A stretch of 64,000 bases of DNA from Anaerococcus obesiensis ph10 (GTDB taxonomy: Bacteria; Bacillota; Clostridia; Tissierellales; Peptoniphilaceae): positions 598,171 to 662,170 of the forward strand of contig NZ_HE978532.1 of the NCBI RefSeq assembly GCF_000311745.1, in the 5' to 3' direction. Numbering within the stretch: the stretch's first letter is position 1; the number at the start of each line of letters is the position of its first letter. Under the pieces are notes generated by a model. The model did not search any database and was not told the origin of the DNA. It worked only from the letters and a program-made list of their open reading frames with translations. Of the stretch, positions 1 through 64,000 are shown in pieces. The translations under genes were made by a program, and so were the position numbers.

Positions 1-52
1 TAGTATTTTCTGGATACTTTGCCTTAAAGCCCCTGTGTGCATAATTTAACAT
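1..52 (-). CDS. Glycerophosphodiester phosphodiesterase, N-terminal fragment (runs off window)
   Basis: Only the first 17 codons are present, reading MLNYAHRGFKAKYPENT. The HRG and PENT signatures are the opening metal/phosphate-binding motifs of the GDPD (GlpQ/UgpQ) family, which hydrolyses glycerophosphodiesters to glycerol 3-phosphate and an alcohol. The ATG at 52-50 is preceded by a strong ribosome site, AGGAGG, at 62-57. The gene has its own promoter at 126-154 and a hairpin in its leader. The family call rests on two short but very characteristic motifs; substrate and localisation cannot be judged from this fragment. Confidence 0.8.
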   Translation of the reverse strand, partial: MLNYAHRGFKAKYPENT

Positions 53-73
53 AAAACCTCCTTATAGACGCAA

Positions 74-99
74 AAAGCCCAGAAACAAATCTGAGCTTT
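74..99 (-). terminator. Terminator-like hairpin in the leader of the GDPD gene
   Basis: A 10-bp stem (AAAGCTCAGA / TCTGGGCTTT on the minus strand, one U-G pair) with a 6-nt loop is followed by five T. It lies between the GDPD promoter and its ribosome site, so it would act within the leader as an attenuator, or would end a short leader RNA. Confidence 0.6.
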
Positions 100-125
100 T
101 CTCCATCATATAAAATTACTTTTGT

Positions 126-154
126 ATTATAGCATATTAGTTTTTATTTGACAA
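126..154 (-). promoter_or_regulatory. SigA-type promoter for the GDPD gene
   Basis: On the minus strand TTGTCA (154-149), a 17-bp spacer and TATAAT (131-126) preceded by TGC form an extended -10 promoter. Transcription should begin near 119, giving a leader of about 67 nt that contains the hairpin at 74-99. Confidence 0.7.
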
Positions 155-196
155 TACTTTGTTATCAAAAATATAATAACATTATTCAAACACAAA

Positions 197-240
197 AAAT
201 GAACCCATACATAGGACTTCTTAGCTGTATAGGTTCATTT
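197..240 (-). terminator. Intrinsic terminator after the CBS-domain gene
   Basis: A 15-bp stem (197-211 with 226-240, one G-U pair on the minus strand) lies 10 bp past the stop codon of the gene at 250-1584. A-rich sequence continues beyond the left arm, giving a U-rich tail on the minus-strand transcript. Confidence 0.75.
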
Positions 241-249
241 ATTTTTATT

Positions 250-1584
250 TTAATCTGAAATTTTTTCAGGATTTTTTATTTTTTTAATTCTTACAATTTT
301 AATTCGAGTTTCTTCAATATATAAAATTTTAAATTCGTAATCTTTGTAGATTACCGCTTTTTCACAGCCTTCATCTGGAATAAAGCCAAGTTTATCGATT
401 ATAAAACCACCTACTGTATCGTATTGGTCGTTTTCTTCATCTATATCTAGTCCCAAAAATTCATTTAAATCTTTTATTGATGTCGAACCTTTTACTATAT
501 AGGAACCCTTGGTTGAACTTCTAATATCTGGTAGGTCCTTGTCGAATGTATCGTCCATATCTCCAACAATTTCTTCAACCAAATCTTCCATAGTAACAAG
601 TCCCGAAAATCCACCGTACTCATCTATCAAAATCGCCATGTGAGTGTGATCTTTTTGCATTTGAGAAAATAATTTATCAATTTCAATTTTTTCTGGCACA
701 AAAAAGGCTGGTTTTATTAATTTTCTAATATCAACACTTGCAATTCCCACATCAAGTGCCTCTAAGAGATAATCTTTGGTATAAATTATTCCCAAAATAT
801 TATCGACTTCTTCATCGTAGACTGGAATTCTTGAATGTTTTAATTTGATAAATTCATCCAAATATTTTCTTTCCCTATCTTTTATATCAATCATAAATAC
901 TTCAGGCCTTGCAGTCATTATCTCCTCTGCCCACACGTCGTCAAATTCCATGATCGAATGAATCATTTTTGATTCTAATGGTCTTAAAACTCCTTGGTCT
1001 TCTCCAACTTGGACAATGGATTTTATTTGCTCTGCCGTAACTTCTTTTTCAATAGCCTTAGACTCAATTCCAAAAATATTCATAATGATATTTGTAATTT
1101 TATTTATAAAACTTACAAAGGGCCTTGTCAAAAACAAAATCAATTTTGCAAATCCTCTTGTCTTTTTAGAAATAGTATAGGGATTTCTAATTCCAATTCT
1201 TTGAGGAATCATATTGGCAAAAATTCTTTTTATAACTACAAAAACAATTACCATAAGAATCATTATAAGCATTTGCATAAAATCTGATTCTCTATTTAAA
1301 AAATTTTTCAAAGAATCTTTTATATTTAATAAAAGAAAGGCAATTGTAATTATTGACAAAACTCCATCTTGGAAATTTTGACTTTGCATAAGTCTTTGTT
1401 GGTCTTGAGATAAAATCAAAACATCTTTAGCTTTACTATCTCCATTTTCTACCATCTCTCTTAATTTTTGATGATTTAGGGAAGTTAAAGATGAAAAAAT
1501 CATATTAACCAAGGCATTTAATAAAATAAGTGCCAAAACTATTAAAAAAATTATTAAATTCGCGTAGGGTCCTTCCGTATCCAT
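250..1584 (-). CDS. CNNM/CorC-type membrane protein with CBS pair (hemolysin C family)
   Basis: A 444-residue protein with a DUF21/CNNM-like hydrophobic N-terminal half, a CBS pair in the middle (around 220-340) and a C-terminal CorC/HlyC domain (about 360-435). The family is linked to divalent cation (Mg2+, Co2+) efflux and is often labelled hemolysin C. An upstream TTG could extend the frame by five codons, but the ATG at 1584 has GAAGGAG six bases upstream and is the better start. The gene stands alone between the V-ATPase terminator (1612-1637) and its own terminator (197-240). Transported ion is not visible from sequence. Confidence 0.85.
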   Translation of the reverse strand: MDTEGPYANLIIFLIVLALILLNALVNMIFSSLTSLNHQKLREMVENGDSKAKDVLILSQDQQRLMQSQNFQDGVLSIITIAFLLLNIKDSLKNFLNRESDFMQMLIMILMVIVFVVIKRIFANMIPQRIGIRNPYTISKKTRGFAKLILFLTRPFVSFINKITNIIMNIFGIESKAIEKEVTAEQIKSIVQVGEDQGVLRPLESKMIHSIMEFDDVWAEEIMTARPEVFMIDIKDRERKYLDEFIKLKHSRIPVYDEEVDNILGIIYTKDYLLEALDVGIASVDIRKLIKPAFFVPEKIEIDKLFSQMQKDHTHMAILIDEYGGFSGLVTMEDLVEEIVGDMDDTFDKDLPDIRSSTKGSYIVKGSTSIKDLNEFLGLDIDEENDQYDTVGGFIIDKLGFIPDEGCEKAVIYKDYEFKILYIEETRIKIVRIKKIKNPEKISD

Positions 1585-1611
1585 TTGTTTCTCCTTCAAA
1601 ATTTATTTATT

Positions 1612-1637
1612 AAAAGGACGCTTAACACGTCCCTTTT
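1612..1637 (-). terminator. Terminator of the V-type ATPase operon
   Basis: AAAAGGACG at 1612-1620 pairs with CGTCCCTTTT at 1628-1637 (one bulged base). It lies 40 bp after the stop of the last V-ATPase gene. Confidence 0.65.
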
Positions 1638-1677
1638 ATCTTTATTACTAAACTATGAAATTTTCTATTTTCAAGAC

Positions 1678-2319
1678 TTAGGCTTCGGATATAATATCTT
1701 TAACTTTCATAAGTCTTGAAATAGTTGCTCTTTCATTTTCTTCTAGCTTAGCTCTAATATATTTTATTGTTTCTTCCAAATCTGGAATTGTCCTATATTC
1801 TAGGGCGTTTACCCTTCTTCTTGTTCCTTCAATTTCATCTGCCATAAGTTGAGTTGACTTTTCAAGCTCTGCCAAGGTTAAAAGTTTATCCATAACCTTA
1901 TTTAATCCTTTTATGGCAAGGTCCAAATCAGCTGATGTTTGGGCAAGACCATAAGGATACATGGAGGCATTTTCGTTTCCTCCCTTGTCAATTTTAAATT
2001 CCATTTGAGGAATTCTTACACTCATGACATTTTTTACCTTTATATCTACCCCAATTTTTTGTGTTGGAAAACTTACTGCTTCTTCCAAAAATTCTGGGCT
2101 CATAAATGATGATGCCATCAAAAATCCTTTTGATGATTCTTTCAAATCAGCTTCAACTTCTTCACGAAGTCTTTTATTTTCTCTGATTTTTTCAAGAAAT
2201 TGTCTCATCAGCTCATCTTGTTTGTCTTTTAAAAGTTTATAGCCTCTTTTGGATGTGGCAAGTCTTTTCTTTAGGGTATTTAAATTCATCCTGGTTGGAG
2301 TTACATTAAGCCTTGTCAT
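1678..2319 (-). CDS. atpD: V-type ATP synthase subunit D
   Basis: The 213-residue product has the usual size and the conserved N-terminal pattern (RLNVTPTRMNLNTLKKRL), with long charged helices at both ends expected to form the coiled-coil rotor shaft. Subunit D passes through the A3B3 head and transmits torque between ATP hydrolysis and ion movement. It is the last gene of the operon, three bases after the subunit B stop. Confidence 0.95.
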   Translation of the reverse strand: MTRLNVTPTRMNLNTLKKRLATSKRGYKLLKDKQDELMRQFLEKIRENKRLREEVEADLKESSKGFLMASSFMSPEFLEEAVSFPTQKIGVDIKVKNVMSVRIPQMEFKIDKGGNENASMYPYGLAQTSADLDLAIKGLNKVMDKLLTLAELEKSTQLMADEIEGTRRRVNALEYRTIPDLEETIKYIRAKLEENERATISRLMKVKDIISEA

Positions 2320-2322
2320 AGC

Positions 2323-3714
2323 CTAAGACTCCTTTTTGTTTTCGTCTTTATCCAAATATTTATCGATTAATTCGTCATCGATTCTCTTTAGTTCAGATTT
2401 TGGTATTATTTTTAATAATTCCCAACCAAGATTTAGGGTATCTTCTATGGATCTATTTGTGTAGAATCCTTGATTTATATATTTTTCTTCAAATTGTTTT
2501 GCAAATTCTGCAAAGGCAAGGTCAGCCTTTGAAAGGGCAGAATCTCCAAGAATTTTTTGAAGCTCTCTTGCGTCAACTCCGGATGCATAAGCTGCATAAA
2601 TTTGGTTCATGGTATCTGCATGGTCTTCTCTTGTTTTTCCTTCACCAATTCCCTTATCTTTAAGCCTTGATAGGGATGGAAGAATTGAAACTGGTGGGTT
2701 TACTCCTTGGTTATATAATTCGTTTGATAAAATAATTTGTCCTTCTGTGATATAGCCTGTCAAATCTGGGATTGGGTGGGTTATATCATTTTCTGGCATG
2801 GTCAAAATTGGAATTTGGGTAATTGTACCTGGTTTTCCTTTTAATTTTCCAGCTCTTTCATATAAAGTTGCAAGGTCTGTATAAAGATATCCCGGATATC
2901 CACGACGGCCTGGAACTTCTTTTCTTGCTGCTGAAACCTCACGAAGAGCTTCTGCGTAGTTTGTCATATCTGTCATTATAACCAAAACTTGCATATTTTT
3001 TTCAAATGCCAAATATTCTGCTGCTGTAAGAGCCATTTTTGGTGTTGATAAACGTTCGATTGCAGGGTCATCTGCAAGATTTATAAACATTACTGACCTG
3101 TCCAAAGCTCCTGTTTTTTCAAAGTCTTGTCTAAAAAATTGAGCTTCTTCGAATGTAATTCCTATAGCTGCAAAAACAACGGCAAAGTCTTCGCTATCAT
3201 TTAAAACTTTTGCTTGTCTTGCAATTTGGGCTGCAAATTTATTGTGTGGAAGTCCTGAGCCTGAAAATATTGGAAGTTTTTGTCCACGAACAAGGGTGTT
3301 TAATCCGTCGATTGTTGATACACCTGTTTGAATAAATTCTGATGGATAATCACGGCTTACAGGATTTATTGCAACTCCGTTTACATCTCTTTTTTCTTCA
3401 GGAATAATTGATGGGCCATCATCGATTGGTCTTCCTAGTCCATCAAAAGTTCTTCCAATCATATCTTCGCTTACGCCAAGTTCTAGTGGTCTGCCTAAAA
3501 ATCTTACTGATGTTGATTTTAAGTTAATTCCAGAAGAACCTTCGAAAAGTTGGACAACAGCATTGTTTTCGTCAATTTCTATTACTCTTCCTCTTCTTCT
3601 TTCTCCTGTTTGAAGTTCTATATCAACTAGCTCTTCATAATCAACTCCACTAACATCTTCGACAAGCATTAGGGGTCCAACTACTTCTGATACGCTTTTA
3701 TATTCTTTTAGCAT
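2323..3714 (-). CDS. atpB: V-type ATP synthase subunit B (non-catalytic)
   Basis: A 463-residue protein of the ATP synthase alpha/beta fold. In place of a P-loop it has [10 protein letters not shown] around residues 151-160, which is typical of the non-catalytic nucleotide-binding B subunit. It alternates with subunit A in the cytoplasmic head. Its ATG shares one base with the subunit A stop (TAATG at 3716-3712), so the two are translationally coupled and made in equal amounts. Confidence 0.97.
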
Positions 3715-5480
3715 TATTCATCCTCCCCCTTTGCTACAGCTTCTTTGCATTCTTTGTCGATTTGTTCTTTAACTTGGTCAAATTCTTCCAAGTTTTCATC
3801 TTTTATCAATTTTAATCTTGTGATTTTTTCTTTTACTTCAAGCTCTTCAAGTCTATCAAGATTTGCTCCATCAGATAGAGCTTCTAGACTTTTATCATAG
3901 AAATAAAGAATTGTATCAAGCATTAAATCTTGTTTTTCCATTGGACAGAAAGCATCTGTTTCGTGGAAGGCGTTTTGTTGCAAGAAATCTTCTCTTAGTG
4001 ATTTTGTTACATCAAGTTTTAATTTATCATCATCACTTAACCCATCACGACCAATTAATCTTACAATTTCTTGTAGGGATGATTCTTGTTGGAGAAGACT
4101 CATTGCTCTCATCCTGTTTTTTGAGAATTTTTCATCAACAGTTTTATCTATATATGAATCCATCTTGTCTTGGTAGAGTGAGTAAGAATTTAACCAGTTT
4201 ATAGCTGGGAAGTGTCTTTGGTAAGACAAATCATAATCAAGTCCCCAGAATACTTTTACTATACGAAGTGTTGCTTGGGTAACTGGTTCTGATAAGTCTC
4301 CACCTGGAGGAGAAACTGCTCCTATTACTGAAAGTGATCCTTCTTTTTCTACTTGTCCATTTACAATAACTTTTCCACTTCTTTCGTAGAAATCTGCTAT
4401 ACGGCTTGCAAGATATGCTGGGAATCCTTCATCTCCTGGCATCTCTTCCAAACGTCCACTCATCTCACGAAGGGCCTCTGCCCATCTTGATGTAGAATCT
4501 GCCATTAGGGCAACTGAATATCCCATATCTCTGTAATATTCTGCCATGGTAATTCCTGTATAAACACTTGCCTCTCTGGCTGCAACTGGCATATTTGATG
4601 TGTTTGCTATAAGTACAGTTCTTTTCATGATTGATTCGCCAGTTTTTGGATCGATTAGTTCTGGAAATTCGTCAAGTACATCAGTCATCTCGTTTCCACG
4701 TTCTCCACAACCTACATAAATTACAACGTCAGCATCGGCGTATTTTGCAATTTGGTGTTGGATAACTGTTTTTCCTGATCCAAATGGGCCCGGGATTGAT
4801 GCAGCTCCACCTTTTGCAACTGGGAAAAATGTATCAATAACTCTTTGTCCTGTTATAAGTGGTGTGTCTGGATCAAGTTTTCTATTAAATGGTCTTGGAG
4901 ATCTTACTGGCCATTTTTGAATCATATTTAATTCTTTATCGCCATTTTCTGTTTCAATTACAGCAACTGTTTGATCAACTGTAAATTCTCCATTTTTTAT
5001 TTCTTTAACTTTTCCTTTTATTCCATTTGGAACCATAATTTTATGGTTAATTATTGAAGTTTCATCAACACTTCCTAGAATATCTCCAGGGATTACTTCA
5101 TCGCCAACTTCTTTTTCCGCTTTAAATTCCCATAATTTTTCTCTATTTAGTGGTGGGGCTGTAACTCCTCTTTTTAGGAATTCTCCTGCCAATAATTCAA
5201 GTTTTTCTAGTGGTCTTTGGATTCCGTCATACATTCTTTCAAGTAGTCCAGGTCCAAGTTCAACTGATAGTGGAGCTCCTGTTGAAACTACTTCATCTCC
5301 AGGTCCAATTCCAGTTGTTTCTTCGTAAACTTGAATATTTGCAACATCCCCTCTCATCTCTATAATTTCTCCGATGAGCTTATCTTTTGAAACTTCGACC
5401 ACATCATAGATATTAGCATCAGATAATCCCTTTGCCTCTACAAGTGGACCTGATACTCTTGTGATTTTACCTTTATTCAA
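3714..5480 (-). CDS. atpA: V-type ATP synthase subunit A (catalytic)
   Basis: A 588-residue catalytic subunit. The Walker A motif GPFGSGKTV is at residues 231-239, the catalytic GERGNEM segment follows about 30 residues later, and the V/A-type non-homologous insert occupies roughly 110-190. It hydrolyses or makes ATP in the A3B3 head. The start has a GGAG-type ribosome site and lies 13 bp after the subunit F stop. Confidence 0.97.
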
Positions 5481-5493
5481 ATTTGGTCTCCTT

Positions 5494-5805
5494 TTAGTTC
5501 AAAATGTTAGCTCCAACAGCTTTTTCTACACTCTTATTTATATCTGCCATTCCAAGTCCAAGATCTTCTTTGTTGGATGGTATAAGTATAATTGCTGGAG
5601 TCATTTTTTCTCTGTATTTGTCTATAGTATCTTGGATTTTTGCTGCAAAATCTTCTGTAATAAATATTATTCCCACATCTTCTTGGGCAAGTTTATTTAC
5701 AAGTTTTTTTGCATCTTCTCCATCTACTGCTGTATATACGTCAACTCCCAATGCCTTAAACATTAGGACAGAATCTTTATCTCCTATTACGGCTACCCTA
5801 TACAT
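5494..5805 (-). CDS. atpF: V-type ATP synthase subunit F
   Basis: A 103-residue Rossmann-like subunit starting [13 protein letters not shown], the conserved opening of the family. Upstream in-frame GTG codons would add an 11-residue extension not seen in homologues, so the ATG at 5805 is preferred. It overlaps the end of subunit C by 8 bp. Subunit F sits with D on the central stalk and modulates rotation and activity. Confidence 0.92.
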
Positions 5806-6793
5806 ACAAATCACGCAACCTTTCTTCCATAAATTCACGAGAAAGTGAATTTAGTTTGGCTGTTAGGATAATTCTCAAGTTTTTAATTTCCATTTCACGA
5901 CTTATAAGATAACCCATAATTACTTCTGGACCATAACTTACTTTTTTGCTTTCTTTTGCAAAATCCATCAAGTGATTATCGATTATTTTTTCTATTTTTT
6001 GCATAGCCTTATACAAATCATCTTCTTCCAAAGCATTTTTTACTTGTGGGTAAATTTTTTCTTTGAAAAATAGATTTGAATATGAAGTTTTTTCTGCATT
6101 TAGTGAATCTCTAAAGAGATTTTTTTCAATATTTCCTCCATCTATTAGGGCTTTTTCTAATAAGTCTACACTTTGATCTTGACCTTTAATTCTTAAAAGT
6201 GTTTTTAAATTTGTAAGGTCAATTCTTTCTTTGGTAAATTTTATTAAACTTTCATAATTGAGATTTTCGCTATCTTCCAAAAGTTTTTCATAAAAATCTT
6301 TATCCAAAGATAAGTCTATATCTTGAGGATCCTTATTTTCTTTATAAAGGTCTAGGGCTTTTTTTGCATAAGAAAAATACTTGTCATTTTGATTTATGTC
6401 TTCTTTTAGATTTCTCTTTATTTTTACAAGGTCAATTTTTCCTATATCAATATAAATAGACTTGTAGTCCTCATCTTGAATAAGCTCTTTTAATAAAACT
6501 TTCAAATTATGAAAATTATATTTTTCTTCCAAATATTTTACCAAGTTTTTGTCAGGGCTTATTTTTATCATATCTTTGTATGAATTTAAAAGCATTTGAG
6601 ATAGGGCTTTTTCATAATCTTCATATCTATCTAATTTTTGTAAAAGCTCGCCATATTTTGTATCGTTTAAGGATGATATAGCCTCATTTAGGTTATCTGT
6701 ATCTATTAGCCTTTTCAAATTTTCTGAAGTAAGGAGATTTTTTTCGTATACTCTTGTAGTAATGGATGGGCGAATAAATTTTTCTCTATCCAT
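5798..6793 (-). CDS. atpC: V-type ATP synthase subunit C (d-type)
   Basis: A 331-residue, largely helical protein of the V/A-ATPase subunit C family, which forms the funnel that couples the central stalk to the membrane K ring. No catalytic motif is expected. It lies between E and F, the normal order in clostridial and Thermus-type operons. Confidence 0.92.
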
Positions 6794-6803
6794 CTAAATC
6801 ACC

Positions 6804-7355
6804 TCACTTAAATATTTCATCAACTATAATTTTTTCTAAAGAATCTTTTTCAAAGTTTACCAAAGACTTGTAGGTGTTATCGTAGGAAATTTTTCCGTTT
6901 TTTACAACAAATCCACCTTCTACGCTTTCATTTGATACTTTAAGCCCATTAAAATCTTCTTCTTTGAAATGAAATTTCATATCTTTTTGTAAAAGTATTT
7001 CGCCTTTTTCGATTTTTGAATCTTTGAGTCTATTTAGGACAAAATCTTTGTAAGAATTAGGTCCAAGTTTTTCTAATTTTTCAATTAATTTTTCTAAAAC
7101 TTCTTCTACAACTTGATTTTTTGCTTCAATTTTTATATCTCTTGCCTGTCTATTTACAGTTACTTTTGAATTTTCTTTTATTCTTTTTGCTTCTTTTTTG
7201 GCATTTTCTATAATTTTTGAAACTTCTTTTTGGGCTTTTTCTTCTGATTCTTTTATTATTTCTTCTTTTCTTTTTTGACCATTAGATAGGATATGATCGG
7301 CTTCTTTTTTGCCGTCTTCTTTTATTCTATCTAATAATAAATCAAGATTGTTCAT
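6804..7355 (-). CDS. atpE: V-type ATP synthase subunit E
   Basis: A 183-residue peripheral-stalk subunit. The N-terminal 80 residues are a highly charged Lys/Glu helix with heptad spacing, followed by a compact C-terminal domain that binds the head. It pairs with the G/H-type subunit encoded at 9752-10075 to form the stator. The charge pattern and operon position identify it. Confidence 0.9.
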   Translation of the reverse strand: MNNLDLLLDRIKEDGKKEADHILSNGQKRKEEIIKESEEKAQKEVSKIIENAKKEAKRIKENSKVTVNRQARDIKIEAKNQVVEEVLEKLIEKLEKLGPNSYKDFVLNRLKDSKIEKGEILLQKDMKFHFKEEDFNGLKVSNESVEGGFVVKNGKISYDNTYKSLVNFEKDSLEKIIVDEIFK

Positions 7356-7364
7356 AATAAAGCC

Positions 7365-9751
<2,387 letters not shown>

Positions 9752-9765
<14 letters not shown>

Positions 9766-10075
9766 TATTTACAATCCTTTCTGTTAAAAGATTTAAAAGC
9801 CCTTCAATTTTTTCCTCATCTTGGTCTAAAATATCTTTGCTTTCATCTTTTGCCTTGTCAATAAGTGGAATCTTTTCTTCGCTTGCTTCTTTCTTTGCAT
9901 TTTCGATTAAATCACTGGCATCTTTTTTTGCCTTTTCGATTTTTTCTTTGTAAGAATTGCTTGCTTCGATTTTTGATGATTCAATTATTTCCTTGGCTTT
10001 TATTTTGGCATCGTCTACAAGTTTGTCAGCTGCAATTTCTGCATCTTTAACTTGATTTATTACATCGCTTGCCAT
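9752..10075 (-). CDS. V-type ATP synthase peripheral stalk subunit G/H
   Basis: A 107-residue, almost entirely helical, Lys/Glu/Ala-rich protein with heptad periodicity, first in the V-ATPase operon. Size, composition and position match the G/H (NtpF-like) partner of subunit E. The ribosome site AGGAGGTG is strong. Sequence alone is low-complexity, so the operon context carries much of the call. Confidence 0.85.
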
Positions 10076-10103
10076 CCTTCACCTCCTACTATATATAGTT
10101 TAA

Positions 10104-10112
10104 TTATAGCAT
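10104..10112 (-). promoter_or_regulatory. Extended -10 promoter of the V-ATPase operon
   Basis: TGCTATAAT on the minus strand (10112-10104) lies 28 bp upstream of the first gene of the operon. No good -35 is visible, which is acceptable for an extended -10 promoter. A 12-bp palindrome, ACTATATATAGT, at 10089-10100 lies between it and the ribosome site. Confidence 0.55.
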
Positions 10113-10287
10113 ATTGACCATATAGATGTATATTACCCATTTTAATCAATTTTTATAGAAAAATTCGAAAAGATTAAATAATTATTTTCAAATAATTTTT
10201 TAAATACATTCTTTTGAATTTAAAATTTTCTATAAAATTTTGCTTTGTTTTTTATTCTATTTTAAAAATTTATTTTTTTTATGTACT

Positions 10288-10340
10288 TTGTTGACAAAAA
10301 TTTCTGATTTTATATAATAAAATTGATAACAGTTATCAAT
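10288..10340 (+). promoter_or_regulatory. Promoter with Fur/PerR-like palindrome for small membrane protein
   Basis: TTGACA and TATAAT, separated by 16 bp, precede the gene at 10358. Immediately downstream is a perfect 9-1-9 palindrome, ATTGATAACAGTTATCAAT (10322-10340). It matches the Fur-family 7-1-7 pattern TGATAATnATTATCA except at one symmetric pair. A repressor bound there would block the start of transcription. Assignment to Fur, PerR or Zur is inference. Confidence 0.5.
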
Positions 10341-10357
10341 AACTTTGAGGAGTTTTT

Positions 10358-10651
10358 ATGAAATCTTTTAATAAATCAAAAATTTTTAATAAAAAAATTT
10401 TCAATATAATAAAAAATAATAGAAAAGCTCTGTACTTTTCTTTGTTTGTTTTTACATATTTTTCTATGGCTTTTAATTATTTAATAATTAAGGATTTTGT
10501 TTTATCCAAAATTTTGTGCATTTTTTTGGGGATTATGAGTTTATTTTTTTTAAATAAAACTTACATAATCCCCAAGAAATCTCAATTTATTTTAAAATCT
10601 ATCCTTATTATTTTTATAAGCTTGTCGTTTTTGTCTTTATTTTTGGTCTAG
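10358..10651 (+). CDS. Small hydrophobic membrane protein, unknown function
   Basis: A 97-residue protein with a basic N-terminus (about 1-25) and three likely membrane helices (about 27-47, 49-66 and 76-96). I do not recognise the family. It is supported as a real gene by a good ribosome site (GAGGAG, five bases before ATG) and a strong promoter with an overlapping palindromic operator. Its last 15 bp overlap the 3' end of the convergent glpX gene. Possible metal-stress role is suggested only by the Fur-like operator. Confidence 0.6.
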   Translation: MKSFNKSKIFNKKIFNIIKNNRKALYFSLFVFTYFSMAFNYLIIKDFVLSKILCIFLGIMSLFFLNKTYIIPKKSQFILKSILIIFISLSFLSLFLV

Positions 10652-11599
10652 TTTTTGATCTAGTTTGTGGACAGAGTCGATGTATCTAATTGTTCCTGAT
10701 GGAAGTCTTAGAAGTAGTGATTGGGTTTTTGCCATATTATTTTTTGTGTAGGATACGCCTTTTAGGAAAGTTCCATCGGTTATTCCTGTTGCTGCAAATA
10801 ATACGTCATCGCCTTTTACCAAATCGTCTATTGTGTAAACTTTGTCGAAATCTACTCCCATTTTTAGGCATCTTTTTACTTGTTTTGAATCTGATGGGGC
10901 AAATACTCCTTGGAAATCTCCTCCCAAACATTTTAGGGCTGCGGCTGCTATAACGCCTTCTGGCGCTCCGCCTATTCCCATTATCAAATCAATTTTTCCA
11001 TCTGATAATTCTGTGGCTATGGCTGTCAAAACATCACCGTCTTCTACCATAGAAATTCTAGCCCCTGCTTCTCTTATTTCTTCAACTAATTTTTCGTGTC
11101 TTGGTCTGTGCAAAACTGAAACTGTAATATCTGAAACTTTTTTGTTTAAAGCTTTTGCTACATTTTCTATATTTTCTTTTGTTGATTTTTTTATATCTAT
11201 TACGCCTTTTGCCTTGCTTCCTGCGGCAATTTTATTCATATAAACATCTGGAGCATTTAGTAAGCAACCTTGTGGTGCAACTGCAATTACTGATATTGAA
11301 TTGCTAGTTCCATTTGCAAGAGATGCTGTTCCATCTATTGGGTCTACAGCTATATCTACAACATCATCTTGGCTCATATCGCCAATTTCTTCACCTATAT
11401 ATAACATAGGAGCTTCGTCGATTTCTCCTTCTCCGATTACAACCCTGCCGTTTATTCCCAAATAATTAAACATTGCTCTCATTTGGTCTACTGCAATATT
11501 GTCAGAATCGTTTTTCTTACCCTTGCCTAAATATTTTCCGCTTGCAAGAGCTGCTGCCTCTGTTACTCTACATAAGTTGATACCTAAATCTCTATTCAT
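10637..11599 (-). CDS. glpX: Fructose-1,6-bisphosphatase class II
   Basis: A 320-residue GlpX-family phosphatase that converts fructose 1,6-bisphosphate to fructose 6-phosphate in gluconeogenesis. The metal-binding motif DPIDGT is at residues 86-91, and GEGEIDEAP and GGAPEGV segments are also conserved. The frame is open 16 codons further upstream, but the ATG at 11599 has GAGGAG close by and matches the family N-terminus (MNRDLGINLCRVTEAAA). The C-terminus carries a duplicated LDQK. It appears to be a single-gene unit. Confidence 0.93.
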   Translation of the reverse strand: MNRDLGINLCRVTEAAALASGKYLGKGKKNDSDNIAVDQMRAMFNYLGINGRVVIGEGEIDEAPMLYIGEEIGDMSQDDVVDIAVDPIDGTASLANGTSNSISVIAVAPQGCLLNAPDVYMNKIAAGSKAKGVIDIKKSTKENIENVAKALNKKVSDITVSVLHRPRHEKLVEEIREAGARISMVEDGDVLTAIATELSDGKIDLIMGIGGAPEGVIAAAALKCLGGDFQGVFAPSDSKQVKRCLKMGVDFDKVYTIDDLVKGDDVLFAATGITDGTFLKGVSYTKNNMAKTQSLLLRLPSGTIRYIDSVHKLDQKLDQK

Positions 11600-11632
11600 T
11601 TTTTCTCCTCTAAATTCTCTTGTTAAAGTCAA

Positions 11633-11653
11633 TAGGAAATAAACCATTTCCTA
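11633..11653 (-). promoter_or_regulatory. Inverted repeat in the glpX leader
   Basis: TAGGAAAT and ATTTCCTA form a perfect 8-bp inverted repeat around a 5-bp centre, between a probable promoter (TTTAAA, 17 bp, TATGAT on the minus strand, around 11665-11695) and the glpX ribosome site. It could be an operator or an RNA hairpin. Confidence 0.4.
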
Positions 11654-11791
11654 CATTTTTATCATACCAAGAAGTGGAACTTTTTTAAAGACCTTTTTAA
11701 AATTTTTAATTTTTTGTAAAAATCTTTTTATTTGTTTAATTTTTAAGGATTTATGATATAATCAATAGGTAAAATAAAATTTGGAGATCGT

Positions 11792-13020
11792 ATGAAAAAA
11801 TTTTTGATTGTTTTATTTATATTACTTTTTTCATCTTGCATAAATTTCGATGAAAGTATAAATAAATCTAATGACTGCACAATAAAAGAAAAAATATCAG
11901 CAAATAGTATTTCAAGCGAAAAAGAAAAAAGAAAAGATTAGAATATAAGCACGAAAATATTGAAGGATTTCAAAGAGATAATTCCTTGTTCGTTGAAAGA
12001 ATGATGGGAGATTATCCAAATGATATTTCCACTTCTTCCAATGAGCCTTATACAAAAGATGAGCTTAAAAATCTTGATTACGACAAAAATATTTTCTTGG
12101 AAGCTTTTAATATAAGGATACCAAACAGGTGCAAAGTTTATTCTAATACTTCTAATAAAAATACCTATGTGATTGATTTTCCAAAATCTGATGATTATGA
12201 TATTTCAATTAATATAAAAAAATTATTAGAAGAAGGAAAAAAATCAGAAGACGAAATAAAAAATGAGCTTTATAAAATTTCTGACAAAGAAACATATAAT
12301 TCGGAAATTGAAAATGCAAATGTAGTTCAAAAACCTGTTGGACTTGAAAGCGACTATAAGAAAACTTATTATTCAATTGTTGAAGATAATCAATTTTCTT
12401 ACACAAATATATTTATGGCAACGCCTACAAATATTATTCAATTTCAAATTGTAGAAGATAAGGAAAAATCCCAAGCCTCTCCTTATATAATGGCAGATTT
12501 ATTGTCGACAACCTATCCAGAAAGTGAAGATTTTAATATGGTTGCCAAATCATTCAAATCTTTTGACAAATATATAAATCTTTACGCAACAGAAAAAATT
12601 GATATGGGAGATTTTTCTTTTAATATTCCTCAAGATATGAAAAATATCCAAGAAAGCGAAGCTTTGACCGTTTATGAAAATCAAGTTTCAGGAAAAACAA
12701 TAAATCAAATTATAATTTCAAAAATAAAAAAAGATAAGGCAATTGATTTGAAAAATTCTTTTGCCCAAAGTCAAGGCAGTCAAATTCCACCAGCTTTTAT
12801 AAGCCCGATGGGAGAAGTAAAAGAAGAAATGGTAAAAGAAAAATTGTTTTTAAAATCAAAAGTAAGAATTTATACCGAGCAATTTTCACTAGAAGGAGAA
12901 AAAATAGCCTTTGAAACCAAAGATTATTTTGTAAATATTATCCTTGCAGGTACATTAAAAAATACAAATAAAACCCAACTTTTAAATGAAAATATTATAA
13001 ATTCTTTGAAATTTGAATAA
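11792..13020 (+). pseudogene. Lipoprotein of unknown function, frameshifted
   Basis: A signal peptide with lipobox (MKKFLIVLFILLFSSC) starts at 11792 behind GGAG and an extended -10 promoter. The frame hits TAG at 11938-11940. A second frame is open from 11908 and codes for about 344 residues up to 13020. Adding one A in the A5/A6 runs at 11919-11930 joins them into one 409-residue lipoprotein. The mature part seems to contain two similar halves, each opening with an amphipathic strand (FNIRIP, FSFNIP). I do not recognise the family. The break may be real, phase-variable or a sequencing error; see the findings. Confidence 0.75.
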
Positions 13021-13064
13021 GAGATTTTTATGATAATTTTTCATAAATAAACTAAACGATACTT

Positions 13065-13099
13065 AACCCATATCGATTATTAGTCGGTATGGGTTTTTT
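13065..13099 (+). terminator. Terminator of the lipoprotein gene
   Basis: AACCCATATCGA (13065-13076) and TCGGTATGGGTT (13084-13095) pair with one mismatch and are followed by a T run. Confidence 0.75.
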
Positions 13100-13221
13100 C
13101 TTTACTTTTTTTGATAATTAATGATATTAATTTTTAAAAAATATCAATAGTCTTACAAATTTTTTCCAAATAATTATTGATAAACTTTCTCATTTTCTGG
13201 TAAAATATTAGGGGAGTTTCT

Positions 13222-13998
13222 ATGAAAAAATTTAACTTTAATTTTAAAAATCTTTCAATACTTATACTTATTTTGATTTTTTGGCAATTTATTTATAAAA
13301 TCGGAATTTTTTCGCCAATTTATTTGCCTGGGCCTTTTAAAGTTTTTGAAACTTTTTGTGCTATGCTTGTTGATGGTTCGATTTTTGCTAATCTTTTTGC
13401 AAGCCTTTTTAGAGTATTTGTTGGATATTTTTTGGCTTTTCTTGTAAGCTTTTTTTTGGCTTTGATTTTTTATTTAAAACCTAAAACCTACCCATATTTT
13501 TCAAATATTTTGAATTTTTTTAAAAGTATTCCGCCTCTTGGTCTTGTTCCCCTCTTGATTTTGTGGCTTGGAATTGGAGAAATTAGCAAAATCGCCATAG
13601 TTTTTTTGGCGTCATTTTTTCCTATTTTTTTAAATATTCAAAAGGGTTTTATGGTAGCAGAGCCTGATTTAATTGAAATGGCGCGTGCTTTTTCTTATAA
13701 CAATAAGGAAATTTTTAAAAAAATTATCCTGCCATCAAGTTTGAAAGATATTTTTGTTGGCGCAAGAATTGGTCTTGGCTATGCTTATAGGTCAATTATT
13801 GCAGCAGAAATGATAGCCGCATCAAAAGGCCTTGGTTATCTTATAAATTTTTCAAGGCTTATGTCTAGGACTGATAAAGTTCTTGTGGGGATTTTTCTAA
13901 TAGGCTTTGTTGGAATGATTTCTGACAAAATTTTTGTTAAATTTGCAAGCTTTTTTTTGAAGGGAGATCTTAAAAATGAATGGTATAAGTCTAATTGA
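13222..13998 (+). CDS. ABC importer permease, nitrate/sulfonate/taurine type
   Basis: A 258-residue inner-membrane permease with about six helices and the cytoplasmic EAA loop (AEPDLIEMARAFSYNNKEIFKKIILPSS) at about 150-180, which docks on the ATPase. It belongs to the SsuC/TauC/ThiX-like BPD_transp_1 group. A promoter (TTGATA, 18 bp, TAAAAT with TGG before the -10) and a GGGGAG ribosome site precede it. It is the first gene of a three-gene operon; the ATPase gene overlaps its end by 23 bp. Confidence 0.88.
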   Translation: MKKFNFNFKNLSILILILIFWQFIYKIGIFSPIYLPGPFKVFETFCAMLVDGSIFANLFASLFRVFVGYFLAFLVSFFLALIFYLKPKTYPYFSNILNFFKSIPPLGLVPLLILWLGIGEISKIAIVFLASFFPIFLNIQKGFMVAEPDLIEMARAFSYNNKEIFKKIILPSSLKDIFVGARIGLGYAYRSIIAAEMIAASKGLGYLINFSRLMSRTDKVLVGIFLIGFVGMISDKIFVKFASFFLKGDLKNEWYKSN

Positions 13999-14662
13999 CC
14001 TTTGTAAAACTTATAATATCGACGATAAAAATATAAAGGCTTTGGATAAAATAAATTTAACTTTAGATCCTCAAAAAAGAAATATCCTAATAGGCCCATC
14101 CGGTTGTGGAAAATCAACTTTAATCAAGGCTATTGGCGGACTTTTGGAAATCGACTCTGGAAAAATTATTAAAAATGACATAAAAACTTCCATAGTTTTT
14201 CAAAATCCAAGACTTTTGCCATGGCTAAATGTCAAAGAAAATATTCTATTTTCAAATCAAAATGAAAATCTTTGCAAAAAGTGGATTAAAATAATTGGCC
14301 TTGAGGGCTTTGAAAACGCCTACCCTTCTCAGCTTTCTGGTGGTATGAAAGCAAGAGTTTCCCTTGCTCGCGCTCTTATTTTTCCAAATAATTTTATGCT
14401 TTTGGATGAGCCTTTTGCATCTGTTGATGAGATTAGCAAAGAAAGGCTTGAAAAAGAATTAATTTCTTATATGAAAATCAAAGATTCTGGATTTTTATTT
14501 GTAAGCCACGATCTTGAAGAAGCTCTCAATTTAGGTCAAAGAATTATAGTAATGAAAAATGGAAAAATAGTTTCTGATTTCAATCTTGAAGATAAAAAAA
14601 TCTCCAAGGAAATTTTGAGAGAAAATTTTAAAAAAATAATAGGAGAAGAAAATGAAAAATAA
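13976..14662 (+). CDS. ABC importer ATP-binding protein
   Basis: A 228-residue ATPase with Walker A GPSGCGKST (residues 40-48), a Q-loop followed by PRLLPW, signature LSGGM, Walker B FMLLDEPFA and the switch SHD. The PRLLPW stretch after the Q-loop is characteristic of the nitrate/sulfonate/taurine (SsuB/TauB) subfamily. It overlaps the permease by 23 bp and the binding protein by 11 bp, so all three are co-translated. Confidence 0.92.
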   Translation: MNGISLIDLCKTYNIDDKNIKALDKINLTLDPQKRNILIGPSGCGKSTLIKAIGGLLEIDSGKIIKNDIKTSIVFQNPRLLPWLNVKENILFSNQNENLCKKWIKIIGLEGFENAYPSQLSGGMKARVSLARALIFPNNFMLLDEPFASVDEISKERLEKELISYMKIKDSGFLFVSHDLEEALNLGQRIIVMKNGKIVSDFNLEDKKISKEILRENFKKIIGEENEK

Positions 14663-15650
14663 ATTTTTAAAAATTTTATCAATTTTTGCCTTAGTTTTTG
14701 CAATTACATCATGCTCAAACAAAGACAATGCATCAAACGAAAATATTTCAAATGCTAATATGTCAAATCCTTCATCAAATACCAAGGAAAAATTATCAAT
14801 CGACGAATTAAATGTGACTTATGTAACATCGCCTTTAAATGTTCCATCAATTATCGAAAAAAATAAGGAAATTTTTGCAAAACATCTTCCAAATGTAAAA
14901 ATTAATTACAAGGAAATCACAAGCGGTGCAGACCAAACAGCTGCTCTTGCAAGCGGAGACGTTGATTTGCTTTATGGACTTGGCGGTTCTTCTGCAATTC
15001 TTGCAAAAGCAAATGGTCAAGATTTGAAAGTTTTAAATATGTATTCAAAAGCACCAAAGGCATTTTCACTTTTTGCCAAAGATGATTCAATAAAAAATCC
15101 ATCAGATTTAAAGGGCAAAAAAATCGGAGGCCCTGCAGGAACAAACTTACACCAAGAACTTCTAGCATATTTAGAAAAAGAAAAAATGAGCGAAAAAGAC
15201 GTAGAATTTTCAAATATGTCAATTCCAGATGCAGCTGCTGCCCTTGATTCAGGAAATTTAGACGTAGCACTTTTGGGAGGACCTGCAGCTTATAAGGCAA
15301 AAGAAGCAGGACTTTATGAAATTACAAACGGCGAAGATTTAATTGACGCTATAATTTGCGTAGCAAGTTCAGAAAAATTTGCCAAAGAACATCCAGATGT
15401 AATAAAGGCAATAAATGATGCCCAAAAAGAAATAGCAGAATTTATGGAAAAAAATAAAGACCAAACAAAAGAAATTGTAAAAAAAGAATTAGACCTTGAC
15501 GATAAAGCCTACGATTATATGTATCCAATGTATGATTTTTCAACAAAAATTACAGATAAAGACAAAGAAGGCTTTGAAAGAACAAAAAAATTCATGCTAG
15601 ATAATAAAATGATAGAAAAAGATTTTGATATTAATCTTTTATTTAAATAA
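14652..15650 (+). CDS. ABC importer substrate-binding lipoprotein
   Basis: A 332-residue exported lipoprotein with lipobox ITSC at about residues 18-21 and a Ser/Asn-rich linker, followed by an NMT1/SsuA-like periplasmic-binding fold (GADQTAALASGDVDLLYG and the DLKGKKIGGPAGT region). It delivers ligand to the permease/ATPase encoded just upstream. The ligand is unknown; sulfonates, taurine, nitrate and thiamine precursors are all transported by related systems. Confidence 0.88.
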   Translation: MKNKFLKILSIFALVFAITSCSNKDNASNENISNANMSNPSSNTKEKLSIDELNVTYVTSPLNVPSIIEKNKEIFAKHLPNVKINYKEITSGADQTAALASGDVDLLYGLGGSSAILAKANGQDLKVLNMYSKAPKAFSLFAKDDSIKNPSDLKGKKIGGPAGTNLHQELLAYLEKEKMSEKDVEFSNMSIPDAAAALDSGNLDVALLGGPAAYKAKEAGLYEITNGEDLIDAIICVASSEKFAKEHPDVIKAINDAQKEIAEFMEKNKDQTKEIVKKELDLDDKAYDYMYPMYDFSTKITDKDKEGFERTKKFMLDNKMIEKDFDINLLFK

Positions 15651-15665
15651 AATTTTAAAACCTAT

Positions 15666-15698
15666 AAACCATCTCGAAAAAATCGAGGTGGTTTTTTT
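15666..15698 (+). terminator. Terminator of the ABC importer operon
   Basis: A 12-bp stem (15666-15677 with 15683-15694, one U-G pair) is followed by seven T. Confidence 0.85.
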
Positions 15699-15777
15699 AT
15701 AAAAAATTAAAGATATAATTTAAAGTAAGGATAGATTTGCTCAACTTTATACGAATATATAGGCAAAGGAGGAAATA

Positions 15778-16284
15778 ATGGATGATAAAAATTTAATAAA
15801 AGGAATTAAAAACAAAGATGAAAAATATTTGATTGAATTCATTAACCTTTATGGGCCTATATTAAAAGGAGTTATTGTAAAAACTATAGGAAATAGGAGA
15901 AATATTCTAGATGAAATTTTAAATGATGCTCTCCTTGGAATTTGGGATAATATAAATTCTTATGATCCTACTAGGTCATCTTTTAAAAATCGGTGTGCAG
16001 GAGTTGCCAAATACAAGGCAATTGACGCAATTAGAAAAGAAGCAAAACACGACTGCCTTGACCTTGATGATATTTCAGGTTTTATTTATGATAAAAATTT
16101 AGAAAATTATGATGAAAGCGAAAAAATTCTTGAAATGTTGTCAAAAAAAGACAGAGAGATTTTCAAAAAATTATTTATAGAAGGATATTCATACGATGAT
16201 TTAGAAAAAATCACAAAAATTCCAAAAGACAGACTCTATAACAAAGTAAGCCGTGCCAAAAAAACTTTAAGGAGCAAATTATGA
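15778..16284 (+). CDS. ECF-type RNA polymerase sigma factor
   Basis: A 168-residue protein with sigma-70 region 2 (about 15-85, including YKAIDAIRKEAK) and region 4 (about 108-165, with a helix-turn-helix in YSYDDLEKITKIPKDRLYNKVSRAKKTL). It should direct RNA polymerase to a small regulon. The ribosome site AAAGGAGG is strong. Its stop overlaps the start of the next gene by four bases (ATGA), the classic arrangement with a cognate anti-sigma factor. Confidence 0.88.
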   Translation: MDDKNLIKGIKNKDEKYLIEFINLYGPILKGVIVKTIGNRRNILDEILNDALLGIWDNINSYDPTRSSFKNRCAGVAKYKAIDAIRKEAKHDCLDLDDISGFIYDKNLENYDESEKILEMLSKKDREIFKKLFIEGYSYDDLEKITKIPKDRLYNKVSRAKKTLRSKL

Positions 16285-17270
16285 AAAATATCTATGACAA
16301 AATAAATGATATGGATTTTGAAATTGAAAAAATCGAATTAAACGACTTTGAAAAAGAAAAATTAATAAAAACTGCAAAATCCTACAAAAAAAATAAAAAA
16401 TCAAAAAAATTTTTGCCAATAGCAGCTGCATTAATCCTAGTAGCTGGACTTAATATTCCAATTGTAAAAGCAGAAGTTTCAAAATTTACAACAGACATAA
16501 AAGTAACAATGATGGAAGCCTTTGGTGCAAGTCCTGATTCCTACAAATATATGGCAGAAATTAATAAACCAGTAACAGTGGGAGAAGATTCATTTGTGAT
16601 AGGAAATATAGCCTTTGAAGATAATAAAATATTTATAAATACCCTTAGAAATGGAAAAAATTTAGAGGAAAATACAAAAAACAATTCATATTTGTATAAG
16701 GTGGTAGTTGATGGAAAAACTTATAAAGCTATGAGCTCATCAGGAGGAGAAGGCCTATTAGAAGATAAAAAAACATCCTCAGAAAATCTTATGATAAGTT
16801 TTGACAAATCTTTTCCAAAAAAAGATAAGGCGAACGTAGATTTATATTTTTTAGATGCAAATAAAAGCCAAATAATTTCAATAGAATCTCCAATGAATAC
16901 AATAAACGAAGAGAACAAAATTTTCGCTGAAAATTTAAAAATAAAAGGAACAAACGCCACAATTTCATTGATGAAAATAAATCCAATGACCCTTACAGCA
17001 ACAATAAAAAATCTCGATCAAGCCTATGTTTATGAACTAAAAGGAGTTGACGAAAAAGGAAATAAAATTTCTCTAGATGAAAGAGTTGCAGATGAAAATT
17101 CAACAACTTTTATTTTCAACAATTATTTCTCAGACCTAAGCCTAGACGAAATAAAAGACGGAAGAAAATTTAATTTCACCCTAAGTCGTTCAAAAATTAA
17201 TGAAACATCCGGCAAAGAAAGTGATGGAAACTTTGAAAAATTTGCAGAATTTTCATTAAGTGCCAAATAA
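16281..17270 (+). CDS. Membrane-bound anti-sigma factor, DUF4179-like
   Basis: A 329-residue protein with a cytoplasmic N-terminus (about 1-43), one membrane helix (about 44-64) and an extracytoplasmic domain of about 265 residues rich in beta structure. The layout and the DUF4179-like extracellular part match anti-sigma proteins encoded beside ECF sigma factors. It probably holds the upstream sigma factor at the membrane until an envelope signal releases it. The signal is unknown. Confidence 0.75.
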   Translation: MKNIYDKINDMDFEIEKIELNDFEKEKLIKTAKSYKKNKKSKKFLPIAAALILVAGLNIPIVKAEVSKFTTDIKVTMMEAFGASPDSYKYMAEINKPVTVGEDSFVIGNIAFEDNKIFINTLRNGKNLEENTKNNSYLYKVVVDGKTYKAMSSSGGEGLLEDKKTSSENLMISFDKSFPKKDKANVDLYFLDANKSQIISIESPMNTINEENKIFAENLKIKGTNATISLMKINPMTLTATIKNLDQAYVYELKGVDEKGNKISLDERVADENSTTFIFNNYFSDLSLDEIKDGRKFNFTLSRSKINETSGKESDGNFEKFAEFSLSAK

Positions 17271-17284
17271 AATAAGGACAAAAA

Positions 17285-17323
17285 AAATCCTCAAATGAAA
17301 TTAAATTCATTTTGAGGATTTTT
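17285..17323. terminator. Bidirectional terminator between anti-sigma and ferric-reductase-like genes
   Basis: AAATCCTCAAATGAA pairs with TTCATTTTGAGGATTT (one bulge) and is flanked by A and T runs on both sides. It serves two convergent genes. Confidence 0.8.
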
Positions 17324-17327
17324 AACT

Positions 17328-18014
17328 TTATTTTGCCAATGATTTTTGCATTTTTATATTTCTTTTTCTTAATCTTAGGATTATATAAGCCAAATATATA
17401 AGAGTATATATAACCACTCCTAACATATTTTCTTTCCAATTAGCTGAATATAACACCATAACGTGGACATATATTCCTATGAAAAATGGATATGCCATTT
17501 TTTGCAAATTTTTCCAACTTTTAGCTTTCATTTTGCGACGAACTGTCTTAAAAGAAGTTACAAAAAGAGGAATCAGCATCAACAATAAAAATATTGTTAT
17601 TATTGATGCTATTAATTGTCTTTGAGGCATAGAGCTAGGATTTGTAAAAAGAATTGGGAAATAACGCAAACCAAATATTATATTGTGGCTAAAAACTAAT
17701 AAGCTTGCCATTATAGACATTTCTCCACGAATTGCCATCAATTTTTTTGAAAAATCATTATGTTTTGTAATAGTTCCTAAAAACATTACTATCATAAATG
17801 AAGCTGTAGCAAATATCCCCCTTGAAAATATCTTCATAAAATATTCATTAAACCAAGTAGGGAAATTTCTATCAAAGCCCATATTATAATAATAAACTAC
17901 AAATCCTGTCCAAGCATATATTCCTAGATAAAATATGACAGGATATTTTTTAATCAAATCCTTAGTTAAACTATAAAAAATTATAGTAAACAAAATTCCA
18001 GTAATTAAAGTCAT
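17328..18014 (-). CDS. Ferric-reductase-like heme membrane protein
   Basis: A 228-residue protein with six predicted membrane helices. H110 (in LLVFSHN) and H184 (in GIYVHVMVLY), each in a helix, with SWKNLQKMAYPFF before the second, match the cytochrome-b-like ferric reductase/MsrQ fold, which binds heme and carries electrons across the membrane. It follows the FMN-domain protein gene by 27 bp with a good AAAGGAG site, so the two form one operon. I infer that it passes electrons from the cell to the flavins of the neighbour. MsrQ proper normally has additional conserved His residues. Confidence 0.7.
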   Translation of the reverse strand: MTLITGILFTIIFYSLTKDLIKKYPVIFYLGIYAWTGFVVYYYNMGFDRNFPTWFNEYFMKIFSRGIFATASFMIVMFLGTITKHNDFSKKLMAIRGEMSIMASLLVFSHNIIFGLRYFPILFTNPSSMPQRQLIASIITIFLLLMLIPLFVTSFKTVRRKMKAKSWKNLQKMAYPFFIGIYVHVMVLYSANWKENMLGVVIYTLIYLAYIILRLRKRNIKMQKSLAK

Positions 18015-18041
18015 CTTATTCTCCTTTCTATTTTCATAAGC

Positions 18042-21000
18042 TTATTGTTCCTTTTGTGTAGGATTTTTACTTTCATCAATGATAATTTCCTCTTTATTTT
18101 TTTCTAAAGGGGGCAATTGAGAGTTTTTTGTGCTTTGAATTTTGAGAGAATCTTTTTCGCTTTCACTATTTTCTTTTTCAGTTTTTTCTAACTCTTTATT
18201 ACCAGAATCTTTATTCGATTCATTTTTATCAGGATATTTTTTCTCATTTACAGAAGGTTTTAAAGAAGGTTTCTCCTCTATTTTATTTTTAGAATTTTCC
18301 TTTTTCTTTATAGCCTTTTTGCTAGAAGATTTATCTTGACTATTTTCTTTTTTAACAGCTTTTTTCACTATTACCATCACGTAAGCTTCGCCTACTTCTT
18401 TTGTTCCTTTGCTTTTGAATTGTAGGTACACTCTTTGTGGGGCTTCGCTTACTTTGCTATAGTCTGGTTCGTTTTTAAAGCTTACTTCTACTGAACCGTC
18501 TTTTGGTATGTTTGAAAATCTTTCTTTGTAGTCTTCTAGCCTTGGGGCTTTCCCTTCTACTATTATTGGTTTGCTTGAGCTTCTTTGTGGTGTGAATTTT
18601 TCGCCGTGATCTTTATCTTCGTCATCGGATATGCCATCTCTATCTTTGTCTCTGTATAACCAATATGTGATTTTTCTTACTAAGAGTTTGCCTTTTTTCT
18701 TTGCTTTGAATTTTAGTGTTATTGTTTTAAATCCACTGCCGTCTTCTGGCCAACCTTCATTGCTTGGTTCTGGGATTCCTGTTATTGTTTTTCCGTCAAA
18801 GATTAAGCCTTTTGGTAATCCGTCTATTTCTTTTAATATTTCTGCGTCTTTATCTAGACTTGTTACTGTTGCTGGTCTTATTTCTTTGCCTTCTATCCAC
18901 TGTTGACCGTTTGATTCCATTAGACTTGTGTCTATTACTTTTTGGTCTACTTCTATTTCTTCTTCTTGTGGTTTTGGTTTTTCTTCTTTTTCAACGGCTT
19001 TTTTCACTATTACCATCACGTAAGCTTCGCCTACTTCTTTTGTTCCTTTGCTTTTGAATTGTAGGTACACTCTTTGTGGGACTTCGCTTACTTTGCTGTA
19101 GTCTGGTTCGTTTTTAAAGCTTACTTCTACTGAACCGTCTTTTGGTATGTTTGAAAATCTTTCTTTGTATTCTTCTAGACTTGGGGCTTTCCCTTCTACT
19201 ATTATTGGTTTGCTTGAGCTTCTTTGTGGGCTGAATTTTTCGCCATGATCTTTATCTTCGTCATCGGATATGCCATCTCTATCTTTGTCTCTGTATAACC
19301 AATATGTGATTTTTCTTACTAAGAGTTTGCCTTTTTTCTTTGCTTTGAATTTTAGTGTTATTGTTTTAAATCCACTGCCGTCTTCTGGCCAACCTTCATT
19401 GCTTGGTTCTGGGATTCCTGTTATTGTTTTTCCGTCAAAGATTAAGCCTTTTGGTAATCCGTCTATTTCTTTTAATATTTCTGCGTCTTTATCTAGACTT
19501 GTTACTGTTGCTGGTCTTATTTCTTTGCCTTCTATCCACTGTTGACCGTTTGATTCCATTAGACTTGTATCTATTACTTTTTGGTCTACTTCTATTTCTT
19601 CTTCTTGTGGTTTTGGCTTTTCTTCTTTTTCTTTTTCTTCTACTAAATTTTTATCGGATTCTTCTCCTGATAATTGGAAGTTTACATATATTGTCTTTGG
19701 TGTATTTGGATTTTCTTCTTTGAGCAATGTATATTTTACTTGTCTATTTACTGGCAATTTATCGCCTGTGTACTCATAACGATTACCATTTTTTGATACT
19801 GCTCTAAGTTTTACTTTTTCAAATTCAAATGATGTTGGTGCATCGATAACTTGATGGTCGGAAATATTTCTTTTATCTACGTAATCCATTTCAACTTTAT
19901 CGACTTTGTACCACTTATTTCCATCTGCGCTGTATTCTAATCCGATTATATAATCTTTACTATATTTTCCGATTAAAATTCTAAAGTCATCATAGGATAG
20001 TGATTTTTGGTGCATTACTTTTGCTTTTATAATTTTTTTGTCAGCATAATTTTTTAAGTCGCTTCCGTTTTCTATTATTTTTCCGTTTTCGTCTGTAATG
20101 CTAATTCCATTTTCTTTGAAATCTTTCCATTCTACTTCTTTTTGACTTCCATCTTTTTTGATTAAGTTTACTTTCATTTCTGTAAAATCAACTCCATCGC
20201 CTTTGTTTACTTCTATGTTTTTATTTTTTGGAGCTGTTATTGTGATTTCTTTTACATCTGAATTTGTAATGTAATCATTTGATGATTTTTTTGTAGCCTC
20301 TCTTGCTGCTGATGATATTCCACTAGCACTAACTGTTGCACCTGTAACGCTATCAAATAATTCTTTTGACTTATATTTTTTGGACATATAAGCTTTAACT
20401 GTTCTTGAAATTAGTGTTAAATCTGATTCTGAATTATCATTTCTATATCCGTTAAGATTATTTGCATATTCTGCACCAAAAAGTTCTAATGCTTTTGCTT
20501 TTGGGTTACTACTTTTTCTTATTGTTTCAAAATACTCTCTGTATAATCCCATTTTTGCAAGATTTAGTCTTGCTTCTTTTCCTTTTATAAAGGATAAAAC
20601 TTTTTCTGCTTTTTGTCTAAATGGTCCCATATCATCGCCGTATTCTGAATTTTCTCCTACTCTTATTTCAGAAATTTCTCCATTTTCGACTTTTATATAT
20701 GTTCTGATTTTTCTTGTATTAATATATCCAATGCCCCATCCTGTATATTCGCCGTCTTTTAATGGTTGATCGTTATAATATTTTTTAAGGGCTTCATCTA
20801 TTTTTTCTTCGCTTGGTTTTTCTGGTTTCTTATCTTCTTCTGGTTTTTTATCTGGCTTTTGTTGGTCTGGCTTTTTGTCAGGTTTTGATGGACTATTTTC
20901 AATTCCAGCTTTTGATACTGCATTATTTATAGCATCTATTATTCCTTTGCTTGAGAATGTTGCTCCTGATACTGTATCCACGTTTTTGCCAGGCTTACCA

Positions 21001-22358
21001 AGCATTTTTGAGATTACTCCTTTTGATTTGCTAAAATAAGGATCATCTTCTTTGTGTGAAAGGATTTCTACTTTTGTTATTGAACCTTTTGCTATGGTTA
21101 CTTTTACTTTTATTGGACCATTAAAGCCTTCTGCTACTCCTTCGTATACACCATCTTTGTATTGTTTGTAAATCTTATTATCTTTACTTGGTTTTTCTGG
21201 TTTTTTATTTGGTTTTTTTGCTTGATTTGTATTTGATGGTTTTTTATTTTTATTATCAACATTTTTGCTTCCACCCGCTTTTGATAGAGCATTTCTTACT
21301 GCATCAAGTATTCCTCTACTTGAATATGTTGCACCAGAAACTGTATCAACACTTTTGTCAGCTTTTCCTAAAATTTTTGATATAACTGCTCTTGCTCGAC
21401 CAAAATATGGATTGTCATCGCTGTGTGAAAGTATTTCCACGTTTGTTATTGAGCCTTTCGATATGGTTACTCTAACTCTTATTGGTCCATTAAATCCTTG
21501 ACCTGAGCCTGTGTAAACTCCATCTTTAAGGTCTTTATTTCCAATTGCTACTGTCCCTTTAGCATTTGCTCTTTTATTATTGCTTGATGCTTTATTTACA
21601 GCTTGCACTTTTGCATTTTCCTTAGAGCCAGCTTTGTGAAGGGCATCAGCTACTGCCATTTTTATAGCGTTTGATGATACTGTAGCTCCTGTTACTGAAT
21701 CTACATTTACACTTCCACTACTTAAAATTTTATTTATTACAGCATAAGCTCTATTAAAATATTCTGGTGTTTCATTTTGTGAAACAACTTCTATTCCACT
21801 TATTTTTCCATTTTTTATGATTACTTTTACGGTTAAATTTCCACCATATCCATTTGCGCTACCAAAATACTCTCCATCTTTTAACCCTTCTACTGGTTTT
21901 TTATCTTCTTTTTTAGCTTTTTCTTTTATTTTTTCTTTCGAACCAGCTTTTTGGAGTGCTTTTAAAACAGCATCCTTTATAGCATTTGATGATATGGTTG
22001 CTCCTGTAACAGAATCTACATCTACTTTTCCTGTTCTTAAAATTTCTTTTATTATCGCTGAAGCCTTTTTAAAATATTCCTCAGTTTCATTATGGGATAA
22101 AATCTTGATGTCTGTTAATTTTCCATTTTTAACAGTTATTCTAACAGTCAACAAACCACCATAACCTTCAGAACTTGCTTCGTATTGACCATCTTTTAAA
22201 TCTGTTGCAAGACGAGCGCTATCGCTTACTATTTTGTCTTTTTTTTCAGCCGCAAGCTTATTTTTTTCTAAGACAAACATAGACGATTTTATCATAGCCA
22301 TAGACGCTAATCCTACAATAATAAAGGTCAATACTTTCTTTAAAAATGTATTTTTCAT
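18042..22358 (-). CDS. Surface protein with five FMN-binding domains and twin C-terminal repeats
   Basis: A 1438-residue exported protein, probably held by an uncleaved N-terminal helix (residues 8-30). Five FMN-binding domains follow, each with the ApbE-type flavinylation motif [S/T]GAT; the acceptor Thr residues are T121, T226, T344, T467 and T675. The first four domains are about 80 residues long; the fifth (about 532-690) is longer and divergent. After a beta-rich region come two nearly identical 213-residue repeats (about 909-1334), each with a calcium-binding-like DKDRDGISDDED motif, and a charged tail without an LPXTG signal. It likely forms a chain of covalent flavins outside the membrane. 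A Fur-like box lies far upstream and a ferric-reductase-like gene immediately downstream. Confidence 0.85.
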   Translation of the reverse strand: MKNTFLKKVLTFIIVGLASMAMIKSSMFVLEKNKLAAEKKDKIVSDSARLATDLKDGQYEASSEGYGGLLTVRITVKNGKLTDIKILSHNETEEYFKKASAIIKEILRTGKVDVDSVTGATISSNAIKDAVLKALQKAGSKEKIKEKAKKEDKKPVEGLKDGEYFGSANGYGGNLTVKVIIKNGKISGIEVVSQNETPEYFNRAYAVINKILSSGSVNVDSVTGATVSSNAIKMAVADALHKAGSKENAKVQAVNKASSNNKRANAKGTVAIGNKDLKDGVYTGSGQGFNGPIRVRVTISKGSITNVEILSHSDDNPYFGRARAVISKILGKADKSVDTVSGATYSSRGILDAVRNALSKAGGSKNVDNKNKKPSNTNQAKKPNKKPEKPSKDNKIYKQYKDGVYEGVAEGFNGPIKVKVTIAKGSITKVEILSHKEDDPYFSKSKGVISKMLGKPGKNVDTVSGATFSSKGIIDAINNAVSKAGIENSPSKPDKKPDQQKPDKKPEEDKKPEKPSEEKIDEALKKYYNDQPLKDGEYTGWGIGYINTRKIRTYIKVENGEISEIRVGENSEYGDDMGPFRQKAEKVLSFIKGKEARLNLAKMGLYREYFETIRKSSNPKAKALELFGAEYANNLNGYRNDNSESDLTLISRTVKAYMSKKYKSKELFDSVTGATVSASGISSAAREATKKSSNDYITNSDVKEITITAPKNKNIEVNKGDGVDFTEMKVNLIKKDGSQKEVEWKDFKENGISITDENGKIIENGSDLKNYADKKIIKAKVMHQKSLSYDDFRILIGKYSKDYIIGLEYSADGNKWYKVDKVEMDYVDKRNISDHQVIDAPTSFEFEKVKLRAVSKNGNRYEYTGDKLPVNRQVKYTLLKEENPNTPKTIYVNFQLSGEESDKNLVEEKEKEEKPKPQEEEIEVDQKVIDTSLMESNGQQWIEGKEIRPATVTSLDKDAEILKEIDGLPKGLIFDGKTITGIPEPSNEGWPEDGSGFKTITLKFKAKKKGKLLVRKITYWLYRDKDRDGISDDEDKDHGEKFSPQRSSSKPIIVEGKAPSLEEYKERFSNIPKDGSVEVSFKNEPDYSKVSEVPQRVYLQFKSKGTKEVGEAYVMVIVKKAVEKEEKPKPQEEEIEVDQKVIDTSLMESNGQQWIEGKEIRPATVTSLDKDAEILKEIDGLPKGLIFDGKTITGIPEPSNEGWPEDGSGFKTITLKFKAKKKGKLLVRKITYWLYRDKDRDGISDDEDKDHGEKFTPQRSSSKPIIVEGKAPRLEDYKERFSNIPKDGSVEVSFKNEPDYSKVSEAPQRVYLQFKSKGTKEVGEAYVMVIVKKAVKKENSQDKSSSKKAIKKKENSKNKIEEKPSLKPSVNEKKYPDKNESNKDSGNKELEKTEKENSESEKDSLKIQSTKNSQLPPLEKNKEEIIIDESKNPTQKEQ
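18357..19634 (-). repeat. Tandem 639-bp in-frame repeat, two near-identical copies
   Basis: Copies at about 18357-18995 and 18996-19634 are offset by exactly 639 bp (213 codons) and differ at only a few bases. They encode the C-terminal repeats of the FMN-domain protein. Such identity implies recent duplication or ongoing gene conversion, and copy number may vary between strains. Confidence 0.92.
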
Positions 22359-22878
22359 CTTTCCTCTTTACAAAATATATTTAGGTTATTAAAGGTAACC
22401 TAAACCTTTTTGATTTTCATTTACATAAAAATCTTAAAAATTATTGAGTTGTGGAGTATAAACTCCAAATTGCAAATAAATTAAATAATCTATTTTGCAA
22501 GGATGAATTTTTAGATATTTTTCAAAATGTTTAAATCAATTTTAATTTCTATCTAAAATATTCGGTTTATAAGTCTTGATATTGGTAAAAATAACTTTGC
22601 TTTTCTCATTTTTATAGTATTTTTAAAAATAACTAATTTTTATTTGATATTCTTAGTAAAGTTTTCCATAATATTTTTATCTAATCAAATATTTTGCCGA
22701 ATAAATACAAATCTAAATCCTTATAAATTTTTATAATTAAAACCTTTATATGATTACTTTATTCGCTTTATAATCTAGCTATATTTTTTCAATATCAATT
22801 TTTATTTTTTCACTTTTCCCCCTTTCTAAAAATTTATAAATTCTTACAAGTTTTTTATTTAAAAACCCGTTAGTTCTA
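22359..22878 (-). promoter_or_regulatory. Long AT-rich leader of the FMN-domain protein gene
   Basis: About 520 bp between the Fur-box promoter and the start codon hold no convincing gene; one 18-codon frame has no ribosome site. Near the start codon TTTAGGTTA (22380-22388) and TAACCTAAA (22396-22404) form a perfect 9-bp hairpin just upstream of the AGAGGAAAG ribosome site. This is compatible with post-transcriptional control. Confidence 0.45.
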
Positions 22879-22931
22879 ATAGTGATAATCACTATCTGTT
22901 CTATTATACAAAATTGTAGAAAAAAACACAA
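22879..22931 (-). promoter_or_regulatory. Promoter with Fur-like box for the flavin/iron module
   Basis: On the minus strand TTGTGT (22931-22926), a 17-bp spacer and TATAAT (22908-22903) are followed by ATAGTGATAATCACTAT (22879-22895), a perfect 8-1-8 palindrome. With its flank it agrees at about 15 of 19 positions with the classical Fur box. It lies at the expected start of transcription, so iron-loaded Fur would block expression. Confidence 0.65.
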
Positions 22932-23205
22932 TATTTCAATTTATTTTTTTGTTAAATATAAAAATTTTTAAAAAAACTAAAAAAACAACAAAATCCAAGT
23001 CTTTAAAATATTTTTACTATAAATTAAATAAGGCTAAGTATAATATTTTAAATTAAATTTATATCAAAAATTTTCAAAGATTTCAAATCAAACACCATTT
23101 CCTTTAAATTAATTGAAACTTTGGATTATTTTTAAATATCTTCTATTTTTACAAAAAATTTTTATAAGGCAAAAGTCTAATTTTCTTAGATTTTTTGCAA
23201 ATAAA
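22932..23205. other. Non-coding AT-rich spacer
   Basis: No gene, RNA structure or repeat could be supported here. A five-bp stem followed by T (around 23176-23197) is too weak to call. Confidence 0.5.
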
Positions 23206-23245
23206 AAACTGCTGTAAAATAGAAATATCTATTCTACAACAGTTT
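23206..23245 (-). terminator. Terminator of nrdB
   Basis: A long stem with arms at 23206-23222 and about 23228-23245 (AAACTGTTGT with ACAGCAGTTT on the minus strand) is followed by a T run, 12 bp after the nrdB stop. Confidence 0.8.
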
Positions 23246-23257
23246 ATAAAATTTATT

Positions 23258-24316
23258 TTATAAATCATCTTCAATAACTGAAGATTTAGAATAAGCTGAA
23301 ACTTTTCCTTCAAAGAAATCTGTTTTTACTTGGTTTGGATCTGAATATTCACTAACCCATTTCATTGATTGAGGTTCATCTTCATATCCTTCATAAATTG
23401 TTCCAAGTCCAAGTCCTTTTGCTCTTAGATTTCCCAAATATTTTATATAATCTTCAATCATTTGTGAATTTAATCCTTGGATTTCATCTCCAATGGCATA
23501 TTTTCCCCAGGCAATTTCTTGTTCTACTCCCTCTTTTAATAGTGATAAGTAGAATTCTTTTAATTCGTCAGTAAATAAGTCTGGTCTTTCTTCTTTCAAA
23601 TCATTTATCATTGACCTAAAAAGCCACAAGTGAGTATTTTCATCTCTATTTATATATCTAATTTCTTGGACAGTTCCTGGCATTTTGCCATTTCTTCCAA
23701 GATTGTAGAAAAATGAAAAGCCTGAATAGAAATAAATTCCTTCAAGTATATAATTTGCAATCAAAACTCTCATCAAATTAAATTCGCTATCGTCTTTTAT
23801 AAATTCATTGTATTGGTCGCCGATAAATTTATTTCTTTTTAAAAGGTGGTCATCTTCCTTCCACAAATACAAAATTCTAGTTCTCTCATCAGGAGAGCAA
23901 ATTGTATCAAGTATGTAGGAATAAGATTGGGAGTGGATTGCCTCTTGGTAGGTTTGAATAGCAAGGCAAAGATTTATCTCGTTTGCTGTTATATAGGTTT
24001 GAAGATTTGGCAAATTTGCAGTTTGAATTGAATCAAGATAGGTCAAAAATGACAAAATCCTATCATAAGCCTTTTTTTCAGCCTTAGATAAATTTCTATA
24101 ATCTTTTATATCTTGGTTTAAATTAATTTCTTCAGGAATCCAAAAATTATTCATAGCTTGTCGATACCAATCACTTGTCCATGTGTATTTTACATTGTTA
24201 AAATCATTAAGATTGGTTGTATTTCCATTTATTATTCTTCTTTTAGAAAGATCAATATCCCCATCCTCATTAAAAATTCCTCTTTTAGAAACTTCTTCCT
24301 TATATTTTTTTTCCAT
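23258..24316 (-). CDS. nrdB: Class Ia ribonucleotide reductase, beta subunit
   Basis: A 352-residue diiron protein that generates the radical used by NrdA to reduce ribonucleotides. The metal ligands are visible as D in FLTYLDS, E and H in QEAIHSQSY, E in ANYILEGIY, and E and H in RDENTHLW. The radical Tyr is kept four residues after the first His (HSQSY), so this is the tyrosyl-radical, oxygen-dependent type, not a Phe-type Ic. It has its own promoter and is separated from nrdA by an inverted abi gene. Confidence 0.95.
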   Translation of the reverse strand: MEKKYKEEVSKRGIFNEDGDIDLSKRRIINGNTTNLNDFNNVKYTWTSDWYRQAMNNFWIPEEINLNQDIKDYRNLSKAEKKAYDRILSFLTYLDSIQTANLPNLQTYITANEINLCLAIQTYQEAIHSQSYSYILDTICSPDERTRILYLWKEDDHLLKRNKFIGDQYNEFIKDDSEFNLMRVLIANYILEGIYFYSGFSFFYNLGRNGKMPGTVQEIRYINRDENTHLWLFRSMINDLKEERPDLFTDELKEFYLSLLKEGVEQEIAWGKYAIGDEIQGLNSQMIEDYIKYLGNLRAKGLGLGTIYEGYEDEPQSMKWVSEYSDPNQVKTDFFEGKVSAYSKSSVIEDDL

Positions 24317-24405
24317 ATTTACTCCTTTATTAAAATAAAAAATAAGCCTTTAAATATATTTACCCATTCATCTAAATCAAATAATAATATATTTTTCTTA
24401 CCTAT

Positions 24406-24434
24406 ATTATATCCTATATACCGAATTATTGACA
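24406..24434 (-). promoter_or_regulatory. nrdB promoter, sharing its -35 with the opposing ncRNA promoter
   Basis: On the minus strand TGTCAA (24434-24429), 17 bp and TATAAT (24411-24406). The same six bases read TTGACA on the plus strand and serve as the -35 of the ncRNA promoter, so the two divergent promoters overlap and would compete. Confidence 0.55.
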
Positions 24435-24456
24435 TATATAAACTTTCTGATACAAT
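24429..24456 (+). promoter_or_regulatory. Promoter of the AbiF-associated RNA
   Basis: TTGACA (24429-24434), a 16-bp spacer and TACAAT (24451-24456). Predicted start of transcription is near 24462. Confidence 0.65.
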
Positions 24457-24461
24457 ATAGA

Positions 24462-24502
24462 TAAGGAACAAGGCCTTGCCATACGTGGCGGGGCGTTTTT
24501 TT
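24462..24502 (+). ncRNA. Short hairpin RNA upstream of abiF (candidate RNA antitoxin)
   Basis: A predicted transcript of about 41 nt is almost wholly one hairpin: GCCTTGCCA (24473-24481), loop TACG, TGGCGGGGC (24486-24494), nine pairs with two G-U, then G and seven T. It ends just before the abi ribosome site. Placement of a small terminated RNA directly ahead of the HEPN gene matches the known abiF-associated RNA arrangement and RNA antitoxin operons such as ToxIN. I could not compare it with the published covariance model. Confidence 0.65.
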
Positions 24503-24517
24503 ATGAGGTAATTTACT

Positions 24518-25441
24518 ATGAAACCATTTAAAACCTACGATGAACAAATTGATATTTTAAAATCTAGAAATTTAGAAATTAAAGATAAAAGTAAAGCCAA
24601 AGACATACTTTCACAAATAAATTATTATAATTTGATTAATGGCTACAAAGATCCTTTTTTAATAAAAAATGATAAATTCAAAGATAATGCTAGCCTTGAA
24701 GAAATCTACTCCCTCCATGAAATGGATAGAGAATTAAAACAAGTTGTATTTTCTTCACTTTTAAAATTTGAAAAACTTTTAAAAACATCCTGCGCCTATA
24801 ATTTTTCTAATCTACATAAAGATGGATTATATCCTTACTTACAAGTTGAAAATTATTCAAATTCTAAATATCAATTTTCTTACGTTCTAAATAACCTTGC
24901 TACTTTGTCTAACGCTATTAGAAAACAAACAAGAAATTCAAATGCTAAAAAACCTATAAGACACTACATCGACAAACACGAAGATATTCCCCTATGGGTT
25001 CTTGTAAATTTTCTTACCTTTGGAAATATTTCTCATTTTTATAATTCTCTAGATGAATCTCTTCAAAATACCATTGCTAAAGATTTTGGACAAAGATATA
25101 AAGAAAATTATAATTCCAAAGAAAAAATAAGCAAAAGTGAGCTTATAGAAGTTATTAAAATATGTAATTTTTTCAGAAATATCTGTGCTCATGATGAGGT
25201 TATGTATTCTTTTACTTTAAATAAATCTTGTCAAACTGCTATTTTTGAAAAGTTTTTTGACGAAGAATTTAGTGGTAAAAATTTACACGATTTAATTTTA
25301 TCTTTAAAGTTAGTTTTGCCAAAAAATGAATATCAAAACCTAATAAATTCAATATCAAAAATCAAAAATAAATACAAAGATGAATTTAAAAGTATAAGTA
25401 TAAATAAAATATTCGAAATTTCAGGCTTTAAAAATCAGTAA
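24518..25441 (+). CDS. Abi_2/AbiF-type HEPN abortive-infection protein
   Basis: A 307-residue protein of the Abi_2 (AbiD/AbiF) family. The N-terminus (KPFKTYDEQIDILKSRNLEI) and the INYYNLINGYK segment are typical. The HEPN ribonuclease motif R-x4-H is at R220 to H225 (RNICAH). These proteins act in phage defence as RNA-targeting toxins held in check by an associated RNA, and have been proposed as relatives of the Cas13 ancestor. The gene sits behind the hairpin RNA at 24462-24502, has GAGG before its start, and is inverted between nrdB and nrdA, which suggests horizontal insertion. Confidence 0.85.
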   Translation: MKPFKTYDEQIDILKSRNLEIKDKSKAKDILSQINYYNLINGYKDPFLIKNDKFKDNASLEEIYSLHEMDRELKQVVFSSLLKFEKLLKTSCAYNFSNLHKDGLYPYLQVENYSNSKYQFSYVLNNLATLSNAIRKQTRNSNAKKPIRHYIDKHEDIPLWVLVNFLTFGNISHFYNSLDESLQNTIAKDFGQRYKENYNSKEKISKSELIEVIKICNFFRNICAHDEVMYSFTLNKSCQTAIFEKFFDEEFSGKNLHDLILSLKLVLPKNEYQNLINSISKIKNKYKDEFKSISINKIFEISGFKNQ

Positions 25442-25467
25442 TTTAGTATTTTCTAAATTACTGATTT
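25432..25467 (+). terminator. Terminator of the abiF gene
   Basis: A perfect 15-bp stem (25432-25446 and 25453-25467) with a 6-nt loop and a T tail. The abiF stop codon lies in the left arm. Confidence 0.85.
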
Positions 25468-25654
25468 TTTAATTTTTTATATTTTATACATTATTATCTT
25501 ATGGGAAATAATTTTTTATAAACTAATATTTTTAATTTTATACCCCATTTTCAAAATCGAACTTATATTTTTACTTTTAAATAATTATAAAATATTTAAA
25601 AACTATTAAAATTTTTTTCTTTGCTAAATATTTTATTTAAATTAATACAATACT

Positions 25655-25792
25655 TCGTTAAGTTAGGGCGGAGGAAATGGGGGAGTTTCGAATTCTCCCC
25701 CTTTTTCCTCCCCCTAACAACCCCCACTTTTTTGCCCCCCTGCAAACGACCGCTGCGCGGGCTAAATTTGTAAGAAGCTTCGCTTCTTTCAA
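25655..25792. repeat. GC-rich inverted-repeat element, candidate dispersed repeat
   Basis: In an otherwise very AT-rich gap, arms at 25662-25685 and 25695-25718 (GTTAGGG...GGAGGAAA...GGGGGAG) form a hairpin of about 24 bp with two single-base bulges around TTTCGAATT. They are followed by C-runs and two small hairpins, CCGCTGCGCGG (25750-25760) and AGAAGCTTCGCTTCT. A 74-codon minus-strand frame runs through it but its low-complexity, arginine-rich product with no ribosome site looks accidental. No transposase is present. Confidence 0.6.
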
Positions 25793-25873
25793 TGATTTTA
25801 TAACAGTAATAAATCATCAAGCTAAGAAAGTAATAATGAGAAAATTATTTTAATTTAAATTTTTAAAATAAAT

Positions 25874-28402
25874 CTATGACGCACATGAATCACAATCTTC
25901 TACTTCAAGTGATTTTCCTCTTACATAATATAGGGATTTTACTCCTGCTTCCCATGCTGTTAGGTAAATATTTAAAATTTGTCTCATTGTGTATTCTGTT
26001 GTTATATAAACATTTACTGATTGGGCTTGGTCGATGTGTCTTTGTCTTACTCCGCATGCTCTCATTGAAATATTTTGGTCAATATTATAGGCATTTTCGT
26101 ATAGCCAGAAGGTTTTTGTATTTAGTCCTGGAGCAACTCTTGGTACTATTGCTCCCTTTTTTTCTTCTAGGAAATATTTGTTCATTATTGGGTCAACTCC
26201 TGCTGATGTTCCTGAAATTATTGAGGTTGATCCTGTTGGAGCTACTGCCAATAAATATCCATTTCTAAGTCCGTTTTCGTGAACGTCTTTCTTTAAATTT
26301 TCCCATCTTTCGCTTTCATATCCTCTTTGTTTGAAATAATCTCCATTATCCCAATCACTTCCATCAAAACAAGAATATGATCCCTTTTCTTTTGCAATTT
26401 CATTTGATGCTTTGATTGCAAAATAGTTTATATCTTCATAAACCTTGTCCACAAAATCAAGATGAGCATCTTCTTCTGACCATTTTATATCATTTTTTAC
26501 CAACATATGATGGTAACCACTTGTTCCAAGTCCGATTGCCCTGTATTTTTTATTGGTTACTTTTGCATAAGGAGTTGGGTAATAATTTAAATCTATTACA
26601 TTATCCAAAGCTCTAACGATTGTAGAAACAACTTCTTCTAATTCTTCTTTGTCGTTTACATCAATATTTCCAAGAGTTAGACTTGCAAGATTACATTCTA
26701 CAAAATCTCCAGGCTTGGTTGTATTTACAATTACAGTTTCTCCATCAACAGTTTTTATCTCTTCGCTGACCGTCTCTGATGGGCTCATATTTTGGGCAAT
26801 TTCAGTACAAAGATTTGAGGAATATATAATTCCCTTGTGCTTGTTTGGATTCGCTCTGTTTACTGCATCTCTATTAAATACAAAAGGTGTTCCTGTTTCT
26901 GTCCATGATTTTATCAAAAGCCTAATCAAATCTTTTATGGCAATTACTCTTTTTGAAATTTCCTTGTCATTTACAAGTTTATGGTAAAATTCTTCAAATT
27001 CTTCCCCGTAGGTATCTTCGATTGATTTGCCATATTTTACCAAAACTTCGTGAGGATCAAACATATACCAATCTCCACCAATATTGTCCCTACATTCTTT
27101 CCAGAATAAATCTGGCACACATACTGCTGGGAAAATATCATGGGCCTTCATCCTGTCATCACCATTATTTGTTCTTAGAGATAAAAATTCTGGTACATCC
27201 TTATGCCAAATATCCAAATAACAAGCCACAGCCCCTTGTCTTACACCTAATTGGTCAACGGCTACTGCTGTGTCATTGGCAAGTTTTATCCACCTTATAA
27301 CTCCACCTGCTACATTTTTTATTCCCCTAATATCAGAACCTTGGGCCCTAACTTTTCCAAAATAAAGACCCATTCCACCACCGTGTTTTGAAACTTGGGC
27401 GAAGTTTGTAATTGAACGGTAGATTCCCTTCAAGGTATCAGGAACTGTGTCTATAAAACATGAAGAAAGTTGGTTAAATGGCTTTCTCGCATTGGTCATG
27501 GTTGGAGTTGCCATGGTTGCCTTTAATTGGGATAAAATATCATATAATTTTTTGGCAAAAGAAACTTGGTCTTTTTCTCCAATGGCAAGGTGCATGGAAA
27601 TTCCCATAAACATTTCTTGGACGCTTTCAATATATTCACCTTCAAATGTTTTAATCAAATATCTTTTTGCAACCAAGTCCAAACCAGAATAGGTAAATAA
27701 TTTATTCCTATCTTCTTTTAGATAAGCTCCCAATTCCTCCAAATCCTTATTTGTGTAGGATTCTAAAATATATTTTCCATAAAGACCAGCTGAAGTTAGG
27801 TATTGAACTTTTGACCTAAAATCAACAATTCCATATTTTTCTTCGCTAAGGCTAATTTTTAAATTAATCAAATGAATCATAAACCTTGCAGCAATAAATT
27901 CCCAATCCGGAGCTTCCTTGCTGGTAAGCTCACTTGCAGCCTTTATAAGGGCATTTAGCAAGGCTTCCTTGGTCATATTTTTCTTGGTAAAAGATTCAAA
28001 TTTTAAATACAAAGACTCGATTGGATATCTTTGGTTGTCATACTCATCATTAATATCTTTGATTATAGAAAGAGTATATTCATCATCAATAAAAGATTCA
28101 AAATCGGTTAGGACCTTCCTGTCCATATTGTGTTTTGCCCTATAAAGAATGTAGGATTTAACTTCCTTATAGTAATTATTTTCAATAAGCTCAAGCTCAA
28201 CCAAATCTTGAATTTCTTCAACAGTAACTACATGGTCTTTTGGGTATCTTTCCTTGATTGTTTTTTCTATATTAAGAGAAATTCTATCCAAATTTTCATC
28301 GCTAATAACAGAATCAACAGACCTAAAAGATTTAAAGATTGCACGATTAATCTTTTCCCTTTCAAAGTCAACAACTTGACCATCTCTTTTTTTAACTTCC
28401 AT
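25874..28402 (-). CDS. nrdA: Class Ia ribonucleotide reductase, alpha subunit
   Basis: An 842-residue catalytic subunit reducing ribonucleoside diphosphates. An ATP-cone opens the protein (MEVKKRDGQVVDFEREKI). Active-site Cys residues are seen in QLSSCFID, NLCTEIA (Cys with nearby Glu) and VECNLASL, and the C-terminal pair CDSC is the re-reduction site. An in-frame GTG lies two codons upstream, but ATG at 28402 has the better spacing from AGGGG. A NrdR-type palindrome precedes it. Oxygen-dependent RNR in a probable anaerobe suggests a separate anaerobic NrdD elsewhere. Confidence 0.95.
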   Translation of the reverse strand: MEVKKRDGQVVDFEREKINRAIFKSFRSVDSVISDENLDRISLNIEKTIKERYPKDHVVTVEEIQDLVELELIENNYYKEVKSYILYRAKHNMDRKVLTDFESFIDDEYTLSIIKDINDEYDNQRYPIESLYLKFESFTKKNMTKEALLNALIKAASELTSKEAPDWEFIAARFMIHLINLKISLSEEKYGIVDFRSKVQYLTSAGLYGKYILESYTNKDLEELGAYLKEDRNKLFTYSGLDLVAKRYLIKTFEGEYIESVQEMFMGISMHLAIGEKDQVSFAKKLYDILSQLKATMATPTMTNARKPFNQLSSCFIDTVPDTLKGIYRSITNFAQVSKHGGGMGLYFGKVRAQGSDIRGIKNVAGGVIRWIKLANDTAVAVDQLGVRQGAVACYLDIWHKDVPEFLSLRTNNGDDRMKAHDIFPAVCVPDLFWKECRDNIGGDWYMFDPHEVLVKYGKSIEDTYGEEFEEFYHKLVNDKEISKRVIAIKDLIRLLIKSWTETGTPFVFNRDAVNRANPNKHKGIIYSSNLCTEIAQNMSPSETVSEEIKTVDGETVIVNTTKPGDFVECNLASLTLGNIDVNDKEELEEVVSTIVRALDNVIDLNYYPTPYAKVTNKKYRAIGLGTSGYHHMLVKNDIKWSEEDAHLDFVDKVYEDINYFAIKASNEIAKEKGSYSCFDGSDWDNGDYFKQRGYESERWENLKKDVHENGLRNGYLLAVAPTGSTSIISGTSAGVDPIMNKYFLEEKKGAIVPRVAPGLNTKTFWLYENAYNIDQNISMRACGVRQRHIDQAQSVNVYITTEYTMRQILNIYLTAWEAGVKSLYYVRGKSLEVEDCDSCAS

Positions 28403-28437
28403 ATCCACCCCTAAATATTGTTATTTTTATATTTAAT

Positions 28438-28453
28438 CCACTATATATAGTGG
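28438..28453 (-). promoter_or_regulatory. NrdR box upstream of nrdA
   Basis: CCACTATATATAGTGG is a perfect 16-bp palindrome matching the NrdR consensus (acaCwATATaTwGtgt), 36 bp upstream of the start codon. NrdR sites normally come in pairs; a second one is not apparent here. Confidence 0.7.
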
Positions 28454-28536
28454 TAATTCCGAAATTTCTACCTAACAATCATATCACAAGATAGGAATTT
28501 TAAAAAGTATAAAGTACTTATAATTTTTTAAAAAAC

Positions 28537-28573
28537 AATCCCTATAGATTTAATATAAAATCTTATAGGGATT
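28537..28573 (-). terminator. Terminator of the ABC exporter gene
   Basis: AATCCCTATA (28537-28546) and TATAGGGATT (28564-28573), extended by AGATTT/AAATCT with one bulge, then GTTTTTT on the minus strand. The exporter stop codon lies inside the loop. Confidence 0.85.
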
Positions 28574-30180
28574 ATTTTTTAAAATTGATATATTTTTTAT
28601 TTTTATTTTTAATTTTCTATTAAATGAATTTAACAAATTAGGATTTGTCGAATGGCTTACGCAAATAATTATTTTATTTTCTATCTCTTTAATTATTTGA
28701 GCTACTAAATTTTCATTATATGTATCAAGACCTGATGTTACTTCATCAATAATAATCATAGATTTATCTGAATAAATAGCTCTAGCAAGATCTATCCTCT
28801 TTTTTTCTCCTCCCGAAAGAGTTGTTTTATCTATTTTGTAATTGAGATTTCTGTTTTTTATTAAATAGTTTAGACCTACCATATCTAAAATTTTTAAGCA
28901 TCTATCATAATTTTTGTCCTCATCAAACAAAGTTATATTATCTATTATTGATCCAGTAAAAATAATTGTATCTTGAGGGATGAAATATATATTTTCATAA
29001 TAAGATTTTTTATTCAATTGAGATAGGGCATATCCATTTATAAATATTTTCTTATTCTCATTTGCAAAAATTCCTAAAATTAAATTTAGAAAACTAGATT
29101 TTCCACTTCCACTATCTCCTAATATAAGACATTTATTACCAGATTTGATTTCCAAATTTATATTTTTTATTATGTAATTATTCGCAAATTTCAGATCAAT
29201 ATTATCAAATCTTAACTTATCAATTTTTCCTATCTCTATAGTTCCTTTATCTATATTAGTTTCTTCTAAATATTCTAAATATTTATCAAAAATTTTTTTA
29301 GATGAAATAATTCCACTATATGAATCTGCAATTGACTGAATAGGACCTGCTATTGTTACCATAAGTGTTGTCATAGCAATTAGCGATGGTAAATCTATCA
29401 AATTTTTATATACAAAAAATCCGCCGACTATCCAAGTCCCTGAATATAATATATTTCCCAAACCATAACTTATGGCAAATGTTTTTGCCAATGATGATTC
29501 GAAAATAATAGATTTATCTTTCAAAATCTCTGCTAATTCGCCTAGTTTATTATTAAAATATGAGCCTAGCTTGGATATTTTTATAAATAAAATATTTTCT
29601 GAAAATTCATCAAAATTTTCAAGATAAGCACTCTTAGAATCAAGTTCTTCTTCTTTTTTATTGGATAAAATTTTTCTAGAAATAAAAGGTGATAAAAATG
29701 GTATAAATGAAAATAATAGCATTATAAAAGTTAAAGTTCCTTGTATATAAATAGCTGATAAAAGAGATATAAAAAACATAAATATATACAATAATGAAGA
29801 TAAAATGCCATTAAAATAATTATTTATAGCTTCAAGATCATTAATCATCTTGTTTTTAAAATCTTTTTTGTAATCTAAATTAAGATATGATATATCTTCC
29901 CTATCAATTTTTATAATCAAATCCTCCCTAAGTTTTTTAATTATATTATTAATAATTTTAGATTTAAATTTTCTAGGAAAATAATCAAACATAGCTTCAA
30001 TAGTTAAATATGGAATTGCTATAAACCCCAAAAAAATAAGCTTTTTAAATTCCTTAGATACAGCAAAAAAAGTTAATTTTTGATATAAAAAAGCAGTACC
30101 CGCACTTAAAATTGCCGCAAAAAAACAAATAATAATATAAATAATTAAATTTTTTTATTTTCTAATAAATATTTTCTCAT
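28550..30180 (-). pseudogene. ABC exporter (membrane plus ATPase domains), frameshifted near N-terminus
   Basis: From ATG at 30180 the frame reads MRKYLLENKKI and stops. A second frame encodes the remaining residues to 28550. Adding one A to the A7 run (plus-strand T at 30150-30156) gives a continuous 543-residue protein: six-helix exporter domain, Walker A LGDSGSGKSS, signature LSGGEKKR and Walker B MIIIDEVTS. Its ATG overlaps the stop of a SPASM remnant (ATGA), as in peptide maturation/export operons, so it probably exported a modified peptide. Because the same kind of one-A deficit is found in essential genes here, the break may be artefactual. Confidence 0.75.
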
Positions 30181-30413
30181 AATATCACATATCTAAAAAA
30201 ATTTAGAATTACCCTTTCTAACTTTTTAACATATTCTTTAATATAGTAATTAAAATCATAAGCATTGTTTGTACTACATTTGTAATTATTGCAATATATT
30301 AATCCTCTACAAATACCATAATCATTACAGTTTTTGCATCTAAAATGTTCTTTTGAATTCTTATTAATGTTAAAATTTTCGAAAAAATATGGTTTAAAAT
30401 AGACTAAGCTATT
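30177..30413 (-). pseudogene. C-terminal remnant of a radical-SAM/SPASM peptide maturase
   Basis: A frame open for 78 codons with no start ends at TGA 30179-30177, overlapping the exporter ATG. It reads ...FRCKNCNDYGICRGLIYCNNYKC..., a cysteine pattern (C-x2-C-x5-C...C-x4-C) typical of SPASM auxiliary-cluster domains of radical-SAM enzymes that modify ribosomal peptides. The catalytic N-terminal two thirds are absent; the upstream border falls on the terminator of the RDD gene. This looks like a deletion remnant of a RiPP cluster. Confidence 0.65.
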
Positions 30414-30421
30414 TTAAACCA
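30390..30421 (-). terminator. Terminator of the sppA-RDD operon
   Basis: Perfect 13-bp stem TGGTTTAAAATAG / CTATTTTAAACCA with a 6-nt loop, followed on the minus strand by TATTTTTT. Confidence 0.85.
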
Positions 30422-30426
30422 TTTTT

Positions 30427-30921
30427 TTAATTTTCAAAAAGATAATCTACCACATCATCTTTTATAACAACCGTATCAACCAACATATCTGCCAAAGATT
30501 GTTTGTTTGGGGTAAATCCTATAATTAGGTACAAAATTTTTATAAAATTTTGAATATATCTTGCGAAAACTTCTCTTACCAAACAATCAAAAAAACTAAG
30601 TTTTTCGTCGTTTAAAGAAATAACCCTAATTCCCATTGCCATTTTTCCTAAAGTTTGGCCGTTGTTCAAATAAGTTAAGATGAAAAAATATAACAAACAA
30701 ATTCCTGTTTCAATCAAAGGATTTATTTCTATATTCATAATTGTTAAATCCGTTTTTATTTGAAAAATTTTCATAATAATATTTGAAAAAGAATAGGCAA
30801 CTATAGAGTCTATTGTAAAAGCCACAAGTCTTAGGAAAAAACCAGCATAGGCAAATTGAGGTATGGATATTGTCTTTTGTACATTCAAAGAATTATTTTC
30901 TATTGTTTCCATATTTTCCAT
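30427..30921 (-). CDS. RDD family membrane protein
   Basis: A 164-residue protein with an RDD domain: FFLRLVAFTIDSIVAY (the Arg and Asp of the first helix) and the NGQTLGKMAMGIRVI loop, with three membrane helices. RDD proteins are of poorly defined function, with some linked to Na+/H+ exchange or envelope stress. It follows sppA by 8 bp, so the two are co-transcribed. Confidence 0.8.
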   Translation of the reverse strand: MENMETIENNSLNVQKTISIPQFAYAGFFLRLVAFTIDSIVAYSFSNIIMKIFQIKTDLTIMNIEINPLIETGICLLYFFILTYLNNGQTLGKMAMGIRVISLNDEKLSFFDCLVREVFARYIQNFIKILYLIIGFTPNKQSLADMLVDTVVIKDDVVDYLFEN

Positions 30922-30929
30922 AATTTCAC

Positions 30930-31931
30930 CTATTTCCCATAATAATACATTGGTAGTGGAGATTCTTTTTCCATTAATTCTTTCAAAACACTAAGATCAG
31001 ATGAAGAATTTTTTTCTACTAAATTTTGAGCTTTTGAAAATAATTTTTTTAATGAATAATCACTTCCTTCATATTCAAAAACTTCTGGATTATTTAATTT
31101 ATAATCTTTTTTCATATCTTCAATTGCATCATCAAGATTTCCAATTTTATCTACAAGACCATTATTTTTAGCTTGAGCTCCATCATAAACCCTGCCGTCT
31201 GCAAGTTTTTTTACTTGATCTTCTTTCATAGATCTACCTTGAGAAACAATTTTTATAAACCTATCAAATGACGAATTTATAAGGTCTTGGAAATATTTTT
31301 TTTGCTCATCTGTCATATCTTTTCCAAGAGATCCTGCATCTTTCATCTTGCCTGTTGTAATATTTTGTTCTTTAATTCCATATTTTTCAAACAAACCTTG
31401 GAAAGATCTTGATGACATAATTACACCAATAGAACCCGTTAAGGTTTCATTTGAAGCATAAATTTTATCAGTTGGGGCAGAAATATAATATCCACCACTT
31501 GCAGCCATTGTCTTCATAACTGTAAATACAGGGATTTTTTTGTCAGTTTGAATTTCTTTTATCTTATTTGCAATTTGTTCAGAATTATAAACAGCTCCAC
31601 CTGGAGAATTTACTTGCATAATTACACCCTTAACAGAATCATCCTTGTATATATCATCAAGTTGTTCCATAAAAGAATCATAAACTTCTCCATCTCCGAT
31701 TGCTCCCTCATAAGAAATAAGAGCAATTTTATTTTTCTTATCCCCATCTTCTACAATATTTTTATTTGCAGTAGCTGAAAAAGGATTAAATTGATTTAAA
31801 TATTCATTTTTCAATTTATCTGCCTGTTTTTCAGATATTTTATCGCTCCTATTTGATACGATAGAAGATGCTACAAACAAAAGTAGAGCAATAGCCACAG
31901 CTATCCATCTTTTGCCATTGTTTTTTTTCAT
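30930..31931 (-). CDS. sppA: Signal peptide peptidase SppA
   Basis: A 333-residue membrane-anchored serine protease (helix at about 8-26) of the S49/ClpP-like family that degrades leftover signal peptides. The nucleophile Ser145 in MAASGGYY and general base Lys197 in GKMKDAGS are 52 residues apart, the same spacing as in Bacillus subtilis SppA. SPGGAVYNSEQI is also conserved. Ribosome site AAAGGAG precedes the ATG. Confidence 0.92.
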   Translation of the reverse strand: MKKNNGKRWIAVAIALLLFVASSIVSNRSDKISEKQADKLKNEYLNQFNPFSATANKNIVEDGDKKNKIALISYEGAIGDGEVYDSFMEQLDDIYKDDSVKGVIMQVNSPGGAVYNSEQIANKIKEIQTDKKIPVFTVMKTMAASGGYYISAPTDKIYASNETLTGSIGVIMSSRSFQGLFEKYGIKEQNITTGKMKDAGSLGKDMTDEQKKYFQDLINSSFDRFIKIVSQGRSMKEDQVKKLADGRVYDGAQAKNNGLVDKIGNLDDAIEDMKKDYKLNNPEVFEYEGSDYSLKKLFSKAQNLVEKNSSSDLSVLKELMEKESPLPMYYYGK

Positions 31932-32044
31932 ATTAACTCCTTTAATTTTATATTTTATAATAACACTATATTATTCTAAATTTAAAGAATCAAGGATAAG
32001 AAAATAAGTTTTGATTTTTTTTAACAATTGAGTACAATGAAAAG

Positions 32045-32157
32045 GCAAGACAATTATCGTTGACACTAAGAGAAATTGTTTTTGTATAGTCTCTTAATTG
32101 AGACTATTTACATAAAGGATTTTTACCAAAAATCAAAAGGTAAAAGTCCATTTTTTT
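32045..32157 (+). ncRNA. Candidate small RNA with three hairpins and a strong terminator
   Basis: A promoter (TTGATT 32011-32016, 16 bp, TACAAT 32033-32038) would start an RNA of about 110 nt. It holds an 8-bp hairpin ATAGTCTC/GAGACTAT (32086-32107), a competing 7-bp pairing TAAGAGA (32067-32073) with TCTCTTA (32090-32096), and an 11-bp terminator stem (32117-32127 with 32139-32149) followed by A and seven T. No plus-strand gene follows, so it appears to be a free sRNA. It matches no family I know. Confidence 0.5.
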
Positions 32158-32226
32158 GTATGTTTTTAAAATTTATTAATTTTTTCTTTAAAATAATTTT
32201 TATTTCAAAGAAATTTTTGCAAAAAA

Positions 32227-32248
32227 AATCCTGCCCTAAGGCAAGATT
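32227..32248 (-). terminator. Terminator of the MurNAc operon
   Basis: AATCTTGCC / GGCAGGATT on the minus strand (9 bp, one U-G) followed by eight T, 14 bp after the murP stop. Confidence 0.8.
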
Positions 32249-32261
32249 ATTTTTTATTTAA

Positions 32262-33701
32262 TTAAAATTTAAAATCTATACTATCTACTATGTCTTCTCC
32301 GTCTATATATTTTTTATCTATTCCAAATAAATATGTTAGTATAAATCCTCCAACATATCCACCGATAAGTCCAAATATATATCCTAGGGCTTTTCCATTA
32401 TAAATTAGTGGAATTAGGGCTAGTCCACTTGGACCTACTGCTGTTGCTCCTATTGATCCTATTGCACCAATTATTGCTCCTCCTACTCCTCCACCAAGAC
32501 ACGCTGTTATAAATGCTTTTCCCATTGGTAGAGTTAGGGCATATATTAATGGTTCTCCAATTCCTAAAATTCCTACTGGCAATCCACCTTTTGCTATTTC
32601 TGTTAATCTTTTATTTTTTCTACATTTTACAAGTATTGCTATTGCAGCTCCTACTTGTCCTGCTCCTGCCATGGCAAGAATTGGCAATAAATATGTTGCG
32701 CCTTGTTGTTCAATCATCGCAATGTGGATTGGTGTTAAAATTTGATGTAGTCCTAGCATTACCATTGGTAAAAATACTGCACCAAGAATAAATCCTGCAA
32801 TCGCTCCACCCAATTCTATTACAGAGTTAATTATTCCTATAAGTCCGTTTGATATTAATCCTGCTATTGGCATTATTATAAATATTGTCAAAATTCCTGT
32901 AACTAATAAGGATATTGTTGGAACAATAATTATATCTAGTGAATCTGGAATTACATTGTGAAGGGCATTTTCAATTTTTACAAGTATAAATACTGCAAGA
33001 ATTACTCCAATTACTCCACCTTGTCCTGGTAGTAGGGCTGAATCTAAAAACATATTTTTTAATGGCTCGTCTGGATTCATTGCTGAAAGATATACCATAC
33101 CTCCAATTACTCCACCCAAGCCTTCGTTTCCTTTAAAGACTCTTGCTGCATTTATTCCTATAAATATATTCAAATATCCATAAAGTCCAGTTTTTATTAT
33201 ATTTAAAACTTGAAGTACTGCTCCAAAATTTTCTTGTGAAAGTGAACCTGCTGTTATCATATTTTGCATAACTGAGGCTATTCCACCTATAAGTCCTGCT
33301 CCTACAAAAGCTGGTATTAATGGAACGAAAATTGATGCTATTGTTGCTGAAAATGATTTAAATTTTGATTTATTTTGTTTTTCTTTTACTTTTGCTTTAT
33401 TTTCTCTAGTTCTTTTTTCTATATCGCTTTTTATTTCTTCAGAAAATTTTGCATTTGCCATATTTGACATTTCTTTTGCTATTTTTTCACTTTTGCCAGG
33501 GCCTGTTACTATTTGAATTTGTTCTCCTTTTAAAACTCCCAAAACTCCATCAATTTTTTCAATTTCTTTGAAGTTTACCTTGCTTTCATCTACAACTTTT
33601 ACCCTTACTCTTGTCATACAATTTATAACTTCTGTTATATTATCTTTTCCACCAAAATTTTCTATAAGGTCTGTGGCGATTTTTTTGTTATCTTGTTTCA
33701 T
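32262..33701 (-). CDS. murP: PTS system EIIBC component, N-acetylmuramic acid specific
   Basis: A 479-residue phosphotransferase permease. The EIIB domain (about 1-85) has the phospho-Cys in NCMTRVRV at C28; the EIIC membrane domain covers about 110-475. There is no EIIA domain, as in E. coli MurP, so a separate glucose-type EIIA must supply phosphate. Its place after murQ and mupG supports uptake of MurNAc as MurNAc 6-phosphate. It overlaps murQ by four bases. Confidence 0.85.
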   Translation of the reverse strand: MKQDNKKIATDLIENFGGKDNITEVINCMTRVRVKVVDESKVNFKEIEKIDGVLGVLKGEQIQIVTGPGKSEKIAKEMSNMANAKFSEEIKSDIEKRTRENKAKVKEKQNKSKFKSFSATIASIFVPLIPAFVGAGLIGGIASVMQNMITAGSLSQENFGAVLQVLNIIKTGLYGYLNIFIGINAARVFKGNEGLGGVIGGMVYLSAMNPDEPLKNMFLDSALLPGQGGVIGVILAVFILVKIENALHNVIPDSLDIIIVPTISLLVTGILTIFIIMPIAGLISNGLIGIINSVIELGGAIAGFILGAVFLPMVMLGLHQILTPIHIAMIEQQGATYLLPILAMAGAGQVGAAIAILVKCRKNKRLTEIAKGGLPVGILGIGEPLIYALTLPMGKAFITACLGGGVGGAIIGAIGSIGATAVGPSGLALIPLIYNGKALGYIFGLIGGYVGGFILTYLFGIDKKYIDGEDIVDSIDFKF

Positions 33702-34585
33702 TGTATTCCCTTTCTTAAAAATCCTTCGTTTTCTTCCAACAATTCAAGCGCTTCTTTTTTGCTAATTGATTTTTTTTCCATTAAAATTGCACATTTTACC
33801 CTGCCATCTGCATCATCTAGTAATTTTTCTGCATAACTTTTATCAATATTGCAAATATCTTCAATCATTTTCAAAGCCCTATTTTTTAATTTCTCATTTG
33901 ATACCCTAAGATCAACCATAAGATTATCGTAAACTTTTCCGATTCTTACCATTGAAGTTGTTGAAATCATATTCAAAACCATTTTTGTTGCAGTCCCTGC
34001 TTTCATTCTAGTAGAACCTGTCAAAACTTCGCTTCCTGTGTCTATTTCTATTGGATAATCTGCAAATTTTGAAATTTCAGAACCTATGTTGCAAGTTATC
34101 GAACCTGTTTTTGCCCCAAGTTTTTTTGCATATTTTAATGCTCCAATAACATAAGGTGTTCTTCCACTGCTTGCTATTCCTACAAGCAAATCATCTTTTG
34201 TAAATCCATGGTCTATCAAATCTTTTTTTGCCAAATTTTCATCATCTTCTGCGTTTTCAATTGGATTTCTTAGTGCCTTATCTCCTCCTGCAATAATTCC
34301 TTTTATCATATTTTTATCTACGGAAAAAGTTGGAAATGCTTCAGACGCATCCAAAACTCCAAGTCTTCCGCTAGTTCCTGCGCCAATATAATATAAATGA
34401 CCGCCCTTTTTAAACACATCTACAATAGCATCTGTTAGTTTTTCAATATCTGGGATTTTTTCGCCAACTTTTTTAGCTATTGTCATATCTTCATTATTAA
34501 TTATTTTTAAAATTTCTAGAGTTGACTTGGTGTCCAAGCCCTTGCTCTTGTTATTTCTTGATTCTGTTGATGACAAGTCTATCAC
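33698..34585 (-). CDS. murQ: N-acetylmuramic acid 6-phosphate etherase
   Basis: A 295-residue SIS-domain enzyme that cleaves the lactyl ether of MurNAc 6-phosphate to give GlcNAc 6-phosphate and D-lactate. YIGAGTSGRLGVLDASE, with the catalytic Glu, and TGSTRMKAGTATK are diagnostic. It overlaps mupG by 35 bp. The start is uncertain: the GTG at 34585 matches the family N-terminus but stands only two bases from AGGAGG; a TTG three codons on is better spaced. Confidence 0.93.
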   Translation of the reverse strand: MIDLSSTESRNNKSKGLDTKSTLEILKIINNEDMTIAKKVGEKIPDIEKLTDAIVDVFKKGGHLYYIGAGTSGRLGVLDASEAFPTFSVDKNMIKGIIAGGDKALRNPIENAEDDENLAKKDLIDHGFTKDDLLVGIASSGRTPYVIGALKYAKKLGAKTGSITCNIGSEISKFADYPIEIDTGSEVLTGSTRMKAGTATKMVLNMISTTSMVRIGKVYDNLMVDLRVSNEKLKNRALKMIEDICNIDKSYAEKLLDDADGRVKCAILMEKKSISKKEALELLEENEGFLRKGIQ

Positions 34586-35549
34586 TTCCTCCTATCAAAT
34601 CTAATATTCCAAGATGAGACTTATCTACATGTCCAATAATATTTCTCATCTTATCTTCTCCTATATCTTTTCTAATTATTTCAAGCTCTCCAGAATATCT
34701 TTTGGCATTTTTATTTAAAATTACTAAATCGCCCTTTTTTATTTCTCTATCATCGATTTTTTCAATAAATTTATAGGACCTTTTATTTCTTATCAAATAA
34801 TCGCTTATATCCTCTCTAACTTCAATTTTTTTCAAATCTTTATAATCATCTTCCAAAAAAACATCTAAATTTATTAGCTTATTTTTCTCATAATCTTCTA
34901 TATATTTTTTATTTTTTTGTGAGATTCCTTCAGATAACAAGAGATTTTTTATTTTATACTTTCTTTTAAGTTTCAAATAAGAATAATAAGGATTTTCCCA
35001 CCTATCTTCTTCCAAAGTTGGAAGACTTTCAAACATTGGTCCCCTAAAATCATTATCTCCTTGAAAAAAAGCAAAAATATCAACGCCAAATGCTTTTAAC
35101 ATTTGATTTTTATTAATAAATTCATCACTTCCAAGTCCTGAATATGAAAGAGGATAATAATTATGCCAAGCACTAATATTTGAAAAATTTGAATTTTTTT
35201 CTTTCAAATCCATTAGATTATTATAATCTATGGTCGATGCATTTATAGCCAATTTATTTTTTTTAGATAATTTAGCTATTAGTTCATTATTAAATCCAAA
35301 ATCTAGCCTTATTATTATGTTTAAATCTAAAAGTTTAGGAAATTTTTTCAAAACTTCTCCATTTAAATCTACACAAACTTTCGTTTTTGAATTTTTTAAC
35401 ATATTCAAAAGCCACAATAATTTATCCATATTCTCGTCTTTTAGAGGATAGTGCATAGATGTAAACAAAAAATCATAATTTTTAAATTCTTCTAGCTTTT
35501 TTATAATTTCTTCTTTATTTTGATTAAGATATAAACTAAAACCTAACAT
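34551..35549 (-). CDS. mupG: 6-phospho-N-acetylmuramidase (DUF871 family)
   Basis: A 332-residue protein with the DUF871 N-terminal barrel (MLGFSLYL start, WHNYYPLSYSGL motif) and a smaller C-terminal domain. MupG enzymes split MurNAc-6P-GlcNAc disaccharide in the cytoplasm during peptidoglycan recycling. First gene of the mupG-murQ-murP operon, behind a promoter overlapped by a MurR-type operator. Ribosome site AAAGGAAG. Confidence 0.85.
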   Translation of the reverse strand: MLGFSLYLNQNKEEIIKKLEEFKNYDFLFTSMHYPLKDENMDKLLWLLNMLKNSKTKVCVDLNGEVLKKFPKLLDLNIIIRLDFGFNNELIAKLSKKNKLAINASTIDYNNLMDLKEKNSNFSNISAWHNYYPLSYSGLGSDEFINKNQMLKAFGVDIFAFFQGDNDFRGPMFESLPTLEEDRWENPYYSYLKLKRKYKIKNLLLSEGISQKNKKYIEDYEKNKLINLDVFLEDDYKDLKKIEVREDISDYLIRNKRSYKFIEKIDDREIKKGDLVILNKNAKRYSGELEIIRKDIGEDKMRNIIGHVDKSHLGILDLIGGSDRLVINRIKK

Positions 35550-35590
35550 AAATACTTCCTTTTTCTCATAGAAAAGCTTTTCACATTTAC

Positions 35591-35625
35591 ATTATAAAAC
35601 ACTTGAAATATAATTTCAAGTGTTT
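35591..35625 (-). promoter_or_regulatory. mupG promoter overlapped by a MurR/RpiR-type operator
   Basis: On the minus strand TTGAAA (35619-35614), 17 bp and TATAAT (35596-35591). The -35 and spacer are covered by a perfect 13-3-13 palindrome, AAACACTTGAAAT and ATTTCAAGTGTTT (35597-35625), containing the TGAAA...TTTCA core seen in RpiR-family operators. The hairpin may also end the murR transcript. Confidence 0.75.
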
Positions 35626-35641
35626 CTTTATATTTTTAAAA

Positions 35642-36481
35642 TTAAATTTTAAGTTTGTCTGTAAATTCTTTGGTAACTTTTAAATTATCCACTACATAAT
35701 CATAATTTAATCCTATATAAGAAAAATATAAAATATCCGTTATGATTAAAGATGAAAATCTCGACGCAATCGCTCCATACCTAATTTCTTTTTCACTTGA
35801 TGGAATTTTTATAAAAACGTCAGAATCTTTTGCAAGTTTTGAATTTTCATTTTTGCTTATACTTATAAGAGAAGCTCCCTTAATTTTCGCATAATTAAAT
35901 GATTCCAATACTTCTTTTGTTTTTGCCCCATAAGTTATTGCAATTAAAAGATCATTTTTTCCTATATGAGAAATTCTTGAAAGATTTGTATGGGCGTCTT
36001 TCTCATAATACACATCTGCCCCTGCCCTTAATAATTTATAATAAAAATCTTCGCATATAAGTCCAGAACCTGCCACTCCTGAAAGATAAATTTTTTTAGC
36101 CTTATTTAAAATTTGGCACGCCTTTTCAATTTTTTCTTCATCAATTAATGCATAAGTTTTTTCTATTGTTTTTTGTATATTTGCCTTAGACTTACTTATT
36201 ATATCCTTTGTTTTGTCAGATTTTTTTATTTCATCTTCTATAAAATCACTTTCTTCTTCAAAGGCTTTTGCAATTGATATTTTCATATCCACAAAGGAAT
36301 TATAGCCGATTTTTTTTACAAATCTTGTAACAGCAGCCTGAGATGATTTTGTATTTTTTGCAAGGTCAATGCTCGATTGTTTTATTATCAAGTCCTTGTT
36401 GTTTAATATATAAGATGCAATATTTTTATCTGTCTGAGTAAAACTATCTTTTTTATCTTCAATTCTAATTATATATTCCAT
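35642..36481 (-). CDS. murR: MurR/RpiR family transcriptional regulator
   Basis: A 279-residue regulator with an N-terminal RpiR helix-turn-helix (about 1-77; SQAAVTRFVKKIGYNSF) and a C-terminal SIS sugar-phosphate domain (about 120-255). The frame is open eight codons upstream, but ATG at 36481 has GAGG at the right distance. It lies directly upstream of the mupG-murQ-murP operon with the palindromic operator between, so it probably represses that operon and responds to MurNAc 6-phosphate. Confidence 0.85.
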   Translation of the reverse strand: MEYIIRIEDKKDSFTQTDKNIASYILNNKDLIIKQSSIDLAKNTKSSQAAVTRFVKKIGYNSFVDMKISIAKAFEEESDFIEDEIKKSDKTKDIISKSKANIQKTIEKTYALIDEEKIEKACQILNKAKKIYLSGVAGSGLICEDFYYKLLRAGADVYYEKDAHTNLSRISHIGKNDLLIAITYGAKTKEVLESFNYAKIKGASLISISKNENSKLAKDSDVFIKIPSSEKEIRYGAIASRFSSLIITDILYFSYIGLNYDYVVDNLKVTKEFTDKLKI

Positions 36482-36557
36482 ATAAACCTCAAAACCCCAA
36501 AACATTTAATTTGAAGTTAATTTTTATTTTCTATTTTTAATCTTTTTCCCTTAAAAC

Positions 36558-36582
36558 AAAAAGAGCCACTAAGGCTCTTTTT
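36558..36582 (-). terminator. Terminator of ftsH
   Basis: AAAAAGAGCC / GGCTCTTTTT, ten pairs around a five-base loop, directly after the ftsH stop. Confidence 0.88.
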
Positions 36583-36583
36583 A

Positions 36584-38671
36584 TTATTCATCTTCTTGAT
36601 TTGATTGTTCACTTGAGCCTAGGGCTATTGTATCATCTAAATCTTTATCTGAAGATTTTTCTTCATTTTCATTCAAAGTTTCTTCCAATTCCTTTTTCAA
36701 ATCTTCATTTGAAATTTCGCTAGAATTTTCTTTTTTGTCATCTGATGTTTTTATTTCATCTTCGATTGCTTTTTCTTCTAATTTATTTTCATTTGAAGGT
36801 TCTTGTTTAGGATTTTCTTTATTTTCTACAGGTTTTTTATTTAATATTTCCATAAATTGCTCGCCTGTAATTGTTTCTTCTTTTAAAAGAAAATCTGAAA
36901 TTTCATGAAGTTTTTCTAAATTATCTTTTAAAATTTCTATAGCTCTCATGTGAGCTTGGGCAATAATTTTTCCTACTTTTTGGTCAATCTTATCTCCAGT
37001 TCCATTTGAAACTATCATTGATCTTTGACCGCCAAGGTATCTTCCTTGGATTTGTTCAAGTTGCATAAAGTCAAAGTCATCATCCATACCATAAATTGTT
37101 ACCATATTTCTTGCTATGGCTGTGGCTTTTTCTATATCGTTGCTTGCTCCAGTGGTTTTTGCATTAAATATTAATTCTTCTGCACTTCTTCCACCTGCCA
37201 AGGTTACTATTTCATCAAATAGCTCTTGTTTTGTCATTATAAATTTCTCATCTTTGTCGACAGTCATTGTATAACCCAAAGCTCCACCAGTTCTTGGTAC
37301 AATTGTAATTTTGGTTACTGGGGTTTTTTGTGTTTGAATTGCTGCAACAAGAGCATGTCCTACTTCGTGGTAAGCGATAATTTTCTTTTGATCGTCTGAA
37401 ATAACTGCATTTTTCTTTTGAGCACCAGCTATAACTGTTTCGATTGATTCTTCAAGGTCTGTTTGAGTTAGTTTTTTACGTCCTTCTCTAACAGCTCTCA
37501 AAGCTCCTTCGTTTACAATATTTGCAAGGTCAGCACCGCTTGTTCCTGCAGTTCTTTTTGCTATTTCTTCATAATCAATTTCATCTTCACGCTTAATTTT
37601 TTTTGCATGAACTTTTAATATATCTTCACGACCTTTTAAATCTGGTAATTCTACTTGAACCCTTCTATCAAAACGTCCTGGTCTTGTTAGAGCTGGGTCT
37701 AGAATTTCTGGTCTGTTGGTTGCAGATAATAAAACTACTCCCTCAGTAGCATCAAATCCGTCCATTTCGTTTAGCAATTGGTTAAGTGTTTGCTCACGTT
37801 CGTCATTTCCTGAATATCCTGAAACATCACGTTTTTTACCAATGGCATCTATCTCGTCGATAAATACTATACAAGGCGCTTTTTCTTTTGCTTGTTTGAA
37901 AAGATCACGAACCTTGCTAGCACCCATTCCTACAAACATTTCTACAAATTCAGAACCTGAAATTGAGAAAAATGGAACATTTGCCTCTCCTGCAACAGCT
38001 TTTGCAAGAAGAGTCTTACCAGTTCCTGGAGGGCCTACAAGAAGTACTCCTTTTGGTAAAACCGCACCGATTTCCTTGTATTTTTGTGGTCCATGCAAGA
38101 AATCTACTACTTCATTTAAGCTATCTTTCGCTTCTTCTTGACCTGCTACATCTGCAAAGGTCTTGCCAGTTTTGTTTTCCATATAAATTTTGGCGTTTGA
38201 TTTACCAAAATTCATAAAGTCTCCGCCGCCACGGCCTCCCATAGTCTTTGATAAAGACCTATTTGCCATATAAAATATAAAAAGTAAAAACAACAATGGC
38301 AAAATACTTGTAACAAACAAGGTAAGCCATGGGCTCATCTTTGTTTCAACTTCCTTGGTAAAGGTCAAGTTTTTGTGTTTTTTGCTAGCCTCAAGAAGCC
38401 TTTCAGTAAGGTCAGTATCAGGCCACAAGCCTGTGATGAATTTTTGCTTATCTCCATCAACTACCGCTGTGAAAGTGTAATTATAATCATCTTTTGTAAC
38501 TTCTCTAACTTGTCCATTATCAATCATTGATACAAATTGAGAATAAGTTATCTCTTTTGGTTTTCCCTCAGCCCTAATTGGTTGCAAAATTTGTTGAATA
38601 ACCAAAAATGCCACAATGGCAATAATCCAATAATAGACTAGAGGCCTTTTGCCTTTTTTAAATGATGGCAT
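36584..38671 (-). CDS. ftsH: ATP-dependent zinc metalloprotease FtsH
   Basis: A 695-residue membrane protease. Two membrane helices (about 12-30 and 115-134) flank an extracellular domain; the AAA domain has Walker A GPPGTGKT (213-220) and Walker [12 protein letters not shown]; the zinc site is HEVGH (435-439). It removes damaged or unassembled membrane proteins. The last 85 residues are an unusually acidic Glu/Asp/Lys/Ser tail. It begins directly after the marR stop codon, so the two form an operon. Confidence 0.97.
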
Positions 38672-39142
38672 CTATAAACCACTCCTAACAATGTAATCGT
38701 CTAATAAATTATCTAGTGAATCTAATTCATTAATTATTGTTTTTAAATTAGAATTTATACTTTTTTCGTCATCTTTAGGTCTAATTTTATCAAAATATTT
38801 GCTTACCTTTTCAGCAGCATCAAAACCCTTTTGTGTTAATTTTACATTAACAACTCTTTCATCTTCATCAGATCTATTTCTATCAACAAATCCTTGTTTT
38901 TCCAATTTCTTGCAAATATTAGAAATATTTCCACCATTTACTCCAATTGATTTACCAAGATTTCCAATAGAAACTGATTCATCAGATGCTGATAGAGTCA
39001 TAATCATTTTAAGTTGAAGAGTTGTAACGCCCATTTCTTGAGCTGTTTCTTGTAAAAGCAAATCTATCTTATGTGATATTTCCCTAATCATTGAAAATAT
39101 AGAGTTATTAAATTCAAAAAATTCTATGTGTGTTCTTGTCAT
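38672..39142 (-). CDS. MarR family transcriptional regulator
   Basis: A 156-residue winged-helix regulator; the helix-turn-helix lies at about 57-77 (IGNLGKSIGVNGGNISNICKKLEKQGFV) followed by the beta wing with DERVV. A 9-bp inverted repeat overlaps its promoter, so it may regulate itself and ftsH, whose ATG follows its stop with no gap. Inducer unknown. AAGGAGG precedes the start. Confidence 0.9.
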   Translation of the reverse strand: MTRTHIEFFEFNNSIFSMIREISHKIDLLLQETAQEMGVTTLQLKMIMTLSASDESVSIGNLGKSIGVNGGNISNICKKLEKQGFVDRNRSDEDERVVNVKLTQKGFDAAEKVSKYFDKIRPKDDEKSINSNLKTIINELDSLDNLLDDYIVRSGL

Positions 39143-39179
39143 ATAAACCTCCTTACAATTTATAGACTGTAATCTAGAA

Positions 39180-39229
39180 TAGAATAATCTACTTAAATAT
39201 TATTCTACATATAATACGACATTTTTCAA
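39180..39229 (-). promoter_or_regulatory. marR-ftsH promoter with overlapping inverted repeat
   Basis: Minus-strand TTGAAA (39229-39224), 16 bp and TAGAAT (39207-39202). TAGAAT begins a perfect 9-bp inverted repeat, TAGAATAAT ... ATTATTCTA (39180-39207, 10-bp spacing), a plausible autoregulatory MarR site. Confidence 0.55.
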
Positions 39230-39406
39230 GTAAAAAGAAAGAATATTTTTGATAATTAATTTTAATTATGTATTAATTATGTTTTTTACAATTTTTATAT
39301 TATTAGAGCTAAAATTATGATAAATTTTTTTGAAATTAAAAAATCTCCAAGCATAAAAAAATAAATTATAAATGAATTTTTTAAAAATAAATTTAAACAA
39401 AAAAAT

Positions 39407-39432
39407 AATGCCACACTTCATTGCATGACATT
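39407..39432 (-). terminator. Weak terminator after trxB
   Basis: AATGTCA / TGGCATT (7 bp) around a 12-nt loop, followed by ATTTTTTT on the minus strand, just beyond a parS site. Confidence 0.5.
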
Positions 39433-39435
39433 AAT

Positions 39436-39451
39436 TGTTTCACGTGAAACA
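39436..39451. promoter_or_regulatory. parS site 1 (ParB/Spo0J binding)
   Basis: TGTTTCACGTGAAACA, a perfect match to the 16-bp bacterial parS consensus, directly after the trxB stop codon. Confidence 0.95.
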
Positions 39452-39453
39452 TT

Positions 39454-40305
39454 TTATTTATTTTTACTTATATAACTTGCCGCATTTAATCCAGCAATTT
39501 GTCCTTGACCTACCGCCTTATTTATTTGATAAGGTGTGCCAACTATATCTCCACAGGCAAATAGACCTTTTATGTTTGTTTTCATATCTAAGTCTACTTT
39601 TATATGGCTATTTTCAATCTTCACTGATGGAACAAGACTTTTTGGCTTTGAAGAATTTTTTATTACAAAAAATCCATCAGCCTTCAATTCTTCCCCATCT
39701 TCTAATATAAGACTTTCGGCCTTCAAAGCTCCTAGAAATTTTTTTGGCTTTTTGTTTATAATTTTAATTCCATCGTCAAGTTCTATAGGTTTTTTATTAG
39801 GATTTACAAAAATTGTTTGGCTTGCCATTTTATTTATAAAATTTGCTTCTTCAATAGCTTCTTCATTATAGCCAACCAAGACTACTTTTTTTCCTTTATA
39901 TAGGCTGGCATCACAAGTTGCACAATAAGAAATTCCTTTGGCAAAAAATTCATCTTCTCCTTCAATGCTTTTTCCCATATCAATTCCTGTTGCAATTATG
40001 CAAGCTTTTGATGTGAGCATTTTTTCGCCCAAATCTATTGAAAAATATTCTCCCATGGCATAAACTGCCTTTATTTTCCTATCCAATATCTTAACAGGAT
40101 AATTTTTTATATGGTCTCTAAAATTATTGTATAAGTCCAAGCCTTTTATATCACTAAATCCCAAATAATTTTTTATTGAGGGACTTTTTTCCAAGGCTTT
40201 TGATTTTTTCCCAATAATTAGAACTTTTTTTCCTCTTATACTAGCATTTAGACCTGCAGAAATTCCTGCAGGCCCAAATCCTATTATTATTAAATCATAA
40301 TCCAT
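39454..40305 (-). CDS. Thioredoxin reductase-like flavoprotein, probably not NADPH dependent
   Basis: A 283-residue FAD enzyme with GFGPAGISAG at the N-terminus and the redox pair CATC (in SYCATCD). The second nucleotide site is altered: GYNEEA stands where NADPH enzymes have GGG(D/N)(S/T)A, and NPNKKP replaces HRRDxxR. This matches the ferredoxin-dependent flavin thioredoxin reductases described in clostridia. Its partner trxA is immediately upstream and shares one base (TAATG), so it should reduce that thioredoxin. Electron donor is inferred. Confidence 0.85.
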   Translation of the reverse strand: MDYDLIIIGFGPAGISAGLNASIRGKKVLIIGKKSKALEKSPSIKNYLGFSDIKGLDLYNNFRDHIKNYPVKILDRKIKAVYAMGEYFSIDLGEKMLTSKACIIATGIDMGKSIEGEDEFFAKGISYCATCDASLYKGKKVVLVGYNEEAIEEANFINKMASQTIFVNPNKKPIELDDGIKIINKKPKKFLGALKAESLILEDGEELKADGFFVIKNSSKPKSLVPSVKIENSHIKVDLDMKTNIKGLFACGDIVGTPYQINKAVGQGQIAGLNAASYISKNK

Positions 40306-40613
40306 TATTTAAGTTTTTCTATTTCTTCAAGTATTACTTCTTTAGCTTGAAAACCTACTAGAGTATTTTTTAAAACTCCACCTTTAAATAACATCATTGA
40401 TGGAACTGCATTTACATTATATCTTCCTGCAAGGTCTGGATTTTCATCTACGTCTACTGAATATATTTCAAAATCAACTTCGCCTTCCATTTCTTCAAGA
40501 ACTGGTTTTTGCATTTTGCAAGGTCCGCACCAAGTTGCTGAAAAATCTACTAAAACTATTCCTTCGTTTTCTAAAACGTGTGTATCAAATTCACTTGTAT
40601 TTATTTCTTTCAT
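40305..40613 (-). CDS. trxA: Thioredoxin
   Basis: A 102-residue thioredoxin with the active site WCGPC at residues 28-32 and the cis-Pro loop AVPSMM. ATG at 40613 has GGAGG six bases upstream; a start four codons earlier is less likely because it would overlap that site. Cotranscribed with the reductase gene at 39454-40305. Confidence 0.95.
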   Translation of the reverse strand: MKEINTSEFDTHVLENEGIVLVDFSATWCGPCKMQKPVLEEMEGEVDFEIYSVDVDENPDLAGRYNVNAVPSMMLFKGGVLKNTLVGFQAKEVILEEIEKLK

Positions 40614-40649
40614 AATATCCTCCATTTTTTCTCTTTAAATTATACCGTC

Positions 40650-41246
40650 TTAATTTTGCTCAACAAGCCCGCGCACATCTGTGACAGGAAGTGAAAATAA
40701 AATCCCCTTCGAATTTTCATCCAAATTCATTGCATCATAAATTGCTGATTTTACTTTCTCTGAAATTTCCTTTTTTATAAGCATTATGACAATATCTTTT
40801 TCAGGCTCTATAGTCATATTTAAAAACACAGATTTTTTTTGAATTCCAGATCCTCTGCCATGAACAACAGTTGCGCCTTTTGCTCCTTCTTTTTGGGATA
40901 TTTCTATAACTTTATCTGCATTTTCCTTATTAACTATTACATACAAAGCTTCATATTCCATATCTATTTCTCCTTTGTAATCTACTGGTGTCGTAAACAT
41001 TATAGATGTGTTTTTCTTATCAAATTTATCTTTTATTTGGTCTAATAAATCATTTACCAAATCATCGTTTACAAGTGCTGAAACTATTTCTTTTTTTTCC
41101 TTATCAATTTCTAAAACTTCAAGAATATGTGCATTGGCAGATCCTTCTGCCAAAAGGCAAGATATTGACTTAGCACCTTTTTCTTTTAATTGGTTCATAA
41201 TTTTTGACCCTTTTGATCTTGGTGTTATTATTCTTAAATATTTCAT
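40650..41246 (-). CDS. Tandem PII-like regulatory protein
   Basis: A 198-residue protein made of two GlnB/PII-like domains (about 1-100 and 101-195). The second carries GATVVHGRGSG, which corresponds to the PII ligand loop. It shares one base with the stop of the DUF1538 transporter gene (TAATG) and so is probably made with it, gating the transporter in the way PII proteins gate AmtB or SbtA. Ligand unknown. Confidence 0.75.
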   Translation of the reverse strand: MKYLRIITPRSKGSKIMNQLKEKGAKSISCLLAEGSANAHILEVLEIDKEKKEIVSALVNDDLVNDLLDQIKDKFDKKNTSIMFTTPVDYKGEIDMEYEALYVIVNKENADKVIEISQKEGAKGATVVHGRGSGIQKKSVFLNMTIEPEKDIVIMLIKKEISEKVKSAIYDAMNLDENSKGILFSLPVTDVRGLVEQN

Positions 41247-42637
41247 TATCCTTCTATGGCCTCCTTATAAAAAGATCCCATTATCATAATTGTAATCACT
41301 GGCATTAAAGCTACAAAGGCAATCACTCCAAATCCACCTTCAATATTTCCTGCAACTCCTTGACAAAAACCTAATATAAAAGTCGCAGTCATTGGCCCTG
41401 ACGCAACTCCTCCCGAATCAAAAGCAATTCCTACAAAAAGTTGGGAAACATTTCTTGATAAAATTAGAGCTATTAAAAATCCTGGAACAATTATCATCCA
41501 TAATTTAAAGCCTTCTATTTTTATTCTAAGCATAGCAAGCATAACTGCAAAAGCAACTCCAACAGAAAGAGCTTTCATTATTGAAGATTTATGGATTGAA
41601 CCTCCTGTAACTTCTTCGACTTGTTCTGCCAAAACAAAGACAGCAGGCTCTGCCAAAACTACCAAAAGTCCCAAAATAAATCCAATGATAGGTACAAATC
41701 TAAAATCAGAGTAATTCTCTCCCATAAATCTTGCAAGTTCCATAAATCCACCTTCTACACTTGCCAAAAATATAATCAGTCCTAGGTAAGTGTAAATCAA
41801 ACCAAGATTTATTGATTTTTTATTTTTAATTTTAAAAACTAGCTTGTCCATTATAAAAAACACCAAAGTTATTGGCAAAATTGCAAAACTTGCCGATTTA
41901 AATCCTGAAATCAAAGCTAGTTGATGAGCTTGTTCTTCTAGCAAAATATTTTTTGAATTTATAGACATAGTCATCAAAAGTCCCGCAAGAATTGGTCCCG
42001 TTGATGCGATTCCTACAAGGCCAAATGAATTTTCTTCTCCCTTTTTTTCTCCCTTTAATTTACTTACTCCAAGACCTAGAGCAATAATAAATGGAGTTGT
42101 CATTGCACCCGTAGTTGCTCCCGATGCATCAAAAGCTATAGCGTGACCCAAATCATTTACTATAAACATTAAAATAAAAATCACACCATAAATTATAAAC
42201 ATAAGTGTTGAAAGTTTTATTTCTTTAAATATCCTAAAAAGACCAAGAGAAATCATAAAGCCAACCCCAATCGAAATTATAGCTACTATTAATAAGGAAG
42301 AAAGCCCGATAGCACTTCTTACTTGATTTGCTAAAATTAAAAGATCTGGTTCTGCAATTGAAATTATAAATCCTATAAAAATTCCAAAAATAATAACTTT
42401 AATTATTTTTTCAGATTTTGCAATAAAATCTCCCATATATGTTCCAATTTTTGAAATTGATAGATTAACTCCAGTAAGAAAAATAGAAAGACCAAAAATT
42501 ATTCCAATACATCCTATTAAAAATTTTATAATAATTTTGTTTTCTACTGGTCTAAATAAATTTAAAATTAAAACTAAAACTGCTATAGGAACAACAGCTT
42601 TGGCATTTTGTTTTATTTCTTCTCTAAATATTATCAT
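41246..42637 (-). CDS. DUF1538 family membrane transporter
   Basis: A 463-residue protein with about 12 membrane helices in two similar halves (pattern ISIAEPDLLILANQVR in the first and VLAEPAVFVLAEQVEEVTGG in the second), as in DUF1538. The ATG at 42637 is preferred to an adjacent in-frame GTG. The AEP motif in each half suggests an inverted-repeat transporter fold. Substrate is unknown. The PII-like partner gene follows directly. Confidence 0.8.
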   Translation of the reverse strand: MIIFREEIKQNAKAVVPIAVLVLILNLFRPVENKIIIKFLIGCIGIIFGLSIFLTGVNLSISKIGTYMGDFIAKSEKIIKVIIFGIFIGFIISIAEPDLLILANQVRSAIGLSSLLIVAIISIGVGFMISLGLFRIFKEIKLSTLMFIIYGVIFILMFIVNDLGHAIAFDASGATTGAMTTPFIIALGLGVSKLKGEKKGEENSFGLVGIASTGPILAGLLMTMSINSKNILLEEQAHQLALISGFKSASFAILPITLVFFIMDKLVFKIKNKKSINLGLIYTYLGLIIFLASVEGGFMELARFMGENYSDFRFVPIIGFILGLLVVLAEPAVFVLAEQVEEVTGGSIHKSSIMKALSVGVAFAVMLAMLRIKIEGFKLWMIIVPGFLIALILSRNVSQLFVGIAFDSGGVASGPMTATFILGFCQGVAGNIEGGFGVIAFVALMPVITIMIMGSFYKEAIEG

Positions 42638-42690
42638 CACCCCTTTTTGTTTTATTATTTTTATATTTTATATATTAATTTTTTGTATAA

Positions 42691-42722
42691 CAAAAGAGGC
42701 AATCTAGCGACTGTCTCTTTTG
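42691..42722 (-). terminator. Terminator after pta
   Basis: CAAAAGAG (42691-42698) and CTCTTTTG (42715-42722) pair, with CA/TG extension after one mismatch; A-rich sequence beyond gives a U-tail on the minus strand. Confidence 0.7.
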
Positions 42723-42731
42723 AAATTTTTA

Positions 42732-43718
42732 TTAATCTCTAACTTGATTTGCTGTTAGTATTGTTAATTTATATACGTCTTCTTCGTTACATCCTCTTGA
42801 AAGGTCGTTAACTGGTTTGTTTAATCCTTGAAGTATTGGTCCTAAAGCTTCGTATCCACCAAGTCTTTGTCCAATTTTATATCCAATATTTGCAGCTTGT
42901 AGGTCTGGGAAAATGAATACTTTTGCTTTTCCTGCTACATCTGAATTAGGAATTTTCTTTCTTGCAACTTGTGGTGAAATTGCTGCATCAAATTGCATTT
43001 CTCCATCAACTTTAAGATTTGGATCCATTTCTTTTGCAAGTTTTGTAGCTTCTTCTACTTTTCTTGCAAGTTCGTGTTTTGCAGATCCTTTTGTTGAAAA
43101 TGATAGCATAGCAACTATTGGTTCAATTCCAAATTCTTCTGCTGTTTTTGCTGCTTCTACTGCAACTTCTGCAAGTTCGTTTGATTGAAGAGTAATATTT
43201 ATTGCTGTATCTGCAAATAATAATTTTTCTCCATTAGGTCCAAGCATAATCATAACACCGGATACTCTATTTACACCTTTTCTTGTTTTGATAAGTTGTA
43301 GGGCTGGTCTTACAGTATCTCCAGTTGGATTTGATGCTCCTGAAACCATTCCATCTGCTTTTCCAGTTTGAACTAGCATTGTACCAAAGTAATTGTTATC
43401 TTTCTTTAATATATATTCACCATCTTCTCTGGTGTTTTTGCCTTTCCTAAGTTCAACGTATTTATCTACTAATTCATCAAGTAGTTCGCTTTCTCTAGGG
43501 TTTATTATTTGAATATCTCCTAATTTTACCCCTTCTTCTTCTGCTACTTTTTGAATTTCTTCTTTATCTCCTAAAAGTATTGGTACTATAAGACCATCAT
43601 TTTGATGTCTAATAGCTGCTCTTAATACTCTTGAGTCATTGCCTTCTGGAAATACTATTTTGCGATTTTTGCCCCTAATATTTTCAGTAGCAAGTTCCAT
43701 AACTCCATCGTTTGCCAT
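42732..43718 (-). CDS. pta: Phosphate acetyltransferase
   Basis: A 328-residue Pta of the short type, converting acetyl-CoA and phosphate to acetyl phosphate, which acetate kinase turns into ATP and acetate. KIVFPEGNDSR, GMVSGASNPTGDTVRPALQ and SFSTKGSAKHE are conserved. Preceded by TAGGAGG and a TATAAT at 43761-43756. No ackA is present beside it. Confidence 0.95.
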   Translation of the reverse strand: MANDGVMELATENIRGKNRKIVFPEGNDSRVLRAAIRHQNDGLIVPILLGDKEEIQKVAEEEGVKLGDIQIINPRESELLDELVDKYVELRKGKNTREDGEYILKKDNNYFGTMLVQTGKADGMVSGASNPTGDTVRPALQLIKTRKGVNRVSGVMIMLGPNGEKLLFADTAINITLQSNELAEVAVEAAKTAEEFGIEPIVAMLSFSTKGSAKHELARKVEEATKLAKEMDPNLKVDGEMQFDAAISPQVARKKIPNSDVAGKAKVFIFPDLQAANIGYKIGQRLGGYEALGPILQGLNKPVNDLSRGCNEEDVYKLTILTANQVRD

Positions 43719-43783
43719 AATTACCTCCTAATCATAAATCGATTTTAGCATTAATATTATACCCCAATAATTTTAATTATCTT

Positions 43784-44254
43784 CTATAATTTTGCTTTTT
43801 CTAAAGATTCCTTTTCCCTTTCGGAAAGCTCTATGTCACATTCTCCATTTGTAATCTCTTTTAAGTAAGTATTTGAGCCATCTTGTGAATATAAATTTGT
43901 AAGAATTATTCCATTGTGATATGAATCTAGGAGAGTTAATGAAAACGAATTTCTTCCTCTTTGGCTATCAAAAGCATCATAATGAACAACTGCCATTTTG
44001 CTAACAGCTCCCATTGTAGTATTTTTTGTATCTGATGATCTTTGGTCAAGAGATTTTATTTCTCTATTTGATTGTTCGATTTGGTCATTTAATTGTAAAA
44101 TTAATTCTTCAAGATTTACATCAGGATTTTTGCCCCTAAGTAGATGATCGTATCTTCTTTTTTGTCTTTTTAGTTTGTTATTATTAGCTTTTATCATAGA
44201 ATATTCAAAAATAACAAGAATAAATAAGATCACTATAGCTATTATTTGTCCCAT
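43784..44254 (-). CDS. DUF4446 family protein
   Basis: A 156-residue protein with one N-terminal membrane helix (about 3-20), a coiled-coil stretch (about 24-70) and a conserved C-terminal domain (VVHYDAFDSQRGRNSFSLTLLDS). This family is regularly found beside parB in clostridia; function unknown. It overlaps the preceding gene by 13 bp, and is the last gene of the par operon. Confidence 0.8.
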   Translation of the reverse strand: MGQIIAIVILFILVIFEYSMIKANNNKLKRQKRRYDHLLRGKNPDVNLEELILQLNDQIEQSNREIKSLDQRSSDTKNTTMGAVSKMAVVHYDAFDSQRGRNSFSLTLLDSYHNGIILTNLYSQDGSNTYLKEITNGECDIELSEREKESLEKAKL

Positions 44255-44847
44255 TTCTTTTCCCTTTCTTCGATGATTTTCATATTATCCTTATATAATT
44301 TATCACAGAAATTTATAATAGATTTGTAATTTGTTTTTTCATGATTTGGATCAGTAATATTTTCCTCATTCAAAATAAGGTTTATAAAAGAAGAATGGAT
44401 TGATTCTTTTACAAGTCTAAGCCCTATTTCTCCATCAGAAATCGCATCAATATTTCCATATTTTAAAATAAAATCACAATCTTGCATAACAATTATCATA
44501 AGCTCTATAGTTCTTTTTGGAGCCTTGTTTGCCTCTATAATATAGTCATCGTAATTTTTTATTTCCTTATTTTTATAAGCTTTTATTAAAAGATTTACCT
44601 TATCAATATCTTCTTGCATAAGTTCTTTTAATTCTTCAGAATATTTTTTGAATTTCTCTTCGATTTTTTTGGATTTTTTATTTAATTTTTCATCCTTATA
44701 ATCTTTTTTTGCCATCATCAAAATAAGGTTTAAGCCTAGGTTTCCAACAAGACTTGTAATAGCTCCTCCGCCTGGATTAGCTGTTTTTTTTCTGGTATTT
44801 TCTATAAGATGGTCTACAGAAAAATCTATCATTTTATTCTTTTCCAT
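44242..44847 (-). CDS. Cyclodeaminase/cyclohydrolase (FTCD-C) family protein
   Basis: A 201-residue all-helical protein with NPGGGAITSLVGNLG at about 24-38, the glycine-rich start of the formiminotetrahydrofolate cyclodeaminase fold, and IELMIIVMQDCDFILKYGN. Related enzymes act on one-carbon folates. The first ATG at 44847 overlaps parB; the ATG at 44832 has comparable support. Activity is not certain from sequence. Confidence 0.75.
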   Translation of the reverse strand: MEKNKMIDFSVDHLIENTRKKTANPGGGAITSLVGNLGLNLILMMAKKDYKDEKLNKKSKKIEEKFKKYSEELKELMQEDIDKVNLLIKAYKNKEIKNYDDYIIEANKAPKRTIELMIIVMQDCDFILKYGNIDAISDGEIGLRLVKESIHSSFINLILNEENITDPNHEKTNYKSIINFCDKLYKDNMKIIEEREKKWDK

Positions 44848-45673
44848 TTTTTAATCTCCAATATAAATTTTCTATCTCCTCAATAGAAAAACAATCAATA
44901 GTAACCCTATAAGTTTCATTATTTTTTTTAATTTCTACCTTTGAATTAAGTAGGTCAATAAATTTTTCCTCAAAATCCTCAAATAAAATCCTATCTAAAT
45001 TATCTTCCTTTTGATTTTTTTTATTATTTTTAGAACTAATCTTTTCAACTTTTCTTATATTTGTTTTTTTATTTTTAAAATCATCAAGGCTTTTTTTTCT
45101 ATCTTCTTCATCCTTTATAGAAAGAAGTGTTCTTGCTTGGGATGAAGAAATATTTCCCTCTTCAAGCTCTTTTTTTGAATTTTCATCAAGTTTTAAAAGT
45201 CTTAGGGTATTTGCAATGTAAGATCTTGATTTGCCAACAGTTTTCGCTATTTCATCTTGAGTCATACCATAGTTTTTTGAAAGCTCATTATAAGCATTGG
45301 CCTCTTCAAGACCAGATAAATCTTCCCTTTGAACATTTTCAACAATAGATAATATATCAATATCCTTTGTATCCACATTTTTTATAATTGCATCAATTTC
45401 TTTTAAACCCAAAAGCTTACTTGCCCTAAACCTACGTTCTCCAGCAATTATTTCATATCTTATCCCATTTTTTTTAAGAACAATTGGATTTAATAAGCCA
45501 TATTTTTCTATTGATTGACTAAGACCTTCAAGTGATTTATCATCAAAATTTTTCCTAGGTTGGTCTTCCCTCGCATAAATTTTTTCCAAAGGAATCCTAA
45601 CTATGGCCTTATTTTTTTTGTTATTTTCTGGTATTAGAGATCCAAGTCCTCTACCCAATGTTTTTTTCGTCAT
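44834..45673 (-). CDS. parB: Chromosome partitioning protein ParB/Spo0J
   Basis: A 279-residue CTP-dependent DNA clamp that loads at parS. It contains the CTP-binding GERRFRA motif at about 77-83, a helix-turn-helix (MTQDEIAKTVGKSRSYIANTLRLL) and a C-terminal dimerisation domain. The opening KKTLGRGLGSLIPE is typical. Four perfect parS sites lie within 10 kb. It follows parA by two bases. Confidence 0.95.
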   Translation of the reverse strand: MTKKTLGRGLGSLIPENNKKNKAIVRIPLEKIYAREDQPRKNFDDKSLEGLSQSIEKYGLLNPIVLKKNGIRYEIIAGERRFRASKLLGLKEIDAIIKNVDTKDIDILSIVENVQREDLSGLEEANAYNELSKNYGMTQDEIAKTVGKSRSYIANTLRLLKLDENSKKELEEGNISSSQARTLLSIKDEEDRKKSLDDFKNKKTNIRKVEKISSKNNKKNQKEDNLDRILFEDFEEKFIDLLNSKVEIKKNNETYRVTIDCFSIEEIENLYWRLKNGKE

Positions 45674-45675
45674 AG

Positions 45676-46674
45676 CTAATCCCTCTTTTCATTATTTACT
45701 AGTTTATTTTGATTAAAAGAAAATTTGTTTTTCTTTACTATTGTCTCATCAGAATTTTCTTTTTTATCATTCTTAACTATGTTTTTATCTTCCTTAGATT
45801 TTTCATCACGGATTTCTTTAGTTTTTTCTGAATTTTTTATCTCAGCATTATTTAAATTATCATTTTTTTCTTCAATCTTTGAATTTTTTTCTAAGTTTTC
45901 CTTTTTTCCAAAAACATTTTCTACAAGCTCTTTTGCCAAAGACAAGTAAGCTCTAGCTCCCTTAGATTTTTCATCATAAGATATAACAGATTTTCCAAAT
46001 GATGGTGCCTCTGCGAGTTTTATATTTCTTGGAATCATAGTAGAAAATACTTTCTCTTTAAAAAATGATTTTACTTCTTCTACTACTTCATAAGATAAAT
46101 CCGTATCCTTATCAAACATACAAAGCAAAACTCCCTCAATTTCCAAATCTTCCTTTATTGATTCTTTTATTGTTTGATAAGTTTTTAATAGCTCGCTCAC
46201 TCCCTCAAGAGCATAGTATTCTGTTTGAATAGGAATAATTATAGAATCACTAGCTACAAGGGCATTTAAAGACAAAAGTCCCAAAGATGGTGGGCAATCT
46301 ATCAAAATAATGTCAAAATCTTTTTTTATTTCTTCAATGATTTGGCTAAGCATTTTCAATCTTTCCTCTTCATCAAGACTTACAAGCTCTACTTCAAGAC
46401 CTGACAAGGAATTTTCGCTAGCTATTAGATAAGGACCTTCCTGACTTTTTAAAATATAATCCTTGTAATTATCCCCTTCATCATAAAACATCTTGTATAT
46501 TGATTTTTCAAGTTCATTTTTATCAAAACCAAGACCTGTTGTTGTATTGGCTTGTGGATCAAAATCAATAACCAATACTTTTTTATCCAGTTTTGACAAG
46601 GCTACCGCAAGATTTACAACGCTTGTAGTTTTTCCTACTCCACCTTTTTGATTAAATATCGATATTGTCTTCAT
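45676..46674 (-). CDS. parA: Chromosome partitioning ATPase ParA/Soj with long charged tail
   Basis: A 332-residue deviant Walker ATPase; the motif KGGVGKTT is at 10-17 and VIDFDPQANTTTG and LIDCPPSLG follow. It moves ParB-parS complexes and, as Soj, modulates DnaA. The conserved fold ends near residue 255; the last 75 or so residues form a Lys/Glu/Asn-rich, probably disordered extension not present in the usual 250-260 residue family members. Its start overlaps cinA by 23 bp. Confidence 0.95.
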   Translation of the reverse strand: MKTISIFNQKGGVGKTTSVVNLAVALSKLDKKVLVIDFDPQANTTTGLGFDKNELEKSIYKMFYDEGDNYKDYILKSQEGPYLIASENSLSGLEVELVSLDEEERLKMLSQIIEEIKKDFDIILIDCPPSLGLLSLNALVASDSIIIPIQTEYYALEGVSELLKTYQTIKESIKEDLEIEGVLLCMFDKDTDLSYEVVEEVKSFFKEKVFSTMIPRNIKLAEAPSFGKSVISYDEKSKGARAYLSLAKELVENVFGKKENLEKNSKIEEKNDNLNNAEIKNSEKTKEIRDEKSKEDKNIVKNDKKENSDETIVKKNKFSFNQNKLVNNEKRD

Positions 46675-47866
46675 ACTTACCTCTCATAATAATTATAGCA
46701 AGATCCAAGGCTCGATTTTTTGCAAAAAGTCTTGCCTTATTCCTATCAGCTGAAAATTGAAATTTTTTTATAACTTTTTGGTTCTTATATTTTATAGCAA
46801 GAATTACCTCTCCCTTGTGAGCATAGCCAGTTGATCCTATACAAAGACTTGAATTTGTAATTTTGTATAAGCCTTCGATCATTTCGTTTGCACACTCAAC
46901 ACTTACCGCACTATATTTGTCTAATGTTTCACGTGAAACATTTAAAATCTTTTCTTTAATTTTATCTGAATAAGTTATATAGGATTCTTCTATTACCTCA
47001 CTTGCTCCACTTATATCTATTATTGATGAAGCAATCAATCCACCTGTTATAGATTCACAAGTAGAAACTTTTTCATTTCTTTCTTTTAATAAATTTATTA
47101 AAGTTTCTTCTTTTCTCAAACCATCATCGGAAATAAACAAATTTCCAAAAACATTTTTAACTTCTTTTTCTTTTTCATTTAATAAAAAATCTGCTTCTTT
47201 TTCGCTTTTAGCCTTTGCTGTAATTCTTAAAAATCCACCTTCATTATCAAAATAAGGAGAAATTGTAGGGTTTGTTGATGACAAATCAATTCTATTCGCC
47301 ATATCCCATTCTCCCAAAAGTCCTATTCTTAAATTCTTCGATTTAATAATAGCATCTTTTTTTAAATAACTTGAAAGTTTATTTTCAAACATATATTCCA
47401 TTTCTCTTGGTGGTCCTGGAAGAAGAATTATCTTAGTCTTATCTCCCATTATACAACCTGGAGCTGTTCCTTTGTCGTTATCTAAAATAATTGCACCATT
47501 TGGAAATTTTACTTGCTTTAAATTTACCTTAACAGCTTTTTTGTTATTAGAAAAATAACTTTCAATTCTTTCTTTTGATTTTTTATCAATTTCTACTTGG
47601 CCTTCTTTGCCAATAACTTTTATGGCAACTTCTTTGCTTATGTCATCTTCAGTTGGCCCAAGCCCTCCTGTTACAAAAATATAATCAACTTTTCCATAAG
47701 CATTTTTCATTGCTTGGAACAATCTATCAAAATTATCTCCAATAGTTACCATCTTATAGACATCTATTCCATACTCTGTAAGTTTTTGTCCTATAAATTT
47801 CGAATTTGTATCTGTAATATTTCCTAATAATATTTCTGTTCCTACAGAAAAAATTTGTGCTTTCAT
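46652..47866 (-). CDS. cinA: CinA family protein (competence/damage-inducible; NMN deamidase type)
   Basis: A 404-residue protein with an N-terminal MoCF-like domain (FSVGTEILLGNITDTNS, FVTGGLGPTEDD) and a C-terminal amidase-like CinA domain (STCESITGGLIASSI). The family is linked to competence and pyridine nucleotide salvage. ATG at 47866 follows GAGG; upstream in-frame codons are unlikely. A perfect parS site lies inside the coding sequence at 46925-46940 and encodes NVSRET. Confidence 0.92.
   Translation of the reverse strand: MKAQIFSVGTEILLGNITDTNSKFIGQKLTEYGIDVYKMVTIGDNFDRLFQAMKNAYGKVDYIFVTGGLGPTEDDISKEVAIKVIGKEGQVEIDKKSKERIESYFSNNKKAVKVNLKQVKFPNGAIILDNDKGTAPGCIMGDKTKIILLPGPPREMEYMFENKLSSYLKKDAIIKSKNLRIGLLGEWDMANRIDLSSTNPTISPYFDNEGGFLRITAKAKSEKEADFLLNEKEKEVKNVFGNLFISDDGLRKEETLINLLKERNEKVSTCESITGGLIASSIIDISGASEVIEESYITYSDKIKEKILNVSRETLDKYSAVSVECANEMIEGLYKITNSSLCIGSTGYAHKGEVILAIKYKNQKVIKKFQFSADRNKARLFAKNRALDLAIIIMRGKYEDNIDI
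46925..46940. promoter_or_regulatory. parS site 2, inside cinA
   Basis: TGTTTCACGTGAAACA, a perfect parS within the cinA coding sequence, accommodated by the codons for V-S-R-E-T. Confidence 0.95.
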
Positions 47867-47913
47867 AAATCCTCTTTTCTCTATAATAGTATAACATATT
47901 TTCAATAAAAAAA

Positions 47914-47929
47914 TGTTTCACGTGAAACA
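47914..47929. promoter_or_regulatory. parS site 3, may double as rsmG terminator
   Basis: TGTTTCACGTGAAACA flanked by AAAAA and TTTTTT. On the minus strand it forms a hairpin followed by seven T, 28 bp after the rsmG stop codon. Confidence 0.93.
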
Positions 47930-47956
47930 TTTTTTTCTTTTATTTATTTTATTTTT

Positions 47957-48586
47957 TTATAAAGGATTTTTCTTTGGTTGATTTTTTCCTCTAGGATATT
48001 TCTTTTTCGTTGACCTTACTTTTTTTATCAAAATATTTTTTCTTGTATTTCCGTAAAGATCAATTGTGTCAATATTAATTAATTCTCCTCCCAAAATTTT
48101 CAAAGCATTTTGTGCTTGTTCATATTCTTCTTCTGCCTTTGGGCCTTTCATTGCTATAAATATTCCGCCAACTTTTAAAAATGGAAGAGCATATTCTGAA
48201 AGTGTTGATAAATTTGCAACAGCTCTTGAAATAACCATATCAAATTCTTCCCTATGATCTTTTGCGTAATCTTCTGCTCTGACATGAATAGCTTTGGCTT
48301 TTTCAAGTTTTAATTCTTCTATTACTTCATTCATAAAATTTACTTTTTTATTTACTGAATCTATCAAAGTTAAATCAAAATCTTTTTCAATTCTTAGAGG
48401 TATTCCTGGAAATCCAGCTCCTGATCCTATATCCAAAACTTTCATTCCTTTGTTTATATATGATTTTATAGTAAGAGAGTCTTCAAAATGTTTTATCCTT
48501 ATTTCTTTTGGGTCATCAATGCTTGTTAGATTAAATTTTTTATTTGTTTCTATGAGCATTTGTTCATATATTTTAAACTTATCCAT
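47957..48586 (-). CDS. rsmG: 16S rRNA (guanine527-N7)-methyltransferase
   Basis: A 209-residue SAM-dependent methyltransferase of the GidB family. [15 protein letters not shown] (SAM-binding loop), [10 protein letters not shown] and [19 protein letters not shown] are characteristic, and the C-terminus ([15 protein letters not shown]) is the family's basic tail. It modifies G527 of 16S rRNA. It overlaps mnmG by 8 bp. Confidence 0.95.
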
Positions 48587-50498
48587 TTAAATCTCCCGAC
48601 TTGAGTCTTATAAGAAGTACATTTATATCTGCTGGCGAAACTCCTGAAATTCTTGAGGCTTGACCTATTGAATCTGGCTTTATTTTATTTAATTTTTCTG
48701 CTGATTCTTTTTTCAATCCATTTATTTTACTATAATCAATATCATGGTCTAGTTTTTTGTTTTCTAGTTTTTTAAATTTTCCTATATCTGCCATTTGTTT
48801 TTTGATATATCCTTGATATTTGATTTCTGTTTGAACTTGAATTTGTTGGAATTTTGGTAATTCTGGTCTATCAGGATCCAAAACTTCCAATTTTTTATAG
48901 GTTAATTCTGGTCTTTTTATAAGATCGAACAAACTATATCCAGTTTTTATAGGATTTGAACCTATTTTTTCTAGAATTTCATTATTTTTTTCGTTAGGAC
49001 TAATCATTACATTTTTTAATCTAGAAATTTCTTTTTCAATATTTTCTCTTTTTACAACCATTTTTTCATAACGTTTATCTGATACAAGTCCTATTTCATG
49101 TCCTTTTTCTGTAAGCCTAAAATCAGCATTATCTTGTCTCATTGTAAGTCTATATTCACACCTTGAAGTCATCATCCTATATGGTTCATTAGTTCCCTTA
49201 GTTACTAAATCATCAATCAAAACTCCAATATAAGCATCAGACCTATCAAGAATTAATGCATCTTCTCCTCTTAATTTTAAAGCTGCATTTATTCCTGCAA
49301 TAAGACCTTGCCCTGCAGCTTCTTCATATCCACTTGAGCCATTTATTTGTCCTGCAAAAAATAAATTTTCAATCTCTTTTGACTCTAAACTTCTTTTTAA
49401 ATTTGTAGAATCAAGACAGTCATATTCAATTCCATAAGCAGGTCTAATGATTTTACAATTTTCTAAGCCTTCTATGGTTTTATAGAATTCTTTTTGAACT
49501 TCTTGAGGAAGAGTTGATGAAACGCCTTGAATATACATCTCATCTGTTGAAAGACTTTCTGGTTCAATAAAAACTTGGTGGATGTCCCTATCTGGAAATC
49601 TTACCATTTTATCTTCAATTGATGGGCAATATCTTGGACCAATTCCCTTTACAAGGCCTGCGTACATTGGTGACCTATCCAAATTTTCCATAATAATTTC
49701 CTTAGTTTTTTCTGTTGTATATGTCAAATAACAAGCTTCTTGTTTTTTATCTGAAAAATCTTTGTCTTCATTTAAAAATGAAAAGGCAACAACATTTTCA
49801 TCTCCTTTTTGAATTTCAGTCTTTGTTAGATCTAGACTTTTTTTATCAACTCTTGCTGGGGTTCCAGTTTTAAAACGTCTTAATGAAAAACCTAATTGCT
49901 CTAAACTATCGGATAAATGAGTTGCTGCAGATAAACCATGTGGACCTGATGTTTTTTGAAAATCTCCCATCAAAATTTTTCCATTTAAATATGTTCCTGT
50001 ACAAACCACACAAGCTTTTGTAGGAAAAATTGCCCCTTGAATTGTTTCAACGCTTTTTACTTTGCCATCTTCAATATTAATTTTATCTACTTCTTGTTCA
50101 AACAAATCAAGATTTTCTTGATTTTCAAGAGTTTTTTTCATCTCTTGATGGTATTTGATTTTATCAGCTTGAACTCTCAATGAATGAACAGCAGGTCCTT
50201 TTGATGTATTTAACATCCTTGATTGTATAAAGGTTTTGTCAATATTTATTGCCATCTCTCCACCAAGAGCATCAATTTCTCTTACTATATGTCCCTTTCC
50301 AGTTCCTCCAATATTAGGATTACATGGCATATCAGCCACCGATTCCATACTTGTTGTAAGAACCAAAGTTTTAAATCCAAGCCTAGCAGAGGCAAGTCCT
50401 GCCTCACAACCAGCATGACCTGCACCTATAACAACTACATCATATGCTTCGTCTATATATTTATGATTTTTATTTTCTAACTTATTATTTTCCAACAC
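48579..50498 (-). CDS. mnmG: tRNA uridine-34 5-carboxymethylaminomethyl modification enzyme MnmG
   Basis: A 639-residue FAD protein that works with MnmE to modify the wobble uridine of certain tRNAs. [20 protein letters not shown] is the FAD site; the conserved [12 protein letters not shown] and [15 protein letters not shown] segments follow. It starts with GTG at 50498 behind GGGAG and overlaps mnmE by 14 bp. Confidence 0.96.
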
Positions 50499-51849
50499 AA
50501 AACTCCCTAAATACCTTATCCATTATTTCATCTGAAACAGTTTCTCCTATTATAAGTCCCAAATCATCATAAGAAGATCTCAAATCAACTTCTACACAAT
50601 CAATAGGAACAAAAGCTTTTATATCATCTAATGATGATTCCAGTTTTTTTCTTGAAGAATTTAATAATCTTTCATGTCTTAAATTTGTAATCATCAAAGA
50701 TTCTTTATTTAATTCTTTTGAATCAAAAATATCAAAAATAGCTCCTTCTAATTTATCAACTCCATCTCGTGAAACCATAGATGTTTCGATAATTTTAAAA
50801 GAATCATCAAAATCACTTTTTGAAATTTTTGAATCCAAATCAATTTTGTTTAAGATTATAATAGCATTTTTTCCCTTTAACATATCCAAAATCATCTTAT
50901 CTTCGTGATCTAGTTTTCTGGACCTATCAAATATTGCTATAATAAGATCTGCATCTTCTGCTAATTCTTTTGATCTTTGCACTCCTATTTTTTCAACTTC
51001 ATCGTGGGTTTCCCTAATTCCTGCCGTATCATTAATTTTTAAGGTTAAATTTCCAAGATTTATATACTCAGTTATAGAATCTCTTGTAGTTCCAGGAATA
51101 TCTGTAACAATTGCCCTATTTTCATTTAATAAAACATTTAAAAGTGAAGATTTTCCTACATTTGGTTTGCCAATTATAGTTGTTTCAATCCCATCTTTAA
51201 CAAGTTTTCCCTTATTTGCTGTTGCTAGAAGTTTTGAAATTTCATCATATGCCTTTTGCATAAAAGCTATAATATTATCAACTGGCAAATCCTCTCCATC
51301 TTCGGTAAAATTAATCGAATATTCTATTCTTGATAAGGCCTCAAGTTCTATATTTCTAATTTCCTCAATTTTTTCTCTCAACAAACCTGATAAATGCTTT
51401 AAACCTTGTTTTTGTGATAATTCATTGGTTGAATTTATAATATCAAGAACTGCCTCAGCTTGAGATAAATCAATTCTTCCATTTAAAAAAGCTCTTTTGG
51501 TAAATTCTCCCCTATCTGCAAGCTCACAGCCCATATCCAATAATAAATTCAAAATATCTCTTACAGAAATCATTGAACCGTGGCAATTTATCTCGCAAAT
51601 ATCTTCTCTTGTGTAGGTATTTGGTCCTTTCATAAAATTAACCATAACTTCATCAAAAATACGGCCGTCTTTTTCTATATGACCGTATCTCATCATCCTA
51701 TTATCTTTTTCTCTATCTAAAGGTCTGTTATTTATTGGCTTAAAAATCTTTTTTATAATGTCAAAAGATTTATCGCCACTCATACGAACTATAGATATAC
51801 CACCACTACCTTGTGGCGTAGAAATTGCTGCTATTGTAGATTCACTCAT
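50485..51849 (-). CDS. mnmE: tRNA modification GTPase MnmE
   Basis: A 454-residue GTPase with an N-terminal folate-binding domain (DTIAAISTP-like start [13 protein letters not shown]), a helical domain, a G domain ([21 protein letters not shown]) and the C-terminal Cys motif ending CVGK. It partners MnmG. Ribosome site AAAGGATG. Confidence 0.96.
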
Positions 51850-51942
51850 AATTCATCCTTTCTAAAATGACTGTTTACCTTTGACATAAACAAAATTTTC
51901 ATTCTTTCCATATTATACATTAATTTTATCAATTAAAAAAGA

Positions 51943-51958
51943 TGTTTCACGTGAAACA
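51943..51958. promoter_or_regulatory. parS site 4, may double as jag terminator
   Basis: TGTTTCACGTGAAACA within a 20-bp perfect palindrome (GA...TC flanks), followed on the minus strand by six T, 10 bp beyond the jag stop codon. Confidence 0.93.
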
Positions 51959-51967
51959 TCCTTTATG

Positions 51968-52836
51968 TTAATCTAATTTATAATCAACTACAACATATCT
52001 TTTTGGCTCAACTCCTTCTGAGTGAGAATCAAGCTTATCATATTTTGAAATTTGCTCGTGAGCAAGTCTTCTTTCATAGGAATTCATATATTTTAAGTTC
52101 CAACTTTTTCTTGTTTTTAGAACTTTTTTGCACGCCTTATCAGCAAGCATTACAATTTTATCATCGCGTCTTTTTTATAGTTGTTTATATCTATATTAAG
52201 CTTAACCTTATTTGATCTTGCTTTTATAATTTTTCTTATTACAGTTTCAATTGCATCAAGGGTTCTTCCATTTTTTCCAATTACGATTCCTGTATCTTTT
52301 GGATCAATTTTTGCATCAAGCTTAATTATGTTATCTTCTAAATTTCCAATAACTTTTACATCTTCAAAGTGCATTTGGATTAAAATTTCTTCTAACAAAT
52401 CTTTTGCTTTGTAATAAAGACTTACTTCGTCTTCTTTTTGGTCAGAATCTTCTAATTCATCTTCAAAATCTTCTTCTATTAAGTCTTCAAAAGATTCATT
52501 TATTTCATCTAAATTTTCTTTTTCATCCAATTCATCTTCAAAAGAATTTTCTTCTTCTATTTTTTCTGATAAATCTTCCAAATCAAATTCTTTTTCTAGC
52601 TCTTTTTTGCTATCTTCTTCAATTTCTTTCATTAATGAATCAATTCCCTCATTAATATCTTCATCGTAAGAAATTTTAACAACAGCATCTTTTTGTCCAA
52701 TTAAACCTAAAAATCCTGTAGATTCTTCTTCTATAACTTCAATATCAACTTCATTTATTGATTTATTAATTTCTTTCAAAGCTTCATTAATAGCTTCATC
52801 TTTAGTTTTTGCTGTTTTTACTATTGATCTTTTCAT
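51968..52836 (-). CDS. jag: RNA-binding protein Jag/KhpB, frameshifted in this sequence
   Basis: The first frame (52836-52150) encodes the Jag-N domain, an acidic linker of about 80 residues and a KH domain (DTGIVIGKNGRTLDAI), then stops at NYKKDAMIKL. The second frame carries the R3H domain (MNSYERRLAHEQISK, EGVEPKRYVV). Adding one A to the six-A run (plus-strand T at 52172-52177) joins them as NYKKRRDDKIVMLADKA, the expected family sequence, giving 289 residues. KhpB binds RNA and affects cell elongation. Probably an intact gene with a base-calling error. Confidence 0.88.
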
Positions 52837-53560
52837 CTTTTTCCTCTTTATCTCTTTTGCTTAGGCCAACTAAATATTGTCCTCCAAGAATTAAAAGTCT
52901 TGCAAGTGAGCTTGTTGTCCAATATAAAGGCAAACCTGCAGGAAGGTTTCTAAATACAAAATAATAAATTACTGGCATAGCCAAAAGCATATTATTCATA
53001 GAACCCATACCAGGAGTATTTTGAGCTTGACCTTGAGGTGATGTTTTCATTGTGAAAAGTTGAACACCTAATTGGCTTATACTTGTTAAAAGTGGCAAAC
53101 CATAGAATAAAGGATCTGCCTTAGAAAGGGTTGGTACCCATAAAAAATTATCTTTAACTTGGTGCATATCACCTGCAAATATAAATTTATTTGGATTTTG
53201 AATAACCCTATATAAAGATAAAAGTATTAATAATTGGAAAATCATAACCAAACATGAAGATATTCCTGGTCCTACGCCTTCTTCCTTATATAATTGTTGC
53301 ATTTTTTGTTGCATAATTTGAGGATCATAGGCATATTTTTTCTTAATTTCTTCAACTTTTGGCTGAATCTCTCCACTTTTTGCCGCTTGTTTTTGTTGAT
53401 TCATAGTCATTGGTATAGTAATTAATGATACCAAAACTGTCATTAAAATTATTGAAATAGCATAAAAACTTATATTAGATGGTTCAGTAAAATTATTTAC
53501 TAAAGAATCATAAATAAATTTCATTAAGCTACCCAATATTTGTGCTATAAAACTTAACAT
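52802..53560 (-). CDS. yidC: Membrane protein insertase YidC/Oxa1
   Basis: A 252-residue insertase with about five membrane helices, including SLITIPMTMNQQKQAAKSGEIQPKVEEIKKKY, the family's cytoplasmic hairpin, and the positively charged groove residue region. It inserts membrane proteins alone or with SecYEG. No lipobox is visible. It overlaps jag by 35 bp. Position between yidD and jag is standard. Confidence 0.94.
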   Translation of the reverse strand: MLSFIAQILGSLMKFIYDSLVNNFTEPSNISFYAISIILMTVLVSLITIPMTMNQQKQAAKSGEIQPKVEEIKKKYAYDPQIMQQKMQQLYKEEGVGPGISSCLVMIFQLLILLSLYRVIQNPNKFIFAGDMHQVKDNFLWVPTLSKADPLFYGLPLLTSISQLGVQLFTMKTSPQGQAQNTPGMGSMNNMLLAMPVIYYFVFRNLPAGLPLYWTTSSLARLLILGGQYLVGLSKRDKEEKDEKINSKNSKN

Positions 53561-53601
53561 TATCTCTCCTAATCTCTAGTGTAAATATAAAAAATCAATT
53601 G

Positions 53602-53814
53602 CTAGGCCGGATCGTATCCTCCTTTAGAAAAAGGATTGCACCTTAGAATTCTCCAACAAGCCTTAAAAAAGGCCTTAAAAAAATTGTACTTTTTAAAACA
53701 GTCAATAGCATATTGGCTACAAGTAGGATAATATTTACATTTTCCAGAGCCTAATAGTGGAGAAATAAACAATTGATAAAATCTAATTAATATTAGAAAA
53801 AGTTTATTTAACAT
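53602..53814 (-). CDS. yidD: Membrane protein insertion efficiency factor YidD
   Basis: A 70-residue protein with [18 protein letters not shown] and [12 protein letters not shown], the signature of YidD, which assists YidC. It overlaps rnpA by 11 bp, as is usual. Confidence 0.93.
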
Positions 53815-54154
53815 ATCTAATTTTCTTGTCCTTAAAGGCTTTACTAAGTACGTGTCCCAAAGAAGATTTAAGTTTTTGGTAAGTAAAATCTGTGGTATGT
53901 TTTTTTGGAATAATAATTATATCTACATTATTAATATTCCTATAATTTTCATAAACAATTGCCCTAAGTCTTCTTTTAAGTTTGTTTCTTTGATTTGCCT
54001 TGCCTATTTTTTTAGAAATAGAAAAGCCAAACCTTGGCCTATTTACACCGTTATTTTTTATAAAAACGGTAAAATCTCTATTGTAGTAGTGCTTAGATTT
54101 TTTATAAACTCTTTCAAAGTCTACATTCTTTCTTAAACTAAATTGTTTTTCCAT
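53804..54154 (-). CDS. rnpA: Ribonuclease P protein component
   Basis: A 116-residue basic protein with [25 protein letters not shown], the RNR signature of RNase P protein, which helps the RNA subunit mature tRNA 5' ends. Downstream of rpmH as in nearly all bacteria. Confidence 0.94.
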
Positions 54155-54190
54155 AAGAATAAAACCTAACTTCTAACTTATCTACAATAT

Positions 54191-54210
54191 AAAAAAGCCG
54201 CAGCTTTTTT
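54191..54210 (-). terminator. Small hairpin between rpmH and rnpA
   Basis: AAAAAAGC / GCTTTTTT with loop CGCA (minus: TGCG). It may partly terminate or process the transcript so that L34 is made in excess of RnpA. Confidence 0.55.
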
Positions 54211-54211
54211 A

Positions 54212-54346
54212 TTATGCAGATAATTTCTTTCTTCCCTTTTGTCTTCTGGATTTTAAAACTCTTCTACCAGCGGGAGTTGACATTCTTTTTCTAAAGCCAT
54301 GGTCTTTTTTTCTTTTTCTTCTATTTGGTTGATAAGTTCTCTTCAT
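54212..54346 (-). CDS. rpmH: 50S ribosomal protein L34
   Basis: A 44-residue protein, [20 protein letters not shown] at the start and ending [11 protein letters not shown], the invariable L34 pattern. TAGGAGG and a consensus promoter precede it. It marks the left edge of oriC. Confidence 0.97.
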
Positions 54347-54379
54347 ATTATCACCTCCTATTATTTTACGCTGTCTTTT

Positions 54380-54408
54380 ATTATATTTAAATAATGGTAG
54401 AAAGTCAA
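54380..54408 (-). promoter_or_regulatory. rpmH operon promoter
   Basis: TTGACT (54408-54403), 17 bp, TATAAT (54385-54380) on the minus strand, about 35 bp before the rpmH start. Confidence 0.8.
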
Positions 54409-54419
54409 GGTTTTAAATA

Positions 54420-55148
54420 TAAAAATACAAAAATTTAAATTAAAAATTAATGCTTAAATTTTATAGGTTTATATTTTTATTTGAAAATAAAAAATAATCC
54501 TTTAAATTTTTTAAAATTTAAAATTTTTGTGTGTAAATTTCTAATTTTTTTTGAAATTTTAATACTAATATAAGTTTTATAAATTTTATGCAAATATCCA
54601 TCGAATTTAAATTATTATTTATGTGTGGATAAGTTTTTTTAATTATATTTTATACACATACAATTTTGATTGTTCTTTATTTGAATAATTTTTAAATTTC
54701 TTGAAATATTTTTTTAATAAATTCCTATAATCAAAGATTTACTCATAAAAATATTTACAAATTTTTATATTTTATCAAGATATCCACATTATCCACATAG
54801 TTTTAATTTTTATAAATTTAAATTTTTTTAGCTTATCCCAAACTTATCAACATTTTGTGGATAACTTTACAAAATGGCTATATTAGTGTATAATCTCTTG
54901 TGTAAAAGATGATGATAAGTCTATTTTTTATTGATTTGCTTATATTTTTTGTGGATAAATTAATTGTATTATTTTATTTTTTTAAAAATAAGCAAAAATT
55001 TTCTCTAAAAATAAAGATTTATCCTATCCACATTAAAGTTATCCACAACTTATCCAAAATTTGGGGATAAGTCGAAAAATATAATTAACTTATTACAATT
55101 TACCATTTTGTTAAGTGTGGATAATATTTTATGAAAGAGAGCTGTAAG
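54420..55148. other. oriC: Replication origin oriC, upstream DnaA-box cluster
   Basis: Very AT-rich 0.7-kb gap between divergent rpmH and dnaA. Perfect DnaA boxes (TTATCCACA or its complement) are at 54624-54632, 54789-54797, 54856-54864, 54950-54958, 55039-55047 and 55116-55124. Near matches with one mismatch lie at 54780-54788, 54844-54852, 55024-55032, 55050-55058 and 55062-55070. Confidence 0.93.
54866..54894 (+). promoter_or_regulatory. dnaA promoter
   Basis: TTTACA (54866-54871), 17 bp, TATAAT (54889-54894). A perfect DnaA box directly abuts the -35, fitting autoregulation by DnaA. The leader to the start codon is about 250 nt. Confidence 0.75.
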
Positions 55149-56524
55149 ATGAATCTAGAATACATAACTAATGAATTAAAAGAAAAAATGAAAATGAATG
55201 TTCCAGATCTTCAACAATACGAAACTTGGATTGGAATTTTAAAGCCACTAAATAAATATGAAGATACTATTTATTTAGAAATTCCAAAAAATGATACTAA
55301 GTTTATTTTTGACCAAATTTGGGTTCCTCAACTCCAGTCTATTTTAAATGATATAAATAAGAGAGAAAATAAGGCATATAAAATTGAAATTGTTGCCAAA
55401 GATGGACCTAATTATGATGAAGTTTTAAGCCTTGGAAAAAATGTTGATGATGATGGGCAACTAAGACTTAATAATGTAAATAAGTATCCTAAACCTCTTC
55501 TTGAAAAAAATAATGTTTTTAAAAATTTTGTCCAAGGAAAATCAAATCAATTAGCTCTTGCAGCAAGCCAATCTGTTGCTGAAAATATGGCTAATTATAA
55601 GGTTTCAAGAGTCTACAATCCGCTTTTTATTTATGGAGCAAGTGGTCTTGGCAAGACTCACTTGATGCAGGCAATTGCTCATGAAATTCTTGAAAAAAGA
55701 GATGATTGCTATGTGATGTATCTTTCTAGTGAGAAATTTACTAATGAAATGATTTCTGCTGTTAGAAATAATACTAATGAAGAATTTAGGAAAAAATATC
55801 GTTCTGTTGATATGCTTTTGATTGATGATATTCAATTTATTGCCAATAAAACTGGTACTCAAGAAGAATTTTTCCATACTTTTGAAGATTTATATAATCA
55901 AGGAAAACAAATTGTAATTTCATCAGATAGGCCACCTAAAGAAATCAAACACTTGGAAGATAGGCTTGTATCAAGATTTGGTTGGGGAATTATAGTTGAT
56001 ATTTCAAAACCTGATTTTGAAACAAGGGTTGCAATTTTACAAAAAAACAAGATGAGCTTGGAGCTGTTGTTGATTACAAAATTTTAGAATATATTGCAGA
56101 AAATATTGAAACAAATATTAGGGATCTTGAAGGAGCCTTGGCAACTTCAATTGCTTGTGCAAAATCAAATAATAGATCATTTGTAAGCCTTGAGGATGCA
56201 AGACTTGGTGTAAGTTCAAGAGTTCATAATGATAGAAAAAAAATAAATGCAGAAGATATTCAAAAAAAAGTTGCTGAAAGATACCATGTAAAACTTGCTG
56301 ATCTTAGAGGTAAATCTAGAAAAAAAGAAATAGTTATGCCAAGACAAATTGCTATGTATCTTTGCAGGGATCTTTTATCAATTTCTTTGGTAAGTCTTGC
56401 CAATGAATTTAATAGAGATCATACAACTGTTATGCATGGTCATGATAAAATTAAAGATTTAATGGAAGAAGACCAAGATTTTAGGCAAGAAATAGAAGAA
56501 ATTATTAAAGAAATAAAAGCTTAG
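55149..56524 (+). CDS. dnaA: Chromosomal replication initiator DnaA, frameshifted in this sequence
   Basis: The first frame covers the N-terminal domain and most of the AAA+ domain (GASGLGKTH Walker A, LLIDDIQF Walker B) and runs out of homology after VAILQKN. The second frame continues with the lid ([14 protein letters not shown]) and domain IV ([12 protein letters not shown]-binding signature). Adding one A to the A7 run at 56041-56047 gives [20 protein letters not shown] and one 458-residue DnaA. An ATG six codons upstream (55131) is possible; the 55149 ATG fits the family start (MNLEYI). As dnaA is essential, a sequence error is likely. Confidence 0.93.
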
Positions 56525-56745
56525 TTATCCACAAATTGTGTATAAGTTTGAGGATAAGCTTGTTTATAAGCTTAACTTTCTAAAAAAATTATTTTAGTCT
56601 GTGGATTGTGTGGAAAAGTGGATGACTTATAAAAACTTATCCAGAACTTATTATTTGAGTTTTTAATTTATAAATAAAGCTTTGTAAGACTTATCCACAT
56701 ATATACACTACCTAATACTAATACTACTAAGTTTATATAATATGT
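56525..56745. other. oriC, downstream part with DnaA-trio-like unwinding element
   Basis: Perfect DnaA boxes at 56525-56533 and 56691-56699, with one-mismatch boxes at 56537-56545, 56549-56557 and 56637-56645. After the last box come ATATACACTAC, then CTA-ATA-CTA-ATA-CTA-CTA (56712-56729) and TTTATATAATATG. This order of box, trinucleotide run and AT-rich tract matches the basal unwinding site of the Bacillus subtilis origin between dnaA and dnaN. Confidence 0.8.
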
Positions 56746-56756
56746 TAGGAGCAAAT

Positions 56757-57869
56757 ATGAAAATAGAAATTCAACAAAAAGATTTATCAAATAAAATTTC
56801 CATAGCTTTGAAAGCTGTTTCGAGAAAAACCAATATACAAATACATGAATTAATATACTTTGAAGCAAAAAATGATACTTTAACACTAACATCATCAGAT
56901 GGAGAAATATCTATTGTAACAAAAGCCAATTGTAAGGTAGTACAAGAAGGCGAAATGGCAATAAATGCAAATATAATTGCAAATATCGTAAGAAAACTTC
57001 CAGATGAGCTAATAAAAATTGAGCTAGAAGATTCAAAAATAAAAATCAAATGCAATGGTTCAAACTTTAATATCCTAGCTTTTGATTATTATGAAAAGAA
57101 AAATTTCTCTATACCAAGCGTTGATTATTTAGAAATTCAAAATGATAAATTGAAAAGATCAATTTCACAAACAGAATTTGCAACAAGCTTGGACGAAACA
57201 AAACTTGCCCTTACAGGAATTTTGTTTGAATTAAAAGATGGATATTTAAATTTTGTAGCCCTTGATGGATATAGGGTTGCCCTTAAAAAATTAAAATTAT
57301 CATATCCATCATCAATGGATAAGGCTAGACTGATTATTCCAAGAAAATCTATTTCTGAATGGACAAGGATAATTGATGATGAAAAAATTACAAAAATTTA
57401 TAAGGACGACAAGGATATAATTTTTGAATCTGGAGACACTACGATGTATTGCAAGGTAATTGATAAAAATTATATTGATTACACAAATATAATTTCAGAT
57501 ATTTCTACAACAAGCCTTGTTGTTGATAGGCAAGAACTTATTAATTCTTTGGAAAGAGCTCAATTATTAAACAATACCCAAAGAGCAAATCTTATAAAAA
57601 TAAATATAGAAGATGATAAGTGCCTAATCGAATCAAATTCTGAAATTGGAGATTTGAAAGAAGTTTTACAAATTCAAAAAGAAGGCGATGATGTAAAAAT
57701 TGCTTTTAATGCAAGATATTTGATAGAAGGAGTTAAGGCTTGTGATACCCAAACTATAAGAATGCATTTAAAATCATCTTTAAATCCATGCCTAATTTAT
57801 CCAAACGAATCAAAATATGATGATGAAGAATTTACGTATCTTGCTCTTCCAGTTAGACTTGCAGAATAG
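56757..57869 (+). CDS. dnaN: DNA polymerase III beta subunit (sliding clamp)
   Basis: A 370-residue clamp made of three similar domains; it encircles DNA and holds the polymerase. Start ATG at 56757 has TTAGGAG upstream; five upstream in-frame codons are unlikely because they include this site. The C-terminal YLALPVRL matches the family. Confidence 0.95.
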   Translation: MKIEIQQKDLSNKISIALKAVSRKTNIQIHELIYFEAKNDTLTLTSSDGEISIVTKANCKVVQEGEMAINANIIANIVRKLPDELIKIELEDSKIKIKCNGSNFNILAFDYYEKKNFSIPSVDYLEIQNDKLKRSISQTEFATSLDETKLALTGILFELKDGYLNFVALDGYRVALKKLKLSYPSSMDKARLIIPRKSISEWTRIIDDEKITKIYKDDKDIIFESGDTTMYCKVIDKNYIDYTNIISDISTTSLVVDRQELINSLERAQLLNNTQRANLIKINIEDDKCLIESNSEIGDLKEVLQIQKEGDDVKIAFNARYLIEGVKACDTQTIRMHLKSSLNPCLIYPNESKYDDEEFTYLALPVRLAE

Positions 57870-57877
57870 GAGTTTTT

Positions 57878-58087
57878 ATGGAAAAGATAGAATTTGAATG
57901 CGACGAGATTTTAGCAAAAGATCTTTTAAAGGCAACGGACATAGCCCAAAGTGGAGGAGAAGCCAAACATCTTATAAAAGAATATGGAATTTTGGTAAAT
58001 GGCGAAGAATTTTTCCAAGCTGGCAAAAAACTTTATAAGGGCGATGAAATAGAATTTGACAATCAATTTTTAATAAGTCTTGTATAA
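57878..58087 (+). CDS. yaaA: S4-domain protein YaaA
   Basis: A 69-residue protein consisting of one S4 RNA-binding domain (AKDLLKATDIAQSGGEAKHLIKE). Found between dnaN and recF in most Firmicutes; proposed ribosome-related role. Its stop overlaps the recF start by one base. Confidence 0.9.
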   Translation: MEKIEFECDEILAKDLLKATDIAQSGGEAKHLIKEYGILVNGEEFFQAGKKLYKGDEIEFDNQFLISLV

Positions 58088-59160
58088 TGTGGATTCAAAA
58101 TTTAAAACTCAATAAATTTAGAAATTATCTTTCTCAAAATATAGAATTTAATGAAAATATAAATATATTTTTGGGAGATAATGCCCAAGGTAAGACAAAC
58201 TTACTTGAAAGCATATATTATTTGGCAAATGCAAAAAGTTTCAAATCCTTTAGGGACAAGGACCTTATTATGTTTAATGAAAAAGAAATGTCCCTTGATG
58301 GAATTATTAGAAAAAATGAGTCTTTCAAAAATGTTCACATAAGTGTAAATGAAAATAAAAAAGATATATTTGTAAATGAAATAAAATATGACAAAAACAA
58401 GGATTTAAAATCTCTTTTTAAGTTGGTTTTATTTACACCAGAAGATTTAAATATAATAAAAGATGGACCAAATTTTAGAAGAGACTTGATTGATGATATA
58501 ATAATTAGTGTTAATTTTAGCTACAAGGCAGTTAAAAAAGATTTTGATAAAATTTTAAGTCAAAGAAATAAATTATTAAAAAATCAAAGGTCAAAATATT
58601 TTAAAACTGAGCTTATGGCATTTGACCAGCAAATAATTAGGCTAAATTATAAAATTTATAGGTTTAGGGAAAAATATATTTCCCTAATAAATACCTATGC
58701 CAATAAAAATCATTTAAATCTTACAGAAAATAAGGAAAATTTAACCATAATTTATAAGCCAAACATCAAAGCAAATTCAATGGAAGAATATGGGGAAAAA
58801 TTTTCTAAAAATATTTCTGATGATTTAAAATATTTTAGGACTACATCAGGCAGTCAAAGAGATGAAATTGATATAATAATAAATGGCAAGGATACAAAAA
58901 AATTTGGATCTCAAGGTCAACAAAGATCTGCTATTTTAAATATTAAACTTGCCAATGTAAATTTAATAGAAAATACTAGCCAAGATAAGGCGATAATCTT
59001 ATTTGACGATGTTTTTTCAGAACTTGATGAAAAAAGATCAAATTTTTTATTGGAAAATTTAGGAGAATTTCAAACAATAATTACAGCAACCAACACCAAA
59101 AGTTTGGATGGGGTTAGTAGGAGTAAAATTAGAAAAATAAAAGATGGTCGAATTAAATAA
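58087..59160 (+). CDS. recF: DNA replication and repair protein RecF
   Basis: A 357-residue SMC-like ATPase: Walker A GDNAQGKTNLLESI at about 30-43, signature GSQGQQRSAIL and Walker B LFDDVFSELD. It helps load RecA at gaps. Coupled to yaaA by TAATG overlap. Confidence 0.94.
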   Translation: MWIQNLKLNKFRNYLSQNIEFNENINIFLGDNAQGKTNLLESIYYLANAKSFKSFRDKDLIMFNEKEMSLDGIIRKNESFKNVHISVNENKKDIFVNEIKYDKNKDLKSLFKLVLFTPEDLNIIKDGPNFRRDLIDDIIISVNFSYKAVKKDFDKILSQRNKLLKNQRSKYFKTELMAFDQQIIRLNYKIYRFREKYISLINTYANKNHLNLTENKENLTIIYKPNIKANSMEEYGEKFSKNISDDLKYFRTTSGSQRDEIDIIINGKDTKKFGSQGQQRSAILNIKLANVNLIENTSQDKAIILFDDVFSELDEKRSNFLLENLGEFQTIITATNTKSLDGVSRSKIRKIKDGRIK

Positions 59161-59174
59161 TAGAAAGGAATCTT

Positions 59175-61079
59175 ATGGAAAATTCAGAATATAATGCATC
59201 GAATATTAGGGTCTTAAAAGGACTTGAGCCAGTAAGACTTAGACCAGGAATGTATATAGGTTCAACAAGCGAAAGGGGACTTCATCACTTAGTTTACGAA
59301 GTTGTAGATAATTCTGTTGATGAGGCTCTTGCAGGTCGTTGTGACTACATAAAAATTAGTATAGATGAAAATAACATTGTAACAGTAGAAGATGATGGAT
59401 CAGGAATTCCTATTGAAAAGCATCCACAAACTGGAAAATCAACATTAGAAACAGTTCTTACAGTTTTGCACGCTGGTGGAAAATTTGACGATAAGGCTTA
59501 CAAGGTTTCAGGAGGACTTCACGGAGTAGGAGTTTCAGTTGTAAATGCTCTAAGTGAATATTTGATTGCAGAAGTAAAAAGAGAAGGTCATATTCATAGA
59601 ATGACTTTTGAAAGAGGAAAACCAACAAGTGATCTTGAAATAATTGGGGATACAAAAGAAAGTGGAACAAAAATCACTTTTAAAGCAGATCCAGAAATTT
59701 TTGATGTAACTGTTTATGATAAAAAAACCCTAGAAAATAGATTTAGGGAAATGGCCTTTTTAAATAAGGGAGTAAGACTTATTTTTGAAGATAAAAGAGA
59801 TGAGTCAGAAATTGAATTTAAATATGACGGTGGAATAAAAGAATTTGTAGAATATTTAAATAGAAATAAAACTCCAATTTTTAAAGAAGTACCATATTTT
59901 GAAGGACGTCAAGAATCTACAGAAATAGAAATTTCTTTTCAATATACAGATGGATATAGCGAAAATATCCTAACATTTGCAAATAATATTTACACCCTAG
60001 AAGGTGGAACTCATCTTTCAGGATTTAGGTCAGCTTTGACAAGAAGTGTAAATGATTATGCTAGAAAATATAATCTTTTAAAAGAAAATGAAGATAATCT
60101 TCAAGGAGATGATGCAAGAGAAGGAATTACTGCAATTATTTCAGTAAAAATTTCAAATCCTCAATTTGAAGGACAAACAAAGGGAAAACTTGGAAATAGT
60201 GAAGTAAGAGGAGCAGTAGATGCATTTTTCTCAGAGCACATGGGAAATTTCTTAGAAGAAAATCCAAAAATCGCTAAATCAATAATCCAAAAAGCCCTAG
60301 CATCTAGAAGGGCAAGAGAGGCTGCAAGAAAGGCAAGAGATTTAACAAGAAAAAGATCAATTCTTGATTCAACAACTCTTCCAGGAAAACTTGCTGATTG
60401 CCAATCACAAGATATAGGAGAAAATGAAATCTTTATAGTCGAGGGTAATTCAGCCGGTGGATCTGCAAAAGGTGGTCGTGACAATAGAATTCAAGCAATT
60501 CTTCCTCTAAGAGGAAAAATAATGAATGTAGAAAAGGCAAATCTTGATAGGATTTTAAATTATGAAGAAATAAAATCAATGATTACAGCTTTTGGTACAG
60601 GAATTGGTTCGGAATTTGATATAAGTAAACTTCGCTACGGAAAAATAATAATAATGACAGATGCCGATGTAGACGGAGCTCATATTAGAACCTTACTTTT
60701 GACATTTTTCTATAGATACATGAAACCACTTGTAGATAATGGTCATATATATATTGCCCAACCACCACTTTATAAAATTTCAAGTGGAAAAAAAGAAAGA
60801 TATTGCTATACAGATAAAGAGTTAGATGAAATTGTAAAAGAATGGAAAGTAGATAATTACAAAATTTCTAGATACAAGGGTCTTGGAGAGATGAACGCAG
60901 AGCAATTGTGGGAAACGACCATGGATCCAGAAAACAGAGTCTTACTTCAAGTTTATGAAAAAGAAGATTCACAAATGTCAACAGACGCAACATTTTCGAT
61001 GCTAATGGGTGAAAAGGTAGAACCTAGAAGAGAATTTATAGAAGAAAACGCCCAATATGTTGAAAACTTAGATGTCTAG
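59175..61079 (+). CDS. gyrB: DNA gyrase subunit B
   Basis: A 634-residue ATPase subunit. ATP site EVVDNSVDEALAG and DDGSGIP, GGLHGVGVSVVNALS, and the TOPRIM motifs EGNSAGGSAKGGRD and DADVDGAHI are intact. Together with GyrA it introduces negative supercoils. AGAAAGGA ribosome site. Confidence 0.97.
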   Translation: MENSEYNASNIRVLKGLEPVRLRPGMYIGSTSERGLHHLVYEVVDNSVDEALAGRCDYIKISIDENNIVTVEDDGSGIPIEKHPQTGKSTLETVLTVLHAGGKFDDKAYKVSGGLHGVGVSVVNALSEYLIAEVKREGHIHRMTFERGKPTSDLEIIGDTKESGTKITFKADPEIFDVTVYDKKTLENRFREMAFLNKGVRLIFEDKRDESEIEFKYDGGIKEFVEYLNRNKTPIFKEVPYFEGRQESTEIEISFQYTDGYSENILTFANNIYTLEGGTHLSGFRSALTRSVNDYARKYNLLKENEDNLQGDDAREGITAIISVKISNPQFEGQTKGKLGNSEVRGAVDAFFSEHMGNFLEENPKIAKSIIQKALASRRAREAARKARDLTRKRSILDSTTLPGKLADCQSQDIGENEIFIVEGNSAGGSAKGGRDNRIQAILPLRGKIMNVEKANLDRILNYEEIKSMITAFGTGIGSEFDISKLRYGKIIIMTDADVDGAHIRTLLLTFFYRYMKPLVDNGHIYIAQPPLYKISSGKKERYCYTDKELDEIVKEWKVDNYKISRYKGLGEMNAEQLWETTMDPENRVLLQVYEKEDSQMSTDATFSMLMGEKVEPRREFIEENAQYVENLDV

Positions 61080-61087
61080 GAGGATAA

Positions 61088-63529
61088 ATGACAGAAGAAA
61101 GCTATAAAAACATCATAGAGGTAGATCTCGAAAAGCAAATGAGAAGTGCTTACTTGGAATATTCCATGTCAGTAATTGTTTCAAGAGCCCTACCAGATGT
61201 ACGTGATGGATTAAAACCAGTTCATAGAAGAATTTTATACGGAATGGAAGGTCTTGGACTTGATCCAAATAAGCCAACCAGAAAATCAGCCAGAGTTGTT
61301 GGAGAGGTTATGGGTAAATTCCACCCTCATGGAGACTCTGCAATTTATGATGCCCTTGTAAGACTTGCTCAAGATTTTTCAACTAGGTATCCTTTGGCAA
61401 ACGGTCAAGGAAACTTTGGTTCAATTGATGGCGATGACGCAGCAGCTATGCGTTATACAGAAGTTAAAATGAGCAAAATCGCCAAGGAAATGCTTAGAGA
61501 TATAAATAAAGATACAGTTGATTTTATGCCAAACTTTGATGAAGAAGAAAAAGAACCAACAGTTCTTCCATCAAGGTTTCCAAATCTTTTGGTAAATGGA
61601 TCAAATGGTATAGCAGTAGGAATGGCAACCAATATGGCTCCTCATAATTTGGGAGATTCAATTGATGCTTGTATTGCTTATATGAAAAATCCAGAAATTT
61701 CTATAAAAGAATTGGCAGAAATTATAAAAGGACCAGATTTTCCAACTGGAGCACAAATTCTTGGAAAAGCTGGAATCAAAAAGGCCTACAAAACAGGACG
61801 TGGAAAATTAAAACTTCGTGCTGTTGCAAAAATTGAACCTTTCAAAAAAAATAGGGAAAGAATAATTGTTACAGAAATTCCTTACCAAGTAAACAAGGCA
61901 AATTTAATCAAAAAAATTGCTGAATATGTTAAAGATAAAAAACTTGAAGGAATTTCAGATATTAGAGATGAATCCGATAGAAAGGGAATGAGAATTGTAA
62001 TTGAGGTAAAAAGGGATGCAAATGCAAATATAGTCCTAAATAATCTTTACAAACAAACTCAACTTGAAACAACTTTCGGAATTATAAATCTTGCCCTTGT
62101 TGATGGAGTTCCAAAAATTCTTGACTTAAAAGAACTTATAAAATATTACATTGAACATCAAAAAAATGTAGTAAGAAGAAGAACAAGATTCGACCTTGAC
62201 AAGGCTCAAAAGAGAAAACACATAGTTGAAGGTTTGATTATTGCCATTGATAATATCGATGAAATTATAAAAATAATCAGATCATCTTATGATAACGACC
62301 AAATCAAAAAAATATTTAATGAAAGATTTGGCTTAACAGATTTACAATCTCAAGCAATTCTTGATATGCAATTAAAAAGACTATCAGGTCTTGAAATTGA
62401 AAAATTGCAAGCAGAAGATAAGGAATTAGCTGAAAAAATCGAATATTTCACATCAATTTTAAATGATGAAGAAAAATTAATTGGAGTTATCGAAGAAGAA
62501 ATTTTAGAAATAAAAGAAAAATTTGCTGATGACAGAAGAACGAAAATTGTTCCAGATGAGGGAGAATTTGATATTGAAGAATTAATTGAAAAAGAAGACG
62601 TATTAATTTCTCTAACTCATGATGGTTATATAAAAAGACTTCCAATAAATACTTATAAGGTACAAAATAGGGGAGGAAAGGGAATTTCCGCTGGAAATAC
62701 AAAGGAAAATGACTTTATCCAAAAAATTCTTACAACAAACACTCACGAATCCCTACTTTGTTTTACAAATCTTGGAAGAGTTTATTCACTAAAATGCTAC
62801 GAAATTCCAGAAGCAAGCAGGCAATCAAGAGGTCAAGCTATAATAAATATAATTTCTCTTGCAACAAATGAAAAAATAACTGACATAATGGAATTGTCAG
62901 AGCTTAGTGACAACAGCCAATTAGTTTTCCAAACTGAAAAGGGAAAAATCAAAAAAACTGATGCCCAATTATTTACAAATATTCAAAGAAATGGAATTAT
63001 AGCAATTTCACTTGAAGATGATGATAGACTTGTTTCAATTAGGCAAATAGATCATCCTTGTGATATAATTGTAACAACTCAAAAAGGAATGGCAATAAAA
63101 TTTGCCTCATCAGACATCAGGTCTATGGGAAGAAACGCTCAAGGAGTAAGGGCGATTAGACTTGGAGATGATGATAAGGTTGTGTCAATGAATATAGTTG
63201 AGGATGAAGTTTATTTGGTAGTTGTAACTGCAAATGGTTTTGGTAAAAAAACATCCTTCAATAATTTTAACAATCAAAATAGGGGAGGAAAAGGTGTAAG
63301 ATGCCACAAAATCACAGAAAAAACTGGAAATGTGGTAGCAACTCTTCCTGCTAATTTGGATGACGACATAATGATGGTTTCCTTAAAAGGAGATATGATT
63401 AGAATATCAGCAAGAGACATATCAACAACAGGTAGAAATACCCTAGGAGTAAAATTAAAGAATTTAGAAAATACTGAGGACTTTATTGTTTCTGTAACCA
63501 AGTATTATGAAGAAAACAGCGAGGACTAG
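61088..63529 (+). CDS. gyrA: DNA gyrase subunit A
   Basis: An 813-residue breakage-reunion subunit. The quinolone region reads PHGDSAIYDALV, with Ser and Asp at the positions usually mutated in resistance, so the allele looks susceptible. The catalytic Tyr is in AAAMRYTE. The C-terminal half holds the beta-pinwheel repeats; GRGGKG boxes (NRGGKGISAG, NRGGKGVRC) are present. TAGGAGG precedes the start. Confidence 0.97.
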   Translation: MTEESYKNIIEVDLEKQMRSAYLEYSMSVIVSRALPDVRDGLKPVHRRILYGMEGLGLDPNKPTRKSARVVGEVMGKFHPHGDSAIYDALVRLAQDFSTRYPLANGQGNFGSIDGDDAAAMRYTEVKMSKIAKEMLRDINKDTVDFMPNFDEEEKEPTVLPSRFPNLLVNGSNGIAVGMATNMAPHNLGDSIDACIAYMKNPEISIKELAEIIKGPDFPTGAQILGKAGIKKAYKTGRGKLKLRAVAKIEPFKKNRERIIVTEIPYQVNKANLIKKIAEYVKDKKLEGISDIRDESDRKGMRIVIEVKRDANANIVLNNLYKQTQLETTFGIINLALVDGVPKILDLKELIKYYIEHQKNVVRRRTRFDLDKAQKRKHIVEGLIIAIDNIDEIIKIIRSSYDNDQIKKIFNERFGLTDLQSQAILDMQLKRLSGLEIEKLQAEDKELAEKIEYFTSILNDEEKLIGVIEEEILEIKEKFADDRRTKIVPDEGEFDIEELIEKEDVLISLTHDGYIKRLPINTYKVQNRGGKGISAGNTKENDFIQKILTTNTHESLLCFTNLGRVYSLKCYEIPEASRQSRGQAIINIISLATNEKITDIMELSELSDNSQLVFQTEKGKIKKTDAQLFTNIQRNGIIAISLEDDDRLVSIRQIDHPCDIIVTTQKGMAIKFASSDIRSMGRNAQGVRAIRLGDDDKVVSMNIVEDEVYLVVVTANGFGKKTSFNNFNNQNRGGKGVRCHKITEKTGNVVATLPANLDDDIMMVSLKGDMIRISARDISTTGRNTLGVKLKNLENTEDFIVSVTKYYEENSED

Positions 63530-63531
63530 AA

Positions 63532-63840
63532 ATGTTTAAGGCAAATATTGAAGAAAAAAATGATCACTTATTAGTAAAACTTATTGGGGATTTAGACGTT
63601 TATTCAAAAGAAGATTTTTCTAAATTTTGCGATGAGTATTTAAAAAATACTGATACAGATTTTATAATCGATCTTGAAAAATTGGATTATATAGATTCAA
63701 CAGGTCTTGGTATGTTCATAAATATATACAAAGATCAAAAAGAAAAAGATAAAAGTGTAAAAATAATTAATCCAAAAGAAAATATCAAAAAATTATTTAA
63801 AATAACAGACATAAGTGATTTATTTGAGATGGAGGAATAA
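63532..63840 (+). CDS. STAS-domain anti-sigma factor antagonist
   Basis: A 102-residue protein of the SpoIIAA/RsbV type with the phosphorylatable Ser in YIDSTGLGMF. When unphosphorylated, such proteins release a sigma factor from its anti-sigma kinase. It lies after gyrA and overlaps the next gene (an RsbW-like kinase) by one base, so the two form a partner-switching pair. Confidence 0.87.
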   Translation: MFKANIEEKNDHLLVKLIGDLDVYSKEDFSKFCDEYLKNTDTDFIIDLEKLDYIDSTGLGMFINIYKDQKEKDKSVKIINPKENIKKLFKITDISDLFEMEE

Positions 63841-64000
63841 TGGATACCATAAGTTTAACAATTCCACCAAAAACCATTTATTTAAAATCAATGAGGCTTT
63901 TAGCAGCAAGCCTTGCAAGCGATATTGGCTTTGACATAGAAGAAGTCGAAGATATAAGAGTTGTTGTATCAGAAGCAATAAATTATAAAATGAGCGATAG
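63840..64000 (+). CDS. RsbW/SpoIIAB-like anti-sigma kinase, N-terminal fragment
   Basis: Only 53 codons lie in the window. The frame starts at ATG 63840 (TAATG overlap, GGAGG upstream) and reads MDTISLTIPPKTIYLKSMRL... up to VVVSEAINYKMSD, the N-box region of GHKL serine-protein kinases. The sigma factor it controls should lie further right. Confidence 0.75.
   Translation, partial: MDTISLTIPPKTIYLKSMRLLAASLASDIGFDIEEVEDIRVVVSEAINYKMSD

Follow-up and report, generated by a model that had tools for sequence, protein, structure and literature searches.

The window analysed, a stretch of 64,000 nucleotides, belongs to a member of the Anaerococcus vaginalis group with a genome of 2.04 Mb that is 92% complete. 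On the minus strand it carries a two-gene operon, in which the gene of a large FMN_bind protein (P0001, 18042..22358, 1438 aa) is followed, after 27 bp, by that of a small membrane protein (P0002, 17328..18014, 228 aa); both reading frames and their spacing had been described in an earlier note on this DNA and were found as described. A terminator-like hairpin (23206..23245, minus strand), located 3' of the ribonucleotide reductase small-chain gene, sets that gene apart from the operon transcript. Within the two-gene operon there is neither an MsrP molybdoenzyme partner nor the EetA/EetB proteins and type II NADH dehydrogenase of Listeria-type EET.

The flavin protein and its membrane partner

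P0001 matched the Pfam FMN_bind profile in five stretches (E 2.2e-77), in agreement with the five FMN-binding domains reported earlier, and the five threonines that had been named as flavinylation sites are all located at [ST]GAT motifs, one per domain. On the minus strand, domains 1 (21942..22187) and 2 (21633..21887) contain VTGAT with T121 and T226, domains 3 (21282..21527) and 4 (20913..21158) contain VSGAT with T344 and T467, and domain 5 (20265..20741) contains VTGAT with T675. The fifth domain is a longer, divergent form of FMN_bind with an insertion and, taken alone, stays below the Pfam cut-off; in a DNA profile search of the genome, four domains of P0001 were above the cut-off and the fifth was just below it (21.1 vs 22 bits). 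In A. jeddahensis (L006), the motif of domain 4 is SEAT.

The C-terminal part consists of two tandem modules of 213 aa each (18324..19601, minus strand), which contain DKDRDG loops, are identical in 614/639 nt and 201/213 aa, and may form an Ig/Rib-like stalk. Their copy number differs among relatives, with three DKDRDG loops in each of the proteins from L005 and L006. He_PIG was below the cut-off in these modules of P0001 and above it in the partner protein of L104. The proposal that P0001 is exported is based on one hydrophobic N-terminal segment, which looks like an uncleaved anchor; the LPXTG wall-anchor motif is absent from the protein. Because P0001 also contains no Cys, a wire of the multi-heme type was set aside.

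The only PDB sequence matches of P0001 were the FMN domains of known multi-flavinylated proteins, namely 8p2b (E 1.9e-10) and 8p2a (E 2e-4). The structural model of domain 5 with the C-terminal modules is poor (mean pLDDT 65.5, pTM 0.30), and the Foldseek matches of this low-confidence model, complement C3, cadherins and the Sap S-layer, suggest only chains of beta-sandwiches.

For P0002, the model and hydropathy give six to seven membrane helices, against the six stated earlier. The idea of a ferric-reductase-like partner holds for its best fold matches and for the profile matches of its relatives, but not for a Pfam match of its own, as PF01794 gave nothing in P0002 at E ≤ 0.1. When the P0002 model was searched with VIA-align, the first 16 rows were STEAP4, STEAP1, STEAP2, SpNOX, NOX5, DUOX1 and phagocyte NOX with Z from 12.2 to 8.1, the first unrelated row having a Z of 7.8; with helical bundles, a Z of around 12 does not settle the matter, and values under about 13 can be due to chance. 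Foldseek ranked STEAP1 and STEAP2 at the top (E 0.04 to 0.12, probability 1.00), with nothing at E ≤ 0.001. The rank order thus supports the assignment of the modelled fold to the ferric-reductase/STEAP/NOX superfamily, in a Z range open to chance.

Among 25 members of the P0002 family, PF01794 was matched by 9 at E ≤ 0.1 (best 8.3e-8), and the member L080 exceeded the Pfam cut-off (29.9 vs 28 bits); at E ≤ 0.001, MamZ was matched by 23/25 and MsrQ by 3/25. Alignment of the 25-row family profile with E. coli MsrQ by hhalign (E 0.003, probability only 10) paired H110 with H91, H184 with H164 and Q171 with H151, while an earlier 6-row profile had given a weak result (E 0.019, probability 2.4). 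With either profile, a search of PDB sequences gave no chain at E ≤ 1. The candidate heme ligands are H110, kept in all 25 rows, and H184, kept in 19; the latter is replaced by Gln in five members and by Tyr in one, and both histidines are present in all five Anaerococcus rows. P0002 contains no NAD(P)H domain.

Promoter, regulators and accessory genes

A Fur-type palindrome of 19 bp, AATAGTGATAATCACTATC (22878..22896), lies directly 3' of the −10 box. The earlier note had called it near-perfect; it has no mismatches and is the sole zero-mismatch match to RATARTGATNATCAYTATY in the 2.04-Mb genome. In the window, one site with at most two mismatches was found vs 0.16 expected, and at least one such site occurred in 15/100 shuffles. 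The probable sigma-70 promoter (22903..22931, minus strand) was read by eye as TTGTGT-17-TATAAT; its −35 element is weak, with 3/6 consensus bases, and the promoter is missing from the listing of the promoter scan. The TATAAT is conserved in L004–L006.

The box is separated from the start codon of P0001 by 519 nt, a distance that was absent from the earlier description. This leader (22359..22877, minus strand) has a 9-bp hairpin (22380–22404) just 5' of the ribosome-binding site and a fold z-score of −2.84 (22359–22870). Rfam gave nothing usable on the window (gathering threshold) or on the leader (E ≤ 1), and the leader of A. tetradius showed only chance-level matches. Reading by eye showed no conserved short open reading frame in the leader, as an 18-codon frame of the window is not kept in L004–L006; L002 and L003, near-copies of the window, were omitted from the leader alignment.

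The box is present in 6/7 Anaerococcus genomes with the operon, with two mismatches in L005, and is absent in A. tetradius, where a weak Fur-like site seen by eye fails even three mismatches to the 19-bp pattern and was not counted. The arrangement TATAAT...GATAGTGATnAT also precedes the genes feoA-feoA-feoB, confirmed by Pfam. The composite pattern TATAAT-(2..20)-GATAGTGATnAT occurs at the operon and at feoAAB, the same two promoters from which it was derived, with no occurrence in about 80 kb of other, partly overlapping loci of this genome and in 0/200 resampled windows. The genome has two FeoB, and at the locus of the second one the 19-bp pattern does not occur even with three mismatches. 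A search for the siderophore/heme-type binding protein PF01497 found none in the genome.

The genome encodes three FUR-family proteins, so that a fur-type regulator, which had been proposed as a check, is available. L015 and L017 scored best as Fur, both below the equivalog cut-offs, and L016 scored best as PerR; L017 was called Zur-like only because its gene adjoins that of a ZnuA-type zinc-binding protein. Predicted Fur control of the operon, as judged from these sequence features, is supported by the box layout common to feoAAB and by the box in six of the seven orthologous promoters, while the response to iron that was claimed along with it is inferred.

Absence of ApbE had been named as an observation that would speak against flavinylation; one copy is present, away from the operon, with a Pfam match above the cut-off (E 7.9e-70) and an NCBIfam match below the equivalog cut-off (E 4.6e-37). 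HemC was not found in this 92%-complete genome, the control search being positive in 11/14 genomes, and heme would therefore need an outside source. Rnf genes are present. A quinone-linked lactate dehydrogenase, LdhH, scored 991.5 bits (cut-off 800), and since its gene adjoins MenG-, MenA- and polyprenyl-synthase-like genes, a quinol is a possible electron donor.

Distribution and possible function of the gene pair

Outside Anaerococcus, FMN_bind was fused to, or near, a P0002-family protein at 15 of the 19 loci examined, and no FMN_bind was in view at the other four. The count includes the neighbour in L108, which is without the [ST]GA[TS] motif, yet passes the Pfam cut-off. The FMN_bind and ApbE profiles used for neighbours were built from P0001, L008, L080 and the ApbE of the genome under study, so the matches of L008 and L080 are to some extent built in; according to Pfam as well, both loci have FMN_bind. 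The class-level matches G495 and G569, with internal stops, were left out of the neighbour counts, and G097, found by both surveys, was counted once. Elsewhere, the module lacks the Fur control assumed earlier, as 0/20 other promoters, that of A. tetradius included, had the 19-bp box at three or fewer mismatches. With at most two mismatches, a looser 15-bp 7-1-7 pattern occurs once upstream of L106 and once upstream of L107 (2/20 regions); the L106 locus contains no other such site, and the L107 locus contains five in all. Both loci are AT-rich and without FMN_bind, and these sites were not counted. The linkage to FMN_bind outside Anaerococcus without the box indicates that, in one clade of Anaerococcus, Fur probably took over a module of an already known kind.

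In our opinion, the operon may encode an extracytosolic electron-transfer pair induced by iron starvation, whose surface reduction of ferric iron feeds FeoB; this is the reading we prefer, tentatively, and to which we give close to even credence. It is built on domains, motifs, ApbE, the box, the layout common to feo, fold similarity and recurrent genetic linkage. That flavin and heme are bound, that electrons run outward from the donor to the acceptor named here, that the operon responds to iron and that ferric iron is reduced is our inference, and the steps would be as follows. In iron-starved cells, Fur would come off its site, allowing transcription of the operon along with feoAAB. P0002, a putative STEAP- or MsrQ-like membrane cytochrome with one bis-His heme, would take electrons at the inner membrane side from menaquinol or a cytosolic flavin reductase and pass them to P0001, held beside it by the N-terminal anchor. 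Through the action of ApbE, P0001 would acquire as many as five FMN; its four "beads" and the longer fifth flavin domain would lead to an Ig/Rib-like stalk reaching into or through the wall. Close to the surface, ferric iron or its chelates would be converted to Fe2+, which FeoB would take up. The miss of P0002 by PF01794, the incomplete conservation of H184, the lack of a detected HemC and the 519-nt distance behind a leader were counted against this reading. So were the lack of PDB chains for the profiles and of Foldseek matches at E ≤ 0.001, the indecisive Z range, the low hhalign probability, the missing NAD(P)H domain, the second FeoB locus without the site, the 20 other promoters without the box, the derivation of the composite pattern from the promoters on which it was counted, and the four loci with no FMN_bind in view.

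A broader version, which we consider rather unlikely as a whole, is that of a heme-auxotrophic host anaerobe, in which lactate oxidation would supply the quinone pool, a single-heme STEAP1-like cytochrome would carry electrons on, and the surface flavin chain would strip ferric iron from the host, with Fur as one switch for wire and FeoB. If it is true, P0001 would be, to our knowledge, the first of the multi-flavinylated proteins for which a physiological task can be named.

Surface ferric reduction has to be weighed against an iron-sparing electron sink, in which the flavin route replaces iron-based carriers, the external acceptor is soluble flavin, a quinone, peroxide or oxygen and not iron, and iron uptake is not the task of the operon. 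We hold this to be possible, though doubtful. According to the cited part of PMC6311696, flavodoxin, riboflavin synthesis and Rnf are up in C. difficile at low iron, and ldh, fldX and rib of C. acetobutylicum are said to be under Fur, which is consistent with such a sink. The same is true of the Rnf genes and quinone-linked lactate dehydrogenase cluster of the present genome, the wide occurrence of the module without the box, and the reactivity of reduced SaFMN3 with oxygen (PMC10339131, cited part). A Fur-like site with three mismatches, 70 bp upstream of a gene for L-lactate/malate dehydrogenase (L028), makes a sink slightly stronger and ferric reduction slightly weaker; however, such sites are near background, with 66 at up to three mismatches genome-wide vs 49 for the reversed control, hardly an enrichment, while the exact box layout is common to the ferrous importer. 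Moreover, P0002 appears to need heme, an iron-containing cofactor that the cell seemingly does not make.

The tandem modules, with their varying copy number, the above-cut-off Ig match of the L104 equivalent, the Ig-like and S-layer-like fold matches and the absence of a detected PF01497 protein would also suit a redox-coupled surface adhesin, whose Ig/Rib-like modules would attach to a source of iron or heme in the host or matrix, the flavins reducing it locally and so releasing iron. This seems unlikely to us, as a host ligand cannot be inferred, the fold matches come from the low-confidence model and P0001 has no LPXTG motif. It is very improbable that the palindrome serves PerR or Zur and that peroxide or zinc controls the operon: its sequence fits the Fur consensus without a mismatch and feoAAB is preceded by the same layout, although a PerR-like and a Zur-like protein are among the three FUR-family members and a two-mismatch site lies upstream of the gene of rubrerythrin, a typical PerR target.

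Comparison with known flavinylation and reductase systems

Anaerococcus is not mentioned in the top-ranked matching literature, supplements aside, which is a weak absence. A parallel in regulation is found in Shewanella and Caulobacter, where PepSY-like flavinylated reductases are Fur-repressed and iron reduction was proposed (PMC8238504, in part); a flavinylation cluster under Fur, here predicted, is common to both cases. In contrast to the Anaerococcus operon, those systems have a different membrane protein and Gram-negative hosts, and the cited part of that paper mentions no multi-flavin surface chain. STEAP metalloreductases resemble P0002 in fold and in the heme of the membrane domain, which in P0002 is predicted, and STEAP1 also resembles it in the lack of an NADPH domain (PMC10659578, PMC7363144, both in part). 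P0002 differs from them in being bacterial, in an identity of only about 12–16%, and in probably leaving the reduction of iron to a flavinylated partner.

MsrQ-like flavinylation systems combine PF01794, FMN_bind and ApbE (PMC8238504, PMC11334425, in the parts cited). The Anaerococcus pair shares with them a heme-type membrane protein beside FMN_bind, PF01794 being matched by some P0002-family members, but P0002 itself is missed by PF01794, lacks an NAD-binding domain and carries Gln at the position of MsrQ H151, and the apbE gene is at a different locus. The pair points to a ferric-reductase-like membrane family that travels with flavinylated proteins, 16 of its 25 tested members having no PF01794 match at E ≤ 0.1.

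Multi-flavinylated proteins, as given in part of PMC8238504, number 2081 in 1530 genomes, are common in Gram-positive bacteria, and in some clusters occur with Rib or SLH wall domains; their role is stated there as generally unclear. Like these extracytosolic proteins, and like SaFMN3 and CbFMN4 (PMC10339131, cited part), P0001 has several FMN_bind domains and ApbE motifs per chain. It differs in that a single polypeptide contains the four beads, the fifth flavin domain in its divergent form and the Ig/Rib-like modules, and its operon differs in having regulatory evidence, a Fur box layout common to feo. With the conserved iron box, the layout common to the ferrous importer and no PF01497 protein found, the operon offers a concrete, testable task for one protein of this kind.

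Genomic setting and promoter of the operon

The assembly (2.04 Mb in five contigs, the window being C2:598171-662170) was judged 92% complete, and the absence of any gene from this genome therefore carries a completeness caveat. Two ORFs on the minus strand make up the operon, namely the 1438-aa multi-flavin protein P0001 (18042-22358) and the 228-aa ferric-reductase-like membrane protein P0002 (17328-18014), and their separation by 27 bp, as given in the earlier note, was confirmed. Near-identical orthologues of P0002 (98-99%) occur in the records of A. vaginalis ATCC 51170 and A. ihuae. Tail to tail with the operon, at 15778-17270 on the plus strand, a gene of a small sigma-70-type factor overlaps a putative DUF4179-like gene (weak match, E 0.015). 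On the other side, an abortive-infection-like Abi_2 gene (24518-25441, plus strand; Pfam E 9.4e-41) is flanked by the small-chain gene of ribonucleotide reductase and by the next large ORF on the minus strand, which by eye resembles the large chain of this enzyme.

A terminator-like hairpin lies downstream of the ribonucleotide reductase gene that precedes the operon, and therefore the operon is probably transcribed from its own start. The Fur-type palindrome AATAGTGATAATCACTATC (22878-22896), six bases past TATAAT, had been described as near-perfect; it is in fact perfect and the sole exact match of the 19-bp pattern in the genome, while at 3 mismatches the 66 sites found against 49 in the reversed control are near background. 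The box is exact in the orthologous promoters of the Anaerococcus loci L002, L003, L004 and L006, has 2 mismatches in L005 (A. hydrogenalis) and was not found within 3 mismatches in that of A. tetradius. It is followed by a leader of 519 nt up to the start codon of P0001 (22359-22877, minus strand), which folds somewhat better than its shuffles (z -2.84) and forms a 9-bp hairpin immediately ahead of the ribosome-binding site; a search for an Rfam match in it gave none. The corresponding distance in L005 is shorter (422 nt), and in A. tetradius a long stretch without an obvious gene is also present upstream.

The flavin chain and the membrane protein

P0001 consists of a single hydrophobic N-terminal segment (about residues 5-30), five FMN_bind domains, a further region and two 213-aa modules. 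The HMM search proposed in the earlier note found FMN_bind in P0001, in five stretches with one [ST]GAT motif apiece, and the five flavinylation-motif threonines are exactly those predicted (121, 226, 344, 467 and 675); for P0002 itself, Pfam gave nothing useful. The fifth domain is longer, bears an insertion and, taken alone, scores 21.1 bits, just under the Pfam cut-off of 22. In A. jeddahensis the fourth motif is SEAT instead of SGAT, by sequence probably a loss of one flavin there, and strict constraint thus does not act on every flavin site. Sequence matches in the PDB were confined to individual domains from proteins known to be multi-flavinylated (8p2b and 8p2a). The two modules, each with a DKDRDG loop, are identical at 614 of 639 nt and show weak Ig similarity; their He_PIG match is below the cut-off, which is exceeded in the equivalent protein of L104, a locus outside Anaerococcus. 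The protein of L002 has two such loops, as in the window, and those of A. hydrogenalis and A. jeddahensis have three each.

The NCBIfam match of P0002 is a weak C-terminal one to MamZ (E 2.7e-8, far under the model cut-off). Its AlphaFold model is good (pLDDT 83.6, pTM 0.75), and Foldseek places STEAP1 and STEAP2 at the top of its matches (E 0.04-0.12, probability 1.00), none of which reaches E<=0.001. Rows 1-16 of the VIA-align comparison are occupied by STEAP4, STEAP1, STEAP2, SpNOX, NOX5, DUOX1 and phagocyte NOX chains (Z 12.2-8.1), and the next row is unrelated (Z 7.8). Among 25 family members, PF01794 is matched by 9 at E<=0.1, and MamZ and MsrQ by 23 and 3, respectively, at E<=0.001; L080, a relative fused to FMN_bind, passes the PF01794 cut-off. 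Alignment of the family with E. coli MsrQ by hhalign (E 0.003, probability only 10) pairs H110/H91, H184/H164 and Q171/H151. H110 and Q171 are invariant (25/25 each), position 184 is His in 19 members and otherwise Gln (5) or Tyr (1), and both histidines are kept in all five Anaerococcus rows.

According to the positive-inside rule, basic loops face the cytosol, and in STEAP the heme lies toward the outer half of the membrane. If the basic loops of P0002 (about 82-95 and 153-168) are cytosolic, its single candidate heme would likewise lie toward the outer half, and the protein would then need a quinol site or a cofactor on the inner side.

Distribution of the module

Of 31 Anaerococcus genomes, 7 have a homologue of P0002; the figures are 4 of 398 for a phylum-wide sample of genomes and 17 of 391 for a class-wide one, own genome counted each time. 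Outside Anaerococcus, 19 loci were considered (18 from 16 surveyed genomes and that of Sarcina ventriculi, L008). FMN_bind accompanies the homologue in 15 of them, being fused in 6 and encoded nearby in 9, and none is in view in L079, L106, L107 and L111; ApbE, the flavin transferase, is adjacent in L008, L109, L110 and L112 (4/19). The two-gene order of the window, a long multi-flavin chain and then the membrane protein, recurs in L103, L104 and L105, with FMN_bind confirmed by Pfam in the first two. A related layout of separate proteins occurs in L081 (genome G119), where four FMN_bind proteins surround the homologue: two very long chains, one of them with SLH and Rib domains above the cut-off, a six-domain protein and a single-domain one. 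Outside the boxed clade, none of the regions upstream of the homologues (20 in all, from the 19 loci and A. tetradius) has the 19-bp box within 3 mismatches; the module thus has a wider distribution than its control by Fur, which seems to have been acquired locally.

Proposed iron regulation, electron supply and task

The genes of the ferrous iron importer feoA-feoA-feoB, identified by Pfam, have three sites within 3 mismatches inside 73 bp upstream, two of them overlapping. Their promoter and that of the operon have a common layout, TATAAT followed by GATAGTGATnAT, which was found at neither of two controls: about 80 kb of other, partly overlapping, own-genome loci and 200 first-order resamplings of the window (0/200); since this composite was defined after both promoters had been seen, its count overstates its strength. 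The second of the two FeoB loci is without any site within 3 mismatches. The search for fur elsewhere in the genome revealed three FUR-family regulators, of which L016 has its best score as PerR and the other two, L015 and L017, have theirs as Fur; L017 adjoins a ZnuA-type gene and may be a zinc regulator. A PF01497 binding protein was not found in this genome, the control search being positive in 13 of 14 reference genomes.

Because the operon shares its box layout with feoAAB, reduction of ferric sources at the cell surface with subsequent import of Fe2+ is, in our opinion, the most economical reading. Fur-like sites before an L-lactate/malate dehydrogenase gene (L028 1501-1519, 3 mismatches) and near a rubrerythrin gene (L021 1501-1519, 2 mismatches) speak against a pure iron-uptake regulon. 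The main rival explanation is that the operon serves as an iron-sparing electron sink rather than in ferric reduction for iron uptake; it is favoured by work on C. difficile, where flavodoxin, riboflavin synthesis and Rnf are raised at low iron (PMC6311696). Rnf genes are present here as well, RnfG being a separate flavoprotein.

For surface ferric reduction, quinol could be the electron donor to P0002, since the genome encodes the subunit LdhH of a quinone-linked L-lactate dehydrogenase (991.5 bits against a cut-off of 800) and has Men-like genes. The LdhH cluster (L083 3136-9217, contig C2) includes polyprenyl-synthase-like, MenA-like, MenG-like and FixC-like neighbours; the MenG-like gene passes its subfamily cut-off, and the MenA-like and polyprenyl-synthase-like genes are below theirs. 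Judged by its genes, the cluster may form a small chain based on quinone in an organism presumed to be fermentative. Heme supply is a serious difficulty for this scheme: HemC (porphobilinogen deaminase) was not found in this 92% complete genome, which suggests that heme for P0002 would be scavenged, a plausible habit for this mucosal anaerobe.

In the parts of the flavinylation literature compared, no description was found of a conserved Fur box with a feo-shared layout, of a one-chain architecture of the P0001 type or of a cytochrome family in which PF01794 detects only 9 of 25 members.
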